Below are positions 1 through 57,987 of a stretch of 57,987 nt of DNA, piece after piece. Source of the DNA: Verrucomicrobiota bacterium (GTDB lineage: Bacteria > Verrucomicrobiota > Verrucomicrobiia > Verrucomicrobiales > DEV007); contig JAHDID010000039.1 in NCBI GenBank assembly GCA_020630975.1, positions 163-58,149 of the forward strand. Reading direction: 5' to 3'. A model generated the notes under the pieces. That model was not told the DNA's origin. It ran no database searches and saw nothing but the letters and a program-made list of their open reading frames with translations. Positions within the stretch are counted from its first letter, which is position 1. Every line of letters begins with the position of its first letter. A program made the position numbers and the translations under genes.

Positions 1-186
1 ACCCAACCTTCGAGCTCAAGGAGGGGCGCGCCTTCAGCCGCCCGGCAACCCGAGCACGCTACACAAGCACGACGGCTCAGCCTGCCCGGCAGCTAAAGGC
101 AGCCGCTCCTTGACGGGAGTCTCTGCACTCAACCCAACCTTCGAGCTCAAGGAGGGGCGCGCCTTCAGCCGCCCGGCAACCCGAGC
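1..186. repeat. Direct repeat, 55-bp units 131 bp apart, at window edge
   Basis: A 55-base segment at 1-55 recurs without visible change at 132-186. The spacer (56-131) holds the sequence AAAGGCAGCCGCTCCTTGA, which can pair imperfectly with TCAAGGAGGGGCGCGCCTT of the second copy, giving a long hairpin over roughly 95-164. The array lies just past the stop codon of the DUF1501 gene (212-1573, minus strand), so it would be in its 3-prime untranslated region. The first copy starts at the window edge, so further copies may lie to the left. No coding potential was seen. It could be an intergenic structured repeat or a terminator-like element. Confidence 0.75.
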
Positions 187-211
187 CCCCTACCCATGCC
201 CTGCTCCCCAG

Positions 212-1573
212 CTACGCCAAAATCTCCTGCGGCACGCTACCGTGTACATCGGTCAGGCGGAAATCTCTACCGGCATAGCGATAGGTCAGCTTTTCGTGAT
301 CTAGCCCCAACAAATGCAAAATCGTAGCATGCCAGTCGTGCACGTGCATCCTGCCCTCGACTGCCTCGTAGCCATACTCATCGGTAGCGCCGTAGTTCAT
401 ACCACCTTTCACTCCGCCGCCAGCCATCCAGGTGGTAAAACCTTTACTATTGTGCCCGCGGCCATCGCCGCCCTCCCCCTGTGGGGTACGGCCAAACTCG
501 CCACCCCAGACGACTAGGGTTTCTTTCAGCAAGTCGCGCTGCTTCAGATCGGCGAGTAGCGCAGCGATCGGCTGATCGGTCTCGCCACTGGTTTTAGTGA
601 TGCTTTCCTTAAGCTTAGCGTGGTGATCCCAGTTGCCATGCACCAGCTCGACGAAGCGAACCCCTCGCTCGACCATACGGCGGGCGAGTAGACACTTTTT
701 GCCAAAGCTATCGGTAGCGCCACCGATACCATAGGACTCTAGGGTCGCTGCATTCTCCGACTCGTAGTCGAGCAGCTCGGGCATAGAGGTCTGCATGAGG
801 TAGGCGAGCTCGGCAGACTGGATCATCCCCTCGGTGATGGGCGAGTGACCATCGCGCTGCAGTTGATTGCGATTGAGCCATTGCACAAAGTCGAGCTGCT
901 GGCGCTGGGCTTTGGCATCCATGCGAGTGTTGCGGATGTTAGGCACTCGTGGTGGCCCCTCACTTTCGCCTCTACCGCCGATCATCGTGCCCTGGTAATA
1001 GGCAGGCAGAAAGGCACTACCGTAGTCCCCTTTTTGGCCACCCCCGAGGATGATGTAGCCTGGCAGGTTGGTGTTCTCATTGCCCAATCCATACAGCGCC
1101 CACGCACCCATCGATGGCCGGATAAAGTTGAGACTACCGGTATGCGTAGCCGTGACTGCCGGCTGGTGATTCGAGCTATCGCCATGCATACCATTGATCA
1201 CACACAGGTCGTCGGCGTGCTCGGCTACCTGATCGAATAGCTCCGATATCCATAGCCCACTCTCACCGCGCTGGCGAAACTCGAATGGCGACCCAAATAA
1301 CTTTTTGCCACCGTACTTGCCCTCCTTGCCGTGATTCTTATTCAGCACCGGCTTGTAGTCGAATGTATCGACCTGCGACGGGGCACCACGCATCGATAGG
1401 TAGATCACATTCTTCGCTCGCGCCGGAAAGTGCGGTTGCTTAGCTGCGAGCGGATTGGCGGCGGCTGCGATCGCCCGCTCCGACTGCAGTGCGCTCATCG
1501 CGATACCGCCTAGACCGGTCGATATCGTCTGTATAGCTCCACGGCGCGATAGGTGATTTTGGTAGGCTGGCAT
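212..1573 (-). CDS. DUF1501 family secreted protein
   Basis: The 453-residue product matches the DUF1501 family, which belongs to the alkaline-phosphatase/sulfatase-like fold and is abundant in Planctomycetes and Verrucomicrobia. The N-terminus (SRRGAIQTISTGLGG) resembles a twin-arginine signal, so export is likely. Family-typical stretches are PSQVDTFDYKP near residue 60, NWDHH in the middle, and VVWGGEFGRTP then GRGHN in the last third. The biochemical role of DUF1501 proteins is not settled. It follows the PSD1 cytochrome gene on the same strand with an 79-bp gap; this pairing is the usual arrangement and suggests a two-gene operon for surface or periplasmic polymer breakdown. The gap contains three 21-bp repeats. 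Identification is firm, function is open. Confidence 0.93.
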   Translation of the reverse strand: MPAYQNHLSRRGAIQTISTGLGGIAMSALQSERAIAAAANPLAAKQPHFPARAKNVIYLSMRGAPSQVDTFDYKPVLNKNHGKEGKYGGKKLFGSPFEFRQRGESGLWISELFDQVAEHADDLCVINGMHGDSSNHQPAVTATHTGSLNFIRPSMGAWALYGLGNENTNLPGYIILGGGQKGDYGSAFLPAYYQGTMIGGRGESEGPPRVPNIRNTRMDAKAQRQQLDFVQWLNRNQLQRDGHSPITEGMIQSAELAYLMQTSMPELLDYESENAATLESYGIGGATDSFGKKCLLARRMVERGVRFVELVHGNWDHHAKLKESITKTSGETDQPIAALLADLKQRDLLKETLVVWGGEFGRTPQGEGGDGRGHNSKGFTTWMAGGGVKGGMNYGATDEYGYEAVEGRMHVHDWHATILHLLGLDHEKLTYRYAGRDFRLTDVHGSVPQEILA

Positions 1574-1587
1574 GGTTATATATTCGA

Positions 1588-1646
1588 TTTGTACCCTATT
1601 CAGTTTCTATTGTACCCTATTCAATTTTTTCTGTACCCTATTCAAT
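1588..1646 (-). repeat. 21-bp tandem repeat, locus 1 (3 units)
   Basis: GTACCCTATTC occurs at 1591, 1612 and 1633 on the plus strand, an exact 21-bp period. Read on the minus strand, the strand of both flanking genes, the unit is AAATTGAATAGGGTACA followed by four variable bases. The array begins about seven bases after the stop codon of the PSD1 cytochrome gene and ends before the DUF1501 start codon. Three further loci in this window carry the same unit with the same spacing. Confidence 0.9.
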
Positions 1647-1652
1647 TTACCA

Positions 1653-4322
1653 TCAATGGATGGTCCGAAACTCGGCACTCATCATCAAAGCCTGACAAAA
1701 GGCGGTTAGCTTCACCTGCTGAGCACTTAGCGTTTCCTCTACCTTTTCCGCCTCAGGCTCAGGATTAGTCCGACCTTTGCCTTTTCCCTTACGGCCCTTG
1801 CCTTTGCCACCTTTACTTTTGCCTTTGCCCTTTCCGACGGAGGCACTTTCGGCCACGGGTTCTGGTGCTGGCAGATCACCGGGATCAAAGCTTTGGACGA
1901 ACTTTACACCCATAGTGATCTCGTTCGCAGTGGCTGGGCGACTGTAGCTGAGTAGGTAGGCATTGCTCACCTGGTCGCGCAGGCTGGTAAAATTTTTCTC
2001 TAGGACTTTAGCCATCGCCACCGAGTTCACATGTAGTAGATCGCTATTCATGAGGTGTAGCGATTGGGGAGCCACATTGGTAGGCGTACGCTGGCCTACG
2101 GTACCCTGCGGATCGGGAAAGTCGAAGAGCCCCAACTCATCTGGCAACGCATCGCGCAGTACAGGTAGATATAGCGAGCGGCCGCGGAAGGTGGAGGTAT
2201 CGAAACTATCTGGGCTCACAGCATCCTGCCCACGACCCAGGCGAGAATTGCCTAGCTCATGGGCAATCGAAGTATCTGGGCGCTGACGCTCTAGCTGGCC
2301 GCTCACCACCAGCATCTGATCGCGCAGCGCCTCGGCATCGAGTTGACGTACATTGGCACGCCAGTGAGTCTCATTAGCGGGGTCGGTAGCGTAGCTGGTC
2401 TCATCGTAGGTGGAAGCTAGCTGATAAGTATCGCTATGCACGATCTCGCGGATCATGGCTTTGATCGACCAATCATTCTCCACAAAGCGAATCGCCAGAT
2501 AATCGAGTAGCTCCGGATTGGTGGGCGGCAGACCAGTGAAGCCAAAATTATCCATAGTCTCGACAATCGGCTTACCGGTGAGATGCATCCAGATACGATT
2601 GACCATGACACGAGATGTCAGTGGATTGTGCTCGGAGGTGATCCACTCGGCCAGCTCGAGACGCCCACTAGCACCCGATGCGATACTGGGCGCATCTGCC
2701 ACCTCGATCACTTCTACGAAACCCCGCTCGACCTGCTGAGCAGGCTTATTGATATCGCCAGAGATCAATACATTTGCATCTCCGACTGAGCCCTCGCGCG
2801 CGCCCATAGCAAATGTCTTGGCCGAGCCATCGGGATTGAGGAAGCTCAGAGCACTCTGTGTGCGGAGGATCTGCTGTTTCAGGCGTACTAGGTCTTTTTT
2901 CTCGATGCCCTCTTGCTCCATCAGCGCCTGCCGCTCTTCTGGACTGGCCTTACCGCCACCTCCAGTTCCTTTGCCCTTACCTTTTCCTTTGGTTCCCTTT
3001 TGGCTTCCTTTATTACCTAGACCGGTATTGCTAGGCCGTCCTCGTAAGTAGTTATTACGAGCGACCAGTTCCTTGAGCTTCGCCTGAGTCTCTTCATAAA
3101 GATTCCCCTGGTCTTCACGACTCATACCGGCATCGGCTATCGGTAGTGGCAGCAGCTCAGAGGTACGGTGATTTTGGTTACCCGCCACTGTGCCCCACAG
3201 TGTCTCGGTGCTACTAAAGATACCGGCCATAGCGTAGTAGTCCGTCGTAGCGATCGGGTCGAATTTGTGATCGTGGCAACGGGCACAGGCTACTGTAGTA
3301 GCCATGAATCCCCGAGTGGTGGTATCGATCTGCTCATCGATCAGATTCATGCGAAAGACCTGGCGATTCTTTTCGTTCTGCTTTTTGGGCCCTAGCGCTA
3401 GGTAGCCGGTAGCGATCAGGTTTTTCTGGCGCTGCTGGTCATCGGCAGCTGGCAGTAGGTCCCCGGCTAGGTGCTCGGTGATGAGTTGATCGTAGGGTTT
3501 GTCCTCGTTGAAGGAGTCGATCACATAGTTGCGAAAGCGCCACGCGTAGGGATAGACGATATTCAGCGTGCCGGATGACTCAGCAAAGCGCACCACATCT
3601 AGCCAATGCCGCCCCCAGCGTTCGCCGTATTGGGGCGAGGCCAGCAGTTGCTCGACTTTTTTCTGATAAGCAGCCGCGGGATCTGCCTTGTAGTCGCGGT
3701 AGAAAGCTTTGACCTCTGGCGGTGTCGGTGGCAGCCCCGTCAGGTCAAAGGTGAGACGCCGCAGTAGTGATAGCGGATCGGCTGCAGCTACGGGCTTCAG
3801 TTCTGCCTCGCGGCGTTTGGCCTCTACTAAAGCATCGATCGACCGTTCCGCAGGGCGCACTGGCATCTGGTAGGCCCAGTGGCTCTTACCCGCCTCGATA
3901 TCGATGGTGCTCTCGGCCACATAGACCTCGCGCTCGCGCGGATCGGGTGCGCCCATCTCTACCCACTTCACCAGCGCATCGATCACATCCTCGGGCATCT
4001 TCTCCTTCGGCGGCATCTCGTAGTCGCGATCCGCCCAAGTGATAGCATCTACGAATAGACTCCACTCAGGCTTTTCCTCATCGAAGATAGGGCCACTACT
4101 ACCGCCCTCGCGCATCGCCTCGCGCGTATCGAGGTACAGGCCGCCCCGCGACTCCCCCGCATCCACCGAGTGGCACTCGTAGCAATATTTGACCAATGCA
4201 GGCCGCACATGAGTCTCGAAGTAGTCGAGCTGCTCTGGCGAAAGCCCCTCCATAGCTGCGGCTACACTGCTGAGCCAAACTAGGGCGACTGTGATGAAAA
4301 CTTGAAAACGAACCATCTGCAT
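1653..4322 (-). CDS. PSD1/DUF1549-DUF1553 cytochrome c-type protein
   Basis: The 889-residue product has a Sec signal peptide (residues 1-23), an N-terminal planctomycete-type cytochrome c domain with haem motif CYECH at residues 47-51, a DUF1549 domain (LLRRLTFDLTGLPPTP region), a second CxxCH motif (CARCHDHKFDPI) in the middle, and a C-terminal DUF1553 domain (RVMVNRIWMHLTG, then TNVAPQSLHLMN). The family is a multidomain exported haem protein usually linked to DUF1501 proteins; its reaction is not established. Two Lys/Gly-rich low-complexity stretches (codons around positions 2950-3020 and 1750-1850) are unusual. Start could be Met1 or Met3. It is upstream of the DUF1501 gene in the same direction. 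Confidence 0.93.
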   Translation of the reverse strand: MQMVRFQVFITVALVWLSSVAAAMEGLSPEQLDYFETHVRPALVKYCYECHSVDAGESRGGLYLDTREAMREGGSSGPIFDEEKPEWSLFVDAITWADRDYEMPPKEKMPEDVIDALVKWVEMGAPDPREREVYVAESTIDIEAGKSHWAYQMPVRPAERSIDALVEAKRREAELKPVAAADPLSLLRRLTFDLTGLPPTPPEVKAFYRDYKADPAAAYQKKVEQLLASPQYGERWGRHWLDVVRFAESSGTLNIVYPYAWRFRNYVIDSFNEDKPYDQLITEHLAGDLLPAADDQQRQKNLIATGYLALGPKKQNEKNRQVFRMNLIDEQIDTTTRGFMATTVACARCHDHKFDPIATTDYYAMAGIFSSTETLWGTVAGNQNHRTSELLPLPIADAGMSREDQGNLYEETQAKLKELVARNNYLRGRPSNTGLGNKGSQKGTKGKGKGKGTGGGGKASPEERQALMEQEGIEKKDLVRLKQQILRTQSALSFLNPDGSAKTFAMGAREGSVGDANVLISGDINKPAQQVERGFVEVIEVADAPSIASGASGRLELAEWITSEHNPLTSRVMVNRIWMHLTGKPIVETMDNFGFTGLPPTNPELLDYLAIRFVENDWSIKAMIREIVHSDTYQLASTYDETSYATDPANETHWRANVRQLDAEALRDQMLVVSGQLERQRPDTSIAHELGNSRLGRGQDAVSPDSFDTSTFRGRSLYLPVLRDALPDELGLFDFPDPQGTVGQRTPTNVAPQSLHLMNSDLLHVNSVAMAKVLEKNFTSLRDQVSNAYLLSYSRPATANEITMGVKFVQSFDPGDLPAPEPVAESASVGKGKGKSKGGKGKGRKGKGKGRTNPEPEAEKVEETLSAQQVKLTAFCQALMMSAEFRTIH

Positions 4323-4383
4323 AAGGGTACGTTTAGAAACCTTACCAGAAGATGAGCGGATACTTGAAGACCATTCTTCTTAT

Positions 4384-4412
4384 TTGATGTTCCCTGAAGC
4401 TAGTGATAATCT
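4384..4412 (+). promoter_or_regulatory. Possible promoter of the toxin-antitoxin pair
   Basis: TTGATG at 4384-4389 and TAATCT at 4407-4412 are separated by 17 bases and resemble sigma-70 -35 and -10 boxes. The antitoxin ATG is at 4419, so transcription from this promoter would give an almost leaderless message. No Shine-Dalgarno sequence is seen before the ATG, which agrees with that reading. Confidence 0.35.
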
Positions 4413-4418
4413 GTTCTT

Positions 4419-4634
4419 ATGACTAGTATTTTGGAGATCGAAGAAGCCATCGAACGTCTGCCCCAGGAGCAGCAGTACGATTTAGCAAAAAGATTATCCC
4501 AGACGCTAAATGAGAAATGGGATCAACAGATCGAATCTGACATCGCAGCAGGCAAGCTGGATGCGATCGCACAACAGGCTCTAGCAGAACACCGCCTCGG
4601 GAAATCAACACCATTCCCTAGCGATGCAGAGTAA
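4419..4634 (+). CDS. Antitoxin of a RelE/ParE-type toxin-antitoxin pair
   Basis: This small acidic protein of 71 residues (MTSILEIEEAIERLPQEQQY at the start) resembles short addiction-module antitoxins whose N-terminal helix reads 'IEEAIxxLPxxExxxL' and whose C-terminal tail is flexible. It would bind and neutralise the toxin encoded next and probably repress the operon. No clear DNA-binding domain is seen, so autoregulation is an inference. The stop codon overlaps the toxin start by 11 bases, which implies translational coupling. The pair lies between the PSD1 gene and rpoN as an isolated plus-strand cassette among minus-strand genes, in line with horizontal acquisition. Confidence 0.75.
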   Translation: MTSILEIEEAIERLPQEQQYDLAKRLSQTLNEKWDQQIESDIAAGKLDAIAQQALAEHRLGKSTPFPSDAE

Positions 4635-4878
4635 AGCGGTTGCGAGCTTTTGGGATGGGTACAATCAGCTGCCAAGCCAGATCCAACGTCGGGCAATCAA
4701 GCAGTATCGACTGTGGTTATCCGATCACGACCACCCATCCGTTCAGTTCAAAAAAGTCGGCCCTTACTGGTCCGCTAGGGTGACAAATAGCTACAGAGCG
4801 ATTGGAATAAAAGACGATGATACAATCGTCTGGTTTTTCATAGGTTCCCATGCTGACTACGACCGAATTTTGTCGTAA
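4624..4878 (+). CDS. ParE/RelE/HigB-superfamily toxin
   Basis: The 84-residue product contains the pattern FWxxYxxLPxxIQRRAxKxYxLW near the N-terminus, then HPSVQFKKVGPYWSARV and YRAIGI, ending in IVWFFIGSHADYD. This is the layout of a compact RelE/ParE-fold toxin subfamily (about 80-90 residues). Members act as ribosome-dependent mRNA interferases or gyrase inhibitors; which applies here cannot be read from the sequence. Start overlaps the antitoxin stop (11 bases). No frameshift or truncation is visible, so the module looks functional. Confidence 0.8.
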   Translation: MQSKAVASFWDGYNQLPSQIQRRAIKQYRLWLSDHDHPSVQFKKVGPYWSARVTNSYRAIGIKDDDTIVWFFIGSHADYDRILS

Positions 4879-4915
4879 GCTCTTTCAAAGATATTCCAAC
4901 CCGTCCTATGTCCCC

Positions 4916-6331
4916 CTAATAAGTCCGCCGCATGTGGCTGGGGAGGATGTTTAGCTCCTCGCGGTATTTGGCGACGGTGCGCCGAGCGATTTTGATGCCT
5001 TTTTCGCCCATCACATTGACCAATGCCTGGTCGCTGAGCGGCTTTTTCTTGTCTTCTTCTGCCACGACTTGGGCCAGCGCCTGCTTGACGCTGGTGTTAC
5101 TCATCGACTCGCCATCCTCACTCTGATAGCCAGTGGTGAAGAAATACTTCATCTCGAATACCCCATGAGGTGTGGACACAAACTTACCAGCGACAGCGCG
5201 ACTGACAGTGGTCTCGTGCACCTCGATCGCCTCCGCGATTTGAGCCATGTTCATGGGCTTGAGCTTGGACGGGCCGATATCGAAAAACTCGCGCTGCCTA
5301 GCTACGATCTGCTCGGCGATACCACGGATAGTCTGTTGCCGCTGGTGGATACTCTTGATCACAAACTTACCCGACTTGATCTTATCGCGGATGTAGCCTC
5401 TGGCCGACTTACCATCATTCGATGCGAGCAATTCCTTGTAAGCAGGGCTGATACGTAGCCTAGGGATCTGCTCATCATTTAGAGCCACGATCCACTCGCC
5501 TCCGACATTCTCGATAGACACATCCGGCACCACGTAAGTATTATTAGACGAAGCAAATCGACTGCCGGGGCGTGGGTCCAGCGTGGCTATAAACTCCGCC
5601 GCTACCGTGATGTCCTCCGGAGATACGCTCAACTTCTTGGCTATCTGCGGGTAGCGCTTGCGAGCCATATCATCGAGATAGTGGTCGACTATCTGATACT
5701 CGAGACTGTGATGCTTGCCCAATCGCTCGAGCTGGATCAGCAAACAATCGCGCAGATCTTCGGCACCCACACCCACGGGATCAAACGACTGGATGATACC
5801 GCGGCCATCCTCCAGCAAATCGAATGGGATACCCATGTCGAAACACAGCTCCTCGAGATCGACCTGTAGAAAGCCGCCCTCGTCGATCGAGCCGATCAGC
5901 ATCTCGCAGACTTTCTTTTGCTCGCCACTCACTGGGGAAAAGTTGAGCTGCTTGAGCAAGTGCTCCTGCAGAGTGATCGGATCGATGATGGAGTCCATCA
6001 TGAATTGATGCTTATCATCCGCATCATCGCGTTTCGGCTTGGCCACACGCGCCTGGGCCATGTACTCGCGCCACTCCTCATCTAGCTGAGAGAGCTCAGC
6101 CAGCTCGCGATCAAATTCCTCATCCTCATCTGAAGTCGATACCTCCTCCAGCGACACATCTTGGCTTTCGTCCTCTAGGGTAGGATTAGCATTTAGCTCC
6201 TGCTGGATGAGATGCCGTAGCTCTAGTGTAGGAGCCTGGAGCAGCTGCAGGCTCTGCTGCATCTGGGGGGCTATCGTCTGCTGCTGCTGCAGAGACTGGA
6301 ATTGATCGAAACGTTGCTCCGGCATCGCCAT
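4916..6331 (-). CDS. rpoN: RNA polymerase sigma-54 factor
   Basis: The 471-residue product has the full RpoN layout: a Gln-rich region I (QMQQSLQLLQAPTLELRHLI, about residues 23-42), an acidic region II rich in Asp/Glu (about 53-85), the core-binding domain, the helix-turn-helix region (MAQIAEAIEVHETTVSRAVAGK), and the RpoN box ARRTVAKYRE near residue 455. It directs RNA polymerase to -24/-12 promoters and needs an enhancer-binding ATPase, none of which is encoded in this window. Length is normal. Met1 or Met3 may be the start. It is the last gene of a minus-strand run that begins with the membrane protein at 8981. Confidence 0.97.
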   Translation of the reverse strand: MAMPEQRFDQFQSLQQQQTIAPQMQQSLQLLQAPTLELRHLIQQELNANPTLEDESQDVSLEEVSTSDEDEEFDRELAELSQLDEEWREYMAQARVAKPKRDDADDKHQFMMDSIIDPITLQEHLLKQLNFSPVSGEQKKVCEMLIGSIDEGGFLQVDLEELCFDMGIPFDLLEDGRGIIQSFDPVGVGAEDLRDCLLIQLERLGKHHSLEYQIVDHYLDDMARKRYPQIAKKLSVSPEDITVAAEFIATLDPRPGSRFASSNNTYVVPDVSIENVGGEWIVALNDEQIPRLRISPAYKELLASNDGKSARGYIRDKIKSGKFVIKSIHQRQQTIRGIAEQIVARQREFFDIGPSKLKPMNMAQIAEAIEVHETTVSRAVAGKFVSTPHGVFEMKYFFTTGYQSEDGESMSNTSVKQALAQVVAEEDKKKPLSDQALVNVMGEKGIKIARRTVAKYREELNILPSHMRRTY

Positions 6332-6401
6332 AGTTTACATCAGGGAGAAGCAAGTTTCTTGCCAATCCTAAGAAAAATCGACGAATGCGCCATCGCGAGT
6401 G

Positions 6402-7361
6402 CTATGACATCGCACAACGAAAGCCCGTGTGACAGGTCGATGTATCAGGCGTAGCGCCCGATCGAGCTGCGACTCGGTAGCGATTGCAGTACGACTCGTG
6501 GCAGAGAAATGAGCCCCCTCGGATCACTTTCGCCTGCCCCGTCTCAGGTCCCTGGGGATTGGTCATATCGGCGGTCCTATGCCAGTTCGGATCAAACCAA
6601 TCACTGGCCCATTCCCAGACATTTCCAGAGCTGTTGTACAGCCCATAGTCATTGGCGCGAAAGCTTTTGGCAGGTGCTGTAGCGGCATAGCCATCATCCT
6701 CCGTATTCACATCGGGAAAGCGCCCCTGCCAGATATTGCAGCGGTGTTTGCCCTGTGGAGTCAGCTCATCGCCCCACGGGTAGCGAGCCCCATCGAGCCC
6801 CCCTCTAGCGGCTTTCTCCCACTCGGCCTCAGTCGGTAGGCGCTTGCCCAGCCAGTGCGCATAGGCCATAGCATCTCTCCAGCTCACATGTACTACGGGA
6901 TGTGATGATAGTTTTTTGATGTTAGTGCCTGGTCCACCTGGCTTTCGCCAATCAGCCTTCGGTACCTTGATCCACCAGGACAGGCCATCCACCGTATTCT
7001 GCTGTAGGGATTTGCGATGGCCTTTGGGGATCTCGTAGAGAAACACAAACGACCAGCCAAAGCTCTCCGCCTCGGTCTGGTAGCCCGTCTCCCCGACAAA
7101 CACTTCGAACTCGGCATTGGTCACGCAGGTCTTGTCGATCCAGAATGAATCCAGCGTGACATCGCGGACTGGGCCCTCGCCATCGGCCGCCCATGTCTCT
7201 GAGCCCTCGGCCCCCATCGCAAAGCAGCCGCTCGGTATCTCCACCATACCACTGCGATCGCCAGCCCGACTCGACTGCGGTACAGTACTCTGCTCCGCAG
7301 CAGCAGTAGGAGGCGCGGAGCAGTCGGAACTAGGCGAGCAACAAGGTGATTTCGAAGACAT
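6402..7361 (-). CDS. Formylglycine-generating enzyme (SUMF1/FGE family)
   Basis: The 319-residue product is a complete FGE-sulfatase domain preceded by a Cys- and Ser-rich N-terminus. Near the C-terminus it reads RGGSFLCHESYCNRYR, with cysteines at about residues 287 and 292; these match the two catalytic, copper-binding cysteines of true FGEs (Cys336 and Cys341 in the human enzyme). The enzyme oxidises the cysteine of the CxPxR motif in type I sulfatases to formylglycine. Its likely substrate is encoded at 17724-19568, where CAPTR is intact. No clear signal peptide is seen, which suggests cytoplasmic action before export. It is 33 bp downstream of aat on the same strand. Confidence 0.92.
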   Translation of the reverse strand: MSSKSPCCSPSSDCSAPPTAAAEQSTVPQSSRAGDRSGMVEIPSGCFAMGAEGSETWAADGEGPVRDVTLDSFWIDKTCVTNAEFEVFVGETGYQTEAESFGWSFVFLYEIPKGHRKSLQQNTVDGLSWWIKVPKADWRKPGGPGTNIKKLSSHPVVHVSWRDAMAYAHWLGKRLPTEAEWEKAARGGLDGARYPWGDELTPQGKHRCNIWQGRFPDVNTEDDGYAATAPAKSFRANDYGLYNSSGNVWEWASDWFDPNWHRTADMTNPQGPETGQAKVIRGGSFLCHESYCNRYRVAARSGATPDTSTCHTGFRCAMS

Positions 7362-7394
7362 CGGCGAAAGCTCACCGATATACCAGATCGCTGA

Positions 7395-8201
7395 CTATTG
7401 CACCACTACCCTGCGCTTTTCTGTCTCGCAGGGCTGAGGTACTTGGTGATGAGACGCCTTTGGATCCACCAGTATAGGGGCTGGCGCACCAAAGCTCACA
7501 TTCGCCGTGGTCAAAGAAGTGAACAACTGGCGGTGAAATTCCTTTCTCCCCAACGGCTCAGCCCCGAGCTGGCCAGAGAGATTACTCAGCATCTGGACGT
7601 CGTGTATCAGATAGCCTCTATTTTTTAAGTGCTCGAGCAGGTAGTAGCAGGCTACTTTCGAGGCATTGGGCACTTTATAGAAAACACTCTCCGTCGAGAA
7701 ATAACCGTTGATCGCAAAGCCAAACAAGCCACCTACGAGCTCGCCATCCTGCCACGCCTCTACGCTGTGAGCGATGCCACGATCAAATAGCTCCATATGC
7801 ACATCGCGCAGCGGATCGATGATCCAGCTGTCATTGCGAGTGGCAGCACAGCCATCCATCACGCCTGCCAAATCGGTGTCCCAGCGGATATCGAAAAGCT
7901 TCTTGTTCACAGCTCGGCGCAGATTCTTCGGGATATGATAGTCCTGGACAGGGATGTGATAGCGCTGCTCCGGAGAGTTGTACTGCACACTGCCCTGATC
8001 GCTAGTCACAAAGTAGCCCTGCATCGTAGCGCGGAGAAAAGTGTCTGCATCGAACTCATCGCAAGTGAACAGGCCACAGGCTGCACGCTCACGACCGCTA
8101 AAGGCCTTTGCCACGAGAGGCGAAAGCGCTCTCTGATAAGAGCGATAGGCTGCGCGTTTGGCAGGAGCTAGTCTTTGAGCAAAAGTCTGAACTGGAGGCA
8201 T
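7395..8201 (-). CDS. aat: Leucyl/phenylalanyl-tRNA--protein transferase
   Basis: The product transfers Leu or Phe from aminoacyl-tRNA to proteins with N-terminal Arg or Lys, marking them for the N-end rule ClpS/ClpAP pathway. The typical Aat stretches are present: VMDGCAATRNDSWI, IAHSVEAWQDGELVGGLFGF, FSTESVFYKVPNASKVA, and the C-terminal LSNLSGQLGAEPLGRKEFH. At 268 residues it is about 30 longer than the E. coli enzyme, mainly at the N-terminus. The start was taken as the first Met of the open frame. It lies between the membrane protein gene (69-bp gap) and the FGE gene (33-bp gap) in one orientation. Confidence 0.93.
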   Translation of the reverse strand: MPPVQTFAQRLAPAKRAAYRSYQRALSPLVAKAFSGRERAACGLFTCDEFDADTFLRATMQGYFVTSDQGSVQYNSPEQRYHIPVQDYHIPKNLRRAVNKKLFDIRWDTDLAGVMDGCAATRNDSWIIDPLRDVHMELFDRGIAHSVEAWQDGELVGGLFGFAINGYFSTESVFYKVPNASKVACYYLLEHLKNRGYLIHDVQMLSNLSGQLGAEPLGRKEFHRQLFTSLTTANVSFGAPAPILVDPKASHHQVPQPCETEKRRVVVQ

Positions 8202-8270
8202 ATGGAAACTTTAATAAAAATTTCCATAATTTCAATAATTTTATAAAGCCAATTCTCAGCAGGCTTCCTG

Positions 8271-8981
8271 CTACTTATAGTCGATCAGCTCTGGATCCTC
8301 TGCCGGCGTACCCGTCTCGATGATCACCTGATCGCCCTCCACATAGATTCGGCTCAGATTGGGCACGATGTCTTTGATGTGCGGATTCTCGGGGTCGATT
8401 TTGTAAAATCCGATCGTGTCGTAGTTGCTGATAAACTGCTCGGGGATCGTGCCGACATCGGAGACGATATCGCGGACACGCAGCGAGATCGTTCGTTTGA
8501 GCAGCTCCGGCTTGAAGATAAACGTGGCATTCAGATGTCGTTGTCTACCAGACAGTGGCAGCTTGCGCATGGCCTGAGTCATGCGCGTCTCGACGCCTCG
8601 CTCAGTGATCGCATCGACTAGGGTATTGCCCCGAAATCCTTCGAGCATCTCGTAGGTCGCCATCATGGTATTCAGGTCGGTCGCCGATAGCGAGAAGCGC
8701 TCCTCTTTGCCCGCCTTTGCCGAGGCCTCGATGGCGGATAGCTTCTCCCGCACCGCAGTGGCCTCTGCCTCCGTCGGCTCGTAGACAGCGATCTCGGCCG
8801 GTGCATCCTGGGTGAAACCCTCGATCGCATTTTTCTGATAGAAAAACGTGAAGGCGTAGAGAACACCCAAACCACCAAAGATCACGATGATCGCCACCAG
8901 AATGATGCACCCCGAAGTGGGTGAACCACCTCGAAACTCTGGCTGTTTTGTCTCGGTAGAAGAAGTAGAAGAGTCTGACAT
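8271..8981 (-). CDS. Single-pass membrane protein, unknown function
   Basis: I do not recognise a named family. With the start at MSDSSTSSTETKQPE (an upstream in-frame Met at 9002 adds seven residues that look unnatural), the protein is 236 residues: a polar Ser/Thr-rich cytoplasmic tail, one hydrophobic helix (CIILVAIIVIFGGLGVLYAF, about residues 20-40), and an extracytoplasmic domain with no cysteine or metal motif. The latter contains FSLSATDLNTMMA and a C-terminal IKDIVPNLSRIYVEGDQVII strand-rich part. It opens the minus-strand run with aat, FGE and rpoN. Confidence 0.8.
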   Translation of the reverse strand: MSDSSTSSTETKQPEFRGGSPTSGCIILVAIIVIFGGLGVLYAFTFFYQKNAIEGFTQDAPAEIAVYEPTEAEATAVREKLSAIEASAKAGKEERFSLSATDLNTMMATYEMLEGFRGNTLVDAITERGVETRMTQAMRKLPLSGRQRHLNATFIFKPELLKRTISLRVRDIVSDVGTIPEQFISNYDTIGFYKIDPENPHIKDIVPNLSRIYVEGDQVIIETGTPAEDPELIDYK

Positions 8982-9100
8982 CGGTCTAAAAGCTACGCCC
9001 AAGCTGCAAGCATTGGCGCAAAAGGCAAGTCAAGCACCGCGATTGCAGGCTTTTCATTTCTAGCTAGCACGGTATAGGCTGCGTTTCTTATTAAAAAATT

Positions 9101-10117
9101 ATGAAGCGCTCAATACTCGCTGTGACAGCTGCCATTGCCATGCTGGCAGGTCAATCAGTCCTCTCTGCCGAGGACAAACTGAAACTGCTGATCGTCGACG
9201 GACAGAATAACCACTCTTGGCAGACCACCACGCCACTGATGGTGGCTATTCTGGAGGACTCCGGCCGATTCGATGTATCGGTCTCGACATCCCCACCATC
9301 GCCGCCACGGGCACCGCGCCGCCCCAAAGATAAGAAAGACGAGGCAGCCCAGGCCAAATATGTCGAAGCCTTTAAGAAGTGGCAAACAGACTCCGAGCGT
9401 ATCAAGAAAGAAAGCGGACCTCTATGGGATGCCTGGCGCCCAGCCTTCGCCGACTACGATGTGGTGGTATCCAACTACAATGGCGAGACCTGGCCTGCTG
9501 AAGTGCAGAAGGCCTTTGAAGCCTATGTGAGCGGTGGCGGCGGCTTCGTCTCGGTGCACGCAGCCGACAATGCCTTCCCCCAGTGGAAAGAATACAACAA
9601 AATGATCGCCGTAGGTGGCTGGGGTGGGCGCTCCGAGCTGTCTGGCCCCTACCTCCGTCTTCGCGACGGAGAGTGGATCAAAGACACCACTGCAGGCCGT
9701 GGTGGTGGCCACGGCTCTCAGCACGCCTTTCTCCTCACTTCTCAAGATCCCGAGCACCCGATCATGAAAGGACTGCCAAAAGAGTTTCGTCAAGCCAAAG
9801 ATGAACTCTACGACAAGCTCCGCGGCCCTGCAGAGAATGTCACCGTACTCGCCTCTGCCTACGCCGATCCCGAGACCCGTGGGTCTGGCGAGCACGAGCC
9901 GATCATCATGGTCATCGACTATGGCAAAGGCCGCTGCGTGCACAACACCATGGGCCACAGCACCGAAGCCATGTCTGGTATCGCCTTTCAGGAGACCCTC
10001 AAGCGCGGAGCCGAGTGGGCCGCCACTGGTGCCGTGACTTTCGGTCCTGTCTCTGCAGATGTCCTGACAGCCGATGAAGCTGCGACTCGGACATTCGAGG
10101 CAGCTGCTGCGAAGTAG
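9101..10117 (+). CDS. ThuA-like domain secreted protein
   Basis: The 338-residue protein begins with a Sec signal peptide (residues 1-23, ending LSAED) and continues with a ThuA-like domain of the glutamine-amidotransferase-like fold: KLLIVDGQNNHSW, then a Pro-rich insert (PPSPPRAPRRPKDKKDEA), YDVVVSNYNGETWP, GGGFVSVHAADNAFP, and a C-terminal CVHNTMGHSTEAM. Such proteins are frequent in Planctomycetes and Verrucomicrobia near sugar and glycan catabolism genes, with no proven reaction for most. It stands alone and divergent from the 8981-4916 run; REP hairpins follow its stop codon. Confidence 0.9.
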   Translation: MKRSILAVTAAIAMLAGQSVLSAEDKLKLLIVDGQNNHSWQTTTPLMVAILEDSGRFDVSVSTSPPSPPRAPRRPKDKKDEAAQAKYVEAFKKWQTDSERIKKESGPLWDAWRPAFADYDVVVSNYNGETWPAEVQKAFEAYVSGGGGFVSVHAADNAFPQWKEYNKMIAVGGWGGRSELSGPYLRLRDGEWIKDTTAGRGGGHGSQHAFLLTSQDPEHPIMKGLPKEFRQAKDELYDKLRGPAENVTVLASAYADPETRGSGEHEPIIMVIDYGKGRCVHNTMGHSTEAMSGIAFQETLKRGAEWAATGAVTFGPVSADVLTADEAATRTFEAAAAK

Positions 10118-10134
10118 GCTAAGAAATGTGGGGC

Positions 10135-10197
10135 GGAACTCTGGGGAGTTCCGCTACCAGAATAGTCACTCAGTAGAGGAAAACCCCAGTTTTCCTC
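10135..10197. repeat. REP pair 1 (REPIN-like), CCCA loop
   Basis: Two short palindromes face each other. 10135-10157, read on the minus strand, is GTAG plus the hairpin CGGAACTC-CCCA-GAGTTCC; 10173-10197, on the plus strand, is GTAG plus AGGAAAAC-CCCA-GTTTTCCT. The GTAG heads point inward. A GTAG head with a short hairpin is the hallmark of repetitive extragenic palindromes linked to RAYT transposases. It ends 13 bases before the RAYT start. Confidence 0.88.
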
Positions 10198-10210
10198 CAC
10201 CCAAAAAGCA

Positions 10211-10801
10211 ATGGAGGAATCCCAAAGTGAGTCGCCGATAAAGGAGCACTCACACCTCCGTCGCCTCGAGCCCGAGTACTATCAGGCAGATGCGGTCGTG
10301 CATTGGTCGATGACGATCGATCAGCGTCAAACCGGATTCCTCAATGAACGGTTTCACCGAGACTTCCGCGAGAGCCTCATCCACACCTGCTATCTCTACC
10401 GGCTCCTCGTCCCCTGTTATGTGTGGATGCCTGATCATCTGCATCTCATAGCCATGGGCTATCGAGATGAGAGCGATCAGCTCAAAGCCATGAAGTTTTT
10501 CAGAGCGAGAATAAATCAGCTTCTGTTATTGGAAGGAAGTGTTTTCCGACTACAAAAACAAGGCTTCGACAATGTCCTGAGAGCAGAGGGCAGAAAAAAG
10601 AACACTTTTGAAACGCTGGTAAACTACGTTTTTCAAAACCCAATTCGAGCAGGACTCGTTCAATCGCAAGACTCCGATTCCTACCCGTACCAAGGTTGTG
10701 TGATACCCGGCTGCCCAGAGTTAGCACCATACCAAGATGATTTTTGGGAACGTTTCTGGCGTGTTTATCCACTCATGAAAGAAGGCGCATTTGCAAGGTG
10801 A
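10211..10801 (+). CDS. REP-associated tyrosine transposase (RAYT, Y1/IS200-like)
   Basis: The 196-residue product has the single-domain HUH-type Y1 transposase layout: a first strand with YYQADAVVHWSMTI, the metal-binding motif DHLHLI (HUH signature) near residue 77, and a helix with FRARINQLL followed by ENPIRAG-like VFQNPIRAGLV near the C-terminus. RAYTs cut and rejoin single-stranded REP DNA and are thought to spread REP elements. Three REP pairs flank it closely (one before, two after), so the cis substrates are visible. The catalytic tyrosine probably lies in the helix following the HUH motif, but I cannot assign it with certainty. The gene seems intact. Confidence 0.88.
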   Translation: MEESQSESPIKEHSHLRRLEPEYYQADAVVHWSMTIDQRQTGFLNERFHRDFRESLIHTCYLYRLLVPCYVWMPDHLHLIAMGYRDESDQLKAMKFFRARINQLLLLEGSVFRLQKQGFDNVLRAEGRKKNTFETLVNYVFQNPIRAGLVQSQDSDSYPYQGCVIPGCPELAPYQDDFWERFWRVYPLMKEGAFAR

Positions 10802-10805
10802 TACG

Positions 10806-10963
10806 GGAACTCTGGGGAGTTCCGCTACCAATCATTCACCGCGCGTAGAGGAAGACCCCAGTTTTCCTCCTATCCACAATAGCCCAAGCGTTTAGGAGAC
10901 GGGAACTCTGGGGAGTTCCACTACCAATCATTCTCGCCGTAGAGGAAAACCCCAGTTTTCCTC
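10806..10963. repeat. REP pairs 2 and 3 downstream of the RAYT
   Basis: Pair 2 is 10806-10828 (minus orientation) with 10845-10869 (plus orientation); pair 3 is 10902-10924 with 10939-10963. Each pair repeats the hairpins GGAACTCTGGGGAGTTCC and GAGGAAAACCCCAGTTTTCC (pair 2 has AAGAC for AAAAC), with GTAG heads inward. The stems are almost unchanged between pairs while the linkers vary, which suggests selection or recent copying. Confidence 0.88.
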
Positions 10964-10981
10964 ATCCCACCAAAAAACAAA

Positions 10982-11007
10982 AAAGGCTCCCCCGAAGGGG
11001 AGCCTTT
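10982..11007 (-). terminator. Intrinsic terminator of the P-loop ATPase gene
   Basis: An 11-bp perfect stem (AAAGGCTCCCC with GGGGAGCCTTT) around the loop CGAA. On the minus strand it is followed by a T-rich tract continuing into TTTTGTTTTTTGG. It lies 50 bp past the stop codon at 11057. It could also end plus-strand transcription, but the T tract is better on the minus strand. Confidence 0.85.
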
Positions 11008-11056
11008 CTTATGTGTTTTAGGGTTGGTAAAACAGGATGCAAAAATGATTTATCTT

Positions 11057-11764
11057 TTAATACTCGAGAGCCAGCTCAGAAGCATCGGCTACGATGTAGT
11101 CGCTAGCGGCCTCGAAGCTGCGAGAGACGTCCTCTAGCCACTGAGTGACCTGGACTTCCGCGAAACGTGGCAGATTCTCAGCATTAGCTAGGGCCTTGCT
11201 CAGATCCTGACCGGCGCTATCCAGAGCTGCCTGCAGGTCGTCGGTGAGAGTCGGCACCTCGATCTCGAGTGAACCGAGGTAGCGAGTCGCCTTCTCAGCT
11301 TCGCTGCCCTTCCACTTGGTCTCGTCGCGATCGTCTACATTGGTGTGAGCGATCACATAGTCGGCTGAGTCGGCGAAAAGCTCGACGATGTCGATGATCT
11401 CCTCATTACAGCGGACACCACCAGTGTTTGGCACGATCAAAGTCATCTCCGCGCCGAGGTCAGCGAGGATATTTTCCATATCGATGTTGTTGCAAAGGTC
11501 AGCCCAGTTGCGAGCGCCACCAGTGTGCACGTCTACGACGACTGCTTCAGACTCTTCTAGAGCGTCGATCACTGGACCTGCAGGCATGGCCTCATCGAGA
11601 TCCCAGTATTCACCGGTAAAATCATCAGACAGATCATTCTCGTCAGAAGTGACGAACAGACTATCGACTTCACACTCTTTAGCTAGGTGGTGGTGAACTG
11701 CGCGGGCAATGGAGGATTTGCCGGAACGCTCTAAATCATTTGCTACAACAACTAATCTTTTCAT
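11057..11764 (-). CDS. Orphan ParA/MinD-like P-loop ATPase, acidic
   Basis: The 235-residue product begins MKRLVVVANDLERSGKSSIA, a P-loop with the GK(S/T) core but a variant leader (NDLERSGKSS instead of KGGVGKTT). Later parts are VVDVHTGGARNW (Walker B-like position), MTLIVPNTGGVRCNEE, and YVIAHTNVDDRDETKW. This fits the MinD/ParA/ArsA-type SIMIBI fold, closest in feel to mobilisation or plasmid-type P-loop proteins, but I cannot name a family. It is strongly acidic. No parB-like partner or centromere-like repeat set is adjacent; REPs lie downstream and an AT-rich stretch upstream. A partitioning or sensing role is speculative. Confidence 0.8.
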   Translation of the reverse strand: MKRLVVVANDLERSGKSSIARAVHHHLAKECEVDSLFVTSDENDLSDDFTGEYWDLDEAMPAGPVIDALEESEAVVVDVHTGGARNWADLCNNIDMENILADLGAEMTLIVPNTGGVRCNEEIIDIVELFADSADYVIAHTNVDDRDETKWKGSEAEKATRYLGSLEIEVPTLTDDLQAALDSAGQDLSKALANAENLPRFAEVQVTQWLEDVSRSFEAASDYIVADASELALEY

Positions 11765-11794
11765 AAAAATGGTATTTTGGGTGTTTCTGGAACC

Positions 11795-11822
11795 ATACTA
11801 ATTTTCATAAAAACTTTTGCAA
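11795..11822 (-). promoter_or_regulatory. Possible promoter of the P-loop ATPase gene
   Basis: On the minus strand TTGCAA (11822-11817) and TAGTAT (11800-11795) are 16 bases apart in an AT-rich stretch upstream of the start codon at 11764. They fit -35 and -10 boxes moderately well. No Shine-Dalgarno sequence is visible before the ATG. Confidence 0.35.
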
Positions 11823-11901
11823 GCAAAAAGGTTAAACTTTTTTAAATATCCATATTTTCTGTCATTTATTGAATATTTATATTCTATTTCGGTTCATTTT
11901 A

Positions 11902-12564
11902 TCAATATTGAGTCCTTTTTTGTAAAAACTTTAAGACCAGTCTCATATCTAACCACGTCTGTCTCACGCCCCCTCTACGATCGAATCTCCTGGCCGATGT
12001 CAGGACCGCTGGAGTGATGGTTTTCAGAACACCTTTCCCCCGCATTCTCAGTGAAAAGTCCAAATCCTCAGCATAGGGAAGACTCTCATCATAGCCTCCC
12101 AGATCGGTGAAAAGCTGTCGTCTCACCCAGATACCCTGATCGCCGAGATAGATCCCCCATACCTGCGAGCGCCATCTCGCGAGCAGACATGTCCAGCGCA
12201 GCCAGCGCAATGGGGAATCAAAAAATCGCGCGAAACTCCCCCCCTGCACTTCTGGCTGGCCTGTCGTGATCTGTGCTAAGACCTCGAGCGACTCAGTCGG
12301 CACCAGTGTATCGGCATGGAGGAAGAGGAGCATATCGCCCTCTGCACATCGTGCCCCCAGATTCAGCTGCCGGGCTCTACCTGGCTGCTCGCACAGCTCC
12401 ACTCGTACACCTTCCGTCTGCCGGGCGATCTGCACCGTCGCATCGCGGCTGCCTCCATCTACCACCACGATATCCAGCGGCACGGCGCTATCCTGTAACT
12501 GCTGCAGAGTCGCGCCGAGATTTTCCGCCTCGTCGAGCGTCGGGATCACCACTGATATTAGCAT
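11902..12564 (-). CDS. Family 2 glycosyltransferase (TIGR04283-like)
   Basis: The start was set at MLISVVIPTLDEAENLGATL because the GT-A Rossmann strand begins there; an open frame extends 32 codons further upstream but overlaps the divergent transporter gene and lacks conservation. The 220-residue product has the nucleotide-sugar part (VVDGGSRDAT), the metal-binding DXD equivalent LFLHADT, and QVWGIYLGDQGIWVRR then YAEDLDFSLRMR. This is the small GT2 class often listed as 'rSAM/selenodomain-associated transferase 2'. The acceptor is unknown. It is divergent from the NRAMP-like gene with only about 70 bp between starts. Confidence 0.88.
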   Translation of the reverse strand: MLISVVIPTLDEAENLGATLQQLQDSAVPLDIVVVDGGSRDATVQIARQTEGVRVELCEQPGRARQLNLGARCAEGDMLLFLHADTLVPTESLEVLAQITTGQPEVQGGSFARFFDSPLRWLRWTCLLARWRSQVWGIYLGDQGIWVRRQLFTDLGGYDESLPYAEDLDFSLRMRGKGVLKTITPAVLTSARRFDRRGGVRQTWLDMRLVLKFLQKRTQY

Positions 12565-12636
12565 GCCTTCGAGTCTTGATATGCGCCCACCTCCTACCTT
12601 GACCCCGGTGAGCATCCCTCTACAATCGGACCCAAT

Positions 12637-14301
12637 ATGAGTGACGCAAGTATCGAACAAGAGGCAGCTGAGCTAGCCGAGATCAATCAGCAGGGAATCG
12701 GCAGACGCTACGGCTACTACGCCAAGAAATCCGGTCCCGGCTGGCTACAGGGTGCGATCACACTGGGTGGTGGGTCGCTCGGCGGCGCGCTCTTTCTCGG
12801 TAGCTTTATGGGCTACAACTTGATGTGGCTACAGCCCATCGCCATGGTGCTGGGTGTGATCATGCTCAGCGCGATCGCCTACGTCACTCTATCTACCGGC
12901 GATCGCCCATTCCGCTCTGTGAATCGCCACGTCTCTCCAGTGCTCGGCTGGGCATGGCTCATCGCGACCCTCATGGCCAATGTCGTGTGGTGTATGCCCC
13001 AGTTCGCCCTAGGGACAGGAGCGATCCAGCAAAACCTGGGCGGTGGCGCCATTCCCGTATGGGGCTGCGGCATCATTCTGCTGGCCATCGGTCTCTTGGT
13101 TAATTTCTTTTACGGAAAAGGCAGCAAGGGTGTCGAACTATTCGAGCTGATCCTAAAGATCCTCGTCGGTATCGTAGTGGTATCTTTCTTCGGAGTGGTC
13201 GTATCCCTCACGATGTCTGGCGCTCTCGACTGGGGAGCGATCTTTAAAGGACTCATCCCGAATTTAAAGATGCTAAACCAGCCGGCTCCGACCTTTGCTG
13301 AGCCGATCGCTGCGACAGGTAGTTTTGCCGAGTATTGGACGGGTGTCATCAGCTCCAAGCAGTTCGATGTGATCATCGCCGCTTTTGCCACTGCCGTGGG
13401 TATCAATATGACCTTCCTGCTGCCCTACTCCATGCTGAAAAAGCGCTGGGGCAAGCACCATCGCCAACTGGCTATTTTTGATCTATCGATCGGCCTGATC
13501 ATTCCTTTTGTCCTAGCCACAGGCTGCGTGGTCATCGCCGCAGCATCTCAGTTTCACACCAAATCTGCTGATGTTCTTTTCGAAGATGGCACGGTCAATG
13601 CCAAGCTCGAGAAGAGCTACAACAGCCTGATCGACGGCCGCATCGGAAAAGAGATAGGAGTAGACGCTCTTGCAGCATTATCGCCAGAGCAACTCGCCGA
13701 GAAGCGCAAGACTCTACCTCTAGCCGACCGCAAGCTGGCGGCATCCCTCGTGAAGCGCGACAACCAGCAGCTAGCCGCAGCACTAGAGCCTCTGGCAGGC
13801 AAGACCGTCGCTCAGCTCATCTTCGGTATAGGTGTGATAGGAATGGCTGTCTCCACCATCATCATCCTCATGCTCATCAATGGATTCACCTTCTGCGAAA
13901 TGTTTAACAAACCAGGCGACAGAAACATCCATCTCCTAGGTGCGACCATAGCGGGTATCGGCGGCTTCCTCGGCCCGATCTGGCTATGGAGTGGTGCCTC
14001 TAAAGCTGCTCTGGCTGTGCCCACTTCCGTCATCGGTGGTAGCCTGCTACCTATCGCCTACTTCACCTTTCTCCTGCTGATGAACAGCAAGAAAGTGCTC
14101 GGCGATAATATGCCCACAGGTGGCAAACGCCTATTTTGGAATGTGCTCATGACCATCTCCACCATCGTGGCAGCGGCAGCTTCCATCAAAGTACTCTGGG
14201 CGAAGGGACAGTGGGGACAAATCGGCGTCTATGCACTGATCGCTCTTTTCATCATCGGCACCATAGGTTTCATTATCAATAACAACAAATCTGAGGCATA
14301 A
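12637..14301 (+). CDS. NRAMP-like (SLC11) membrane transporter
   Basis: The 554-residue protein is predominantly hydrophobic with about eleven membrane helices. It starts with a soluble tail, then GPGWLQGAITLGGGSLGGAL at the place where NRAMP proteins have the TM1 DPGN motif, and has GINMTFLLPYSMLKKRWG where TM6 would carry the AxxMPH motif. It also contains a large hydrophilic insert (about residues 305-385) between two helices. The overall pattern matches proteins annotated as 'divalent metal cation transporter' in Planctomycetes and Verrucomicrobia. The canonical metal ligands (Asp, Asn, Met) are not visible, so the substrate is uncertain. An 8-bp GC-rich repeat and two 21-bp units follow the gene. 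Confidence 0.82.
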   Translation: MSDASIEQEAAELAEINQQGIGRRYGYYAKKSGPGWLQGAITLGGGSLGGALFLGSFMGYNLMWLQPIAMVLGVIMLSAIAYVTLSTGDRPFRSVNRHVSPVLGWAWLIATLMANVVWCMPQFALGTGAIQQNLGGGAIPVWGCGIILLAIGLLVNFFYGKGSKGVELFELILKILVGIVVVSFFGVVVSLTMSGALDWGAIFKGLIPNLKMLNQPAPTFAEPIAATGSFAEYWTGVISSKQFDVIIAAFATAVGINMTFLLPYSMLKKRWGKHHRQLAIFDLSIGLIIPFVLATGCVVIAAASQFHTKSADVLFEDGTVNAKLEKSYNSLIDGRIGKEIGVDALAALSPEQLAEKRKTLPLADRKLAASLVKRDNQQLAAALEPLAGKTVAQLIFGIGVIGMAVSTIIILMLINGFTFCEMFNKPGDRNIHLLGATIAGIGGFLGPIWLWSGASKAALAVPTSVIGGSLLPIAYFTFLLLMNSKKVLGDNMPTGGKRLFWNVLMTISTIVAAAASIKVLWAKGQWGQIGVYALIALFIIGTIGFIINNNKSEA

Positions 14302-14330
14302 GCCGCCCTACTTCTCATCCACGTTGCTCT

Positions 14331-14378
14331 GCGCCTCCGCGCCTCCGCGCCTCTGCGTGAGGCACCTAGCGGTGCCAT
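14331..14378 (+). terminator. 8-bp microrepeat followed by a hairpin
   Basis: GCGCCTCC is repeated in tandem (14331-14354, last unit GCGCCTCT) and followed by GCGTGAGGCACCTAGCGGTGCC, in which GGCACC and GGTGCC can form a 6-bp stem over TAGC. It lies 30-75 bases past the transporter stop codon. No strong T tract follows, so termination is only possible. Confidence 0.4.
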
Positions 14379-14387
14379 TGCAGGCAT

Positions 14388-14426
14388 TTTCAATAGGGTA
14401 CAATTTTCATTCAATAGGGTACAATC
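14388..14426 (+). repeat. 21-bp tandem repeat, locus 2 (2 units)
   Basis: TCAATAGGGTAC occurs at 14390 and 14411, 21 bases apart, in plus orientation, the direction of both flanking genes. The second unit ends about 30 bases before the oxidoreductase start codon, so here the repeat sits closer to the next gene than to the previous one. Confidence 0.9.
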
Positions 14427-14454
14427 CCATCTCCACCGTCCATCTATCCATCAC

Positions 14455-15507
14455 ATGAAATTCGGAATCATCGGCGCAGGCATGATCGCCAACTTTCACG
14501 CAGAAGCCATCAAAGCCATGGCCGACGGCGAGCTTCACTCGTTTTACGGTCGACGCCAGGAGGCTGTCGACCAGCTGGTCGCCGAGCACGGCGGCAAAGG
14601 CTACACCGATCTCGATCAATTCCTCGCCGATCCCGAGCTAGAGATCGTGACCATCGCCACACCTAGTGGAGCCCACCTCGAGCCCGCTCTAGCAGCTGCT
14701 GCTGCGAAAAAACACGTCATCTGCGAAAAGCCTCTCGAGGTCACTCCTGAGCGCATCGACCAGATGATCGCCGCCTGCGAGGAAAATGGGGTGACACTAT
14801 CCGGTATATTCAATCGCCGCTTCCAGCCTGCGATTCAGGCATTCAAAGCAGCTGCCGATGCCGGCAGATTCGGCCAACTGACCATGTGCGATGCCTATGT
14901 GAAGTGGTATCGCGACCAGGCCTACTACGACTCCGGTGCTTGGCGAGGCACCTGGGCTCTCGACGGCGGAGGCGCCCTGATGAATCAAGGCATCCACACC
15001 ATCGATCAGCTCATCTACGTCGCAGGCGATGTGAAAGCTGTCTCAGCCACGTCCGCCTGCCTGATCCACGACAATATCGAGGTAGAAGATACCCTGTGTG
15101 CCATCCTCGAGTTTCAGAGCGGCGCCCGAGGCGTGCTACAGGCATCGACAGCCTGCTGGTCATCCACAGGCCACCCTGCCGAGGTGCACGTGTGCGGCGA
15201 AAAAGGCTCAGCCTTCCTCGTCGACGAAGCCTTCCGCGTCTGGGACTTCCAGGAGCCCGTCCCCGAGGCCGACGACCACGTCCGCAGTCAGCTGATGATG
15301 GATAGCGAAGGCGAAGCCGGCCTAGGAGCCAACGATCCCTCAGCCATTAACTTCGCCGGACACCAGCTCAACTTCGAAGACGTCGTGGCCGCCATCCGCG
15401 AAGGCCGCCCTCCAGCGGTAGATGGCAAAGAAGCTCGACGAGCCGTAGCACTGATCTGCGCGATCTACGAGAGCGCGAAGACAGGACAGCGGGTGGAGAT
15501 AGCGTAG
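14455..15507 (+). CDS. Gfo/Idh/MocA family NAD(P)-dependent oxidoreductase
   Basis: The 350-residue product has an N-terminal Rossmann domain (MKFGIIGAGMIANFHAEAI, GxGxxA type) with the family signature CEKPLEVTPERIDQMI near residue 90, and a C-terminal alpha/beta substrate domain containing SGAWRGTWALDGGGALMNQG and HTIDQLIY. The EKP lysine is the conserved catalytic residue. Such enzymes oxidise or epimerise sugars and inositols and are plentiful in polysaccharide-degrading Verrucomicrobia; the substrate here cannot be told. No signal peptide. It is transcribed with the transporter gene direction but is separated from it by repeats. Confidence 0.93.
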   Translation: MKFGIIGAGMIANFHAEAIKAMADGELHSFYGRRQEAVDQLVAEHGGKGYTDLDQFLADPELEIVTIATPSGAHLEPALAAAAAKKHVICEKPLEVTPERIDQMIAACEENGVTLSGIFNRRFQPAIQAFKAAADAGRFGQLTMCDAYVKWYRDQAYYDSGAWRGTWALDGGGALMNQGIHTIDQLIYVAGDVKAVSATSACLIHDNIEVEDTLCAILEFQSGARGVLQASTACWSSTGHPAEVHVCGEKGSAFLVDEAFRVWDFQEPVPEADDHVRSQLMMDSEGEAGLGANDPSAINFAGHQLNFEDVVAAIREGRPPAVDGKEARRAVALICAIYESAKTGQRVEIA

Positions 15508-15531
15508 TTTTTGGGAAGTGGGTTGTGAGAG

Positions 15532-15730
15532 GTAGAGGAGTATCCCAATCCTCCTTTCTATCTACCCACGCTCACAGGCTACTAGCGCTCAGCCAGTTCA
15601 GAAACTCTGGGGAGTTCCGCTACAGCATAAACAGTGTAGTAGAGGAGGATCCCAATCCTCCTTTCTATCTACCCACGCTCACAGGCTATTAGCGCTCAGC
15701 CAGTTCAGGAACTCTGGGGAGTTCCGCTAC
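15532..15730. repeat. REP elements inside a 92-bp tandem duplication (107-bp period)
   Basis: Two 92-bp copies (15532-15623 and 15639-15730) differ at only a few bases. Each begins with a plus-oriented REP (GTAGAGGAG..CCCA..CCTCCT) and ends with a minus-oriented REP (GGAACTCTGGGGAGTTCC then GCTAC), with an identical 40-base middle. The REPs share the CCCA loop with the RAYT locus 5 kb away. The final REP abuts the stop codon of the gene at 15731 with no gap. Confidence 0.88.
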
Positions 15731-16276
15731 CTAATAGTCCCACGACTTTATATTGTCTTTCCAAGTATCAAAGTCGCCATCTTTACCGGCGGACCAGATT
15801 AAGACGTGCTTTGCCACCGTCTCATTTGTCTCAGGGCTGGGCAATCCAAGTTCTCCATCTATGAGCGAGCGAATCCGCAAACGATAGTAATTACCGTTTC
15901 GATCGACTAGCTCACCGTACCGGTCCCCTTCTGAAACCACGCCATTCCTCCAAATCTGTTTCTCCGAAGAGAACTGGGCCGTCCCACCATCAAAGAAGAC
16001 CGTGCCTCTAGGATTCAACGGGCTTTCCTCCGACAAATGACGCATAAAAGCCTTGTCAGTCCTTAGATCAACAAAAGGCTCATGGCTATCCACTGGCATA
16101 CGCCGGTAATCTGTATAAAAGGTCGTTACCGCCGTTTTCAGGTTAGCCATCGTGTTAATCTCATTAATATCATAGGTGTTAATGAGAGGACTAGATGTGC
16201 CCCTAATCACCAGCACGATAAATAAAAGAGAAATCAAACCTGCCCCAATCGTCCCAACCTTAGTTTGCGTCGTCAT
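15731..16276 (-). CDS. Pseudopilin-like (GspG-type) membrane protein
   Basis: The 181-residue product has one N-terminal hydrophobic helix (about residues 8-26), a helix with INTMANLKTAVTTFYTDYRRMP, and the C-terminal pattern VLIWSAGKDGDFDTWKDNIKSWDY seen in type II secretion GspG-like proteins (IxSxGxDG...D...). The classic prepilin cleavage site (G then FTLIE) is absent, so it may be anchored by its helix rather than processed. Its start ATG overlaps the stop of the gene at 16273 (ATGA), indicating translational coupling with that unknown protein. No secretion ATPase or secretin gene is nearby. Confidence 0.75.
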   Translation of the reverse strand: MTTQTKVGTIGAGLISLLFIVLVIRGTSSPLINTYDINEINTMANLKTAVTTFYTDYRRMPVDSHEPFVDLRTDKAFMRHLSEESPLNPRGTVFFDGGTAQFSSEKQIWRNGVVSEGDRYGELVDRNGNYYRLRIRSLIDGELGLPSPETNETVAKHVLIWSAGKDGDFDTWKDNIKSWDY

Positions 16277-16809
16277 CTCTCTATTTCACTGGTAAACCCC
16301 TCATCACTCAAGCCTAGGGACAGGGAATTATCCGCCGCTTTCCTGACTTCATAAAACTGCTTATGCCCACCCGCAGCCAATTCGCGCATCTTTGCCACAG
16401 CATCAGCCCGAAGCGGGAACCGCCCCACACAAAACTCTACCCCATTATCGTCCTGACAATACAGCTCGAAATTAGAAAATCTTAGTTCTGGCGAAACCCA
16501 TTCGAGATCAGCAGAAGTGAATCCGAAATCCACACAAATCCCCTCAACTACCTCCTCAGGGTTTTCCGTTTCGTGTGCGAGCAAAACCACCGTAGCTGGC
16601 CGTGGCGCTTGATGCAAATACTCCAGCATATAGTACCCACCGCTATCCAAAAAGAAACCAGCCACCGCCTTCAATCCAAGCCCATCCTCTTCGAATCGCT
16701 CCCACTCGATCTCATACCGCCCCGTTAACTCCTCCGGCGTGAGATGAAAAGCCACAAACGGATCGTAGCGACCAATAATTGGAAGATTTTTGGGTATCTG
16801 CCTGGGCAT
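16273..16809 (-). CDS. Hypothetical protein coupled to the pseudopilin-like gene
   Basis: I do not recognise a family. The 178-residue product has no signal peptide or membrane helix, is acidic, and contains FVAFHLTPEELTGRYEIEWERF near the start and FCVGRFPLRADAVAKMRELA later. Its last codons overlap the pseudopilin-like gene by four bases (16273-16276), so the two are very likely co-translated. Such pairs of a soluble protein and a pilin-like protein occur in Verrucomicrobia but their role is not known to me. Confidence 0.75.
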   Translation of the reverse strand: MPRQIPKNLPIIGRYDPFVAFHLTPEELTGRYEIEWERFEEDGLGLKAVAGFFLDSGGYYMLEYLHQAPRPATVVLLAHETENPEEVVEGICVDFGFTSADLEWVSPELRFSNFELYCQDDNGVEFCVGRFPLRADAVAKMRELAAGGHKQFYEVRKAADNSLSLGLSDEGFTSEIER

Positions 16810-16997
16810 AGGAAAATCCTGATTAAAGCTATCATGACAAACCCCACGTGAAATGCCAATAAGCTTATACCCTACCTACGCTGAATACACCGACGCAAAC
16901 TCCTTCGAGGCGACGATTTCCCGCCGCAAAACTATTGCAGCGGCTTTAGGGAACCAGCCAATGACTGGCGATCGACTCCAACCAACAACTAACCCAC

Positions 16998-17720
16998 TTA
17001 GGGTGAGGAGGTCGTTTCAGGTAGATCTAGACTAATCCGAGCCGCTACCTTCGCAGCCAACAAGTCGCGCCCCGGATCGGTATAATGAACGTCGTCCGGC
17101 CCCTTTTGATACTTCGCCCGCTGATCACCGATGGCACCATACAAATCATTGATCCCAACCCCATGCTCAGTCATCACCTCTCGAGCCGCTTTATTGAATG
17201 CTTTAGCACGCTGTTCCGTGACCACGATTTTGACCTTTTTCTCACCCTCGACACATGGCGGAGTGGTGATGGCAAAGATCAACTTAGCCTCAGGGCATTT
17301 ATCCTTCATCTGGCGGACAATGCTATCCAAGGACTCGGCGTAGCTCTCTGGGGTAGCTTTGACCTCCTGCGACCAGCCATACCAATCCCAAAGCCCAAAG
17401 TTGAAATGAATCACATCCCAATCTCCCTCGCCCAGCCACTCACCGATGTACTCCGCACCAAAAGCCGACCACCGACAATTGGTAGTCGGCCGATGCACAT
17501 TGGCGCGCCCCTTCAGTAGGGTCCGTACTCTCGGCGTGTAGCCGATCGAGATCGAATCGCCAATAATCAACACCCGAGGCAAAGCCGGATCATCCACCGG
17601 ATTGGCAAACGGCTGTGTGTAGGGATCGGTCTGCTTGTTACTTTTCTGAGCCCATCCAACAGATGGAAACACTAGTGCCAACCAAAGAAGTGAATAGAGC
17701 ACGAATTTCATAGGCACCAT
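16998..17720 (-). CDS. Secreted SGNH/GDSL hydrolase
   Basis: The 240-residue protein has a signal peptide (about residues 1-25, start at Met1 or Met4) and an SGNH hydrolase domain: block I VLIIGDSISIGY with the catalytic Ser near residue 56, block III-like HFNFGLWDWYG, and C-terminal block V DDVHYTDPGRDLLA giving the Asp-His pair. It should remove acetyl or other ester groups from a glycan. The gene begins three bases after the sulfatase stop codon, so the two are almost certainly one operon and may act on the same sulfated, esterified polysaccharide. Confidence 0.92.
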   Translation of the reverse strand: MVPMKFVLYSLLWLALVFPSVGWAQKSNKQTDPYTQPFANPVDDPALPRVLIIGDSISIGYTPRVRTLLKGRANVHRPTTNCRWSAFGAEYIGEWLGEGDWDVIHFNFGLWDWYGWSQEVKATPESYAESLDSIVRQMKDKCPEAKLIFAITTPPCVEGEKKVKIVVTEQRAKAFNKAAREVMTEHGVGINDLYGAIGDQRAKYQKGPDDVHYTDPGRDLLAAKVAARISLDLPETTSSP

Positions 17721-17723
17721 TTT

Positions 17724-19568
17724 TTACTCGCTGACGGCGAGAGCACGCACCGAGTAGTTTTCTTTACTCTCTTTTTCGGTGCGCATCTTGGGGTGACTGA
17801 CGAGGTAGTGATTTTCGTCGACCAGATTCCACACGTAGTGGGTGGTGCCTTCGGGCAAAGTCACCTTAGCTGACTGCCCGTCAGTATCGATCGTGGCTGG
17901 CTGGCGATACCATTCTTCGTATTTGGCACCACCATTGTCAGTCCATATGATCTGGGCGCGCACCACTTTGGCGCCGTTTTCGCTGAAATGAATGGATGCC
18001 GTCTGACCGCTGAGCGAGGTATCGGTCACCACAGCGACATGCTCGGCACCCGGCTGCGCGGGAGTGAAGTCGGGGCTCAAAAATGGCTGACTAGCCGACA
18101 TCTCATCGAGCCTAGCATCGAGCAGTGCCTCCAGTTCTTTCGCCTTCTCAGGCATCTGAGCGGCGAGGTTCTGCGCCTCCTCTATATCGACTCGCTGCGT
18201 GCCAGTCTCTTCATCGTAGAGCTGATACAGCTCATGCTTGGGACCTTTGGCACCGCCTAGATACTGGCGCCAGTTGCGGGTCAGCTTATAGCTCCCCTTG
18301 CGTAGGCTGGTCTGCATACCGGAGTGCGGAAAGTGCCAGAGCATCTCATCGCGCTTGGGGCGCTGCTCGAGATCGGAGGCCAGATATGCCGACAGATCGA
18401 TACCATCTAGCTGCACCTCTGCGCCCTGCTTCGTCCCCGTCCAACTGAGAATGGTCGGGTAAAAATCCAGTCCATTGATAATAGTGTGCGACTGCTTCCC
18501 AGCAGGCACATCGGGACCGATGACGATCAACGGCACGCGGATACCTCCCTCCTGCACATTGATCTTGCCCTTATCCAGCGGGTAGTTATCTGTGATCTGC
18601 TCTCCGGGCACACGCTCCATCCCTCCATTGTCGGAGGTAAAGATTAGGTAGGTATTTTCGATCAGCTTATGGCCTGGCCAGCGGGGATCGTCAGTTTCTT
18701 TGAGGTAGTCGTGGATCCTGCCCACGTGATAGTCCAGAGTCTCGACCATGGCACCGTAGTAGGGATTTTTCTGCCCTTCGATAGGCCAGCCGGTAGGATC
18801 TGTCGGCATATCGACGCCCATACGCTCACAATATTTCTTCAGCAATCGCTCGCTACGAGTGTGGATGGGCGTATGCACCAGCCAGGTGGCGTAGTAGAGG
18901 AAAAATGGCTTGGCTTTGGATTCTTTCAGAAATACCAACGCATCCTCAGAATTCTCATGGCGAGGAAAGCCATTGGCATCGAGGCGATAGGGATCGCCCT
19001 CATCTGCGGTCGCAAAATCCTTCAGGCGATTGTTCATCCTGCGAGTGACGCCGAGATTCATTCTCGAAAAACTAAATCCGTGATCCGGCGGCTGAGGAAA
19101 CGCATGGTGACTGATAGCGCAGTGCCACTTGCCGACACAGCCAGTCGCATAGCCTGCGTCCTGCAGCGCCTCGCCCAGCGTGTAGTCGCTCACTGGCATC
19201 CGCCCGCTGTACCATGGGGATATCACAGGGCTGCGATCGGAGTAGGGAGATGGTGGCTTGCCCCCTACCACGTGAGTCTTCTGCGAGCGAGCTGGGTGTT
19301 TGCCGGATAGTATCGCGACACGAGTCGGTGCACAAGTCGGTGCCGGTGAGTAGCCCTGCATGAACTGCACCCCCTCGGCCGCCAGCTGATCGATACGCGG
19401 CGTGTCGAATGGACAAGGCTCATCCACATCGTAACAACCGACATCCTGCCACCCCAAGTCATCGGTCAGGATCAGGATGACATTCGGCTGCGCTGGCCGG
19501 TCTGCTGCCAGAGCAGGCCCGAACAACGCACAAGCCGATAAGAAAAAGGTAATGACAGAGTGTCTCAT
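17724..19568 (-). CDS. Secreted type I (formylglycine-dependent) sulfatase
   Basis: The 614-residue product has a Sec signal peptide (1-21), metal-binding NVILILTDDLGW (Asp36/Asp37), and the sulfatase signature CAPTRVAILSG with Cys79 as the residue converted to formylglycine. Further family parts are GKWHCAISHH (Lys and His of the active site) and FTSDNGGMERVPGE. A C-terminal extension of about 100 residues looks like a beta-sandwich. It would hydrolyse sulfate esters of algal or animal glycans in the periplasm or outside. The matching formylglycine-generating enzyme is encoded at 6402-7361. It forms an operon with the SGNH hydrolase. Confidence 0.95.
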   Translation of the reverse strand: MRHSVITFFLSACALFGPALAADRPAQPNVILILTDDLGWQDVGCYDVDEPCPFDTPRIDQLAAEGVQFMQGYSPAPTCAPTRVAILSGKHPARSQKTHVVGGKPPSPYSDRSPVISPWYSGRMPVSDYTLGEALQDAGYATGCVGKWHCAISHHAFPQPPDHGFSFSRMNLGVTRRMNNRLKDFATADEGDPYRLDANGFPRHENSEDALVFLKESKAKPFFLYYATWLVHTPIHTRSERLLKKYCERMGVDMPTDPTGWPIEGQKNPYYGAMVETLDYHVGRIHDYLKETDDPRWPGHKLIENTYLIFTSDNGGMERVPGEQITDNYPLDKGKINVQEGGIRVPLIVIGPDVPAGKQSHTIINGLDFYPTILSWTGTKQGAEVQLDGIDLSAYLASDLEQRPKRDEMLWHFPHSGMQTSLRKGSYKLTRNWRQYLGGAKGPKHELYQLYDEETGTQRVDIEEAQNLAAQMPEKAKELEALLDARLDEMSASQPFLSPDFTPAQPGAEHVAVVTDTSLSGQTASIHFSENGAKVVRAQIIWTDNGGAKYEEWYRQPATIDTDGQSAKVTLPEGTTHYVWNLVDENHYLVSHPKMRTEKESKENYSVRALAVSE

Positions 19569-19638
19569 ATATGGGTGATCTCGTGATAATCGCGCTCCCC
19601 AACAGAGGAAAGCGGAGCACCCACTTTTACACCCGCAA

Positions 19639-20385
19639 TTAGCGATCTGTCAGGTTTTTTTCGATCTCTTGATCCTTGCGCAGCGAGAGGTAATTTTCGC
19701 CCACAGATGGATCATCCTCGGTCTCTTTTTTGAGGTTGCCGATGTTGGTCTCGGTGTATTGCACATCGCCATCAGAGTCTTGGATCACCAAAAGCCAACC
19801 ATAGTATTCCCAGCCACCGATATTGGTGCTATCGCGGTCTGAATCATACTCAGTGACGACGGGGTCACACTCGTACTCAAACTCCTGACCGGCGGCCACA
19901 CTGATGTCGAAAGTCTCTTTGGCGAGGACTTTTCCGTAATTCTCTGCTCGGTCGGCGAAACGCTTGGTCTGCTGCGCGATCAAAAAGATCGTGCCTTTGC
20001 CGCCCGTCATATCGACATCTCGAGAGTCATTCTCCACCTGCACCTTGGCGGTGATCGTCTGAGTCTCCATGTAGCTACTGCCCGGCACATTTTTGCGACG
20101 GCGACCCACTGGCACTTTGATCAAGAGATTGGCCCTAGCCTTCGGAGCCGCTTCCACGATCCTTTTCTGCGATTCTGCATCGAAAATATCTGCCTTCACC
20201 GTGAAAATCGCCCCATCTGGTACTCGTTTGATCTTCACATTCTTACTCGATTCCGTGAAAGCGAGCACCTCCACAGTCATCGCTCGGCCCTTCAGGTCTT
20301 TTACTTCGATCGAGCCCGCCGCTAAGATCAGCGAAGGAACAAAGGCAAAAATACTAGCGATAAGAACAAAACAGCGCGATTTCAT
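19639..20385 (-). CDS. Secreted SHD1-like domain protein
   Basis: The 248-residue protein has a signal peptide (1-22, ending LILAAG) and an N-terminal module (GRAMTVEVLAFTESSKNVKI, then VKADIFDAESQKRIVE) that resembles the SLA1-homology-like domain often found in Planctomycetes and Verrucomicrobia exported proteins. The rest is a beta-rich domain without cysteine or catalytic motif (SRDVDMTGGKGTIFLIAQQT). Function unknown. It is the same direction as the sulfatase operon, 70 bp upstream of it, and could be its first gene. Confidence 0.82.
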   Translation of the reverse strand: MKSRCFVLIASIFAFVPSLILAAGSIEVKDLKGRAMTVEVLAFTESSKNVKIKRVPDGAIFTVKADIFDAESQKRIVEAAPKARANLLIKVPVGRRRKNVPGSSYMETQTITAKVQVENDSRDVDMTGGKGTIFLIAQQTKRFADRAENYGKVLAKETFDISVAAGQEFEYECDPVVTEYDSDRDSTNIGGWEYYGWLLVIQDSDGDVQYTETNIGNLKKETEDDPSVGENYLSLRKDQEIEKNLTDR

Positions 20386-20582
20386 AAGTTGAAAGATTGA
20401 GGAATGATAGACGAAGCCACCATTGCAAAAATGCAGCTATTTTGTAGCCCGTCAATATCTCTCAAAGCTATCTAGTGCTGAGGCAGTTGGGAAGGAAAGC
20501 TTTGTAAAAGTAATGTAATAAGCCTTGATAAAGCCTGTTCAAACGAATATAAAACAAATCCGCTAAACCACCACACTTCACT

Positions 20583-21620
20583 TTGAGCGCGACCGCTATA
20601 ACAACCGAAGACCAATCATCATCCAAACGAGCCGCAGGCACTCGCCGCCCGCTAGAGCGGGTGATGCGCATCCACGAGATGGTCAGCCGCACCCACTTCC
20701 CCAACTGCTCAACTATCGCTAAAGAGCTAGAGGTGAATCGCAAAACCATCCAGAGGGATATCAACTTCATGCGCGACGAGATGGATTTGCCCATCGAGTA
20801 CAGCGACGCCAACCACGGCTACCACTACACCCGCCCGGTCAGTGAGTTTCCGTTTCTCAAAACTACGGCAGAGGACCTCGTGTCTCTGATCCTAGCGCGA
20901 AATGCTCTCGATCCCCTACGCGGCTCAGCCCTCGAGGCGACTCTACGCAGCGGCTTTCAGAGACTGCAGGCATCGATGAGTGAGCAGGTCACCATCCCGT
21001 GGTCGGATCTGGACCAGGCTTTTTCGGTGAAATCGATGGGCATGACCGAGCGCGATATCTTCCTCTTCAACCGTCTAGCTGAAGCCGTACTGGAGAGTCG
21101 CGAGATCACTTTCGAATACACCAAACTCAACTCCACTGAGTCGGAGAAGCGCCGTGTCAGACCGTTTCACCTCGCTGAGGTCGATGGCGGCTGGTACGTG
21201 ATCGGCTGGGATCTCGCTCGCGATGCTAAACGCACCTTCGCCGTGCAGAGGATGAAAGGCGTGAACGTGACGCAAAAGAAATTCGTCCGCCCCCAGGGCT
21301 TTTCCCTAGAGGACCACTTCGCCGGTAGCTTCGGCGTGTGGGCGGGCGATACGACCAGCGGAGAGACCTATCGGGTGAAAATTCGTTTCACCGGCTTTGC
21401 CGCTCGTATCGTATCTGAACGCCGCTGGCATCCCAGCCAAGAGATCGAGAACCTCGACGAAAGTGGCGAAGCTATCGAACTAACTCTCGATCTAGCCGCC
21501 CTAGAGGATGTCGTGCGCTGGGTGCTCGGCTTTGGCTCGCAGGCTGAGGCGATCGAGCCTCCTGAATTTAGACAAATGGTATCGGATGAACTGGAGAAAG
21601 CGGCTCAGAGATACCGATAA
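20583..21620 (+). CDS. WYL-domain transcriptional regulator (YafY-like)
   Basis: The 345-residue product has an N-terminal helix-turn-helix (CSTIAKELEVNRKTIQRDIN, about residues 43-62) and a C-terminal WYL domain with WYVIGWDLARDAKRTFAV and a WCX-like tail (VVRWVLGFGSQAEAI). WYL proteins bind nucleic acid or nucleotide ligands and often respond to DNA damage. The open frame starts at a TTG (20583) with no good ribosome site; GTG/ATG codons at RVMRIHEMV, 26-27 codons in, are alternatives. The ClpX-like gene follows after 71 bp in the same direction, which suggests co-transcription. Confidence 0.88.
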   Translation: MSATAITTEDQSSSKRAAGTRRPLERVMRIHEMVSRTHFPNCSTIAKELEVNRKTIQRDINFMRDEMDLPIEYSDANHGYHYTRPVSEFPFLKTTAEDLVSLILARNALDPLRGSALEATLRSGFQRLQASMSEQVTIPWSDLDQAFSVKSMGMTERDIFLFNRLAEAVLESREITFEYTKLNSTESEKRRVRPFHLAEVDGGWYVIGWDLARDAKRTFAVQRMKGVNVTQKKFVRPQGFSLEDHFAGSFGVWAGDTTSGETYRVKIRFTGFAARIVSERRWHPSQEIENLDESGEAIELTLDLAALEDVVRWVLGFGSQAEAIEPPEFRQMVSDELEKAAQRYR

Positions 21621-21691
21621 CCCATCGTTTCAATCGGGCCTATTCGTCCGATGAGACAAATTCCCACTAACCAACAACTCAACACACAACC

Positions 21692-23374
21692 ATGGCAGAT
21701 AAAAAAGACGGCAACGGCGGCGATGACGACGACCACAAGAACAACCCGCCATTCCCAGATCCAGAGGAACTATCGAAAAAGCTCACTGATTTTCTGAAAA
21801 ACAGCTTCGGCGATAATATTTCATTCAGCACCGTCGGTGATGGCTTCAATCCTTTCACTCAGGAATCGAGTGGTGGCGGTGAAGGCCACGATCTACGCAC
21901 CGAGAAACCCGAGGAGGATGAAGACCGGACGATCTTTGATTTCGACTACATACCGAAAGAAATAAAGGCGCATCTCGACCGCTTTGTGATCCAGCAGGAT
22001 GACGCCAAGCGCGCCCTATCGATAGCCGTCTGCGATCACTACAACCACGCCAAATACCTGGACCGTCTGCAGCGCAAAGATCCTGAGGCAGCCGAGGCTG
22101 TGGAGTTTAATAAACAAAACGTCATCGTAGTCGGCCCCACTGGCTGCGGAAAGACCTATCTGATCAAACACATCGCCGAACTGATCGGAGTGCCATTCGT
22201 AAAAGCAGACGCCACGAAATTCTCCGAGACCGGCTACGTCGGCGCCGATGTCGATGACCTAGTGCGCGAGCTAGTGCGCAAAGCCGATGGCGATGTGGAG
22301 CTGGCTGAGTATGGCATCGTCTACATCGACGAGATCGACAAAATCGCGACTCGCGGCAACAGCATGGGACGCGATGTGAGTGGGCGCGGAGTTCAGACGA
22401 CTTTGCTAAAACTCATGGAGGAGACCGAAGTCCCGCTGACCAATCCTCAAGATATCCAGAGCCAGATGCAGGCGATGTTTACCATGGGCAAGATGGGCGG
22501 CAAAAGCAAAGACACCATCAATACTCGCCATATCCTGTTCATCGTCAGCGGAGCATTTTCCGGACTCGAGGAGATCATCGAGCGCCGTATCAGCAAAGGT
22601 GCTATCGGCTTTGGCGAGGATCGTCAGGCGGTATTGACCAGCAGCAAAAAGACAGCCGAGCATCTGACGACTGGCGACTTTTTGGAATTCGGTTTTGAGG
22701 CCGAGTTTATTGGGCGCCTGCCGGTACGTGTGGTCTGCGACTCTCTAGAAGCCGAGGATCTCTTCCAAATCATGAAACACTCCGAAGGCAGTTTGATCCG
22801 CCAATATGAGCGAGAATTCGAAAGCTACGGTATTCATGCCCAATTCGAAGATGGCGCACTACAGAGCATAGCCGAGCTCGCTGCCGAAGAGAAGACTGGA
22901 GCCCGTGGACTGATCACTGTGTGCGAGCGACTGCTACGCAATTTCAAATTCGAGCTACCCGGCACCGCTATCACCGAGCTGGCTGTGGATGCCGATACTG
23001 TAGACGACCCCAGTGGCTCTCTGAATCGCCTATTAGAGTCAGCCGCACAGATCGGCGACTCGAAGCTACTGGGCGAGATCACCGCTTTTCGCCGGAAGTT
23101 TGAGGAAAGTCACGGGGTAAGAATCGTGCTCGAGGCCGATGCCATCGCCGAGATCGATACCATCGCCAAATCCCGCAACCAAAGCGCTCTCAATGTGTGC
23201 GACGAACTGTTTCGCGACTACCAGTTTGGACTGAAACTGATCCAGAATAACACGGGCAGACACACCTTTCACCTCGGTGCGGAGGCTGTGCGAAATCCCG
23301 ATAGCTACCTGAGCGATCTGGTGCTAGCCAGCTATCAGGGTGGCGCCGGAGGGGCCATCAGCGCCGAGGGCTAA
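21692..23374 (+). CDS. ClpX-like AAA+ unfoldase without zinc-binding domain
   Basis: The 560-residue product has an acidic, low-complexity N-terminus in place of the ClpX zinc-binding domain, then a full ClpX-type AAA+ module: Walker A GPTGCGKT (residues 148-155), pore loop GYVG (181-184), Walker B IVYIDE (209-214), the IGFG loop (305-308) that docks ClpP, and FIGRLPV with KTGARGL in the small domain. About 130 further residues follow the normal ClpX end and include a second helical region ([20 protein letters not shown]). It likely unfolds proteins for ClpP. A canonical clpX may exist elsewhere. Proximity to a WYL regulator suggests stress control. Confidence 0.88.
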
Positions 23375-23402
23375 ACTTCTTCGGCACTGCACTTGCATTC
23401 AG

Positions 23403-24221
23403 TTAAGCACCCGCGACTCGATCTATCGTCGCCTCACTGGCGACGCTATTTCGGCCTGTATCGCCGCGAAAGCAAGACGACACAAACTGACGAAACAACT
23501 TCACGAGGAAAACTGAATTGTAGTAAAGATATCGATGCCAAAGCCTACGTGGCTCCATGATCAGTCGATACAGCCAACTCAAACCTAATGGGCCCAACCA
23601 CTTAGGTGAATCTTTCTTGGTGCCGGCATTCACATCAAAAGCGAAACCAACGGCCAATGCCGCCCCCACTGAAAGCTGGTCTTTATTGGCATTGATCCAC
23701 TGCTGTTGCTTGGGTGTTCCCAGCCCCACCCACAGCATATCAGGCTTGGCGGCATTGATATCGTCTATAATACTCGCCTCATCTTCGGCGCCGAAATAGC
23801 CATTGCGAGAACCGGCGATCTTCAGATCGGGTTGAACCTCCTTAAGGTTCTTCAGCAACGCATCTAGGCACTCCTGATTGCCACCGAGGAAGTAGTGAGT
23901 CAGACCAGTGTCGCCGTGGCGCACGAAGTAATCGAGGAAATCCGGTCCATACACCCTCTTATTGGTTCGCCCACCCATCAGCGAGACCGCCCATGTGAGC
24001 ACCTGGCTATCTGGCACATACCAATCGACTTTCGAAGTCTCACCGTAGAATTTTTCATCTACAGAGCGCATCGCGACGATATGGACATTAGTAAAATCAA
24101 CCGACAGTGGCTCTGGCGCACCAGACTTACAGACCTCTTCGAGAGCAGATGTCAGACGAGCACTATCAGTTATTTCGCATTTGGTATTCAGTACCTCCAC
24201 AGGCATAGATTCGGATTTCAT
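23403..24221 (-). CDS. WecG/TagA/CpsF family glycosyltransferase
   Basis: The 272-residue product has the family layout: VDFTNVHIVAMR, then VPDSQVLTWAVSLMGG (the DG.G..W-like block), RVYGPDFLDYF, THYFLGGNQECLDALL, and LWVGLGTPKQQQWI (typically VGLGxPKQExW), ending with LGLSWLYRLIMEPRRLWHRY. WecG/TagA enzymes add N-acetylmannosaminuronate or N-acetylmannosamine to lipid-linked glycan during capsule, teichoic-like or enterobacterial common antigen synthesis. The sugar here is unknown. It is 35 bp downstream of the epimerase gene and surely co-transcribed. Confidence 0.93.
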   Translation of the reverse strand: MKSESMPVEVLNTKCEITDSARLTSALEEVCKSGAPEPLSVDFTNVHIVAMRSVDEKFYGETSKVDWYVPDSQVLTWAVSLMGGRTNKRVYGPDFLDYFVRHGDTGLTHYFLGGNQECLDALLKNLKEVQPDLKIAGSRNGYFGAEDEASIIDDINAAKPDMLWVGLGTPKQQQWINANKDQLSVGAALAVGFAFDVNAGTKKDSPKWLGPLGLSWLYRLIMEPRRLWHRYLYYNSVFLVKLFRQFVSSCFRGDTGRNSVASEATIDRVAGA

Positions 24222-24256
24222 GTTTTGAGGAGAAGGGTAAAAAAAGGGTAAAATAG

Positions 24257-25312
24257 TTACGCAGAGACAGCGTTGTAGATCTCGGTCAGAATGCCTTTGA
24301 TATCATAGCGATAAGCCCAGTTCGGGTAATGCTGCTGAAATTTCCTGACATCACTCACCCACCAGATGTGATCTCCGATGCGGTTGTCATCCTCCAGAGT
24401 ATAGTTGAGTTTATTCCCGGTGATCTCTTCACACATCGCAATCGCTTCCAACATCGAGCAATTCGAGTGGCGGCTACCGCCTATGTTATAGACCTCGGCT
24501 ACACGCGGAGCTTGGTAGAACTCCATGAATGCCGATACGAGATCATATGCATGGATATTGTCTCTTACCTGCTTACCTTTGTAGCCGAAAACTCGGTAAG
24601 GACGCTCGGTAGCGACACACTTCATCAGATACGATAGAAATCCATGCAGCTCAGCTCCTGCGTGAGCTGGTCCCGTCAGACAGCCCCCGCGAAAACAAGC
24701 CGTCTTCATATCGAAATAGCGGCCATACTCCTGCACCAGGATATCGGCAGCCACCTTGCTAGCCCCAAAGAGAGAGTGCTTCGACTGATCGATCGACATA
24801 TCCTCGTCGATCCCATACTCGAAGTAACCATGAGCAGAATCAATTTCCCAGCGAGTCTCTTGCTCCACTAAAGGCAATGTATTGGGACGATCGCCATAGA
24901 CCTTATTGGTGCTGGTAAAAATAAACACCGCATCAGGAGCCGACACACGTGTCGCTTCCAGTAGGTTCAGTGTGCCAGTCGCATTCACACCAAAGTCCGT
25001 GTGAGGCTCCTTGGCCGCCCAGTCATGCGAAGGCTGTGCCGCCGTGTGCACGACGATCTCAATATCTGAAGAATACTCCGCAAACAACGCTTCGACCGCC
25101 TCTCGATCCCGAATATCAATATCACGAGGGGAGAACTTGTCTGAAAGATCCACCAATGAAGCGACAGAATCTTTCGTAGATGCTTCAGCACCAAAGAAAT
25201 ACGAACGCATGTCGTTGTCTATCCCGACTACGTTGAAACCTTCTTCCAACAGACGTTTTACAGTCTCTGATCCAATTAATCCTCCCGATCCGGTTACAAT
25301 AGCAGTTTTCAT
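24257..25312 (-). CDS. NAD-dependent epimerase/dehydratase (CDP-paratose epimerase-like)
   Basis: The 351-residue product is an extended short-chain dehydrogenase: [11 protein letters not shown] nucleotide motif at residues 6-16, the dinucleotide Asp in [33 protein letters not shown], and [19 protein letters not shown]. Its closest pattern is the CDP-paratose/tyvelose 2-epimerase group. The usual catalytic Tyr of YxxxK seems replaced by Phe (LFGASK); this may be normal for the subgroup. It should modify a nucleotide sugar for the WecG-type transferase that follows. A 300-bp AT-rich region upstream probably holds the promoter. Confidence 0.9.
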
Positions 25313-25624
25313 TTTTTATAATTAACGACAGTTTTTAGTAATTACCATTGTTATTTTGCGATTTATCATAATTAAATGAAGTTTTCGCGAATATTTGCAG
25401 AACAGCAAAACCCACTGTCGTTTCCGGCCTTTCACGACTTACAAAATCGACATCAAAAACCTGTGAGGCTACAGCAACAGCGGGCAATCAATCAGGTCCC
25501 AAAAACGGCTCCCCAAGTGAAAGTAGGAACCTCTGCTAGTGTCTGAGCCTCAGCTAGACACGAGGAGTCACAAAAAATATCCCCTCTGCGGCTCTAGCGC
25601 CCTTCAGTGGGAGGAGTTTCGATC
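25313..25624. other. Intergenic region upstream of the epimerase gene
   Basis: The half next to the epimerase start (25313-25400) is AT-rich (TTATAATTAACGACAG) and is the likely promoter area for the epimerase/glycosyltransferase pair. The other half belongs to the 3-prime side of the PEGA protein gene region. No open frame, RNA or repeat was recognised. Confidence 0.5.
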
Positions 25625-27730
25625 TCACTTCGGCATCAGCACCACACGAAAGCCCACGTCGTTGGCGTCTTTCTGTGTGGGCCGAGCACCGCGACGGTAA
25701 GCGACCTCGAGATCGGCGCTAGTCGAGCGCAGCCACGACCCGCCGCGTAGCACCTTACGATCGGTGCCTACCCAGTCCTGTCTGGTGATCGAGCCCTCGC
25801 TCTGGGCTAGTGACAGAATTCTTTGAGAATACCAATCCTCCACCCACTCAGCGACATTGCCGCGGATATCGTAGAGGCCGAAATTGTTCGGCACTGTGCT
25901 AGCCACAGGCTGCGCAGAGCGCTGTCGCTGATACTTGCTTGTCACCTCATCTCGCAGGCTAGTCTCTCCGGAAAAGACCGACCACTCTGCGTCTGTCGGC
26001 AAACGGTAGACATAGCCATTCGGCATATTACCCAGCGCGCCCTCGCTGACACTCAGCCCCTGGCAGAAACGGGCGGCATCATACCACGTGACGCTGCTGA
26101 CCGGGTGCTTGGGATTTTTTATGTCACTCGGGTTGTACTTCACCTGATTCTCATACACCTCCTGAGTCACCTCGGTAGCAGCCACCCAGCCACCCAACTG
26201 ACCAAACCAGACCATCTGCTGGCCCACGCCGTTGACGAAATCTCGACTGATCTTGGGGGTGGTATCCGGTATCAGCTTGGTCGAAAAAGTCAGACTTCCG
26301 CCAGGCTCCACGCGGCCCGATAGTGTTGTTGCTTTGTGATCCTCCAGAGAGACTAGGTAGTTGTAGTCACCAGGCGAGACCACAGCATCCTTCAGCGGAG
26401 TACGCCCGACAGGCACGCCATTGGCCACCACAGCTGCACCTGCAGGCTCACTCTCGATGGAGACCGACCCATAGCTGAGCTGAAAATCGACCAAATTGGT
26501 CTCGCTGCCCTCGATGTAGACACCCTTGGCGACACTGGCCAGCTGCGGGTAGCGCGCCTCAAAGAGGTAATCCCCCTCTGGGATCTCCTCGATAAACGGA
26601 GTCACCGCATTGCCACGGCCTATCCGGCGCTTGTTCTGATACACCGCTGCACCGGGTGGATCACTGGTGAAGCTGACCATGGAGCGCTCCCAAGCAAACT
26701 CCAAATCCTGAGTGATATTTCCCTGCACCTCGAATGTCCTACGAATCGGTGCCCACTGCTGGTAGCGGACCTCTACCTGATGGCGCCCAGGGGGCAGATC
26801 GGTGAGCGTGAGAGGTGTCACACCACGGCGGATCATCTGCCCACGAGGAGTGCGTGACCACACCTCTGCTCCGATCGGGTCGGACACGATATTGATCCCG
26901 CCTTTGGCAAATACCGCCGATACCCCTGCGACTCGACCATGAGCGATCTCCACTCGGTGGACTTGCTCTGGCCAGCCATCGATAGCTAGCCGCGCCTCGT
27001 AGACACCGGTATCGAGTGCGTCAAAATTCTTCGGCGTCTGCCCCACATCGACTAGAGTCGGCTCGTGACCATCGACTCGCAGCAAGCGAAAGTCGGCTCC
27101 TGCCGGCTCACTGACCAGCTCGAGCCCTCCCTGACTTGGCTGCAGAGCGATCTTTGGCACTAGCACGGTCTCCCTTTCGACGATCGCGACGACCGTCTCC
27201 ACCGGCTGAAAACCATCTTTCTCGATACGCAGGATCATCTCGCCGACTGGTAGTCTCGGGATCTCAGCAGGAGTCACCATCGGCTCGCGCCCCGCGATCA
27301 CGACTCTAGCGCCCTCTGGCTCAGAATTGACCACCAAAGTGCCATTGGCCTCAAATAAGCGCCGCTCAATCAGTGGTAGCGAGGCTTTGGCCTCAGCATT
27401 ATCGGGGTCTGACTCTAGCGCAGAGCGGTAAAAATCCCCCGCCTTCGCCCAATCCCCCTTGCTAATAGCCTCCCTAGCCTGCTTCAGCAGGGCTTCGACA
27501 GCGGTTTGATTCACCTCAGGGGCCGCCTGGCTTTGAGACACTTCTGCCACCTCTGGGCTGCCAGTCCCATCCCCTGCATCCTGACTACGCCCGCCCAGCC
27601 AGACACCAGCTGCGATTCCTCCCGAAAGAGCGACCACCGTACACACCAGCCAGAGCCAAGTCTTGCCAGACTTTGGCCCACGCTCCTGAGGAGGTGGCGG
27701 TAGATCGATACTTGTGGTTTTCTGGCTCAT
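25625..27730 (-). CDS. Membrane-anchored PEGA-repeat protein with non-catalytic SUMF domain
   Basis: Start chosen at MSQKTTSIDLPPPPQE; an upstream Met at 27784 adds 18 doubtful residues. The 701-residue product has one membrane helix (WLWLVCTVVALSGGIAAGVW), a TPR-like segment (GDWAKAGDFYRSALESDPDN), five PEGA repeats (SEPEGARV, SEPAGADF, SDPIGAEV, SDPPGAAV, SEPAGAAV) and a C-terminal FGE-sulfatase domain. In that domain the catalytic cysteines are missing (RGGSWLRSTSADLEVAYRRG), so it is not a formylglycine enzyme. Such proteins are thought to be binding or scaffold proteins at the cell surface. It is single and faces the DUF58 gene divergently. Confidence 0.92.
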   Translation of the reverse strand: MSQKTTSIDLPPPPQERGPKSGKTWLWLVCTVVALSGGIAAGVWLGGRSQDAGDGTGSPEVAEVSQSQAAPEVNQTAVEALLKQAREAISKGDWAKAGDFYRSALESDPDNAEAKASLPLIERRLFEANGTLVVNSEPEGARVVIAGREPMVTPAEIPRLPVGEMILRIEKDGFQPVETVVAIVERETVLVPKIALQPSQGGLELVSEPAGADFRLLRVDGHEPTLVDVGQTPKNFDALDTGVYEARLAIDGWPEQVHRVEIAHGRVAGVSAVFAKGGINIVSDPIGAEVWSRTPRGQMIRRGVTPLTLTDLPPGRHQVEVRYQQWAPIRRTFEVQGNITQDLEFAWERSMVSFTSDPPGAAVYQNKRRIGRGNAVTPFIEEIPEGDYLFEARYPQLASVAKGVYIEGSETNLVDFQLSYGSVSIESEPAGAAVVANGVPVGRTPLKDAVVSPGDYNYLVSLEDHKATTLSGRVEPGGSLTFSTKLIPDTTPKISRDFVNGVGQQMVWFGQLGGWVAATEVTQEVYENQVKYNPSDIKNPKHPVSSVTWYDAARFCQGLSVSEGALGNMPNGYVYRLPTDAEWSVFSGETSLRDEVTSKYQRQRSAQPVASTVPNNFGLYDIRGNVAEWVEDWYSQRILSLAQSEGSITRQDWVGTDRKVLRGGSWLRSTSADLEVAYRRGARPTQKDANDVGFRVVLMPK

Positions 27731-27895
27731 AAAAAGTCGGGAGAAGTATTGGATAAAAGATAAGACTTCCAGACTATTAAGCATACTTAAATAGTTTCCT
27801 GGTGCCGGTCAAATCCTTGTCCATGTTCTATTTTCCTAAGTTGGAGGATTGTGACGCCTAGAAATGCACGATTTTCGCGCTAACCTACCCATGAT

Positions 27896-28786
27896 ATGCC
27901 TGCCGTAGCCGATTACATCGATCCCGTGGCTCTGATGCGCCTGAAATCTCTGGAGATGCGCGCCAAAGTCGTGATGGAGGGCTTCTGGCGAGGCATCCAC
28001 CGCTCGCCCTACCATGGATTTTCCGTCGAGTTCAGCGAGTACCGCCAGTACACCAAGGGCGACGACCCGCGCTTTATCGATTGGAAGGTGATGGCGCGCA
28101 CTGACCGGGCTTACATCAAAAAGTTCGAGGATGAGACCAACCTCCGCGCCCACCTCGTGATCGATCGCAGCCGCTCGATGACCTATGGCTCTGGCGAATA
28201 TTCCAAATCCGACTACGTTGCGACATTTGCCACCACCCTAGGCCACTTTCTGATGGGACAGGGCGATGCCATAGGGCTGACAACATTTGATCAGGCTATC
28301 GACCAACACATTCCCGCTCGCAATCGCCCCGGCCAGTTGCGCCGACTGATGGTGGAGCTGGAGAAAGCTCCTGAGGGCGAAGGCACAGACCTCGCTGCTG
28401 GCCTGCGCGGCGCAGCCGAGAGGATCAACAAGCGCTCGCTAGTCGTGATGTTCTCAGACTTCCTCGCGCCGCTGGAGAAAGTGAAGGCCGAGGTCGGTAT
28501 GATGGCCGCTGCCGGTCATGACATCCTCCTCGTCCAATGCCTAGACCCCGCCGAGCGCCACTTCACTTTCGAGAAAGCCACCCACTTTGAGGATACCGAA
28601 TCGGGCAACCAGCTATACATCAATCCCGCCCAGGCCAAAGATGGCTACCTAGAAAGACTACAGGCTCATATCGATGGTTTGAAGAAGATCGCCACTCAAG
28701 TGGGCGCCGGCTTTCACTCAGTGACCACTGATTACCCACTGGAGCTAGCACTCTCAGAGTTGGTTTTGCGCCGCCCAAAAGCCTGA
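27896..28786 (+). CDS. DUF58 / von Willebrand-like domain protein
   Basis: The 296-residue product shows the DUF58 signature: FSVEFSEYRQYTKGDDPRFIDWKVMARTDR region near residues 41-70 (typically DxRxIdWk.sART), followed by a vWA-like fold with the metal site VIDRSRSMTYGS and VVMFSDFL. DUF58 proteins usually accompany a MoxR AAA+ ATPase in chaperone-like complexes; no moxR gene is in this window. No signal peptide or membrane helix. The start ATG at 27896 is supported by the conserved N-terminus (YIDPVALMRLKSLEMRAK). Confidence 0.93.
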   Translation: MPAVADYIDPVALMRLKSLEMRAKVVMEGFWRGIHRSPYHGFSVEFSEYRQYTKGDDPRFIDWKVMARTDRAYIKKFEDETNLRAHLVIDRSRSMTYGSGEYSKSDYVATFATTLGHFLMGQGDAIGLTTFDQAIDQHIPARNRPGQLRRLMVELEKAPEGEGTDLAAGLRGAAERINKRSLVVMFSDFLAPLEKVKAEVGMMAAAGHDILLVQCLDPAERHFTFEKATHFEDTESGNQLYINPAQAKDGYLERLQAHIDGLKKIATQVGAGFHSVTTDYPLELALSELVLRRPKA

Positions 28787-28804
28787 TCAGGTCAGCATTT
28801 CGGG

Positions 28805-28928
28805 TCCGGGACGCCCCCTAAGGGCCGAACCGTGTTCGCTACGAGTGTGTAGCGGCATTTCTAAAAATGCCGAGTTCCAAAGCCATCGGACGATAGGCTG
28901 CTGACGGAAGATTTAGATCTTCCGCTAC
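28805..28928. repeat. Second REP subfamily, CTAA loop
   Basis: 28849-28872 is GTAG plus CGGCATTT-CTAA-AAATGCCG; 28905-28928 on the minus strand is GTAG plus CGGAAGAT-CTAA-ATCTTCCG. Here the GTAG heads face outward. A third, degenerate copy on the minus strand ends at 28841 (GTAGCGAACACGG when read from 28842 down), with a GCCC-TTAG-GGGGC-like stem. The loop CTAA differs from the CCCA loop at the RAYT locus, so another RAYT may serve this group. Confidence 0.8.
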
Positions 28929-28962
28929 GTTGCATAATGGCGAGCGCTGCGGCATCGATACC

Positions 28963-29847
28963 TCACTGGGTGCTGCAATCGCACAGATCCAACCAATTAT
29001 TCAGACTTTCACTGATATGCTTTTGACTATGCATGATCAGATACAGCTTTCGACTGAGGTTTCTATCCGGAGCATCGAGTTTCACTAGATCTCCTCGGGC
29101 GAATTCCTCGTCTAAGGACAAGCGAGACAAACAGCCGACGCCGATATTTTGCTTCACGGCCTGCCGGATCGCTTCTGTGCCGCGTAGCTCTAGGGTGATG
29201 TTCATCTTGGGTAGCAGACCATACATCGCCCGATCGAAAGTCTGCCTAGTCCCCGAGCCCTGCTCGCGCAATATCCACTTAGCATCGAGTAGATCCTGAT
29301 CATCGAGCGTACCTTTTGCGGCGAGCGGGTGGCTGGGACTACAGAATAGATTCAATTCATCGTCTCGCCAGGGTATGACTTTCAGCTGCGGGTGATGAGC
29401 ATCGCCTTCGATCATACCTAGATCCAATTCGTAGTTGAGGACCCTCTCGACGACTTGCTCGGTATTATAAATCTCCAGCGACACGGGGGCGCCATCGTAC
29501 TTTTCCAAGTACTGAGACACCATCTGGACTGCTAGGAAATTGGCAATCGTCAGGGTGGCACCGATATGCAGCTGGCTGACAGCCTCGGCATGTAGCAGGC
29601 TCTGCTCCAGCTCATAGGCCTGCGCCATCAGACTCTCAGCACGGGGCCTGAGTTGATTGCCCTGCTCATTCAGGTGCAGACGCTTGCCGATACGATCAAA
29701 TAACAGCACATCATACTGCGACTCCAAGTCTTTCAGAGCGCCACTGGCCGCGCTCTGAGACATCTGTAGCTGCTGGGCGGCGCGCGTCAGATTACCCGTC
29801 TTGGCGATGGTGAGAAACACTTCTAGCTGGCGGAGGGTAAAATCCAT
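28963..29847 (-). CDS. LysR-family transcriptional regulator
   Basis: With the start at MDFTLRQLEVFLTIAKTGNL (an earlier Met at 29865 is less likely), the 294-residue protein has the LysR winged helix-turn-helix (LTRAAQQLQMSQSAASGALKDLE, about residues 19-41) and a periplasmic-binding-protein-like effector domain (LHIGATLTIANFLAVQMV onward). It lies 51 bp downstream of cysI on the same strand, so it probably controls sulfite reductase genes, like CysB or Cbl, in response to sulfur status. The effector cannot be read from the sequence. Confidence 0.9.
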   Translation of the reverse strand: MDFTLRQLEVFLTIAKTGNLTRAAQQLQMSQSAASGALKDLESQYDVLLFDRIGKRLHLNEQGNQLRPRAESLMAQAYELEQSLLHAEAVSQLHIGATLTIANFLAVQMVSQYLEKYDGAPVSLEIYNTEQVVERVLNYELDLGMIEGDAHHPQLKVIPWRDDELNLFCSPSHPLAAKGTLDDQDLLDAKWILREQGSGTRQTFDRAMYGLLPKMNITLELRGTEAIRQAVKQNIGVGCLSRLSLDEEFARGDLVKLDAPDRNLSRKLYLIMHSQKHISESLNNWLDLCDCSTQ

Positions 29848-29898
29848 GACGCCCACACTGATCACTCCCCATCCATCGCTCGGTCTATCATCGACTCC

Positions 29899-31644
29899 TT
29901 AGTCCCAAAAATCGGTAGCGCTACACTGGATCTCTTTGACGACACCGGCTCGAATCACGAAGTCGCCGAACTCTTCGCCGTCGTTGCGCTCCTTCGACCA
30001 ACGCTCGATCAGAGTATCTGCCTCTTTTAGGATCTCCTCCGTTGTGGCATTTTCCAGATGCTGCTTGGGCACGCGAGTACCGGCACGGTTACCTCCGAGA
30101 TACAGGTTGTAGCGACCAGGCGCTTTACCTACCAGGCCCATCTCTGCGAGCATCGCGCGGCCACACCCATTCGGACAGCCTGCGATACGAGTGATGATGT
30201 ACTCATCCTCCATGCCATGCTTTTTCAGCATCACCTCGATCTCGTCGATGAGAGTCGGTAGGTATCGCTCTGCCTCTGCCATAGCTAGCGGACACGTCGG
30301 CAGCGACACACAAGCCATCGCTCGCTGGCGCTGCTCGGTGGTATCTGCTATCAGGCCATGAGCCTTGGCTATCGCCTCGATCTCTGCCTTATCTTCCTCG
30401 GCGACACCGGCTACGATCAGGTTCTGATTCGCCGTGAGTCGAAAATCTCCCTTGTGGATGCGGGCGATTTCAGCCGCACCCTCTTTCTTTTTACCTAGCA
30501 GACGACCATTCTCTACGAATAGGGTTAGGTGGTGTAGCCCTTCCTCGCCCTGGATCCAGCCGATACGGTCGCCTCGCTCAGTCAGCTCGTAGGGACGCAC
30601 TGGCTTGAACTGATGATCCATGCGGCGCTCCACTTCTGCCTTAAAGGTTTCCAGCCCGACTCGTGCGATGGTGTAGCGAGTCTTAGCATTGGTGCGATCG
30701 ACTCGGTTACCCCAATCGCGCTGCAGAGACACGATCGCCTCGGCACAATCGAGCAGCTTCTTGGCCGGGATATATCCCAGATCATGAGCGGTGGTCGGGA
30801 AGGTGTGCTTCATCCCATGGGTGAAAGACAGCCCGCCGCCGACGACAGCATTGAATCCAAGCAGCTTCTTGCCGCTCTTGTCAGCGATCGCGACGAAGTT
30901 CATGTCATTAGCGTGCATATCCACATCGTTATGCGGAGGGATGATCACCGTGGTTTTGAACTTTCGAGGTAGATAGGTTTTACCTAAAATCGGCTCATCA
31001 TCCTCGATACCGTCTTCGGTAGAGAATTGCTTTTCTTTATCCAGCCAGATCTCGGCGTAGGCACGTGTCTTGGGTAGTAGGTGCTCCGATAGTTTCTTGG
31101 CCCACTCGTAGGCTTCTTTCTGTAGCTGCGACTCCACTGGGTTAGAGGTACACAGCACGTTTCGGTTCACATCTCCCGCCGTTGCCAGCGAGTCTAGCCC
31201 CAATTGATTTAGCCACTGGTGCATCGGCTTCACATTCTCTTTCAGCACCCCGTGGAACTGAAAAGTCTGCCGATTGGTGATCCGGATACTACCGTAGTCC
31301 GTGCTTTCGGTTGCAAATTTATCGATACCCAGCCACTGCTCGGGGCTGATGATACCGCCGGGCAAGCGGCAGCGCAGCATCACATTCTTTCTCGGTTCGA
31401 GCTTCCTCGCCACTAGGTCTGGGCGGATGTCTCGATCGTCCTGAGCATACATGCCGTGGAATCGGATCAGCTGGAAATTATCCCCGCGGAATCCCCCACT
31501 CAGCTCATCCCCAAGATCATTGGTGATGGTGCCGCGCAAGTAGTTGCTCTCGTCTTTTAAACGTTCATTATCGGCAAGCTTCCCCTGAACAATAAGTTCG
31601 GGATTCTCGTTGGCTTGCTTTGGGTCCTGATCAGTGGCGCTCAT
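29899..31644 (-). CDS. cysI: Assimilatory sulfite reductase, haemoprotein subunit
   Basis: The 581-residue product has two nitrite/sulfite reductase repeats: [20 protein letters not shown] and [15 protein letters not shown] in the first, and the four [4Fe-4S]-sirohaem cysteines in the second (CVSLPTC then GCPNGCG). It reduces sulfite to sulfide with six electrons supplied by CysJ. Length and motifs are normal. It follows cysJ after 34 bases in the same direction and precedes the LysR gene, giving a cysJ-cysI-lysR operon. The pathway genes for sulfate activation are not in this window. Confidence 0.96.
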
Positions 31645-31678
31645 AGTCCTTACAGATTTCGGTTAAAAGATACTCTTA

Positions 31679-33475
31679 TTAATACACATCCCGCTGGTAT
31701 CTATCTGCCTCGCGGAGTTCATTCAAATATTCGACAGCGTCGTCCTCGTCTTTGCCACCCTGCTCGGCTATGACATCGAGGATCGCTCGCTCTACATCTT
31801 TGGCCATGCGCGAGGCATCTCCACACACATAGATGTGCGCCCCCTCCTCTATGGCTTGCCAAAACGCCTCAGCATTCTCGCGGATTTTGTCCTGCACGTA
31901 GACTTTGTCCTCGCCATCTCGAGACCATGCTAGAGACACATCGTGCAGCAGTCCGCTATCGCGATATTCGATCCACTCGGCGTGGTAGAGAAAGTCGTCG
32001 CGGTAATTGCGGTTGCCAAAGAAGAGCCAGTTTCTACCCTGTGCCCCATCCGCATTTCGCTGCTGCATGAACGCACGGAATGGTGCGATACCTGTGCCAG
32101 GCCCGATCATGATGACTGGGGTATCGCCACTCTCGGGTAGGCGAAAGCGTGGATTCGGCTCGACGAATACCTGCACCTCATCGCCCTCCTCGAGACGATT
32201 GCTGAGCAGACCAGAGGCACTACCATGGTAGACTCTGCCATTGGCCTCGATATCGACTAGCCCCACACACAGGTGCACCTCCTCGCCGACTTCCTCCTGA
32301 GACGAAGCGATCGAGTAAAGGCGCGGTGCCAATGGCTTGAGCCCATCGTAGAGACGCTGGGCTTCTAGTTTTTGAGGGTAAGCATCGAGTAGACCTACTA
32401 GAGGTGTCCATGCCTGAAAGTCCTGGAGCTTGTCTTTGTCTTCGACAAGAGCGCTCAAATCATCGCTACCCGCAGTCGCGGCATAGTCAGCCAAAAATTT
32501 TGGAGTCAGCTGGTTCAGGTCGCACTGCTGTGCCAGAGCCTGGCGGATGTTTGCTGTGCCGGCGCGCCCCTCGATGTTTTCATCTCCCGACAAACCGCAG
32601 AGCCCTAGCACCTCGTCGACCAATTCCGATGGATTGTTAGTCACGATACCGAGGGCGTCGCCGACCTGGTACTGTAGCCCAGACTCATCGAGATCGATCT
32701 CGACATGCTGGATGATCCGGCCGGCATTGTCAGTCACCAGAGGGTGACTCGTCAGGAGAGTCGCTGTGTATGGATTGTCCTTATTGTAGGCGCTTTCCTC
32801 ATGAGTGTAGGTGTCCACTGCCGAGACTGCGCCAGCTACGGCTGCGCCGCTACCACCTGCCACGTCCTTGAGCTTGGCTACGGCGGCATCGATCCATGCA
32901 TCCGAAGCAGCTTCGTAGTCGACATCGCAGTCCACCCGATCCATCAGCCGCTCTGCGCCGAGCTCGCCTAGCTTGGTGTCGAAATCGATGCCAGCCTGAC
33001 AAAATAATGGGTAAGAGCTGTCTCCCAAACCGATCACGGCGAAGCTCACACCATCCAGCTTGGGTGCTTTCTTTCCAAAAAGATAGCTGTGCAGTGGCAC
33101 GCCCTCCTCGGGAGGCTCACCATCGCCCTGCGTCGAAGTCGAGATCACCACGATGTCCTCCTTGGCCAGTTGACGCGCTTTGTAGCTACCTGCGCTGGTC
33201 AAAGTGACGTCCAGCGCCTCGCTTTTCAGTTTCTCAGTCAGCTTCTTGGCGATGCCAGCTGCATTCCCCGTAGCCGAGGCCGAGATCACTGTGATGCTGC
33301 GCTGGGGTGCACCTCCTACCGCAGCCGCTGCAGGGAGCCCCACGACAGCGCTAGCAGCGCCATTGCTCTCAGCCCACAGGTAGCCAGCCAAAAACGCCTT
33401 CTGTTGGGCGGTCAAAGAAGACAACTGCTCAGTGAGCTGCACTGGCACTGGCATTGAAGAATTGGGATCACTCAT
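31679..33475 (-). CDS. cysJ: Assimilatory sulfite reductase, flavoprotein subunit
   Basis: The 598-residue product has a flavodoxin-like FMN domain (ITVISASATGNAAGIAKKL, STSTQGDGEPPEEG), an FAD domain (RLYSIASSQEE) and an NADP-binding ferredoxin-reductase domain (MIGPGTGIAPFRAFMQQR, YVCGDASRMAKDVE, ending in the C-terminal RYQRDVY, which shows it is complete). It passes electrons from NADPH to CysI. It is the first gene of the cys operon; the promoter area upstream contains a palindrome. Confidence 0.96.
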   Translation of the reverse strand: MSDPNSSMPVPVQLTEQLSSLTAQQKAFLAGYLWAESNGAASAVVGLPAAAAVGGAPQRSITVISASATGNAAGIAKKLTEKLKSEALDVTLTSAGSYKARQLAKEDIVVISTSTQGDGEPPEEGVPLHSYLFGKKAPKLDGVSFAVIGLGDSSYPLFCQAGIDFDTKLGELGAERLMDRVDCDVDYEAASDAWIDAAVAKLKDVAGGSGAAVAGAVSAVDTYTHEESAYNKDNPYTATLLTSHPLVTDNAGRIIQHVEIDLDESGLQYQVGDALGIVTNNPSELVDEVLGLCGLSGDENIEGRAGTANIRQALAQQCDLNQLTPKFLADYAATAGSDDLSALVEDKDKLQDFQAWTPLVGLLDAYPQKLEAQRLYDGLKPLAPRLYSIASSQEEVGEEVHLCVGLVDIEANGRVYHGSASGLLSNRLEEGDEVQVFVEPNPRFRLPESGDTPVIMIGPGTGIAPFRAFMQQRNADGAQGRNWLFFGNRNYRDDFLYHAEWIEYRDSGLLHDVSLAWSRDGEDKVYVQDKIRENAEAFWQAIEEGAHIYVCGDASRMAKDVERAILDVIAEQGGKDEDDAVEYLNELREADRYQRDVY

Positions 33476-33830
33476 TTCGTTACGGCTTATAACAAACAGG
33501 GGTATCGTAAATTAGTAAAACAGATAATTCGAATATTATAAATCGGAAAAACCGAATAAAACATCGCCGTACCCAAGATTTGTGCGCTCTAGCGAATGAC
33601 ATTCCGCCAAAGAGCCGGAGACTCGACAGAAAATAGCCGGTTGTAAAACCACCGGAAAACGATCCAACAAACAACTCAGACCCCGGCAGGGTCGACAGAA
33701 GTGTCCCTAGGCTAAAAGCGCCACAAGCACCTGCCCCCATTTACCCAAAGACGAAATCCCCCCCCACGGAAAGCATCGAAAACTCCCAAGGGATTCCCTT
33801 GAGTTCTCCGTCTTGTTCGCTTTATCAATG
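33476..33830. other. Intergenic region upstream of cysJ
   Basis: About 355 bases. The 120 bases next to cysJ are AT-rich and hold the putative promoter. Farther out are a run of eight C (33760-33767) and GC-balanced sequence without recognised coding, RNA or repeat content. An 86-codon open frame on the minus strand (33480-33740) has no start context or conserved pattern and was not accepted. Confidence 0.5.
33529..33557 (-). promoter_or_regulatory. Possible promoter and operator of the cys operon
   Basis: On the minus strand TATAAT (33540-33535) lies about 60 bases upstream of the cysJ start. Just upstream is the palindrome ATTCGGTTTTTCCGAT (33557-33542), in the spacer between -10 and a weak -35. 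A weak -35 plus a palindrome fits activator or repressor control, for instance by the LysR protein, although it lacks the T-N11-A spacing in a clear form. Confidence 0.4.
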
Positions 33831-34238
33831 TTAGCAATCAGACTCCTTCTCAACCATGCATTCGATAGCAGATGCATAATCCGAATCGAGCCACTCTGGA
33901 AAATCACTGCGATCAGCCTTCCGCATCGGATAGGCCTTCCCTTCAGTAAAGATAGAAAAACCCTCATCTGTTTTTGCGACTAACCTAACCCAAGCTCTTC
34001 CGAAGGGAGAAGGGCTAAAACGTAAAAGCTTGGAATCATCAACGGAACACCACAATTTAATCACTTCGTTTAATGGGAGTCTCCGATCGGTCGTCTCAAA
34101 TAGCACTACTCTCCCCTTACTGTCTATAATGATTATTCCAAGATAGTCGTTATCGTCACATTCTACCCACCATGAACCGATCAATTCATCCGGCGGCATC
34201 AAACTCAAAGTCATATTTCTAAGCGAACGATGTAACAT
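33831..34238 (-). CDS. Small hypothetical protein
   Basis: I do not recognise a family. The 135-residue product contains DELIGSWWVECDDNDYLGIIIIDSKGRVVLFETTDRR-type strands (lipocalin-like or 'SWW' beta barrel feel) and KAYPMRKADRSDFPEW near the C-terminus. No signal peptide or membrane helix; internal Met codons (MTLSL, MPPDE) are alternative starts. It lies at the edge of the accessory zone with another small gene upstream on the same strand (75-bp gap), which may form a pair. Confidence 0.6.
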   Translation of the reverse strand: MLHRSLRNMTLSLMPPDELIGSWWVECDDNDYLGIIIIDSKGRVVLFETTDRRLPLNEVIKLWCSVDDSKLLRFSPSPFGRAWVRLVAKTDEGFSIFTEGKAYPMRKADRSDFPEWLDSDYASAIECMVEKESDC

Positions 34239-34313
34239 AGCCGTACCTCTCTGTCGAGTGCCAGCTTTGCCCGCTCCGACAGGAGGGTCTTGGCTACTGC
34301 ACAGTGTTCTATA

Positions 34314-34820
34314 TTAGTAGTTTTCTGCTGCCTCCACCAACCGAGCGTGGTTTTCATTGGTGTTCAATCTTCGAGAAATCTCCAGTATCTGGTCTTGAGG
34401 GCTCATATCGTGGGTCTGGACTCCAAGCAGGACACCTGGCGAGAATGGCGGGATATCAAAGCAACCCTGATCTCTTAGGCTACATAGTGAGTCAATAGTC
34501 AGATCCATAAATGATTGTTCGATTTGTTCCGGTGTTAGTTTCTCGACGTCATACAGGTCATCGTGAAATCCCTGAATAAATTGATTTAATTGATCAAATG
34601 CCTCGGAGCCAACACCCCACCCCGACCATTCGCATGCTATTGGGGATTGTTGATTGTCTTTGATGAGATGAATTGCAGATCCCCAACTGTAGTATGCATC
34701 TGCCTCAATGAGGACAAATCCATCAATAGAGTTCGGCGCGTAAGATTCAGTAAGGGAGGTTAGAACCGTTTTCACGGCAACCTCTAACATCAGCTTAAAC
34801 TTTTCACCTTGCCGTATCAT
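34314..34820 (-). CDS. Hypothetical protein, possibly DUF4303/immunity-like
   Basis: The start was placed at MIRQGEKFKLMLEVAVKTVL; the open frame runs 24 codons further up with less convincing sequence. The about 168-residue acidic product has an amphipathic N-terminal helix, a middle part GFVLIEADAYYSWGSAIHL and EWSGWGVGSEAFDQLNQFIQGFHDDLYD, and ends LVEAAENY. The pattern is weakly like DUF4303-type or Imm-type small cytoplasmic proteins, which occur in toxin-immunity arrays, but no toxin gene is adjacent. Treat the family assignment as a guess. Confidence 0.55.
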   Translation of the reverse strand: MIRQGEKFKLMLEVAVKTVLTSLTESYAPNSIDGFVLIEADAYYSWGSAIHLIKDNQQSPIACEWSGWGVGSEAFDQLNQFIQGFHDDLYDVEKLTPEQIEQSFMDLTIDSLCSLRDQGCFDIPPFSPGVLLGVQTHDMSPQDQILEISRRLNTNENHARLVEAAENY

Positions 34821-34949
34821 TCTCAGTAGAACGAATGAGAACAGGCACCTCGCGGGCGACCTCGACTCGATTACAGAAATAAAGTGGCCCAAATCCTGAC
34901 AGGGTCAACACAGACAAGGTTCGCGAGGTTACCTGCGTCGTCGTGGACT

Positions 34950-34984
34950 GCAAATGGTGCAAATGGTGCAAATGGGGACAGGCG
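34950..34984 (+). repeat. CGCCTGTCCCC-family repeat, copy A (with 9-bp units)
   Basis: GCAAATGGT is repeated twice (34950, 34959) and runs into GCAAATGGGGACAGGCG (34968-34984). The GGGGACAGGCG core recurs four more times in 34.9-39.3 kb. It precedes the broken integrase frame at 35000 and faces the inverted copy at 35673-35702. Confidence 0.8.
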
Positions 34985-34999
34985 CCATTTACACCTGTG

Positions 35000-35458
35000 A
35001 TGAAGCTGATCTCTAAAACCCGTGTCGACGGGAGCTATAAGAAGAAATACGACGAGCCTCGAACCCCAGCCGAGCGGGTGTTGGAATGGTCGAGGCTATC
35101 GGAAGAGAAAGCCGCTGAGATCCGTCGTAACCAAACTGAACTAGACCCATTTGAGCTCAGTGATCGGGTCGAACAAGCCCTCAAGAAAGCGTTTGATACG
35201 CTCAAGCAGTACAAGGCTGAGGTAGCAGCTCACGAGGATGATGCCGCCTTAGACAGTGAAATAGAAACTTTATCTAATCTAGCAAAACCGGCTAGCCAAC
35301 GCCCCGATGGGGTGGATCGCTCGCCTGCTGCACAGGCTCCGCCACAGGCCCGTACGCCTACGGCATCCGGACCTTCCGCTCCGCCTGTGCAGCAGGCGAA
35401 AAAAGCCAAAAAACCAAAACCGAAATTACCAAATACAGCCCCAATGCCGGTATTATGA
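35000..35458 (+). pseudogene. C-terminal remnant of an integrase-type (DDE) transposase
   Basis: Only a C-terminal part is present: MKLISKTRVDGSYKKKYDEP followed by RTPAERVLEWSRLSEEKAAE and DPFELSDRVEQALKKAF. This matches the tail found after the catalytic core in integrase-catalytic-region transposases. The DDE catalytic domain is missing. After about residue 95 the frame runs into a Pro/Ala/Gln-rich stretch encoded by a palindromic sequence (35321-35399). The remnant sits between two inverted copies of the GGGGACAGGCG repeat. Confidence 0.65.
35321..35399. repeat. 17-bp perfect inverted repeat within the integrase remnant
   Basis: TCGCCTGCTGCACAGGC (35321-35337) is the exact reverse complement of GCCTGTGCAGCAGGCGA (35383-35399), with a 45-base loop that itself has small complementary pieces. 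The arms could form a large hairpin in RNA or a cruciform in DNA. It lies inside the reading frame of the integrase remnant. Confidence 0.85.
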
Positions 35459-35815
35459 TATATGGCTCAACGAAGCAGTATGAAAATTACAGCCCGGTAT
35501 CATTTATTTCTGGCGCAACACGCGCGCCGCGAAAGTCTCTGGTGGGTTACGATATACGGGCAACTCGAAGCTAGCTCACATTCGAGGAGGTGTTCATCAA
35601 CGGGATCATTCAGCAGCGGTCTGAATCGATAGAAAACATCTGTCTCAACTCCGGTAGCGTACAAATAATCGAACCTCTACAGTTCGCCTGTCCCCATTTA
35701 CCTCCGGCTCAGGGGGGGGGGGCGGGAGGGTAACGTCTCCCTCTATCCGGAAGGGTGATCTACTTGAGCCGTCGGTCCGGTAGGCTGGATAAAGTTAATA
35801 AATGCGCGGGGAGCT
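35459..35815. other. Intergenic remnant region with a G11 tract
   Basis: After the integrase remnant the sequence holds no intact frame. It contains repeat copy B (35673-35702) and an uninterrupted run of eleven G (35712-35722), followed by GC-rich sequence and the 3-prime end of the esterase gene. It reads as decayed mobile DNA. Confidence 0.55.
35673..35702 (-). repeat. CGCCTGTCCCC-family repeat, copy B
   Basis: ACCTCTACAGTTCGCCTGTC followed by CCCATTTACC. The first 23 bases (through the four C) are identical to copy D at 38598. Inverted relative to copies A and C. Confidence 0.85.
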
Positions 35816-36817
35816 TCAACGCTGAGCTTTATCTATCTCTGGTATCGCTACGGTTTCGATCCAGTCTTTCACCATGGCCTTTGCTTGTGGAGTCATTCCG
35901 TGTCCGGTGTTGGGTACACCTTGTTTCCATACTCTAAGGCCGGAGTCTTCGTATAAACCTATCAGTTGCTGGACGTCCTTTTTGAAAGGGCTGTCTTCAC
36001 CCCAGCCAATGAAGAAAACTTTGTCTCTGCCTTTGCCACCGCGAAACTCTTTCCCTAGCGGGCTGCGACCACCTTCGAACAAAATGTATCCATGGAAAAA
36101 GTCGGTAAATGACTCTAGGTCTTCGACTAACGTGCTGCCTATGGTGTGCCCACCGTTACTAGAGCCAGCGACAAATTTGTGATGAGAGTGAATGTTCGGC
36201 AAAATCTCTGTGAGCTTAGACAACATAGTGGTGTGGTAGGCGTGCAAAGCCCCTATTTCGTCAGCTTTAGCCATGGAGAGTTTTCCTGAAGTAATAGACT
36301 CAGGGAAGGGGAATGCTGCGATTACAAATCTTGATTCATTAACCAACGGAATAGCTGGGGCGACCTTGTCATCACCTTTTCCGCCAGAAAAGTAGACTAG
36401 TAGCGGAACGGGATCGGGATAATTGAAGTTTTCTGGAATCCTGATTTCAAAACCAGCAGTCGTGCCTTGTCTCGTTTTTTCTAGGTTTGGAATTTCCACT
36501 CTAAACAAAGCTCCGGGTTCGATGCGAGTATCCAGATCACTCCGCAATGGAACGCCAAGTTTTTTGAGTTCCCAGTCTCGGATGTACTTTTGATCTTCTT
36601 CTGTAAAAATCTTAGAGTCTAATGTAAACCTCTTTTGACCTGCTAGCTGGATGGTGACTTGACCGCTTTCACTTGAAACAATGAAGGCCTTGAGTTTTTT
36701 CCCGTCTGCAGCTCGGGTGAACTCTCGGATTTCAGGCCTTAAAGTTTGGGAGAGTGCTGTTAGCGGCAAAACAAAAAACAGGAGTAGATGAATCAGAGGA
36801 GAGGGAAGTCGAGTCAT
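35816..36817 (-). CDS. Secreted alpha/beta hydrolase with SHD1-like N-terminal domain
   Basis: The 333-residue protein has a signal peptide (1-23), an SHD1-like module (REFTRAADGKKLKAFIVSSE, then FTEEDQKYIRDW), and an esterase/PHB-depolymerase-like domain with PLLVYFSGGKGDD (oxyanion side), the nucleophile elbow AGSSNGGH, and a late GHGMTPQAKAMVKDW that could supply the catalytic His. The substrate is unknown. It resembles secreted esterases used on plant or algal material. A 151-bp MITE-like element is inserted 15 bases upstream of its start codon, so its promoter may be altered or supplied by that element. Confidence 0.85.
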   Translation of the reverse strand: MTRLPSPLIHLLLFFVLPLTALSQTLRPEIREFTRAADGKKLKAFIVSSESGQVTIQLAGQKRFTLDSKIFTEEDQKYIRDWELKKLGVPLRSDLDTRIEPGALFRVEIPNLEKTRQGTTAGFEIRIPENFNYPDPVPLLVYFSGGKGDDKVAPAIPLVNESRFVIAAFPFPESITSGKLSMAKADEIGALHAYHTTMLSKLTEILPNIHSHHKFVAGSSNGGHTIGSTLVEDLESFTDFFHGYILFEGGRSPLGKEFRGGKGRDKVFFIGWGEDSPFKKDVQQLIGLYEDSGLRVWKQGVPNTGHGMTPQAKAMVKDWIETVAIPEIDKAQR

Positions 36818-36824
36818 GAAGCGT

Positions 36825-36991
36825 TTTTATTAGGCTCTGTTCGCGTTAGCGCGGGGAGTTTAGGCAATTTTTCAGTCACAAATCCCCTAAGTAACTAAGT
36901 CTTTTGACTGTTTTACAGGAGACTTACTACCTTTTGATTTCCAGTGCATTACAGCTAAACCCCGAACTAACGCGAACAGAGCCATTTATTA
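36825..36991. mobile_element. MITE-like element with near-perfect 8-bp target duplication
   Basis: GGCTCTGTTCGCGTTAG (36833-36849) is exactly inverted at 36967-36983. The similarity extends inward over about 30 bases (CGGGG and GTTTAG blocks). The 151-bp element (36833-36983) is flanked by TTTTATTA (36825-36832) and ATTTATTA (36984-36991), 7 of 8 bases alike. It has no open frame. The ends begin GGCTCTGTT, reminiscent of IS6-family termini, so a full IS elsewhere in the genome could have mobilised it. Confidence 0.75.
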
Positions 36992-37127
36992 ACACTGTTT
37001 GGATAATATTCCAATCAGAATCTATGAGAGCTTTGCGTCATCATAACAACAGTCCCTCCATTCTATCTTCATTAATTTCTACATAACCGGGATTTTTCCC
37101 TACTACTATCCAGCTTCTGCCATGAGT

Positions 37128-37154
37128 GCAAACCATGCAAATGGGGACAGGCGA
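37128..37154 (+). repeat. CGCCTGTCCCC-family repeat, copy C
   Basis: GCAAACCAT then GCAAATGGGGACAGGCGA, ending 123 bases upstream of the Y1 transposase start. Same orientation as copy A. The 9-base leading unit is a diverged form of the GCAAATGGT unit. Confidence 0.8.
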
Positions 37155-37277
37155 AAAGTAAATGGAAACTTCGGGGCTTCGGAAAGTAAACCAATCTAAA
37201 CCACCCAAATTTCGTGACAGTATTTTATTGCAGTGTTCATATTTTTAGTTTAAACCTTTTACTGAACACGCGACATC

Positions 37278-38333
37278 ATGAGAAACCCGAGACTGATCTT
37301 AGATCCAGAGGCTTGCGCCTACCATTGCATCACTCGCTGCGCGGGGCAGGCCTGGCTGTTCGATACTCCGGCTAGGCGGAGTCGGATCCAGCGCATTATC
37401 TTCGCTGCCGCAGAGCTCAGAGGCGTGGAGCTGATCAACTATGCGATCCTCTCAAATCATCTGCATATCCTTGCTCGAATCCCTTGCCAGAAGTCCCTGA
37501 CACCGCTTTCCAAAGACAGCATCATACGCTCTGCCAAGGTCTTGTATCGCGCGGATTGGGTCAGCGACCTCGAATCTGAGTTCGCCTCAGCCGAAAAGCT
37601 CGATCGTAAACGCTCAGACAATTACCATAGCCAAAAAATCCTCGATCGATTCGAGCAAAAAAGGGCCGATCTCTCTGAATTCATGAAAGAGGTGAAGGAA
37701 CGTATCACTCGTTACATTAACAAAGAGTATAAGCGTAAAGGAACTCTCTGGGATGGCCGATTCAAAAGTGTGGTAGTGGAAAACACTCCACGAGCATTGC
37801 TAGCGGTATCGACCTACATCGATCTCAATGCTGTCCGAGCAGGCATCGTCGATCGTCCAGAGGACTACCGTTGGTGCGGTTATGCGGCTGCCCTCGGCGG
37901 GGATAGGAAAGCCCGCTCTGGATTAGCTAGCATCTATGGCCACCGAGGTGGCAGCAAAGACATCTCATGGTCGAGTATAGCAGCTGACTATCGCCAGTTT
38001 CTATACGAAAACGGACAACAGCAACAGGCGGAACCGAGCCGAGGCATAAAAGCTCGCAGAGGTATCACAGAGGCGTCTGTCCATAAGGAAATCTCTCGGC
38101 GCGGCCGTCTCCCGATCCATGAGGTGATGCACTATCGCGTGCGCTACTTCACCGATGGAGTCATTATCGGCTCTAGAGAGTTCGTCGATCAAGTGTTTGA
38201 TGATCATCGAGGTGGGTTGACCGCACCGAACTCGCAACGGGAAACAGGCGCTCGACCGATGCGTTGGGCCAACTGGTCAGGGCTGTGCAGCCTACGAGAC
38301 CTCCGATTAGAGGTCATCAGTCAATTGCACTGA
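37278..38333 (+). CDS. Y1-type (IS200/REP-like) transposase
   Basis: The 351-residue product has the HUH transposase core: ACAYHCITRCAGQAWLFD near the start, INYAILSNHLHILARIP with the HLH metal motif near residue 66, EFMKEVKERITRYINKEYKRK with a candidate catalytic Tyr in the helix, then GTLWDGRFKSVVVENTPRAL and YIDLNAVRAGIV. It is longer than a RAYT of the 10-kb type because of a C-terminal extension of about 150 residues. This subclass is widespread in Planctomycetes, Verrucomicrobia and deltaproteobacteria. Inverted GGGGACAGGCG repeats lie on both sides, so these may be its ends or recognition sites. Confidence 0.9.
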   Translation: MRNPRLILDPEACAYHCITRCAGQAWLFDTPARRSRIQRIIFAAAELRGVELINYAILSNHLHILARIPCQKSLTPLSKDSIIRSAKVLYRADWVSDLESEFASAEKLDRKRSDNYHSQKILDRFEQKRADLSEFMKEVKERITRYINKEYKRKGTLWDGRFKSVVVENTPRALLAVSTYIDLNAVRAGIVDRPEDYRWCGYAAALGGDRKARSGLASIYGHRGGSKDISWSSIAADYRQFLYENGQQQQAEPSRGIKARRGITEASVHKEISRRGRLPIHEVMHYRVRYFTDGVIIGSREFVDQVFDDHRGGLTAPNSQRETGARPMRWANWSGLCSLRDLRLEVISQLH

Positions 38334-38579
38334 GCCTTCAAAGTTGCTGGCCAGCGGTAAGCGAAACATCACCCATTAAACGCTACAAAAAAGCCTCCGC
38401 ATCCTCAGGTGATACGTGATACCTTCTTTCACTAGATGAGTAATCGCGTCGCCGCGCCTAGTTAAGCCCCCTAATTGTCTGTAGGTAAGGGTAGGCGAGC
38501 CAAATCTGGTACCAACGACACAGAAGAACTGTTCTCACTCGGCCAGTTCGCAACAATTTAAGCGGAGGATCTTGCGCTT

Positions 38580-39011
38580 CTACACCACAATCCGCTCACC
38601 TCTACAGTTCGCCTGTCCCCCATTTATATTTCCATTTCCATTTGCGGGCTCAATAGAAATAAACAAGGGAGAATCAAGATCCGATAATGCAGATGCAAGC
38701 GAGGACGGAACAAGGAACGCCGATACGACGTCAGATCGCAATAGCACTGCCACCTGAATAACTGATACAGTCCCATCTCTACTCAGCGCTGAAAGAGCAG
38801 TCAGAAACTCTCCGAGAACAACCGAAAACTTTTGGTAGTGTTCAGTCTCCTCTACAAGAATGGCGAGTCCTACATCATCAGCTAATCCTTCAATATCATA
38901 TTTGAAACCTCTAGGTTTCTCTATATCGACCAACCTATCTTCAATGGACTTGCAAGACCCCGTAAGCATAATCTGGGCAGAAATAAAAACACTTTCCTTT
39001 TTCCCACTCAT
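38580..39011 (-). CDS. Hypothetical protein with 3-prime end made of repeat DNA
   Basis: The 143-residue product (MSGKKESVFISAQIMLTGSC at the start) has no family I recognise; middle parts read FKYDIEGLADDVGLAILVEE and FLTALSALSRDGTVSVIQV, a soluble alpha/beta pattern. The final 20 or so codons are encoded by the inserted repeat copy D (translated as GNGNINGGQANCRGERIVV), so the original C-terminus has been replaced or extended by mobile DNA. Whether the protein still works is unknown. Confidence 0.5.
   Translation of the reverse strand: MSGKKESVFISAQIMLTGSCKSIEDRLVDIEKPRGFKYDIEGLADDVGLAILVEETEHYQKFSVVLGEFLTALSALSRDGTVSVIQVAVLLRSDVVSAFLVPSSLASALSDLDSPLFISIEPANGNGNINGGQANCRGERIVV
38598..38645 (-). 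repeat. CGCCTGTCCCC-family repeat, copy D
   Basis: ACCTCTACAGTTCGCCTGTC, then CCCCATTTATATTTCCATTT and CCATTTGC. It shares 23 identical bases with copy B. The TTTCCA units are a slipped form of the trailing microrepeat. It lies 265 bases after the Y1 transposase stop codon. Confidence 0.85.
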
Positions 39012-39233
39012 TTCCAGGCGAACGTTTGAGGCCTGCTAGCGAAATCCGGTAGGGCCACTTCGATTACAGAGTAATGGTAGTAGCTATCCTGGCGCTGTCA
39101 ACACACGACGGGATACCGCTTAGCCAGCTTTATTGTTCGGCGACTGGGTTGGTTAGTGTAAGAATGATTTGTATTCGGAGTCGTTGTTGGCAATTCGTGC
39201 GGCAATCCGCAATCCCTAAAAAGAGCCACAAGT

Positions 39234-39299
39234 CGCCTGTCCCCATTTACCACATTTACCACATTTACCATGTCCTTTACCATGTCCCCATTTACCACC
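39234..39299 (-). repeat. CGCCTGTCCCC-family repeat, copy E (tandem 9-bp units)
   Basis: CGCCTGTCCCCATTTAC followed by ACATTTACC units at a 9-base period, then a partial second copy CATGTCCCCATTTACC. Same orientation as copies B and D. The surrounding 39012-39361 region shows no gene. Confidence 0.85.
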
Positions 39300-39361
39300 C
39301 TAGCCACTCAATCAACTGTCAATTCGAGGCGGATCGACGAGTTCTGTGCTTTATTGTTATC

Positions 39362-39991
39362 CTATTCGTCTGGTATATCGAATTCAAAGTCGTTCTCTCG
39401 GACATACTTCAAAAACTGGTTCATTTCCTCAATGGCATCACGATAAGAATTTGCGTTCATGTGCCATAAAACGATCTCCTCAAATTCATTACAAGACACT
39501 TGGATGCCCATATGCCTCATCTGGTAAAGGTAGAGAGGCTGCCCATCTCCTTGGATCTCAGGAAACAGGTCAGTAAGCTCACCTCTGTTTTTGTAGATGA
39601 GGCCACGTAAATCATTCTCTTCCCACAGGTGAATTTGGAACCTGTAATCATCTCTCACGGAGCTCAGCCAATCCTTCAAATTCGCAGAAAGCGACTTCGT
39701 AGTGATAAGTAAAAAGGCGTCAGGTTGATGCTCTTTGGCTGATGCAAACAACTCTAATAATTCGTTCTTCGATAAGCTTTTCTGAGTATATCGCTTACAT
39801 TGAATCACCCACCGCTCCTGTCGCTCTACTCCTGGTAGGGGGCTACTCGATAAGGTGCCCACCAAATCACGTCCCTTGTCAGCTCCTTCTGAGCCAAACC
39901 ATTGGAGATTTTTAAAGCCACTCTTCTCAAGAAGGACATGACAGAGTCTCTCAAAATTCTCAGGGCTTAGTCGCTTCCAATCGGTAGTCAT
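39362..39991 (-). CDS. Mrr-like restriction endonuclease domain protein
   Basis: The 209-residue product starts with LSPENFERLCHVLLEKSGF, the typical N-terminal helix of the restriction-endonuclease-like Mrr_cat fold, followed by GADKGRDLVG (catalytic Asp) and RWVIQCKRY (the QxK pair), and FLLITTKSLSANLKDWL. The D...QxK set is complete, so nuclease activity is plausible. Mrr-type enzymes cut modified or foreign DNA. No methyltransferase lies beside it, so it could be a modification-dependent or abortive defence nuclease. It sits at the end of the repeat-rich accessory zone. Confidence 0.82.
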   Translation of the reverse strand: MTTDWKRLSPENFERLCHVLLEKSGFKNLQWFGSEGADKGRDLVGTLSSSPLPGVERQERWVIQCKRYTQKSLSKNELLELFASAKEHQPDAFLLITTKSLSANLKDWLSSVRDDYRFQIHLWEENDLRGLIYKNRGELTDLFPEIQGDGQPLYLYQMRHMGIQVSCNEFEEIVLWHMNANSYRDAIEEMNQFLKYVRENDFEFDIPDE

Positions 39992-40090
39992 ACTTTAAGC
40001 CTATCAGTATTTATTCGTATCACCTCGTAGTGTTTATCAGCGCCGGGAATCCAGAGATATTTTGTGCGCCCCCCTAGCCTTTCACGGTTT

Positions 40091-40147
40091 TGACCCTATT
40101 GAGCTGAAATTGTACCCTATTCAGTCAAAATTGTACCCTATTGAATC
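40091..40147 (-). repeat. 21-bp tandem repeat, locus 3 (3 units)
   Basis: ACCCTATT begins at 40093, 40114 and 40135, again exactly 21 bases apart. On the minus strand the units read TTCAATAGGGTACAATTT, CTGAATAGGGTACAATTT and CTCAATAGGGTCAAAA. The array starts five bases past the stop codon of the NTF2-like gene at 40152. Confidence 0.9.
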
Positions 40148-40151
40148 TAGG

Positions 40152-41399
40152 CTATTTGCTCTTGATCCAGGCGATCTTCAGCCCTGCAGGCGTGTGGGTG
40201 AGGCGCATGGTAGAGCCTGCCACACCTTTGGATGTCTTGGCACCATTGCGGACTTCGTAACCTGTCTTGGCCTGCACATCCCAGGAGCCGCTAGAAAGCG
40301 GAGTAATGATAGGCTTCTCTGCCAGCCAGTAGCGTCGATTGGGCCAGAGCTTGATGTACGCCTTCCTATCCTTGATGATTTTCTCCGTGGTCGGAGAGCT
40401 CATCCCGAAAAAGGTGGTGATGTTGGGGTGCAGGAAATCGAGAGATGCCGTGGGATCATTCACCTCACCTGCGGCAGCGAAGGAATCTAGAAACAAATTG
40501 ATCTGCTCGCGCTCAAAGCGGCTATAGATCGTCTCTGTCGATGCATCGGACGGCGCGCTAGTAGGAGTCTCCTGCTGCTGTTTTTGGCTATCCTGCTGCT
40601 GAATCGAGGCTGGAGCGGCCGATGCCTTGGCCTCGCTGATGTCGATGATCTGGTAGCTGTCTGAGCCTCGGCGTACTTTGAAATAATCCGACACTGCGCC
40701 GGAGGCCGACTTGGTGCCATTGCTGACACGGTAGCGCACGCGAGTCATCACTTCGTAAGTATTGCCACTCTGCCCGAGCAGCACGGGCGCACCATCGATG
40801 ATGTATTCGCGGCGAGGCCAGCGCTCGATGTAGGTGGCGCGATCCTTGCGGATGGTCGAGTGACTGATCCCCTTGCGACCAAAATAGTTGTCCACGCGGT
40901 CGGCATAGAAAGGCAGCAGTGCCTCGGGATCGTTCACTGTGCTGTTTTGATTAAAAGCATAGAGGAAAGCGACCAAATCCTGCGGCACCTGCCCACTCGA
41001 TGGCACCCACGATGGACTATTGGGCCCCGATGGAGCTGGTGCCTCTGGCTGCGGAGTTGGCGCTTTATTGTCCACTGGCGGCGGAGGCAGCACCTCATCT
41101 GAGCCCGTGGTAATCGGTGGCGGCGGTAGCTCGGGCTCCGTTGGCTGCGGCTCGGCGTGCTCCTCGTAGTAGCGCTGGGTGGGATTGGAGTACGGGATGC
41201 GGAAGATCTTTTTAGCAATGGGATCCTCTGCCAGACTACCAGGCTCGAGCCCGGCCACATCGAGACGGCGATTCGGGTCGAAAGGGCTGATCACCACATC
41301 TGGCTGATCCGTCGGCGTCGCGACGGGGTATTCTTCCTGAGCAAGTAGCGTCGCGGAGGTAAGAACGCAGATAAATAGCAAATGGCACCAAAACTTCAT
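40152..41399 (-). CDS. Secreted protein with two NTF2-like domains
   Basis: The start was set at MKFWCHLLFICVLTSATLLA because it gives a clean signal peptide; the open frame runs 66 codons further and would overlap the cardiolipin synthase gene. The 415-residue product has a Pro-rich linker (PTEPELPPPPITTG) and two homologous domains: FLYAFNQNSTVNDPEALLPF..YFGRKG..YIERWPRR and FLDSFAAAGEVNDPTASLDF..FFGMSS..YIKLWPNR, with a shared RVSNGTKSASG/VRNGAKTSKG end. This is the SnoaL/NTF2 fold in tandem, probably from internal duplication. Role unknown; likely periplasmic or cell wall associated. Confidence 0.82.
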   Translation of the reverse strand: MKFWCHLLFICVLTSATLLAQEEYPVATPTDQPDVVISPFDPNRRLDVAGLEPGSLAEDPIAKKIFRIPYSNPTQRYYEEHAEPQPTEPELPPPPITTGSDEVLPPPPVDNKAPTPQPEAPAPSGPNSPSWVPSSGQVPQDLVAFLYAFNQNSTVNDPEALLPFYADRVDNYFGRKGISHSTIRKDRATYIERWPRREYIIDGAPVLLGQSGNTYEVMTRVRYRVSNGTKSASGAVSDYFKVRRGSDSYQIIDISEAKASAAPASIQQQDSQKQQQETPTSAPSDASTETIYSRFEREQINLFLDSFAAAGEVNDPTASLDFLHPNITTFFGMSSPTTEKIIKDRKAYIKLWPNRRYWLAEKPIITPLSSGSWDVQAKTGYEVRNGAKTSKGVAGSTMRLTHTPAGLKIAWIKSK

Positions 41400-41461
41400 A
41401 ACTCTTAGAAGTAAACCACTTGCGAGAGTCTTGCGCAAGCAATGGTGCGACGCGAAATCGA

Positions 41462-42913
41462 TCACAACAACGGTGCCACCATGCGTGCGAGCTTCACACC
41501 GATCCGAAAATACCACGGACGCTGGCGGTACTCGGCGTAGGTCGCCAGTCGACACTCGTCGAAATCCCGCAGAAACATTTTTTCTAACTCCCCACAAAAG
41601 GCTTCATTCAGCACGACGATGTTCACCTCGAAGTTGAGGCGCATGGACCGATTGTCCAGATTCGCCGTGCCGACTGAGCCTATCTGATCGTCAACGATGA
41701 GTACTTTCTGGTGCAGAAAGCCGTCGCCATAGCGGTAAATTTTCACCCCAGCGGCCTCCATCTCTTTGAGGAAGGAAAAACTCGCCAGATAGGGCAGCCA
41801 CTTATCCGGGCACGAAGGCACCATGATGCGCACATCCACCCCACGCAGAGCAGCCAGCTGCAGCGCCGAGACGATGCCTGAGTCAGGCACGAAGTAAGGG
41901 CTGGCGATCCACAGCCTCTGCTCGGCCTGACTGATCGCATGGAGGAAAAACAGGGTGCCGCCCTCGACATATTCCACCGGCCCAAAAGGCAGGACCATAG
42001 TGGTCATACCATCGGCATCATCACGGGCTACAGGCTGTGTCCAATTCAGCTCGGGGATCTCGCGAGCCGCCCAGTACCAGTCCTCGAGAAACACCATCTG
42101 TAGACTCATCGCTGCGGGGCCCTCTATCTTGACGCTGGTGTCTCGCCAGGTGCCATAGGTCTCGCATCGGCCGAGGTATTCGTTGCCGATATTGTGCCCG
42201 CCGCAGATGCCCACCACGCCATCGGCGAGAGCTAGCTTGCGATGGTTGCGAAAATTGATCTGAAAGCGATTGCTCCTGCCCTGGGTCGAATGAAAGGCTC
42301 GCACCTCGATGCCAGCCTGCCTCATCTGTGCCAGATAGCGCTGCGAGATCCAGTAGCTGCCTATCTCATCATAGAGCAGATATACCCGCACTCCCTGCTC
42401 CGCCTTTCGAGCCAGAGCCTGCCGCAGCCGCTCGCCGAGTTCGTCATTGCGGATGATGTAGTACTGCACCAGCACATACTCACGAGCCGAGTCGATCAGG
42501 GCAAAGATCTCATCAAAAGTCTGCACGCCATCATCGAGGATGGATATGGTATTTCCCTGCGTGTAGCGGCGCTCACTGAGCGTGTCGAGGATGTGCCCGT
42601 AGGCGTACTGCCTCTCGGTGAGCTGGGCATAGTGCGGCTTTAGCGTAGAGATGAGCGTGTCGAGCAGGTCCTCCTGCCGCTGTAGGACCTCGCGCCTGCG
42701 CTCGACATAGCCTTTGAACTCGACCCGCCCAAACACCCAATAAAATGGCACAGCCACAAAGGGCACTGCGACCACTGCCATCCCCCAGCCCCAGGCACTC
42801 GTAGCCGAGTGCGAGGACATGACGATATTCACAATAGTGAGCAGGGCCAACAGCTCACCGATCACTAGTAGTACTGAGACTACCGAGACTTTTTCTGAGA
42901 GAAGCTCCAACAT
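41462..42913 (-). CDS. cls: Cardiolipin synthase (phospholipase D family)
   Basis: The 483-residue product has two N-terminal membrane helices (VSVVLLVIGELLALLTIVNI, VVAVPFVAVPFYWVFG) and two PLD motifs: HRKLALAD with GGHNIGNEY (about residues 225-245) and HQKVLIVD with GSVGTANLDNRS (about 400-420). This is the two-HKD cardiolipin synthase type that joins two phosphatidylglycerol molecules. Length is usual. It is followed 62 bases later by the NTF2-like gene and preceded by the response regulator on the same strand. Confidence 0.94.
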   Translation of the reverse strand: MLELLSEKVSVVSVLLVIGELLALLTIVNIVMSSHSATSAWGWGMAVVAVPFVAVPFYWVFGRVEFKGYVERRREVLQRQEDLLDTLISTLKPHYAQLTERQYAYGHILDTLSERRYTQGNTISILDDGVQTFDEIFALIDSAREYVLVQYYIIRNDELGERLRQALARKAEQGVRVYLLYDEIGSYWISQRYLAQMRQAGIEVRAFHSTQGRSNRFQINFRNHRKLALADGVVGICGGHNIGNEYLGRCETYGTWRDTSVKIEGPAAMSLQMVFLEDWYWAAREIPELNWTQPVARDDADGMTTMVLPFGPVEYVEGGTLFFLHAISQAEQRLWIASPYFVPDSGIVSALQLAALRGVDVRIMVPSCPDKWLPYLASFSFLKEMEAAGVKIYRYGDGFLHQKVLIVDDQIGSVGTANLDNRSMRLNFEVNIVVLNEAFCGELEKMFLRDFDECRLATYAEYRQRPWYFRIGVKLARMVAPLL

Positions 42914-42951
42914 CGAAGGGCAAAACAGGTAAAGAGCAGCAGCGACTGCCT

Positions 42952-43341
42952 CTACGCTGTGTGTTTGGCGATTTTATCCAACAGGCTCTGGAAAGGCGAA
43001 ATCGGTTTTTCCTGAAAATCATCGCAGCCCGCCTCGGTGATTTTTTCCTGGTGCTGCGCCATGGTATGCGCGGTGAGCGCTACTACTGGGATCGCCGCCA
43101 GGCTAGGCTCAGCCTTGATCCGGCGGGTCGCATCTAGCCCAGCATTGGGATGAGGTGGCGTATCAGGCGTAGGCGGCAGCTCGAGGTCCATCAGGATCAT
43201 CTGCGGCGAAAAAGATTGCGCCTGGTCGAAAGCGGCGGCTGCATTATCCGCCACCTCGATCTCATGCCCATGATGGGTCAACAATCGAGTCAAAAGACTG
43301 ATGTTGTCCTGATCATCTTCGACTAAAAGTATGCGTGCCAT
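42952..43341 (-). CDS. Single-domain response regulator
   Basis: The start was set at MARILLVEDDQDNISLLTRL; the frame extends 46 codons upstream into the divergent gene without a matching domain. The 129-residue receiver domain has the acidic pocket (EDD), the phospho-acceptor Asp in MILMDLELP, the Thr in VVALTAHT, and the Lys in FQEKPIS. It has no output domain, as in CheY-like or phosphorelay proteins. An insert PPTPDTPPHPNAG follows the acceptor Asp. No histidine kinase is adjacent. Its start codon overlaps that of the divergent gene at 43340. Confidence 0.9.
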   Translation of the reverse strand: MARILLVEDDQDNISLLTRLLTHHGHEIEVADNAAAAFDQAQSFSPQMILMDLELPPTPDTPPHPNAGLDATRRIKAEPSLAAIPVVALTAHTMAQHQEKITEAGCDDFQEKPISPFQSLLDKIAKHTA

Positions 43342-44107
43342 GTCTTTGCAAACAGACCATAAAAATCCGTCCAGGGAAAACAAAAATAGCGCGATCGTCG
43401 TCGCGATCTCCGCTCTGGTCGCTGCGCTTGCTACAGGATGCCGACAGCCTCCTACAGATGAATACGCTGGGCAGATCATTGAGTCGATGGAGATGGCCCA
43501 TCACCTGATCCAATACCGCGAGAAGAACGCACCCAAAATCGGCGAAAAAGCGCCTAAAGTCGCCCTACTAAACGCCGCAGGTGAAAAGGTCCGGCTCGCG
43601 GACTGCTGGGCGGAGAAACCAGCAGTCGTGATCTTTGGTAGCCTCACCTGTGACCAGACCTATGACCATGCTGCCGATTTGAATGCACTCCATCAAGTCT
43701 ATGGAAGCGAGTTCAATTTTACCTTCATCTACATCCGAGATGCGCACCCCAGCGACGGCTGGGACTGCGACCCTCCCCCAGGATTTCCCAGAGCACTTGA
43801 TGCCAAAACCAATGAAGTGAAACGCAATATCTGTCGACGCGCAGTGAAATTACATGAATTTCCCTTTCCCGCCCTGACCGATCCAGTCACGGATCCGGTA
43901 GCTATCGCCTACGCCGCGTGGCCATCTCGCCTTTATGTGATCGATACCGATGGAGTGATTCGCTATCAGAGCCCAGCTGGCCCATGGGGATACCGCCCCA
44001 CTGAGCTAGCTCCCGGCCTGGCCCTAAACGAAAGCGAGAAAGCCTCAGGCTTTCAAGAACAAGCCACCTACCCCAGCCTCGAGGCTTTTCTGAAGACATG
44101 GAAGTGA
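43340..44107 (+). CDS. Iodothyronine deiodinase-like redox lipoprotein
   Basis: With the start at MSLQTDHKNPSRENKNSAIV the 255-residue product has a lipoprotein-type signal (LVAALATGC) and a thioredoxin-fold domain: GEKAPKVALLNAAGEKVRLADC, VVIFGSLTCDQTYDHAADLNAL, FTFIYIRDAHPSDGW. The YIxxAHxxDGW pattern is specific to the deiodinase-like branch. The active-site position has Cys (not selenocysteine). Bacterial members have mostly unknown substrates; thiol redox or dehalogenation are candidates. Its start codon overlaps the start codon of the divergent response regulator. Confidence 0.88.
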   Translation: MSLQTDHKNPSRENKNSAIVVAISALVAALATGCRQPPTDEYAGQIIESMEMAHHLIQYREKNAPKIGEKAPKVALLNAAGEKVRLADCWAEKPAVVIFGSLTCDQTYDHAADLNALHQVYGSEFNFTFIYIRDAHPSDGWDCDPPPGFPRALDAKTNEVKRNICRRAVKLHEFPFPALTDPVTDPVAIAYAAWPSRLYVIDTDGVIRYQSPAGPWGYRPTELAPGLALNESEKASGFQEQATYPSLEAFLKTWK

Positions 44108-44333
44108 ACCGAAAAAAGCCATTCCAAAAAAGAACACATTTTATTGAACGTTTCTACTCGCACTGGTGACACAGTCTTTAGCAGATGATTTTTTTGAATC
44201 CTTGTTGTTGCCCATTTTTACAGAAGACCATCTCAGAGCCCAATTCGCGCTTTGATCCGCACTGACGGTCGCTTCTGCCCATCTCTCTGCTTTCTCACCT
44301 TTTCTTTGTCACCATTCTACTTTCTGTCACCAT

Positions 44334-44945
44334 ATGCCTGCCTTAATGAGCGATACACGTCGCAAGAAAAAAACTGACCCAGATCTCGATCTGGTCACCC
44401 GCTCCCAGTCAGGGGATACCGCCGCATTCGACGAGCTCGTCGTCAAATACTCGCCCAAACTCTATGGGCTGATCTATCACATGACTTCGAACCGCGAAGA
44501 CACCAACGACCTGCTGCAGGACGTCTTCGCCAAAGCCTACAAATCCATCAATAAATTTCAGGGCAAATCATCGTTCTACACCTGGGTGTACGCCATCGCC
44601 ACCAACATGACGCTGAACTTCCTGAAAAAGCGCAATCGCCGGCGAGGCATGAGCCTAGACGATGTCGATTCCGCCATCGAGCACGACCAGGAGTTTATCG
44701 AGATCACCTCGAAAAGCGACCCCGTACGCGAAACTTACATCGGCGAACTGCAAAAGAAATTGAACGAGGCGATGCAGACCCTGTCTGATAACCATCGCGC
44801 AGTCGTGACGATGTACGACATCCAGGGGATGCCGCACACTGAGATTGCGAAAATACTAAACCTGTCGGAAGGCACCGTGCGGTCCAGACTGTTTTACGCC
44901 CACCGACAGCTACAAACCCAATTGGGAGAATTTTGGACTGGTTAA
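44334..44945 (+). CDS. ECF-type RNA polymerase sigma factor
   Basis: The 203-residue product has sigma-70 region 2 (FDELVVKYSPKLYGLIYHMT, DLLQDVFAKAYKSINKF, SSFYTWVYAIATNMTLNFLK) and region 4 (LNEAMQTLSDNHRAVVTMYD, HTEIAKILNLSEGTVRSRLF). This is a normal ECF sigma. Met5 (MSDTRRKKK) is an alternative start. The next gene, a single-pass membrane protein starting 91 bases later, may be its regulator. Target promoters are not known. Confidence 0.95.
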   Translation: MPALMSDTRRKKKTDPDLDLVTRSQSGDTAAFDELVVKYSPKLYGLIYHMTSNREDTNDLLQDVFAKAYKSINKFQGKSSFYTWVYAIATNMTLNFLKKRNRRRGMSLDDVDSAIEHDQEFIEITSKSDPVRETYIGELQKKLNEAMQTLSDNHRAVVTMYDIQGMPHTEIAKILNLSEGTVRSRLFYAHRQLQTQLGEFWTG

Positions 44946-45035
44946 CCCAGCGAGCCACACAGATATTTGCGAAGTTTTTCTTACACACCTACACACACAT
45001 CACTTCAAAAAATACATTATCTTCTACAAATCGAT

Positions 45036-45467
45036 ATGAACGACACTGACGATAACTGCCAGATGCTAATGCGTCTGAAGCGATACGAGACACCAGGTGA
45101 ACAGTATTTCGAAGATTTCCTCACCGAGTTTCAGGCTCGTAGGACTGAGGAAAGCTCTTATGCCCAGCAGCCAAGCCCCTTCGATCAATGGAAGGCGAAG
45201 GTGAACGACTGGTACCAAGAGCTAGGCTATGGCAAATGGGCTGTCCCCGCAGGCTCTTTTGCAGCGATCGCTATCACAGTCTTTGCCCTAGCCGCAAAGC
45301 AATCTCACGAAGCCTCCGAGGTGAAACACGCAGCTTCAGGAGAGCAACCCCAGACAGAAGAAGCCACTATCGAGGTCAAACTGCCTAACGTGCCGATGAC
45401 TCCCGGCACGCTGCCCAATAGCGGTAGCTCCTACGTGCTACCCGCATCCACATCGGGTGCTCAATAA
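45036..45467 (+). CDS. Single-pass membrane protein, possible anti-sigma factor
   Basis: The start was set at MNDTDDNCQMLMRLKRYETP; the longer open frame from 44967 has no ribosome site and poor sequence. The 143-residue product has a charged N-terminal cytoplasmic part (EQYFEDFLTEFQARR), one membrane helix (WAVPAGSFAAIAITVFALAA, about residues 70-89) and a short Pro-rich outer tail. Placement just after the ECF sigma gene and the topology fit an anti-sigma factor, but no known anti-sigma domain such as a zinc motif is visible. Confidence 0.75.
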   Translation: MNDTDDNCQMLMRLKRYETPGEQYFEDFLTEFQARRTEESSYAQQPSPFDQWKAKVNDWYQELGYGKWAVPAGSFAAIAITVFALAAKQSHEASEVKHAASGEQPQTEEATIEVKLPNVPMTPGTLPNSGSSYVLPASTSGAQ

Positions 45468-45525
45468 AACTCCCTTCCGGCACCAACTGATCAAAGACAA
45501 AAGCCGCTTTTCAAAAAAATCCTTC

Positions 45526-45558
45526 AAGCCCCTCTCTAGAGGGGCTTTTTGCTTTTTG
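45526..45558 (+). terminator. Intrinsic terminator of the sigma factor operon
   Basis: AAGCCCCTCT and AGAGGGGCTT form a 10-bp perfect stem with a tight loop, followed by TTTGCTTTTT. It lies about 60 bases past the stop codon at 45467. Confidence 0.88.
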
Positions 45559-45654
45559 AGATACGCACAGTCCCCCTCACAGCAACCCCTCGTTCCCTCC
45601 CCCCTTCAAAAGTAAAAAACTTCGAGAATCAAAAATTCTAAAGCCATTATATCA

Positions 45655-45703
45655 TGTGATAATAATAATTTGGATATTTATAAAAATCCGCAATATTATC
45701 ACA
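45655..45703 (+). promoter_or_regulatory. Inverted repeat directly before the beta-helix protein start
   Basis: TGTGATAAT (45655-45663) is exactly inverted at ATTATCACA (45695-45703), and an inner pair GGATATTT/AAAAATCC can form a second stem. The 3-prime arm ends one base before the ATG at 45705. No Shine-Dalgarno sequence is visible. The structure could be a protein-binding operator or an RNA hairpin covering the initiation site. Confidence 0.55.
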
Positions 45704-45704
45704 A

Positions 45705-47645
45705 ATGATTCTCAATATACCGCTTCATTTTCGTCTCAAGCCAATATCGGCTCAGCTCTTTGCCATATTGTCTTTCTACGGTTTAGCACTAGGTGGGGAG
45801 GTGGGCCTACTGACAACATCCTACCCCATCCCGATGAACGCAGTCTTTGTGAGCCCAAACGGAGACAATGCCAACGCCGGAACAGAATCCAGCCCACTCG
45901 CGACACTAGCGGCCGCCGTGCAAAGGGCTCCATCTGGCGCCACAATCGTCATGCGAGCAGGCACCTACAGAGAAGGCGATATTACAATATCCAGACAACT
46001 CACTATACAACCCTATCCTGAAGAAGACGTCTGCATCAAAGGCAGTACCATCATTGATAATTGGAACCATAGCAATGGAGTCTGGTTCCACGATGGCTGG
46101 ACACATGATTTTGGGGAATCCAACCACCATGAGACGTCCATCAATCCCGAATACCCCTACGCCGGTCTCCCTGATATGGTGTTCAAAAACTCGATTCCGC
46201 TGAGCCAAGTCGCTTCTATAGCCGAACTCAATGCAACGTCATTTTACATCGATCATGATGCAGATCGCATTTACCTAGGAGCCTCCCCCTCAGAGTCGAC
46301 CATCGAAGTAGCGAGGCACTCCCGCGGACTGCGAGTCGTCACCAATGCAGCTGATGGGACTATCATTCGAGGCCTTCGATTATTGCACTACGGATCCCTC
46401 CGCAGCCAGGCGATACTACAAATCGATGCTGCTGAGGTCACACTCGAAAACAACAGCGTGCAATGGGGTGCCTACACTGGTATCGCTATTTTTCAGGCCG
46501 ACAACTGCCGGATCATAAACAATTACATAAGCCACCATGGCTCAACTGGTATGGTAGGCTGGCGTACTAACAATCTAGAAATAGCCAACAATGTAATTGA
46601 AGAAAACAATCAAGAAAACTTCGTAATGGCAGGTGCCACCGCTGAGGCGGCCGGCATAAAAATAACCAATTCCAATAACCTGAATATCATCGGCAATATC
46701 TTTCAACACAATAGGTCCAATGGACTTTGGTTAGATATATCCGTCTTCAATGCCAAGATCCTATTCAATGCAGCTACTGCCAATGACCGAAATGGTTTCT
46801 ACCATGAGCTGTCGGGAACAGCTCTATATCTAGCAAATCTCGCCAACGACAATAAGGACAGCGGTATCGCTCTAAACAACAGCTCTCAAATAGATGTCTA
46901 CAATAACACACTGGCCAACAACGCCATCAACCTCAAACTGACAGACGACTCCAGACTTGCCACTGATCCCGCAGATATCTCTAGAGGTATTTCCTGGATC
47001 ACCAAAGACCTAACAATCAAGAATAATATCTCAACCCTGTCCGGATCCTCTGGGATGCATATTCTGGCCCGTGATTACAACTCCACCCCAATAAGAGATG
47101 GCGAGGACTTCATCAAAGAACTTAGTCACAATGGCTATCATCGCACCTCCAACCTTACCTCAACCGTTGCAATAGAATGGTGGCGCGGAACCAGTCGCAC
47201 CGACTATACCACAATCGAAAATTTTCAGTCCACAGGTATGGAGGCAAATGGAGTGCTACTCGATGGTGCAAACACTGCTACAATTTTTCAGAACAGAGAG
47301 AACTTCAGATACCGGCTAACTTCAAACAGCCCTCTGCGCAATACTGGAGAACATCTGCCAGAATATGCTGCCAAACTTTACGGCACCCAAGATTTTCAGA
47401 CAATCGATATCGGTGCGTACCAGTATTACCGTCCAGTCCAGCCGTTTGGCATGGAATGTTCAGAAGAGTATTTCCAATTCTGTTTCAATTCCACCCCTGG
47501 CACCCTTTACAAAATCGAGAGCTCAACCGACCTGTCCAACTGGCTAGCAATCGATCCGGAGCTAAACGGAGATAGCGGGTTCACCCGTTTCAGAGACCCG
47601 ATTAAAAACACTTATAGGAACTTCTATCGAGTGATGGAGCCCTAA
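45705..47645 (+). CDS. Secreted right-handed parallel beta-helix protein
   Basis: The 646-residue product has a signal peptide (about 1-30), then VFVSPNGDNANAGTESSPLATLAAAVQRA, the typical start of DUF1565/pectate-lyase-like beta-helix proteins, and coil repeats such as NNYISHHGSTGMVGWRTNNLEIANNVIEEN-type strands. The last 60 residues (TPGTLYKIESSTDL, ending NFYRVMEP) are the C-terminal domain seen on many exported Verrucomicrobiota proteins. It may bind, cleave or epimerise a polysaccharide. It precedes the exopolysaccharide chain-length and polymerase genes in the same direction and shares their lower GC. Confidence 0.88.
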   Translation: MILNIPLHFRLKPISAQLFAILSFYGLALGGEVGLLTTSYPIPMNAVFVSPNGDNANAGTESSPLATLAAAVQRAPSGATIVMRAGTYREGDITISRQLTIQPYPEEDVCIKGSTIIDNWNHSNGVWFHDGWTHDFGESNHHETSINPEYPYAGLPDMVFKNSIPLSQVASIAELNATSFYIDHDADRIYLGASPSESTIEVARHSRGLRVVTNAADGTIIRGLRLLHYGSLRSQAILQIDAAEVTLENNSVQWGAYTGIAIFQADNCRIINNYISHHGSTGMVGWRTNNLEIANNVIEENNQENFVMAGATAEAAGIKITNSNNLNIIGNIFQHNRSNGLWLDISVFNAKILFNAATANDRNGFYHELSGTALYLANLANDNKDSGIALNNSSQIDVYNNTLANNAINLKLTDDSRLATDPADISRGISWITKDLTIKNNISTLSGSSGMHILARDYNSTPIRDGEDFIKELSHNGYHRTSNLTSTVAIEWWRGTSRTDYTTIENFQSTGMEANGVLLDGANTATIFQNRENFRYRLTSNSPLRNTGEHLPEYAAKLYGTQDFQTIDIGAYQYYRPVQPFGMECSEEYFQFCFNSTPGTLYKIESSTDLSNWLAIDPELNGDSGFTRFRDPIKNTYRNFYRVMEP

Positions 47646-48103
47646 TAGTCCTCGAAGACTAAACTTCCGGCTATCTTTAACACCCCTCGCACCCCCGTCT
47701 CACACGAAAACCCGAGCCAGCCCGGGATCGCACCAGACCAGAAGCGAAGGTCTGGTTCACTGTAAGCACTTCGGGCCACAGACGTCTGCCTAATCAAGCT
47801 CCAGACCACGAGGAATCGCTCAAATCAGAGCGCGTGGGCCACTACTGACCTGCACAACAAGCTATTTAATAAGCTTTTGTTAAGAACATCAGTGAAGTGA
47901 AAAATTCGGAATAATAAGAATTAAACGTAAAAACACCAGTTTAATTTTCATAAAATCCATTTAAATCAGATTGCATTGTCATTAAAACAGGATTATGATA
48001 AAATTCACAAAAACGATTCTCGAATTATCAATTCGAGGCAATTGAGTCGAAAACACAACGACCTCTTGTAAGACGACCACCCAAAACTTTCACATCTATC
48101 CTT
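47646..48103. other. Intergenic region before the exopolysaccharide export gene
   Basis: The first part has a hairpin ACCAGACC/GGTCTGGT (47732-47756), a possible weak terminator. From about 47880 on the sequence is strongly AT-rich, as expected for a promoter region, and includes the palindrome at 48019-48037. No gene was recognised. Confidence 0.5.
48019..48037. promoter_or_regulatory. Palindrome upstream of the chain-length gene
   Basis: CTCGAATT-ATC-AATTCGAG is a perfect inverted repeat with 8-bp arms and a 3-base centre, 67 bases before the start codon at 48104. Size and position fit an operator for a dimeric regulator. Confidence 0.5.
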
Positions 48104-50104
48104 ATGAGAAACGAACTAGACCCAGAGGCCGACCGCCCTCTCATCGACATCGATGTCAGTGATATTCTGTTCCTCATCCGCAACAATCTAAAACTCTTGG
48201 TCATTCTGCCGATAGTTTTTGCGGTGATTGGATTTATCGCCCATTCAGCGATTAATCCTATGTACTTCGCCAAATCAACTTTCTACATTCGGCCAGATTT
48301 CGACCAATACCTAAGCGTCGATAAGCCTGCTAGTCGTGGCGAAGATATTGACTCTCTACAATCCATCGCAGACTCCATGGTGTCTGATTCGGTCATTCTA
48401 GCTATGATTGACCGACTCAAGTTAAAAGAAGAGCCAGATTTCCTTCCGAAAACCAAAGACATACACTTATTATCGGATTTCGAGATACTAGAAGAAGTGG
48501 AGGGTAGATACACTACAGAAATGAAACCTGCCACTCGATTGGTCGAGCTGAAGGTTAAATCTCATTCCAAGGAGCGGACAGTGCTAATCAACAAAGAAAT
48601 CAAAAAACTATTCTTAGAGCACCTGAGTCAAGAGCGCACCATGCAGGAACAAGCCATCCGAGAGGTGCTAGAACGACAGTCAAAGAAAGCACTCGACCGC
48701 TCCCTCGAGTCAGAGGAAGAACTCCGAGTATTCCGAATCGCCAACCCTGATCTACTCGTCGAACAAGACAGTGCCATATTCAATCAGCGCCTCGCGGAGT
48801 TGAGCACCTCTCTGAACCAGGCCAAATCAAACAGCTATCGCCTAGCCGGAATAATCAAAGCGATAAAAGACGTGGATCCAGAGACCACCCCGCAAAAGAT
48901 CTTCCAACTGTTTCGCTTTCGGCAGAACGACCACATTGACAATCTACTGACCCTACAGGCTGAGGCAGAGTCTAACTTCGCCAACATTCAAAACACCTTT
49001 ACTGAAAGAACCACACAGTATCGTGCAGCTGAAGAGCGCCTAAACTCGGTGCGCAGAAATGTCATAGCAAACGCGAGAAGAATGCGCGATGGCGCTGATA
49101 GTGAGTACCAAGCCGCCTTGGAAAATCAACAAACCATTGCAAACGAAATGGAAGCCATGCAAAACCAATTTGTCGATTATAAAACCAAAAGTGCGGAGTT
49201 TCGTGCAATCCAAGAAAAAACGAATCGTAACTGGTCTACCCACAAAGCACTACAAGAGAAGATAATGGCCCTGGACCTCGATCCCGAACTGCCACCCACT
49301 TTTCTCTCCACCATGGACTACGCTTTAACACCTGAGAAGCCAATCACAACCAAGCTACACCTACTTGTTTTCGGATTCGCAGGCGGTATCGCCTTAGCGA
49401 TGATCCCCGTGGCAATCCAATTTCTAAAAGGCCTGCCATTCACCAGCCAGACTCAGTGCCAACAGAAACTTGGCCTCCATATTGCCGCCAACATTACAAA
49501 TTTAACCAAAGGCAAGCCAACTGACGAAATGATCCATGAATTACACCACACTTCTGGATTTAGAGATGCAATGGTTGCTTTAAACAAAAAAGATATAGTA
49601 CACATCACCTCTGCAACTCAGAGCGAAGCTACAAACTTAATCAAACTATCCATCTTGTCGTTCTTAGCCAAGACCAATTCTAAAACTTTGGTGATATCAA
49701 TAAAAGCGACTAACAACCCAGAAGCTGAGCCCAAAATATTCGGAGGGCTTTGGCACTACGAAATAGGACCGGATTCATTTTTCGAAGGTGGCGGCACAGC
49801 CAAACTACTCAACCAAGTGGCTCACGGTTTTGACACAATCCTCTTTGACACAACAGATCTAGCTATCGATAGCATAAAAAGCGAGATCGCAGAAAACTGC
49901 CAACACACCAATGTTATTGTATTAGCAAATGGGCAGACCCCTCGTTCGAGATACCGAACATTTCTTTCTTCGCTTAGCATACGCGATGAAAGCAAGTTTT
50001 CAGCTATGTACGTCCACGAAACCAGCTCAACAACACCATTATTCAATTTAAAGAGAACACCAAATAAGCATATTGGTGGAGAGCTAGAACCCGCTTACAC
50101 CTAA
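48104..50104 (+). CDS. Wzz/Wzc-like polysaccharide chain-length protein
   Basis: The 666-residue product has an N-terminal membrane helix (LKLLVILPIVFAVIGFIAHS), a Wzz domain, a long coiled-coil region (about residues 160-390, for example RVLERQSKKALDRSLESEEE-like heptads), a second membrane helix (LLVFGFAGGIALAMIPVAIQ) with a preceding Pro-rich turn (ALTPEKPITT), and a cytoplasmic C-terminus of about 210 residues. That last part has the rhythm of a BY-kinase domain (HITSATQSEATNLIKLSILS, TILFDTTDL) but no Walker A GKT, so it is probably catalytically dead. It would control the length and export of an exopolysaccharide made with the polymerase encoded next. Confidence 0.88.
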   Translation: MRNELDPEADRPLIDIDVSDILFLIRNNLKLLVILPIVFAVIGFIAHSAINPMYFAKSTFYIRPDFDQYLSVDKPASRGEDIDSLQSIADSMVSDSVILAMIDRLKLKEEPDFLPKTKDIHLLSDFEILEEVEGRYTTEMKPATRLVELKVKSHSKERTVLINKEIKKLFLEHLSQERTMQEQAIREVLERQSKKALDRSLESEEELRVFRIANPDLLVEQDSAIFNQRLAELSTSLNQAKSNSYRLAGIIKAIKDVDPETTPQKIFQLFRFRQNDHIDNLLTLQAEAESNFANIQNTFTERTTQYRAAEERLNSVRRNVIANARRMRDGADSEYQAALENQQTIANEMEAMQNQFVDYKTKSAEFRAIQEKTNRNWSTHKALQEKIMALDLDPELPPTFLSTMDYALTPEKPITTKLHLLVFGFAGGIALAMIPVAIQFLKGLPFTSQTQCQQKLGLHIAANITNLTKGKPTDEMIHELHHTSGFRDAMVALNKKDIVHITSATQSEATNLIKLSILSFLAKTNSKTLVISIKATNNPEAEPKIFGGLWHYEIGPDSFFEGGGTAKLLNQVAHGFDTILFDTTDLAIDSIKSEIAENCQHTNVIVLANGQTPRSRYRTFLSSLSIRDESKFSAMYVHETSSTTPLFNLKRTPNKHIGGELEPAYT

Positions 50105-50153
50105 GACACTAAAGATCTAACAAAAAATATACAACCTAAACGAAAGGATCGTT

Positions 50154-51377
50154 ATTAATTGGCAGCCACAAGAGCGGAGTATTTTTGAGAAACTGTACAT
50201 CCTGTTAAATCTAATTGTACTGTTTATCCCCTCTTCTATTCTAGATATCCCCCTACCTATATTCGGTGCTCTCGCCGTAGGCATCATAGTAATTTTCCTA
50301 AGAAATCCGACATCTAAGGAGAGTTACATCTTCCTAGCTATCACTATCCTACCGTATTTTCTTTTCTGCACACTATCTGTGCTCTGGAGCAGTGTCCCTG
50401 AACACTCGGTAAAGCGAATATTTATATTTTTCTACCTCACAACACTGGGAATCGTTACCGCCAGTAAGTTCACCATTTTTGAGCTACTTAAAATCGCCCG
50501 AACATGCCTGATATTCATAGGCATTCTATCCGTCTTATGGGTGCTAAAAGGATCTGGTTATGGTGACCACGGCGAGTGGACTGGTATTTACCCACAAAAG
50601 AACTACCTAGCCAATTCCATGGCATTCGGTTGCCTAGTGCAGTTTGTGTTGATCTCTCGGGGTAAATCCTTCGTTAAAGACCTATCCCTTCTACTCTTTT
50701 TTGCATTCCTACTAATCATGGCAGACGGGAAAGGCGGCTTATTGAGCGTCATCGCAGCAGTAGGCGCCTATTTCGTCATTCGAGTAAAAAAGAGGCCCCG
50801 ATCCGTACAAATTTCAGCCACTCGCACTTTCACCATTCTCATCGTATCAGTCGCTACTTTGATAACTTGCTCCGGCTTAGTTCTTACAGCCCTAGGCCGT
50901 GACCCAAGTCTCACGGGGCGAACTGACCTTTGGAAGCTGTTATGGACTTACCTCGAAAGCCGAGGACAATTGCTAGGCTTCGGATTCGATGGTTTCTGGG
51001 GATTATATAAAGATCGCGTACAGAATCAATTCGAGTGGGCAGGTGACGCACACAACGGCTACCTAGACGTTGCCATGTCCACCGGAATCATCGGCGGAGT
51101 ATTGATCCTTTTCTTACTCTTCAAAACTACCGGCAGATCTGCCATCAGCTATCTATCTGAGCCCAGCAAATTGAAAGCATGGCCGTTTCTATTTCTAATC
51201 TTTAATCTCGTCCTAAATATCTCCGCGGTAACCATCGCCCCCTATCGAGGGTTCTACTGGACTTTTCTAATCATATCACTCACGTCCGTGAGTCATATAG
51301 CTCGATCACCAAAGAAATCGACCACCAGCGATGAAGCGTACACACCAAAGCATTTATCGAATTCTTTCGCTGGCTAA
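50154..51377 (+). CDS. O-antigen ligase/Wzy-type polymerase, probable ATT start
   Basis: The product is a polytopic membrane protein with the Wzy_C/O-antigen-ligase pattern GRTDLWKLLWTYLESRGQLLG then GFGFDGFW and AGDAHNGYLDVAMSTG (catalytic His region). The first standard start codon in frame is a GTG at 50379, but the frame is open and clearly coding upstream: NWQPQERSIFEKLYILLNLI and IPLPIFGALAVGIIVIFLRN supply the missing first membrane helices. The frame is closed by TAA at 50118. GAAAGGA at 50143-50147 is a good ribosome site six or seven bases before ATT at 50154, so ATT initiation is likely. It follows the chain-length gene by 49 bases. Confidence 0.8.
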   Translation: MNWQPQERSIFEKLYILLNLIVLFIPSSILDIPLPIFGALAVGIIVIFLRNPTSKESYIFLAITILPYFLFCTLSVLWSSVPEHSVKRIFIFFYLTTLGIVTASKFTIFELLKIARTCLIFIGILSVLWVLKGSGYGDHGEWTGIYPQKNYLANSMAFGCLVQFVLISRGKSFVKDLSLLLFFAFLLIMADGKGGLLSVIAAVGAYFVIRVKKRPRSVQISATRTFTILIVSVATLITCSGLVLTALGRDPSLTGRTDLWKLLWTYLESRGQLLGFGFDGFWGLYKDRVQNQFEWAGDAHNGYLDVAMSTGIIGGVLILFLLFKTTGRSAISYLSEPSKLKAWPFLFLIFNLVLNISAVTIAPYRGFYWTFLIISLTSVSHIARSPKKSTTSDEAYTPKHLSNSFAG

Positions 51378-51865
51378 ACCTGAAAGAAAATAAGTTAAGA
51401 TAATCAAAGACTACCTAACTATCGTCCACCTAATCAAAGTCATTGGCGCCTCATAAGATGATAGACAATCAAGTTCTCCACCCAGCCACCACTTTTTTTT
51501 GCTCTGATCTATGGGATGGCTGTGAAATTACATCAAAAATTGCGCTGAGTTACGAGCACCTCAATCCAAACAGGAATCGTTCGTGCTAAAACCTAATAAC
51601 AAAAGAATTAAATTTTTCTTCTTACCCAGCCGAAGCCTATCAACTTTACGTCGTTGCGCGAGGCCCCTGCATTGCCTACCAGCGAGTTTTTCGGGTGCTC
51701 TGTAATAAACATCGCGCAACGAAGGTGCTGAGTGGAAGTCATCACAAGTCACCGAGAAAAGGCTGATGAGTTATCCGCTAAAATGCAGCAACTTTTCGCC
51801 GACGATCGTTCGCGGCCGATTCCGCGAGGCAGCAAGTCGAAGAAGAAGTGACAACAGAAACTGCC
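51378..51865. other. Intergenic region with a possible small frame
   Basis: No accepted gene. A 39-codon frame starting with GTG at 51732 and ending at 51851 encodes a basic-tailed peptide (ADELSAKMQQLFADDRSR, ending GSKSKKK) that looks like a C-terminal fragment. CGTTGCGCGA (51652-51661) is inverted at 51711-51720. The region may hold a decayed gene or a mobile remnant. Confidence 0.4.
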
Positions 51866-52276
51866 TTATAGAATACCATTGAGGAGGCCAAGTAGACCCC
51901 AAAAAATAATCACGACTACGGTAAGAAAAGTCCCTCCACCAAACAACATAGAGCGAAGCAAAGGGTTAGCCCTGCCTCTGCCCAGGACGCCGCGCACATA
52001 AACTTCAATCAGCGGTCCTAGAAAGAAACAAAAGTTGGCTGTGACCCCAAATGTAATCCCCCCTGTAATGGTTCGCTCCCATGGTATTAATTGCCAAACC
52101 CATATGATACCTGCGATCAAACCAACAGGTAAACAAATCAGATTATATCGTAGCCTCAAACGCTCCCAAGCTTTAACCAATTCAACCAAATCGGCAGCAC
52201 TATTATCCACTGCACTTGGTTCTGAATTCTTTGGAACTAAGTAGGGATCCAGCCCGGTATCGGTATCGTCTTCCAT
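51866..52276 (-). CDS. Small membrane protein, unknown
   Basis: The 136-residue product has an acidic N-terminus (MEDDTDTGLDPYLVPKNSEP), then three hydrophobic helices: LICLPVGLIAGIIWVWQLI, TGGITFGVTANFCFFLGPLI and FLTVVVIIFWGLLGLLNGIL. No family or motif is recognised. This pattern (short soluble tail plus three helices) is common in poorly characterised Planctomycetes and Verrucomicrobia proteins. It follows the VOC-family gene on the same strand after 28 bases. Confidence 0.72.
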   Translation of the reverse strand: MEDDTDTGLDPYLVPKNSEPSAVDNSAADLVELVKAWERLRLRYNLICLPVGLIAGIIWVWQLIPWERTITGGITFGVTANFCFFLGPLIEVYVRGVLGRGRANPLLRSMLFGGGTFLTVVVIIFWGLLGLLNGIL

Positions 52277-52304
52277 TTAAAACTCCCCTAGGAATAATCT
52301 CCAC

Positions 52305-52655
52305 TCATCTCTGACGCTTCTGAGTCATCATGAATTCATTGCCCTCGGGATCGACACACATCGCTAGGTGCAGTGGATCTTCCTCGGTATCGACAGGCTC
52401 TCGAGTGAGCGCACCGCCGCACTCCTGCAGCCTCACGATGCCCTCGCGCAGATCATCTAGCTGAAAGGACAATCCGGTCCAGGTCCGCTTGCCCTCGCCA
52501 TCGGCATGGATCCCGATGGTAGCCCCGCAGACGACCACCTCGCTCCACACCTCGGTGCGGAGTGTCGGCTCGCCATCAAATAGCTCCTGGTAGAATTTGA
52601 TCGCGCGCTCCATGTCTTGCGCCCAGATTGCGTATTTCACCTTTTGTACTTTCAT
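52305..52655 (-). CDS. VOC-superfamily (glyoxalase/bleomycin resistance-like) protein
   Basis: The start was set at MKVQKVKYAIWAQDMERAIK; a longer frame upstream overlaps the divergent methyltransferase and is not conserved. The 116-residue product has the beta-alpha-beta-beta-beta VOC fold: AIKFYQELFDGEPTLRTEVW, then VVCGATIGIHADGEGKRTW and LHLAMCVDPEGNEFMMTQ (the final D-PxGN is typical). It could bind a metal and a small ligand. The substrate is unknown. It is divergent from the methyltransferase with 45 bp between starts. Confidence 0.88.
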   Translation of the reverse strand: MKVQKVKYAIWAQDMERAIKFYQELFDGEPTLRTEVWSEVVVCGATIGIHADGEGKRTWTGLSFQLDDLREGIVRLQECGGALTREPVDTEEDPLHLAMCVDPEGNEFMMTQKRQR

Positions 52656-52700
52656 CGTTCTGCAGTATGGGACGGGAATGGACGATCGACCAGTCGCTAT

Positions 52701-53705
52701 ATGAGATCTCGCAGTTCCGATGCCATACGAGAGTTTTTGCAGGATTCTTTCGCCCGCGCGGGCGGATCGATGCCCTTCCACGACTACATGGCACTGGCTC
52801 TCTACTCCCCCGAGCATGGCTACTACTCCTCGCAGATCGCAGATGTCGGTGGCAATCGGGCCGATTTCTCGACTTGGGCGACGCTCGGCGACCTCGGTAG
52901 GACGGTGGCTAGCTGGGTGAAAGCCGAGATCGCTCACCACGACTGGACTAGCGAGACCGTGCACCTGATCGAGATCGGCGCAGGCGACGGCTCACTCGCC
53001 TACCAACTCCTCAAAAGCCTAGGCTGGCGCCAGCGCCGCCGAGTGCACTACCACATCGTAGATATCTCGCCGCCCCTGCGCAGCCTCCAGCAGCAGCGCC
53101 TGAAAAGATACTCCGTGAGCTGGCACGCCTCCGTGCAGCAGGCCATAGCAGCCGCCCGCGGTCGAGCCATCCTTTTCTCCAATGAACTGGTCGATGCCTT
53201 TCCCGCCCAATGGCTCTGCTGGGATGGCGCGGGATGGCAGGAAGTCCAAGTGAACTACGACCCTAGCTCAGGCCTGCGAGAGACCTTTAGACCGAGCGAG
53301 GTGACGATAGACTGGCAGCCCCAAAAAACAGGTCAACGCATCGAGCGACATCCCAGCTATCGAGACTGGCTGAGTGAATGGCTACCAGCTCTCAAAGCCG
53401 GCTCCCTCCTGACGATCGACTACGGTGGACGAGACTGGCCCTCGATCTACACTCCCAAGCCTGCAGGCACCATGCGCGGCTATCACCAGCAGCGCCGGAT
53501 CGAAGGTGGCGCTATCTACCAGAGATTTGGCCAACAAGATCTGACTGCCGATGTGAACTTTGGCGAAATCCAAAAATGGGGCGAAGCGCAAGGGCTGCAA
53601 ACTATCGAGCTAAACGATCTCGCCCGATTTTTCGAGGCGTATGATGCTCCTGTCGAGCGCGTAGAGGCCGCCGAGGCGTTTCTCGTGCTACACCAGCGAC
53701 TTTAG
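52701..53705 (+). CDS. MidA/NDUFAF7-like SAM-dependent methyltransferase
   Basis: The start was set at MRSRSSDAIREFLQDSFARA; the open frame begins 28 codons earlier but overlaps the divergent gene. The 334-residue product follows the DUF185 family layout: MPFHDYMALALYSPEHGYYS, FSTWATLGDLGRTVA, HLIEIGAGDGSLAYQLL (SAM-binding), IVDISPPLRSLQQQRL, and LFSNELVDAFPA. In mitochondria the homologue methylates an arginine of complex I; bacterial roles are unclear. The length is slightly shorter than usual but the motifs are intact. Confidence 0.9.
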   Translation: MRSRSSDAIREFLQDSFARAGGSMPFHDYMALALYSPEHGYYSSQIADVGGNRADFSTWATLGDLGRTVASWVKAEIAHHDWTSETVHLIEIGAGDGSLAYQLLKSLGWRQRRRVHYHIVDISPPLRSLQQQRLKRYSVSWHASVQQAIAAARGRAILFSNELVDAFPAQWLCWDGAGWQEVQVNYDPSSGLRETFRPSEVTIDWQPQKTGQRIERHPSYRDWLSEWLPALKAGSLLTIDYGGRDWPSIYTPKPAGTMRGYHQQRRIEGGAIYQRFGQQDLTADVNFGEIQKWGEAQGLQTIELNDLARFFEAYDAPVERVEAAEAFLVLHQRL

Positions 53706-53710
53706 GGCGA

Positions 53711-53750
53711 TTGCACCCTATTGAGTCAAAACTGTACCCTATTGAATTTC
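53711..53750 (-). repeat. 21-bp tandem repeat, locus 4 (2 units)
   Basis: ACCCTATTGA begins at 53715 and 53736, 21 bases apart. On the minus strand the units are TTCAATAGGGTACAGTTT and CTCAATAGGGTGCAAT. It lies between convergent genes, 25-64 bases past the stop codon of the minus-strand gene at 53775, again in the orientation of the gene it follows. Confidence 0.9.
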
Positions 53751-53774
53751 AGTATTTTGTATGAGAAACACGGG

Positions 53775-54314
53775 CTAGAGCTGATCCAACGTGTTGAGAA
53801 CTTTAGTCCGATTTTCTCTGACGTCCTCAGGCTGGTAGTCAGGAAACTCCCTCTGTAGGAGCTCATACCAGCTGGCAGATTCCTCGTACTTCTGGCGAGC
53901 CTCGTCTAGCCTTCCCTTTGCCTCTAGCTCAGCTCCGACTTCAGCCGCGGAGTAAGCTCGCACCCATACTTTTAATGGATCATTCTCAGCCAAGACAATT
54001 TCAGAGGTGCGAACCGAAGCTTCACCTACGGGCAGCGTCAGCGCAGGCAGCACATTCGCATCGATCACCTCGACCCGCTCGATCGCCTCTGGACTGGCCG
54101 TGGATGGCGTGATCTCCTCATCTAAAATACTCCGGCGATAGCGATCATCCGATGCAGAGGTCTCATATTCAACGACTTTGGCACGCTCTGCTCTAGCTAG
54201 ACCGAGAGATTTCTCACTCGGCGGAGGCAGGTTTTCCAAAAGAGAAAGGGCCCAAATGGCACAAAGTGCCGTGCAGATCGCCCAGATGATGAACCAAAAT
54301 GCTCTAGAATTCAT
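53775..54314 (-). CDS. Membrane-anchored hypothetical protein
   Basis: The 179-residue product has an N-terminal anchor helix (FWFIIWAICTALCAIWALSL, residues 6-25) and an acidic, helical extracytoplasmic part that ends with a TPR-like unit (ELEAKGRLDEARQKYEESAS, then WYELLQREFPDYQPEDVREN). It may take part in protein contacts at the membrane. I do not recognise a family. The 283 bases upstream (to leuA) are AT-rich near its start and otherwise without recognised features. Confidence 0.75.
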   Translation of the reverse strand: MNSRAFWFIIWAICTALCAIWALSLLENLPPPSEKSLGLARAERAKVVEYETSASDDRYRRSILDEEITPSTASPEAIERVEVIDANVLPALTLPVGEASVRTSEIVLAENDPLKVWVRAYSAAEVGAELEAKGRLDEARQKYEESASWYELLQREFPDYQPEDVRENRTKVLNTLDQL

Positions 54315-54597
54315 AATAAAATTTATAATAATTTAAACATATTCTAATAATTTTACAACCAACTAGTCGTGAGAAATCAGCCTCGACAGTGGGAGATTTT
54401 AAATTAACCTTTTAAACAGTATTAAAGATCAGATGAATCTCTCGGTGGCAAACCTATCTCTCGACCGCCTCGGCCTGCTTACTACAGATTGCCGACTGGG
54501 CCTCCGCGCTCAGTAGTCACTTTTCTCTCCCAACTTCTGATCTTACTCCAACTCTTACGGGACACTTGTGCCCTACCGCCAAAACTAAATCGAAGCG

Positions 54598-56271
54598 ATG
54601 AAATCAGCCTCAATCAGTAAATACCGACCATTCCCAGCAGTGGATCTGCCCGATCGCGAATGGCCAGACCGGACCATCACCGAGGCTCCGATCTGGTGCA
54701 GTGTCGATCTACGAGACGGGAATCAGGCACTGCCGATACCCATGAGTGTCGAGGAGAAGCTGCGGTATTTCACCATGCTGGTAGAGATCGGCTTCAAGCA
54801 GATCGAAGTCGGATTTCCCTCGGCCTCCGAGACCGAGTTCAACTTCCTGCGCGCACTCGTCGACCAAGACCTAATCCCAGCCGATGTCACCCTACAGGTG
54901 CTCGTACAGGCCCGCCAGGAGCTGATCGAAAAGACCTTTAAAGCGCTCGATGGCGTGCCACGCGCCATCGTGCACGTGTACAACTCCACATCGCCACTCC
55001 AGCGCCGTGTCACCTTCAACAACGCGTCTCGGGAGAAGATAAAGGGCATCGCCGTGGATGGGGTGAAGCACATCTGCGACCTCGTCGATAGCATCCCAGA
55101 TACTCGTGTGGATCTCCAGTACTCGCCTGAGAGCTTCTCCGATACCGAGCTGGATTTCTCTCTCGAGGTCTGCAATGCCGTGACCGCAGTCTGGCAGCCT
55201 ACGGCGGACCGCAAGATCATCCACAATCTGCCCGCCACCGTCGAGTGGGCGACGCCTAATGTACATGCCGACCAGATCGAGTGGTTCTGTAAAAATGTCG
55301 ACCAGCGAGAGAATGTGATCGTGAGCCTGCACACCCACAACGATCGCGGCACCGGCGTGGCAGCTACCGAGCTAGGGCTCATGGCAGGTGCAGACCGAGT
55401 CGAGGGCACTCTCTTTGGCAATGGCGAGCGCACTGGCAATCTCGATATCGTCACCGTAGCGCTGAATATGAACAGCCACGGCATCGAGACAGGGCTGGAC
55501 TTTTCCGACCTCTCACACATCCGCCAGGTGTATGAGCAGACGACCCGCATGATCGTGCCCGAGCGCCTACCCTACGCAGGCGAGCTGGTATTTACGGCTT
55601 TCTCCGGCAGCCACCAAGATGCCATCAAAAAAGGCTTCGACCGCCGCCGTCAAGAGGTGGAGACCGAAGGCGAAGACCTCGCCTGGGGAGTCCCCTACCT
55701 CACCATCGATCCACGCGATATCGGGCGCAGCTACGAGGCGATCATCCGCATCAATAGCCAAAGCGGCAAAGGCGGCGTGGCCTACGTACTCGACCAGGAG
55801 CATGGCTACGATCTGCCCAAGACCATGCACCCACAGGTGGGCCAGCTCATCTCCGGTGTCGCCGATGCCGAGGGCCGCGAGCTGACCAATATCGAGATCC
55901 GCGAGCTATTCCACCAGCACTTCGTCAATGTCGAGGCTCCGATGCAGTTGATCGAGTTCGACATCGATCACTCCACCTGGGACTGCTCGGCCAAGATCGC
56001 CATCGATGGCAGCGAGGCTGAGGGCAAAGGCGCTGGCAATGGCCCGATCAACTCGCTGGTGAATTGTCTGGAGAATCTCGGCCACAAAGATTTCTCAGTG
56101 ACCGACTACCGCAGTCAGGCGCTACGCGGCGGATCCGATGCCGACTCCGCAGCCTACGTACAGATCAGCAAAGACGACCGCCTCATCTGGGGCTGTGGCG
56201 TCGATAGCTCGATCGAGCTGGCTGGTATCAAAGCACTGATCTGCGCGTGGAATATCGCTCGAGAGGGCTAA
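54598..56271 (+). CDS. leuA: 2-isopropylmalate synthase (LeuA type 2)
   Basis: The 557-residue enzyme condenses acetyl-CoA with 2-oxoisovalerate in leucine synthesis. The catalytic TIM barrel shows APIWCSVDLRDGNQALPIPM (residues 30-49), IEVGFPSASETEF, SLHTHNDRGTGVA (metal-binding histidines) and VEGTLFGNGERTGNLD. The C-terminal LeuA dimer domain (STWDCSAKIAIDGSEAEGKG) provides leucine feedback control. Sequence style matches the LeuA2 type also known from Actinobacteria, rather than the E. coli type. No leader peptide with Leu codons or T-box was found in the 54315-54597 region. Confidence 0.96.
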   Translation: MKSASISKYRPFPAVDLPDREWPDRTITEAPIWCSVDLRDGNQALPIPMSVEEKLRYFTMLVEIGFKQIEVGFPSASETEFNFLRALVDQDLIPADVTLQVLVQARQELIEKTFKALDGVPRAIVHVYNSTSPLQRRVTFNNASREKIKGIAVDGVKHICDLVDSIPDTRVDLQYSPESFSDTELDFSLEVCNAVTAVWQPTADRKIIHNLPATVEWATPNVHADQIEWFCKNVDQRENVIVSLHTHNDRGTGVAATELGLMAGADRVEGTLFGNGERTGNLDIVTVALNMNSHGIETGLDFSDLSHIRQVYEQTTRMIVPERLPYAGELVFTAFSGSHQDAIKKGFDRRRQEVETEGEDLAWGVPYLTIDPRDIGRSYEAIIRINSQSGKGGVAYVLDQEHGYDLPKTMHPQVGQLISGVADAEGRELTNIEIRELFHQHFVNVEAPMQLIEFDIDHSTWDCSAKIAIDGSEAEGKGAGNGPINSLVNCLENLGHKDFSVTDYRSQALRGGSDADSAAYVQISKDDRLIWGCGVDSSIELAGIKALICAWNIAREG

Positions 56272-56356
56272 AAATCCGCTGCTCATATTTTGTATCATTG
56301 CTAGGATTTCCCCACTTCCCTTTTCGCGAAAAGGGTTGATTATTAGGGACTCCCTG

Positions 56357-57987
56357 ATGCGATACATAGTCTGCCTACTTGTTTTCGTCTCAGTAGCCTG
56401 CTCGCTGCTGGGGCGAGCCGAGCCAGCCTCTCCCTCAGCCAAAGCGCTGGAGGATCGGTTGCCGCAATTTCGTAAAATCTCGAAAGACGCCCCTCCGACT
56501 CCTGAGAAAGTCCCCGACGGCCCACTCGACATCGAGCAACAGATCGACACCGGGACCGTGGATAAGAAACCCGGCTTCGTCGTACAGTTCGACGATCTCC
56601 GCAACGAGTGGTCTACCCTGATGATCCCACGCATGCCGGGAGAGACAGTCGACTTCCACATCGTCGATGGGCCGAGCGATGCCAGCTACGAGATCTGGAA
56701 TGAGACTGGCACCAACCAAAGCACCGGCAGCCAGAGCTGGACCTGGACCGCGCCACAGGAGCCGGGCTTTTCCCGCATCGAGATCCGCGAGGTATCGACT
56801 GGCCAGTCCATGACCTTTCAGATGATGGTGCTCAGCCCCTGGAGCGGCACCACCTACATGGGCGACTACAAGATCGGTCGCTACGAGCACGAGCTATTCA
56901 AAGGGGTCTCGACCTACGCCGCACCGCGTGGCTTCATCGAGCTGACCGAGGAGAATCAAGATACCTGGGTATCGCCACACTTTCAGCTCAAGCAGTTCGC
57001 CTGTATCCAAAAACTCGACGGCAAACACACCACCGACCGCGAGCTGATCAGCCGGATCTTTCCCAAATACCTCCTGCTCGAGCCCAGACTACTGCTCAAG
57101 CTCGAGCTACTGGTCGAGCACCTCAATGCCACGGGTATACCCACCAATGGCGCACTCTACGTGCATAGCGCCTACCGCACCCCTACCTACAACTCTGCTA
57201 TCGGCAATCGCACCTCCTACAGCCGCCACTGCTATGGCGATGCGGCGGATGTCTATGTGGATGCCAACCGCAACGAGATGATGGACGATCTCAATGCTAA
57301 TGGCAGCGATGGTGAAAACTCTGATGCTACGGTGCTCTTTGAAGCTGTCCACGAGATCCTCACCGAGCCCTGGCAGGAGCCCCTGATCGGTGGCATTGGC
57401 TACTACACCAAACGCGACTTCCGCGGACCATTTGTGCATGTCGATGCCCGTAGCTACGAAGTCCACTGGGGCAAAAAGAAGCCCCCGGGAGCGCTGACCA
57501 TCGAGCGCTACCCCAACTATGTGCCACCCGAGGATATGGAGGGCCCCGATCCTGAGGCCGCCGAGAGACTCCTCGCCATCGCCGAGGCGCAGCCACCTAA
57601 AGCCCCCTACACCACCACCATCAAACTCATCGACGATGCCTACCTAACCGAAGCAGCCAAGATCGACCTGGCCACCGAGCTAGTCGAGATGGAGGCCGCC
57701 ATCGAAGCCGAGCACCAACGCCAAAGCGATGAAGGCCTGATCGTAGCCGAATCCGAACTCAATCAGCACACAGCCGAAGTCGCCACTGATCAAAGCACCG
57801 AAGACGTAGCCGAACTAGACGCCTCGCAAGTCGTCATCATCGCCGCAGCGAGTAACAAACCAGCTCAGCCAGAAATCGATGAGGCACAGGAGGGCGCTGA
57901 TGAAGAAGACGAGCCTACCACTTCTAAAAATTCTCCCACCTGGTGGGACGATTTGAAGCTAGGGCTGCGCTCGCTTTGGCCTTGGGG
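56357..57987 (+). CDS. Secreted M15-type peptidase, truncated by the window end
   Basis: The frame is open from ATG at 56357 to the window edge (543 codons). It begins with a signal peptide (MRYIVCLLVFVSVACSLLG), then an Ig-like or beta-sandwich part (VVQFDDLRNEWSTLMIPRMP, SWTWTAPQEPGFSRIEIREV), and a peptidase M15 domain: ALYVHSAYRTPTYNSAIGNR, SRHCYGDAADVYVD (SxHxxGxAxD zinc motif) and GPFVHVDARS (second His and Asp). It probably cleaves D-Ala-containing peptide bonds in peptidoglycan. An acidic, Glu-rich C-terminal tail of about 150 codons follows and continues beyond the window. Confidence 0.88.
   Translation, partial: MRYIVCLLVFVSVACSLLGRAEPASPSAKALEDRLPQFRKISKDAPPTPEKVPDGPLDIEQQIDTGTVDKKPGFVVQFDDLRNEWSTLMIPRMPGETVDFHIVDGPSDASYEIWNETGTNQSTGSQSWTWTAPQEPGFSRIEIREVSTGQSMTFQMMVLSPWSGTTYMGDYKIGRYEHELFKGVSTYAAPRGFIELTEENQDTWVSPHFQLKQFACIQKLDGKHTTDRELISRIFPKYLLLEPRLLLKLELLVEHLNATGIPTNGALYVHSAYRTPTYNSAIGNRTSYSRHCYGDAADVYVDANRNEMMDDLNANGSDGENSDATVLFEAVHEILTEPWQEPLIGGIGYYTKRDFRGPFVHVDARSYEVHWGKKKPPGALTIERYPNYVPPEDMEGPDPEAAERLLAIAEAQPPKAPYTTTIKLIDDAYLTEAAKIDLATELVEMEAAIEAEHQRQSDEGLIVAESELNQHTAEVATDQSTEDVAELDASQVVIIAAASNKPAQPEIDEAQEGADEEDEPTTSKNSPTWWDDLKLGLRSLWPW

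Follow-up and report, generated by a model that had tools for sequence, protein, structure and literature searches.

What is the short repeat that recurs at four places in the 57,987-nucleotide window, the whole stretch of DNA analysed here, and what could keep its units at a fixed distance? The original prediction counted ten units in four arrays, each with a period of exactly 21 bases, and both statements held, the arrays containing three, two, three and two units, respectively, of AATAGGGTACA or its complement, 21 bp apart (Table 1). Eight of the window units matched TCAATAGGGTACAATTT with three or fewer mismatches, against a chance expectation of 0.06. With genes assigned by a simple gene caller, the first array lies 7 bp past the stop codon of the gene at 1653-4322 (-), the second lies 87 bp past that of the gene at 12637-14301 (+), and the third lies 6 bp past a gene stop at 40152 (-). 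The fourth is located between convergent genes, 28 bp past the stop codon of 53775-54314 (-) and 3 bp from that of 52617-53705 (+). As had been claimed, each of the four window arrays comes after a stop codon of its own strand, within 30 bp of it in three cases.

Table 1. Arrays in the window (window coordinates) and repeat composites next to arrays elsewhere in the genome (contig coordinates)
Feature	Location	Strand	Details	Period (bp)
Array, 3 units	1590..1642	(-)	cores 1590-1600, 1611-1621, 1632-1642	21
Array, 2 units	14392..14423	(+)	cores 14392-14402, 14413-14423	21
Array, 3 units	40090..40142	(-)	cores 40132-40142, 40111-40121, degenerate 40090-40100	21
Array, 2 units	53712..53743	(-)	cores 53733-53743, 53712-53722 (TGCACCCTATT on + strand)	21
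Repeat composite, ~370 nt	C40:62456-62830		directly 3' of an array	
Repeat composite, ~370 nt	C15:179312-179679		directly 3' of an array	
Repeat composite, ~370 nt	C9:50707-51071		directly 3' of an array	
Repeat composite, 180-nt copy	C23:41033-41211		directly 3' of a fourth array	

The genome from which the window comes is a 7.14-Mb draft of 158 contigs, whose order on the chromosome is not set and whose ends hide some neighbours. It contains 695 exact AATAGGGTACA cores and 338 exact core pairs at 21 bp, compared with 4 and 0, respectively, for the reversed control, and the exact pairs, among those listed, were spread over contigs C1 to C158. A 1.93-Mb sample yielded 99 arrays (71 with two units, 20 with three, 1 with four and 7 single), or about one per 19.5 kb, and 111 of the 116 unit-to-unit distances below 120 bp in this sample were exactly 21 bp. 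Alignment of the 58 arrays in the first 1.23 Mb showed that the unit extends through flanking bases to about AYTSAATAGGGTACART around the core AATAGGGTACA, that its middle of about 4 bases is mostly T-rich, and that the core is conserved and the linker variable. The flanks of the arrays mostly had no sequence in common between arrays. At C31:169329-169387 and C153:58806-58837, units with a GATCGAAATC linker (AATAGGGTACGATCGAAATC) were observed at the same 21-bp period; these linkers resemble those of the relatives with a 22-bp period described below, and such units are perhaps an older subtype. One array has DUF1501 and PSCyt/PSD1 proteins encoded next to it, which would fit a bacterium of the PVC group.

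The positions of the arrays relative to genes were examined in the sample using a simple hexamer caller, which gives approximate start positions. Only 10 of 97 arrays overlapped a called gene, against 80.5 expected, and three sat well inside one, confirming the intergenic location that had been predicted. The arrays had also been said to share the orientation of the preceding gene, which is true of all four in the window; in the sample, however, the gene on the 5' side was on the array strand in only 50 of 97 cases, and the agreement in the window was therefore a small-sample effect. Within gaps between co-directional genes, 23 arrays were sense and 31 antisense. This random orientation relative to upstream genes counts against the gene-end part of the claim. 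Despite it, gene 3' ends were nearer to an array on its 5' side, at a median of 18 bp with 31/45 within 30 bp, than on its 3' side, where the median was 67 bp and 18/53 fell within 30 bp (p = 0.005); this is a trace of the predicted gene-end pattern that has no explanation in the architectural reading favoured below. Arrays occurred in 22 of 156 convergent gaps versus 11 of 227 divergent gaps (Fisher p = 0.0025 by gap number), an enrichment that was weak when scaled by available bases (p = 0.08). No replication polarity of the Chi/KOPS kind, in which orientation follows replication, was detected in the sample, array orientation agreeing with local GC skew in 48 of 99 cases.

We found that the arrays avoid one another. 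Of 75 distances between neighbours in the sample, 4 were below 5 kb, whereas random intergenic placement gave 19.9 when every gap was equally likely and 25.4 when gaps were weighted by length, and none of 2000 trials in either model was as low. At least one member of each of the four close pairs had no more than one exact unit; among arrays with at least two exact units, the smallest of 57 neighbour distances was 6989 bp. For a test on unseen contigs, the 338 exact pairs were split into five disjoint patterns (73+119+39+50+57), with 319 positions listed, and contigs C43-C130 were used, where the position lists are complete, C40 and the contigs past C130 being left out. On 58 of these contigs, 155 arrays gave 2 of 97 distances below 5 kb against 22 expected at random, a count of exact-pair arrays only, which misses weaker arrays in between. 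The recurrence of the exclusion outside the discovery set provides an independent confirmation. For pooling the two sets, only the 80 of 99 sample arrays with at least two exact units were counted. Of the 154 pooled distances between neighbours, 2 were below 5 kb against 33.6 expected (p = 3e-14), and the distances had a median of 16.7 kb and a coefficient of variation of 0.66. The pooled pair distances contained no lattice, a 15-kb period included, and successive gaps were uncorrelated. Three array-free stretches on C79 and C129 were of near-equal length (70,812, 71,276 and 70,989 bp), which may reflect chance or repeated islands.

The arrays were also scarce in foreign-looking DNA. We ranked 186 segments of 10 kb by their tetranucleotide distance from the sample mean and found an array density of 0.46-0.67 per segment in the least deviant 90%, compared with 0.05 in the 19 most deviant segments, which held 1 array versus 9.3 expected, a count that none of 5000 permutations matched. 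The most deviant segments hold about twice the called intergenic DNA, part of which may be genes missed by the caller in atypical DNA. The distance to the nearest array grew with compositional deviance (rank correlation 0.24, p = 0.001).

Searches of other genomes were carried out with exact and with looser patterns. No exact 21-bp pair was found in 35 relatives, and no 21-bp pair with a 9-base core in a further 386 genomes of the phylum, which made the repeats appear confined to their own genome. This conclusion was overturned by a search of 190 genomes for AYAGGGTA pairs with periods of 19-24 bp, in which diverged cores may still escape exact matching. It returned 380 pairs in the own genome, 725 in G421, 16 in G433, 18 in G435 and 1-7 in each of fourteen more genomes of the same family. 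A pair was thus present in 18 of 74 family genomes and absent from 56, and outside the family it occurred in 1 of 116 genomes, as a simple repeat. In the reversed controls, six genomes had one match each, and the eight family genomes with a single match are individually near this background. Among the matches listed, the period was 21 bp in the own genome (21 matches) and G018 (2), 20 bp in G453 (1), and 22 bp in every match of the remaining fifteen genomes of the family, with 21 of 21 for G421. The latter is the nearest relative sampled, with 67% DNA identity at one locus, and carries AAYAGGGTACA arrays with a 22-bp period, as read in 3 arrays. At the one locus comparable between the two genomes, the array adjoins the same operon but at its opposite end, indicating that the sites have not kept their positions. 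The way in which arrays exclude one another, their rarity in foreign-looking DNA and the 22-bp period of the relatives all go beyond what could be seen in the window.

The linkers of the 22-bp relatives were analysed using 62 of the 110 listed matches; those left out were 21 from the own genome, 21 from G421, 2 of 18 from G435 (other linker type), 2 from G018 (13-base linker), 1 from G453 (12-base linker) and 1 from G029 (simple repeat). In these 62 linkers, the middle resembles a GNTC-N3-GANC dyad with 4-bp arms and a 3-base loop, and base 3 can pair with base 11 in 36 of them versus 17 expected. The 3-11 pairing arises from differences between species, being mostly T-A in G433, A-T in G435 and G-C in G009, and no covariation at these bases was found within any of four genomes tested. 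The pair 2-12 gave p = 0.24 overall and p = 0.04 only in G419. Such a symmetric change of the dyad would be the trace expected of a dimeric binder shifting its specificity, or of a hairpin fixed separately in each species.

These results lead us to favour, tentatively and with somewhat less than even confidence, the explanation that the arrays are native, chromosome-wide binding sites of one putative sequence-specific, probably oligomerising DNA-binding protein with an architectural role at the scale of the chromosome. We infer all three of its elements, protein binding, oligomerisation and the architectural role. The array clusters suggest landing sites of such a protein, which would mark or fold the chromosome. 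Each site would in most cases offer two or three cores spaced by exactly two turns of the helix, and at that distance the protomers would line up next to each other along the same face of the DNA; adjacent protomers might then oligomerise or bridge sites. The role in chromosome organisation would be that of an anchor, a domain boundary, or a loading or unloading site of condensin or topoisomerase. The part of the original interpretation that proposed a protein on one face of the DNA would fit the fixed period and the random orientation, both relative to genes (50/97) and to GC skew (48/99). Counting for this explanation are the fixed period, the conserved core with variable linker, the exclusion, the scarcity in foreign DNA, the random orientation, the 22-bp period that G421 has as its own, and the dyad of the relatives. 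Counting against it are the exclusion without a regular lattice, the sites not kept in place in G421 and the arrays that adjoin repeat composites; the uneven family size (380 and 725 pairs, 18 or fewer in 16 others, and 0 in 56 of 74) is odd for a needed chromosome component. A more specific version, a spacing system in which a putative oligomerising protein on phased arrays about 10-20 kb apart sets the domain size and in which protein and site co-evolve, with a 21-bp step here and a 22-bp step in the relative, is conceivable, and we regard it as doubtful. Bacterial chromosome domains are mostly ascribed to transcription and to general nucleoid proteins. Hundreds of phased sites that exclude one another at kilobase range and seldom occur in foreign DNA would constitute an unusual mark encoded in the sequence, either of chromosome structure or of self DNA.

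The same observations were weighed against explanations at the level of single genes. An RNA element at gene 3' ends, acting as a terminator, a stabiliser or a protein-binding 3' UTR, had been offered in the original prediction as a modular alternative, and the four sense arrays of the window, three of them within 30 bp of a stop codon, are as it would have them, as are the closer gene 3' ends on the sense side genome-wide. In the folding tests, one RNA fold of a window array speaks for it (z = -1.93, 7/200 shuffles as good), whereas the other five, with z-scores of -1.03 to -0.41, and four DNA folds, which ranged from -1.13 to 0.10, speak against it. The arrays entering the tests of flanks, arms and duplications were selected, as each test required, for their number of units, the quality of the match, an exact spacing and their distance from the ends of the sequence. 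In 47 of 66 arrays, the mean pairing energy of the flanks equalled that of mismatched flanks, and in 89 of 99 own-genome arrays no test of pairing or covariation between unit arms or outer arms reached p = 0.05, so that the covariation proposed as a check did not appear. Dependencies did exist within own-genome linkers (3-6 and 4-5, p < 0.0005; 8-10, p = 0.0005; 1-10, p = 0.045; 1-8, p = 0.083), which we read as linker types because the bases most often combined at 3-6 do not pair. With an orientation of 50/97, unpaired flanks, otherwise ordinary folds and no Rfam match above the gathering score in the window, an RNA element is very improbable. Operators of a transcription regulator with a large regulon are improbable too, if a little less so. 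Direct repeats two turns apart are typical of the operators of LytTR-type and some other regulators, and the dyad in the relatives' linkers would suit such a site; the random orientation would not, the promoter-bearing divergent gaps were the poorest in arrays by number (11/227 versus 22/156 for convergent gaps), and mutual exclusion over kilobases is not expected of a regulon.

Explanations in which the arrays spread or were gathered have more in their favour. One holds that they are a selfish or formerly mobile short repeat, either REP-like or with transposase-binding arrays, that spread in few lineages; near neighbours would be blocked by something like transposition target immunity, and the foreign regions would have arrived after the spread. 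The very uneven family size among relatives speaks for it, and exclusion without a lattice is what target immunity would give. Four arrays lie directly upstream of repeat composites (Table 1), and two further arrays have 188 nt on their left in common; the composites are a hint of spread by duplication, with partial copies elsewhere in the genome that have no array. Direct transposase-binding repeats about two turns apart, of about 22 bp in the Tn7-like case, occur at Tn7-like or IS21-like ends, and the arrays are like them in this respect. They differ in that two units pointing the same way do not make a pair of transposon ends and no mirrored ends were seen, a pair on C102 being mirrored by coordinates alone. 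In 92 of 99 arrays, the best signal of a target-site duplication (z = 3.3 among 588 offsets) and that of inverted flanks (z = 3.1 among 588 offsets) were taken as noise, and the rve search found one rve integrase domain in the genome, on C119. The scarcity in foreign-looking segments, although these are richer in non-coding DNA, also argues against a selfish repeat, and even if the arrays were one, mutual exclusion among elements of about 32-80 bp would need explaining. On balance, we consider a selfish origin possible and rather doubtful. A self-DNA uptake signal for natural transformation, built up by biased uptake and recombination, is unlikely. Like USS/DUS, in which the motif marks self DNA, the arrays represent a short motif that is present many times over and has related dialects in other genomes of the family, and their scarcity in foreign-looking DNA and random orientation would be expected of such a signal. 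To our knowledge, however, fixed-period arrays of mostly two or three units and a near-exclusive intergenic location are atypical of USS/DUS. The arrays are also phased and far sparser, with 99 in 1.93 Mb and a median neighbour distance of 16.7 kb, than the dense single copies of the Haemophilus USS, for which excerpts of the source give an average spacing of about 1,000 bp (PMC7811141).

Comparison with known chromosomal sites indicates that the arrays may work like matS or BIME sites, yet they belong to neither class as tested. The matS sites bound by MatP in E. coli Ter are likewise short and sequence-specific and are tied to chromosome organisation; in the excerpted account, they occur only within Ter, at uneven intervals and with a density that increases towards dif, and their density matters (PMC10945525). 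The present arrays differ in being mostly two or three phased units across the sampled contigs and in excluding one another, and the exact pairs listed, on C1 to C158 in unset contig order, showed no restriction to one macrodomain. REP and BIME elements also number in the hundreds, are short and intergenic, and are uneven among related species, and excerpts of the source describe a verrucomicrobial example rich in GTAG repeats and head-tail REP dimers as rare or absent in most genomes (PMC3733652). The own-genome units differ in running head to tail at a fixed 21 bp and in forming no stable hairpin: a REP stem of 5-13 bp was not found, window arrays folding like shuffles bar the one at z = -1.93 and 89 arrays having no arm pairing. 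Nor did the conserved context, AATAGGGTACA or AYAGGGTA, include a GTAG or CGTC tag adjoining a stem. A literature search with four family 10-mers and with evenly spaced intergenic repeats, Verrucomicrobia repeats, BIMEs, matS and uptake sequences returned no such family among the matches listed, as judged by title.

Several other repeats were encountered. The composites of Table 1 are REP-like, with internal palindromes GTCGTCCC..GGGACGAC and GGTGGT..ACCACC. The closest exact-pair arrays among those listed, at C102:2552 (-) and C102:4864 (+), are 2.3 kb apart and mirrored as at transposon ends, with no rve domain there among the matches listed. The only match among those listed in a contig collection, on a Nostoc contig, was part of another simple repeat. 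In G421, about 13 dispersed CAATGGGGTG...ACCCTAC / GTAGGG...CACCCCAT repeats were observed at C153:20001-60000; they were dropped as homologues of the array family, since they are confined to one region and resemble, by eye, what we take to be integron attC sites of a cassette array. A tandem-repeat scan of six relatives covered 20-80 kb of each and is weak as a negative. G012 has a long 21-bp tandem repeat, GGATCGACGTAAGCCTGGTTC, which is unrelated in sequence to the array family and possibly coding.
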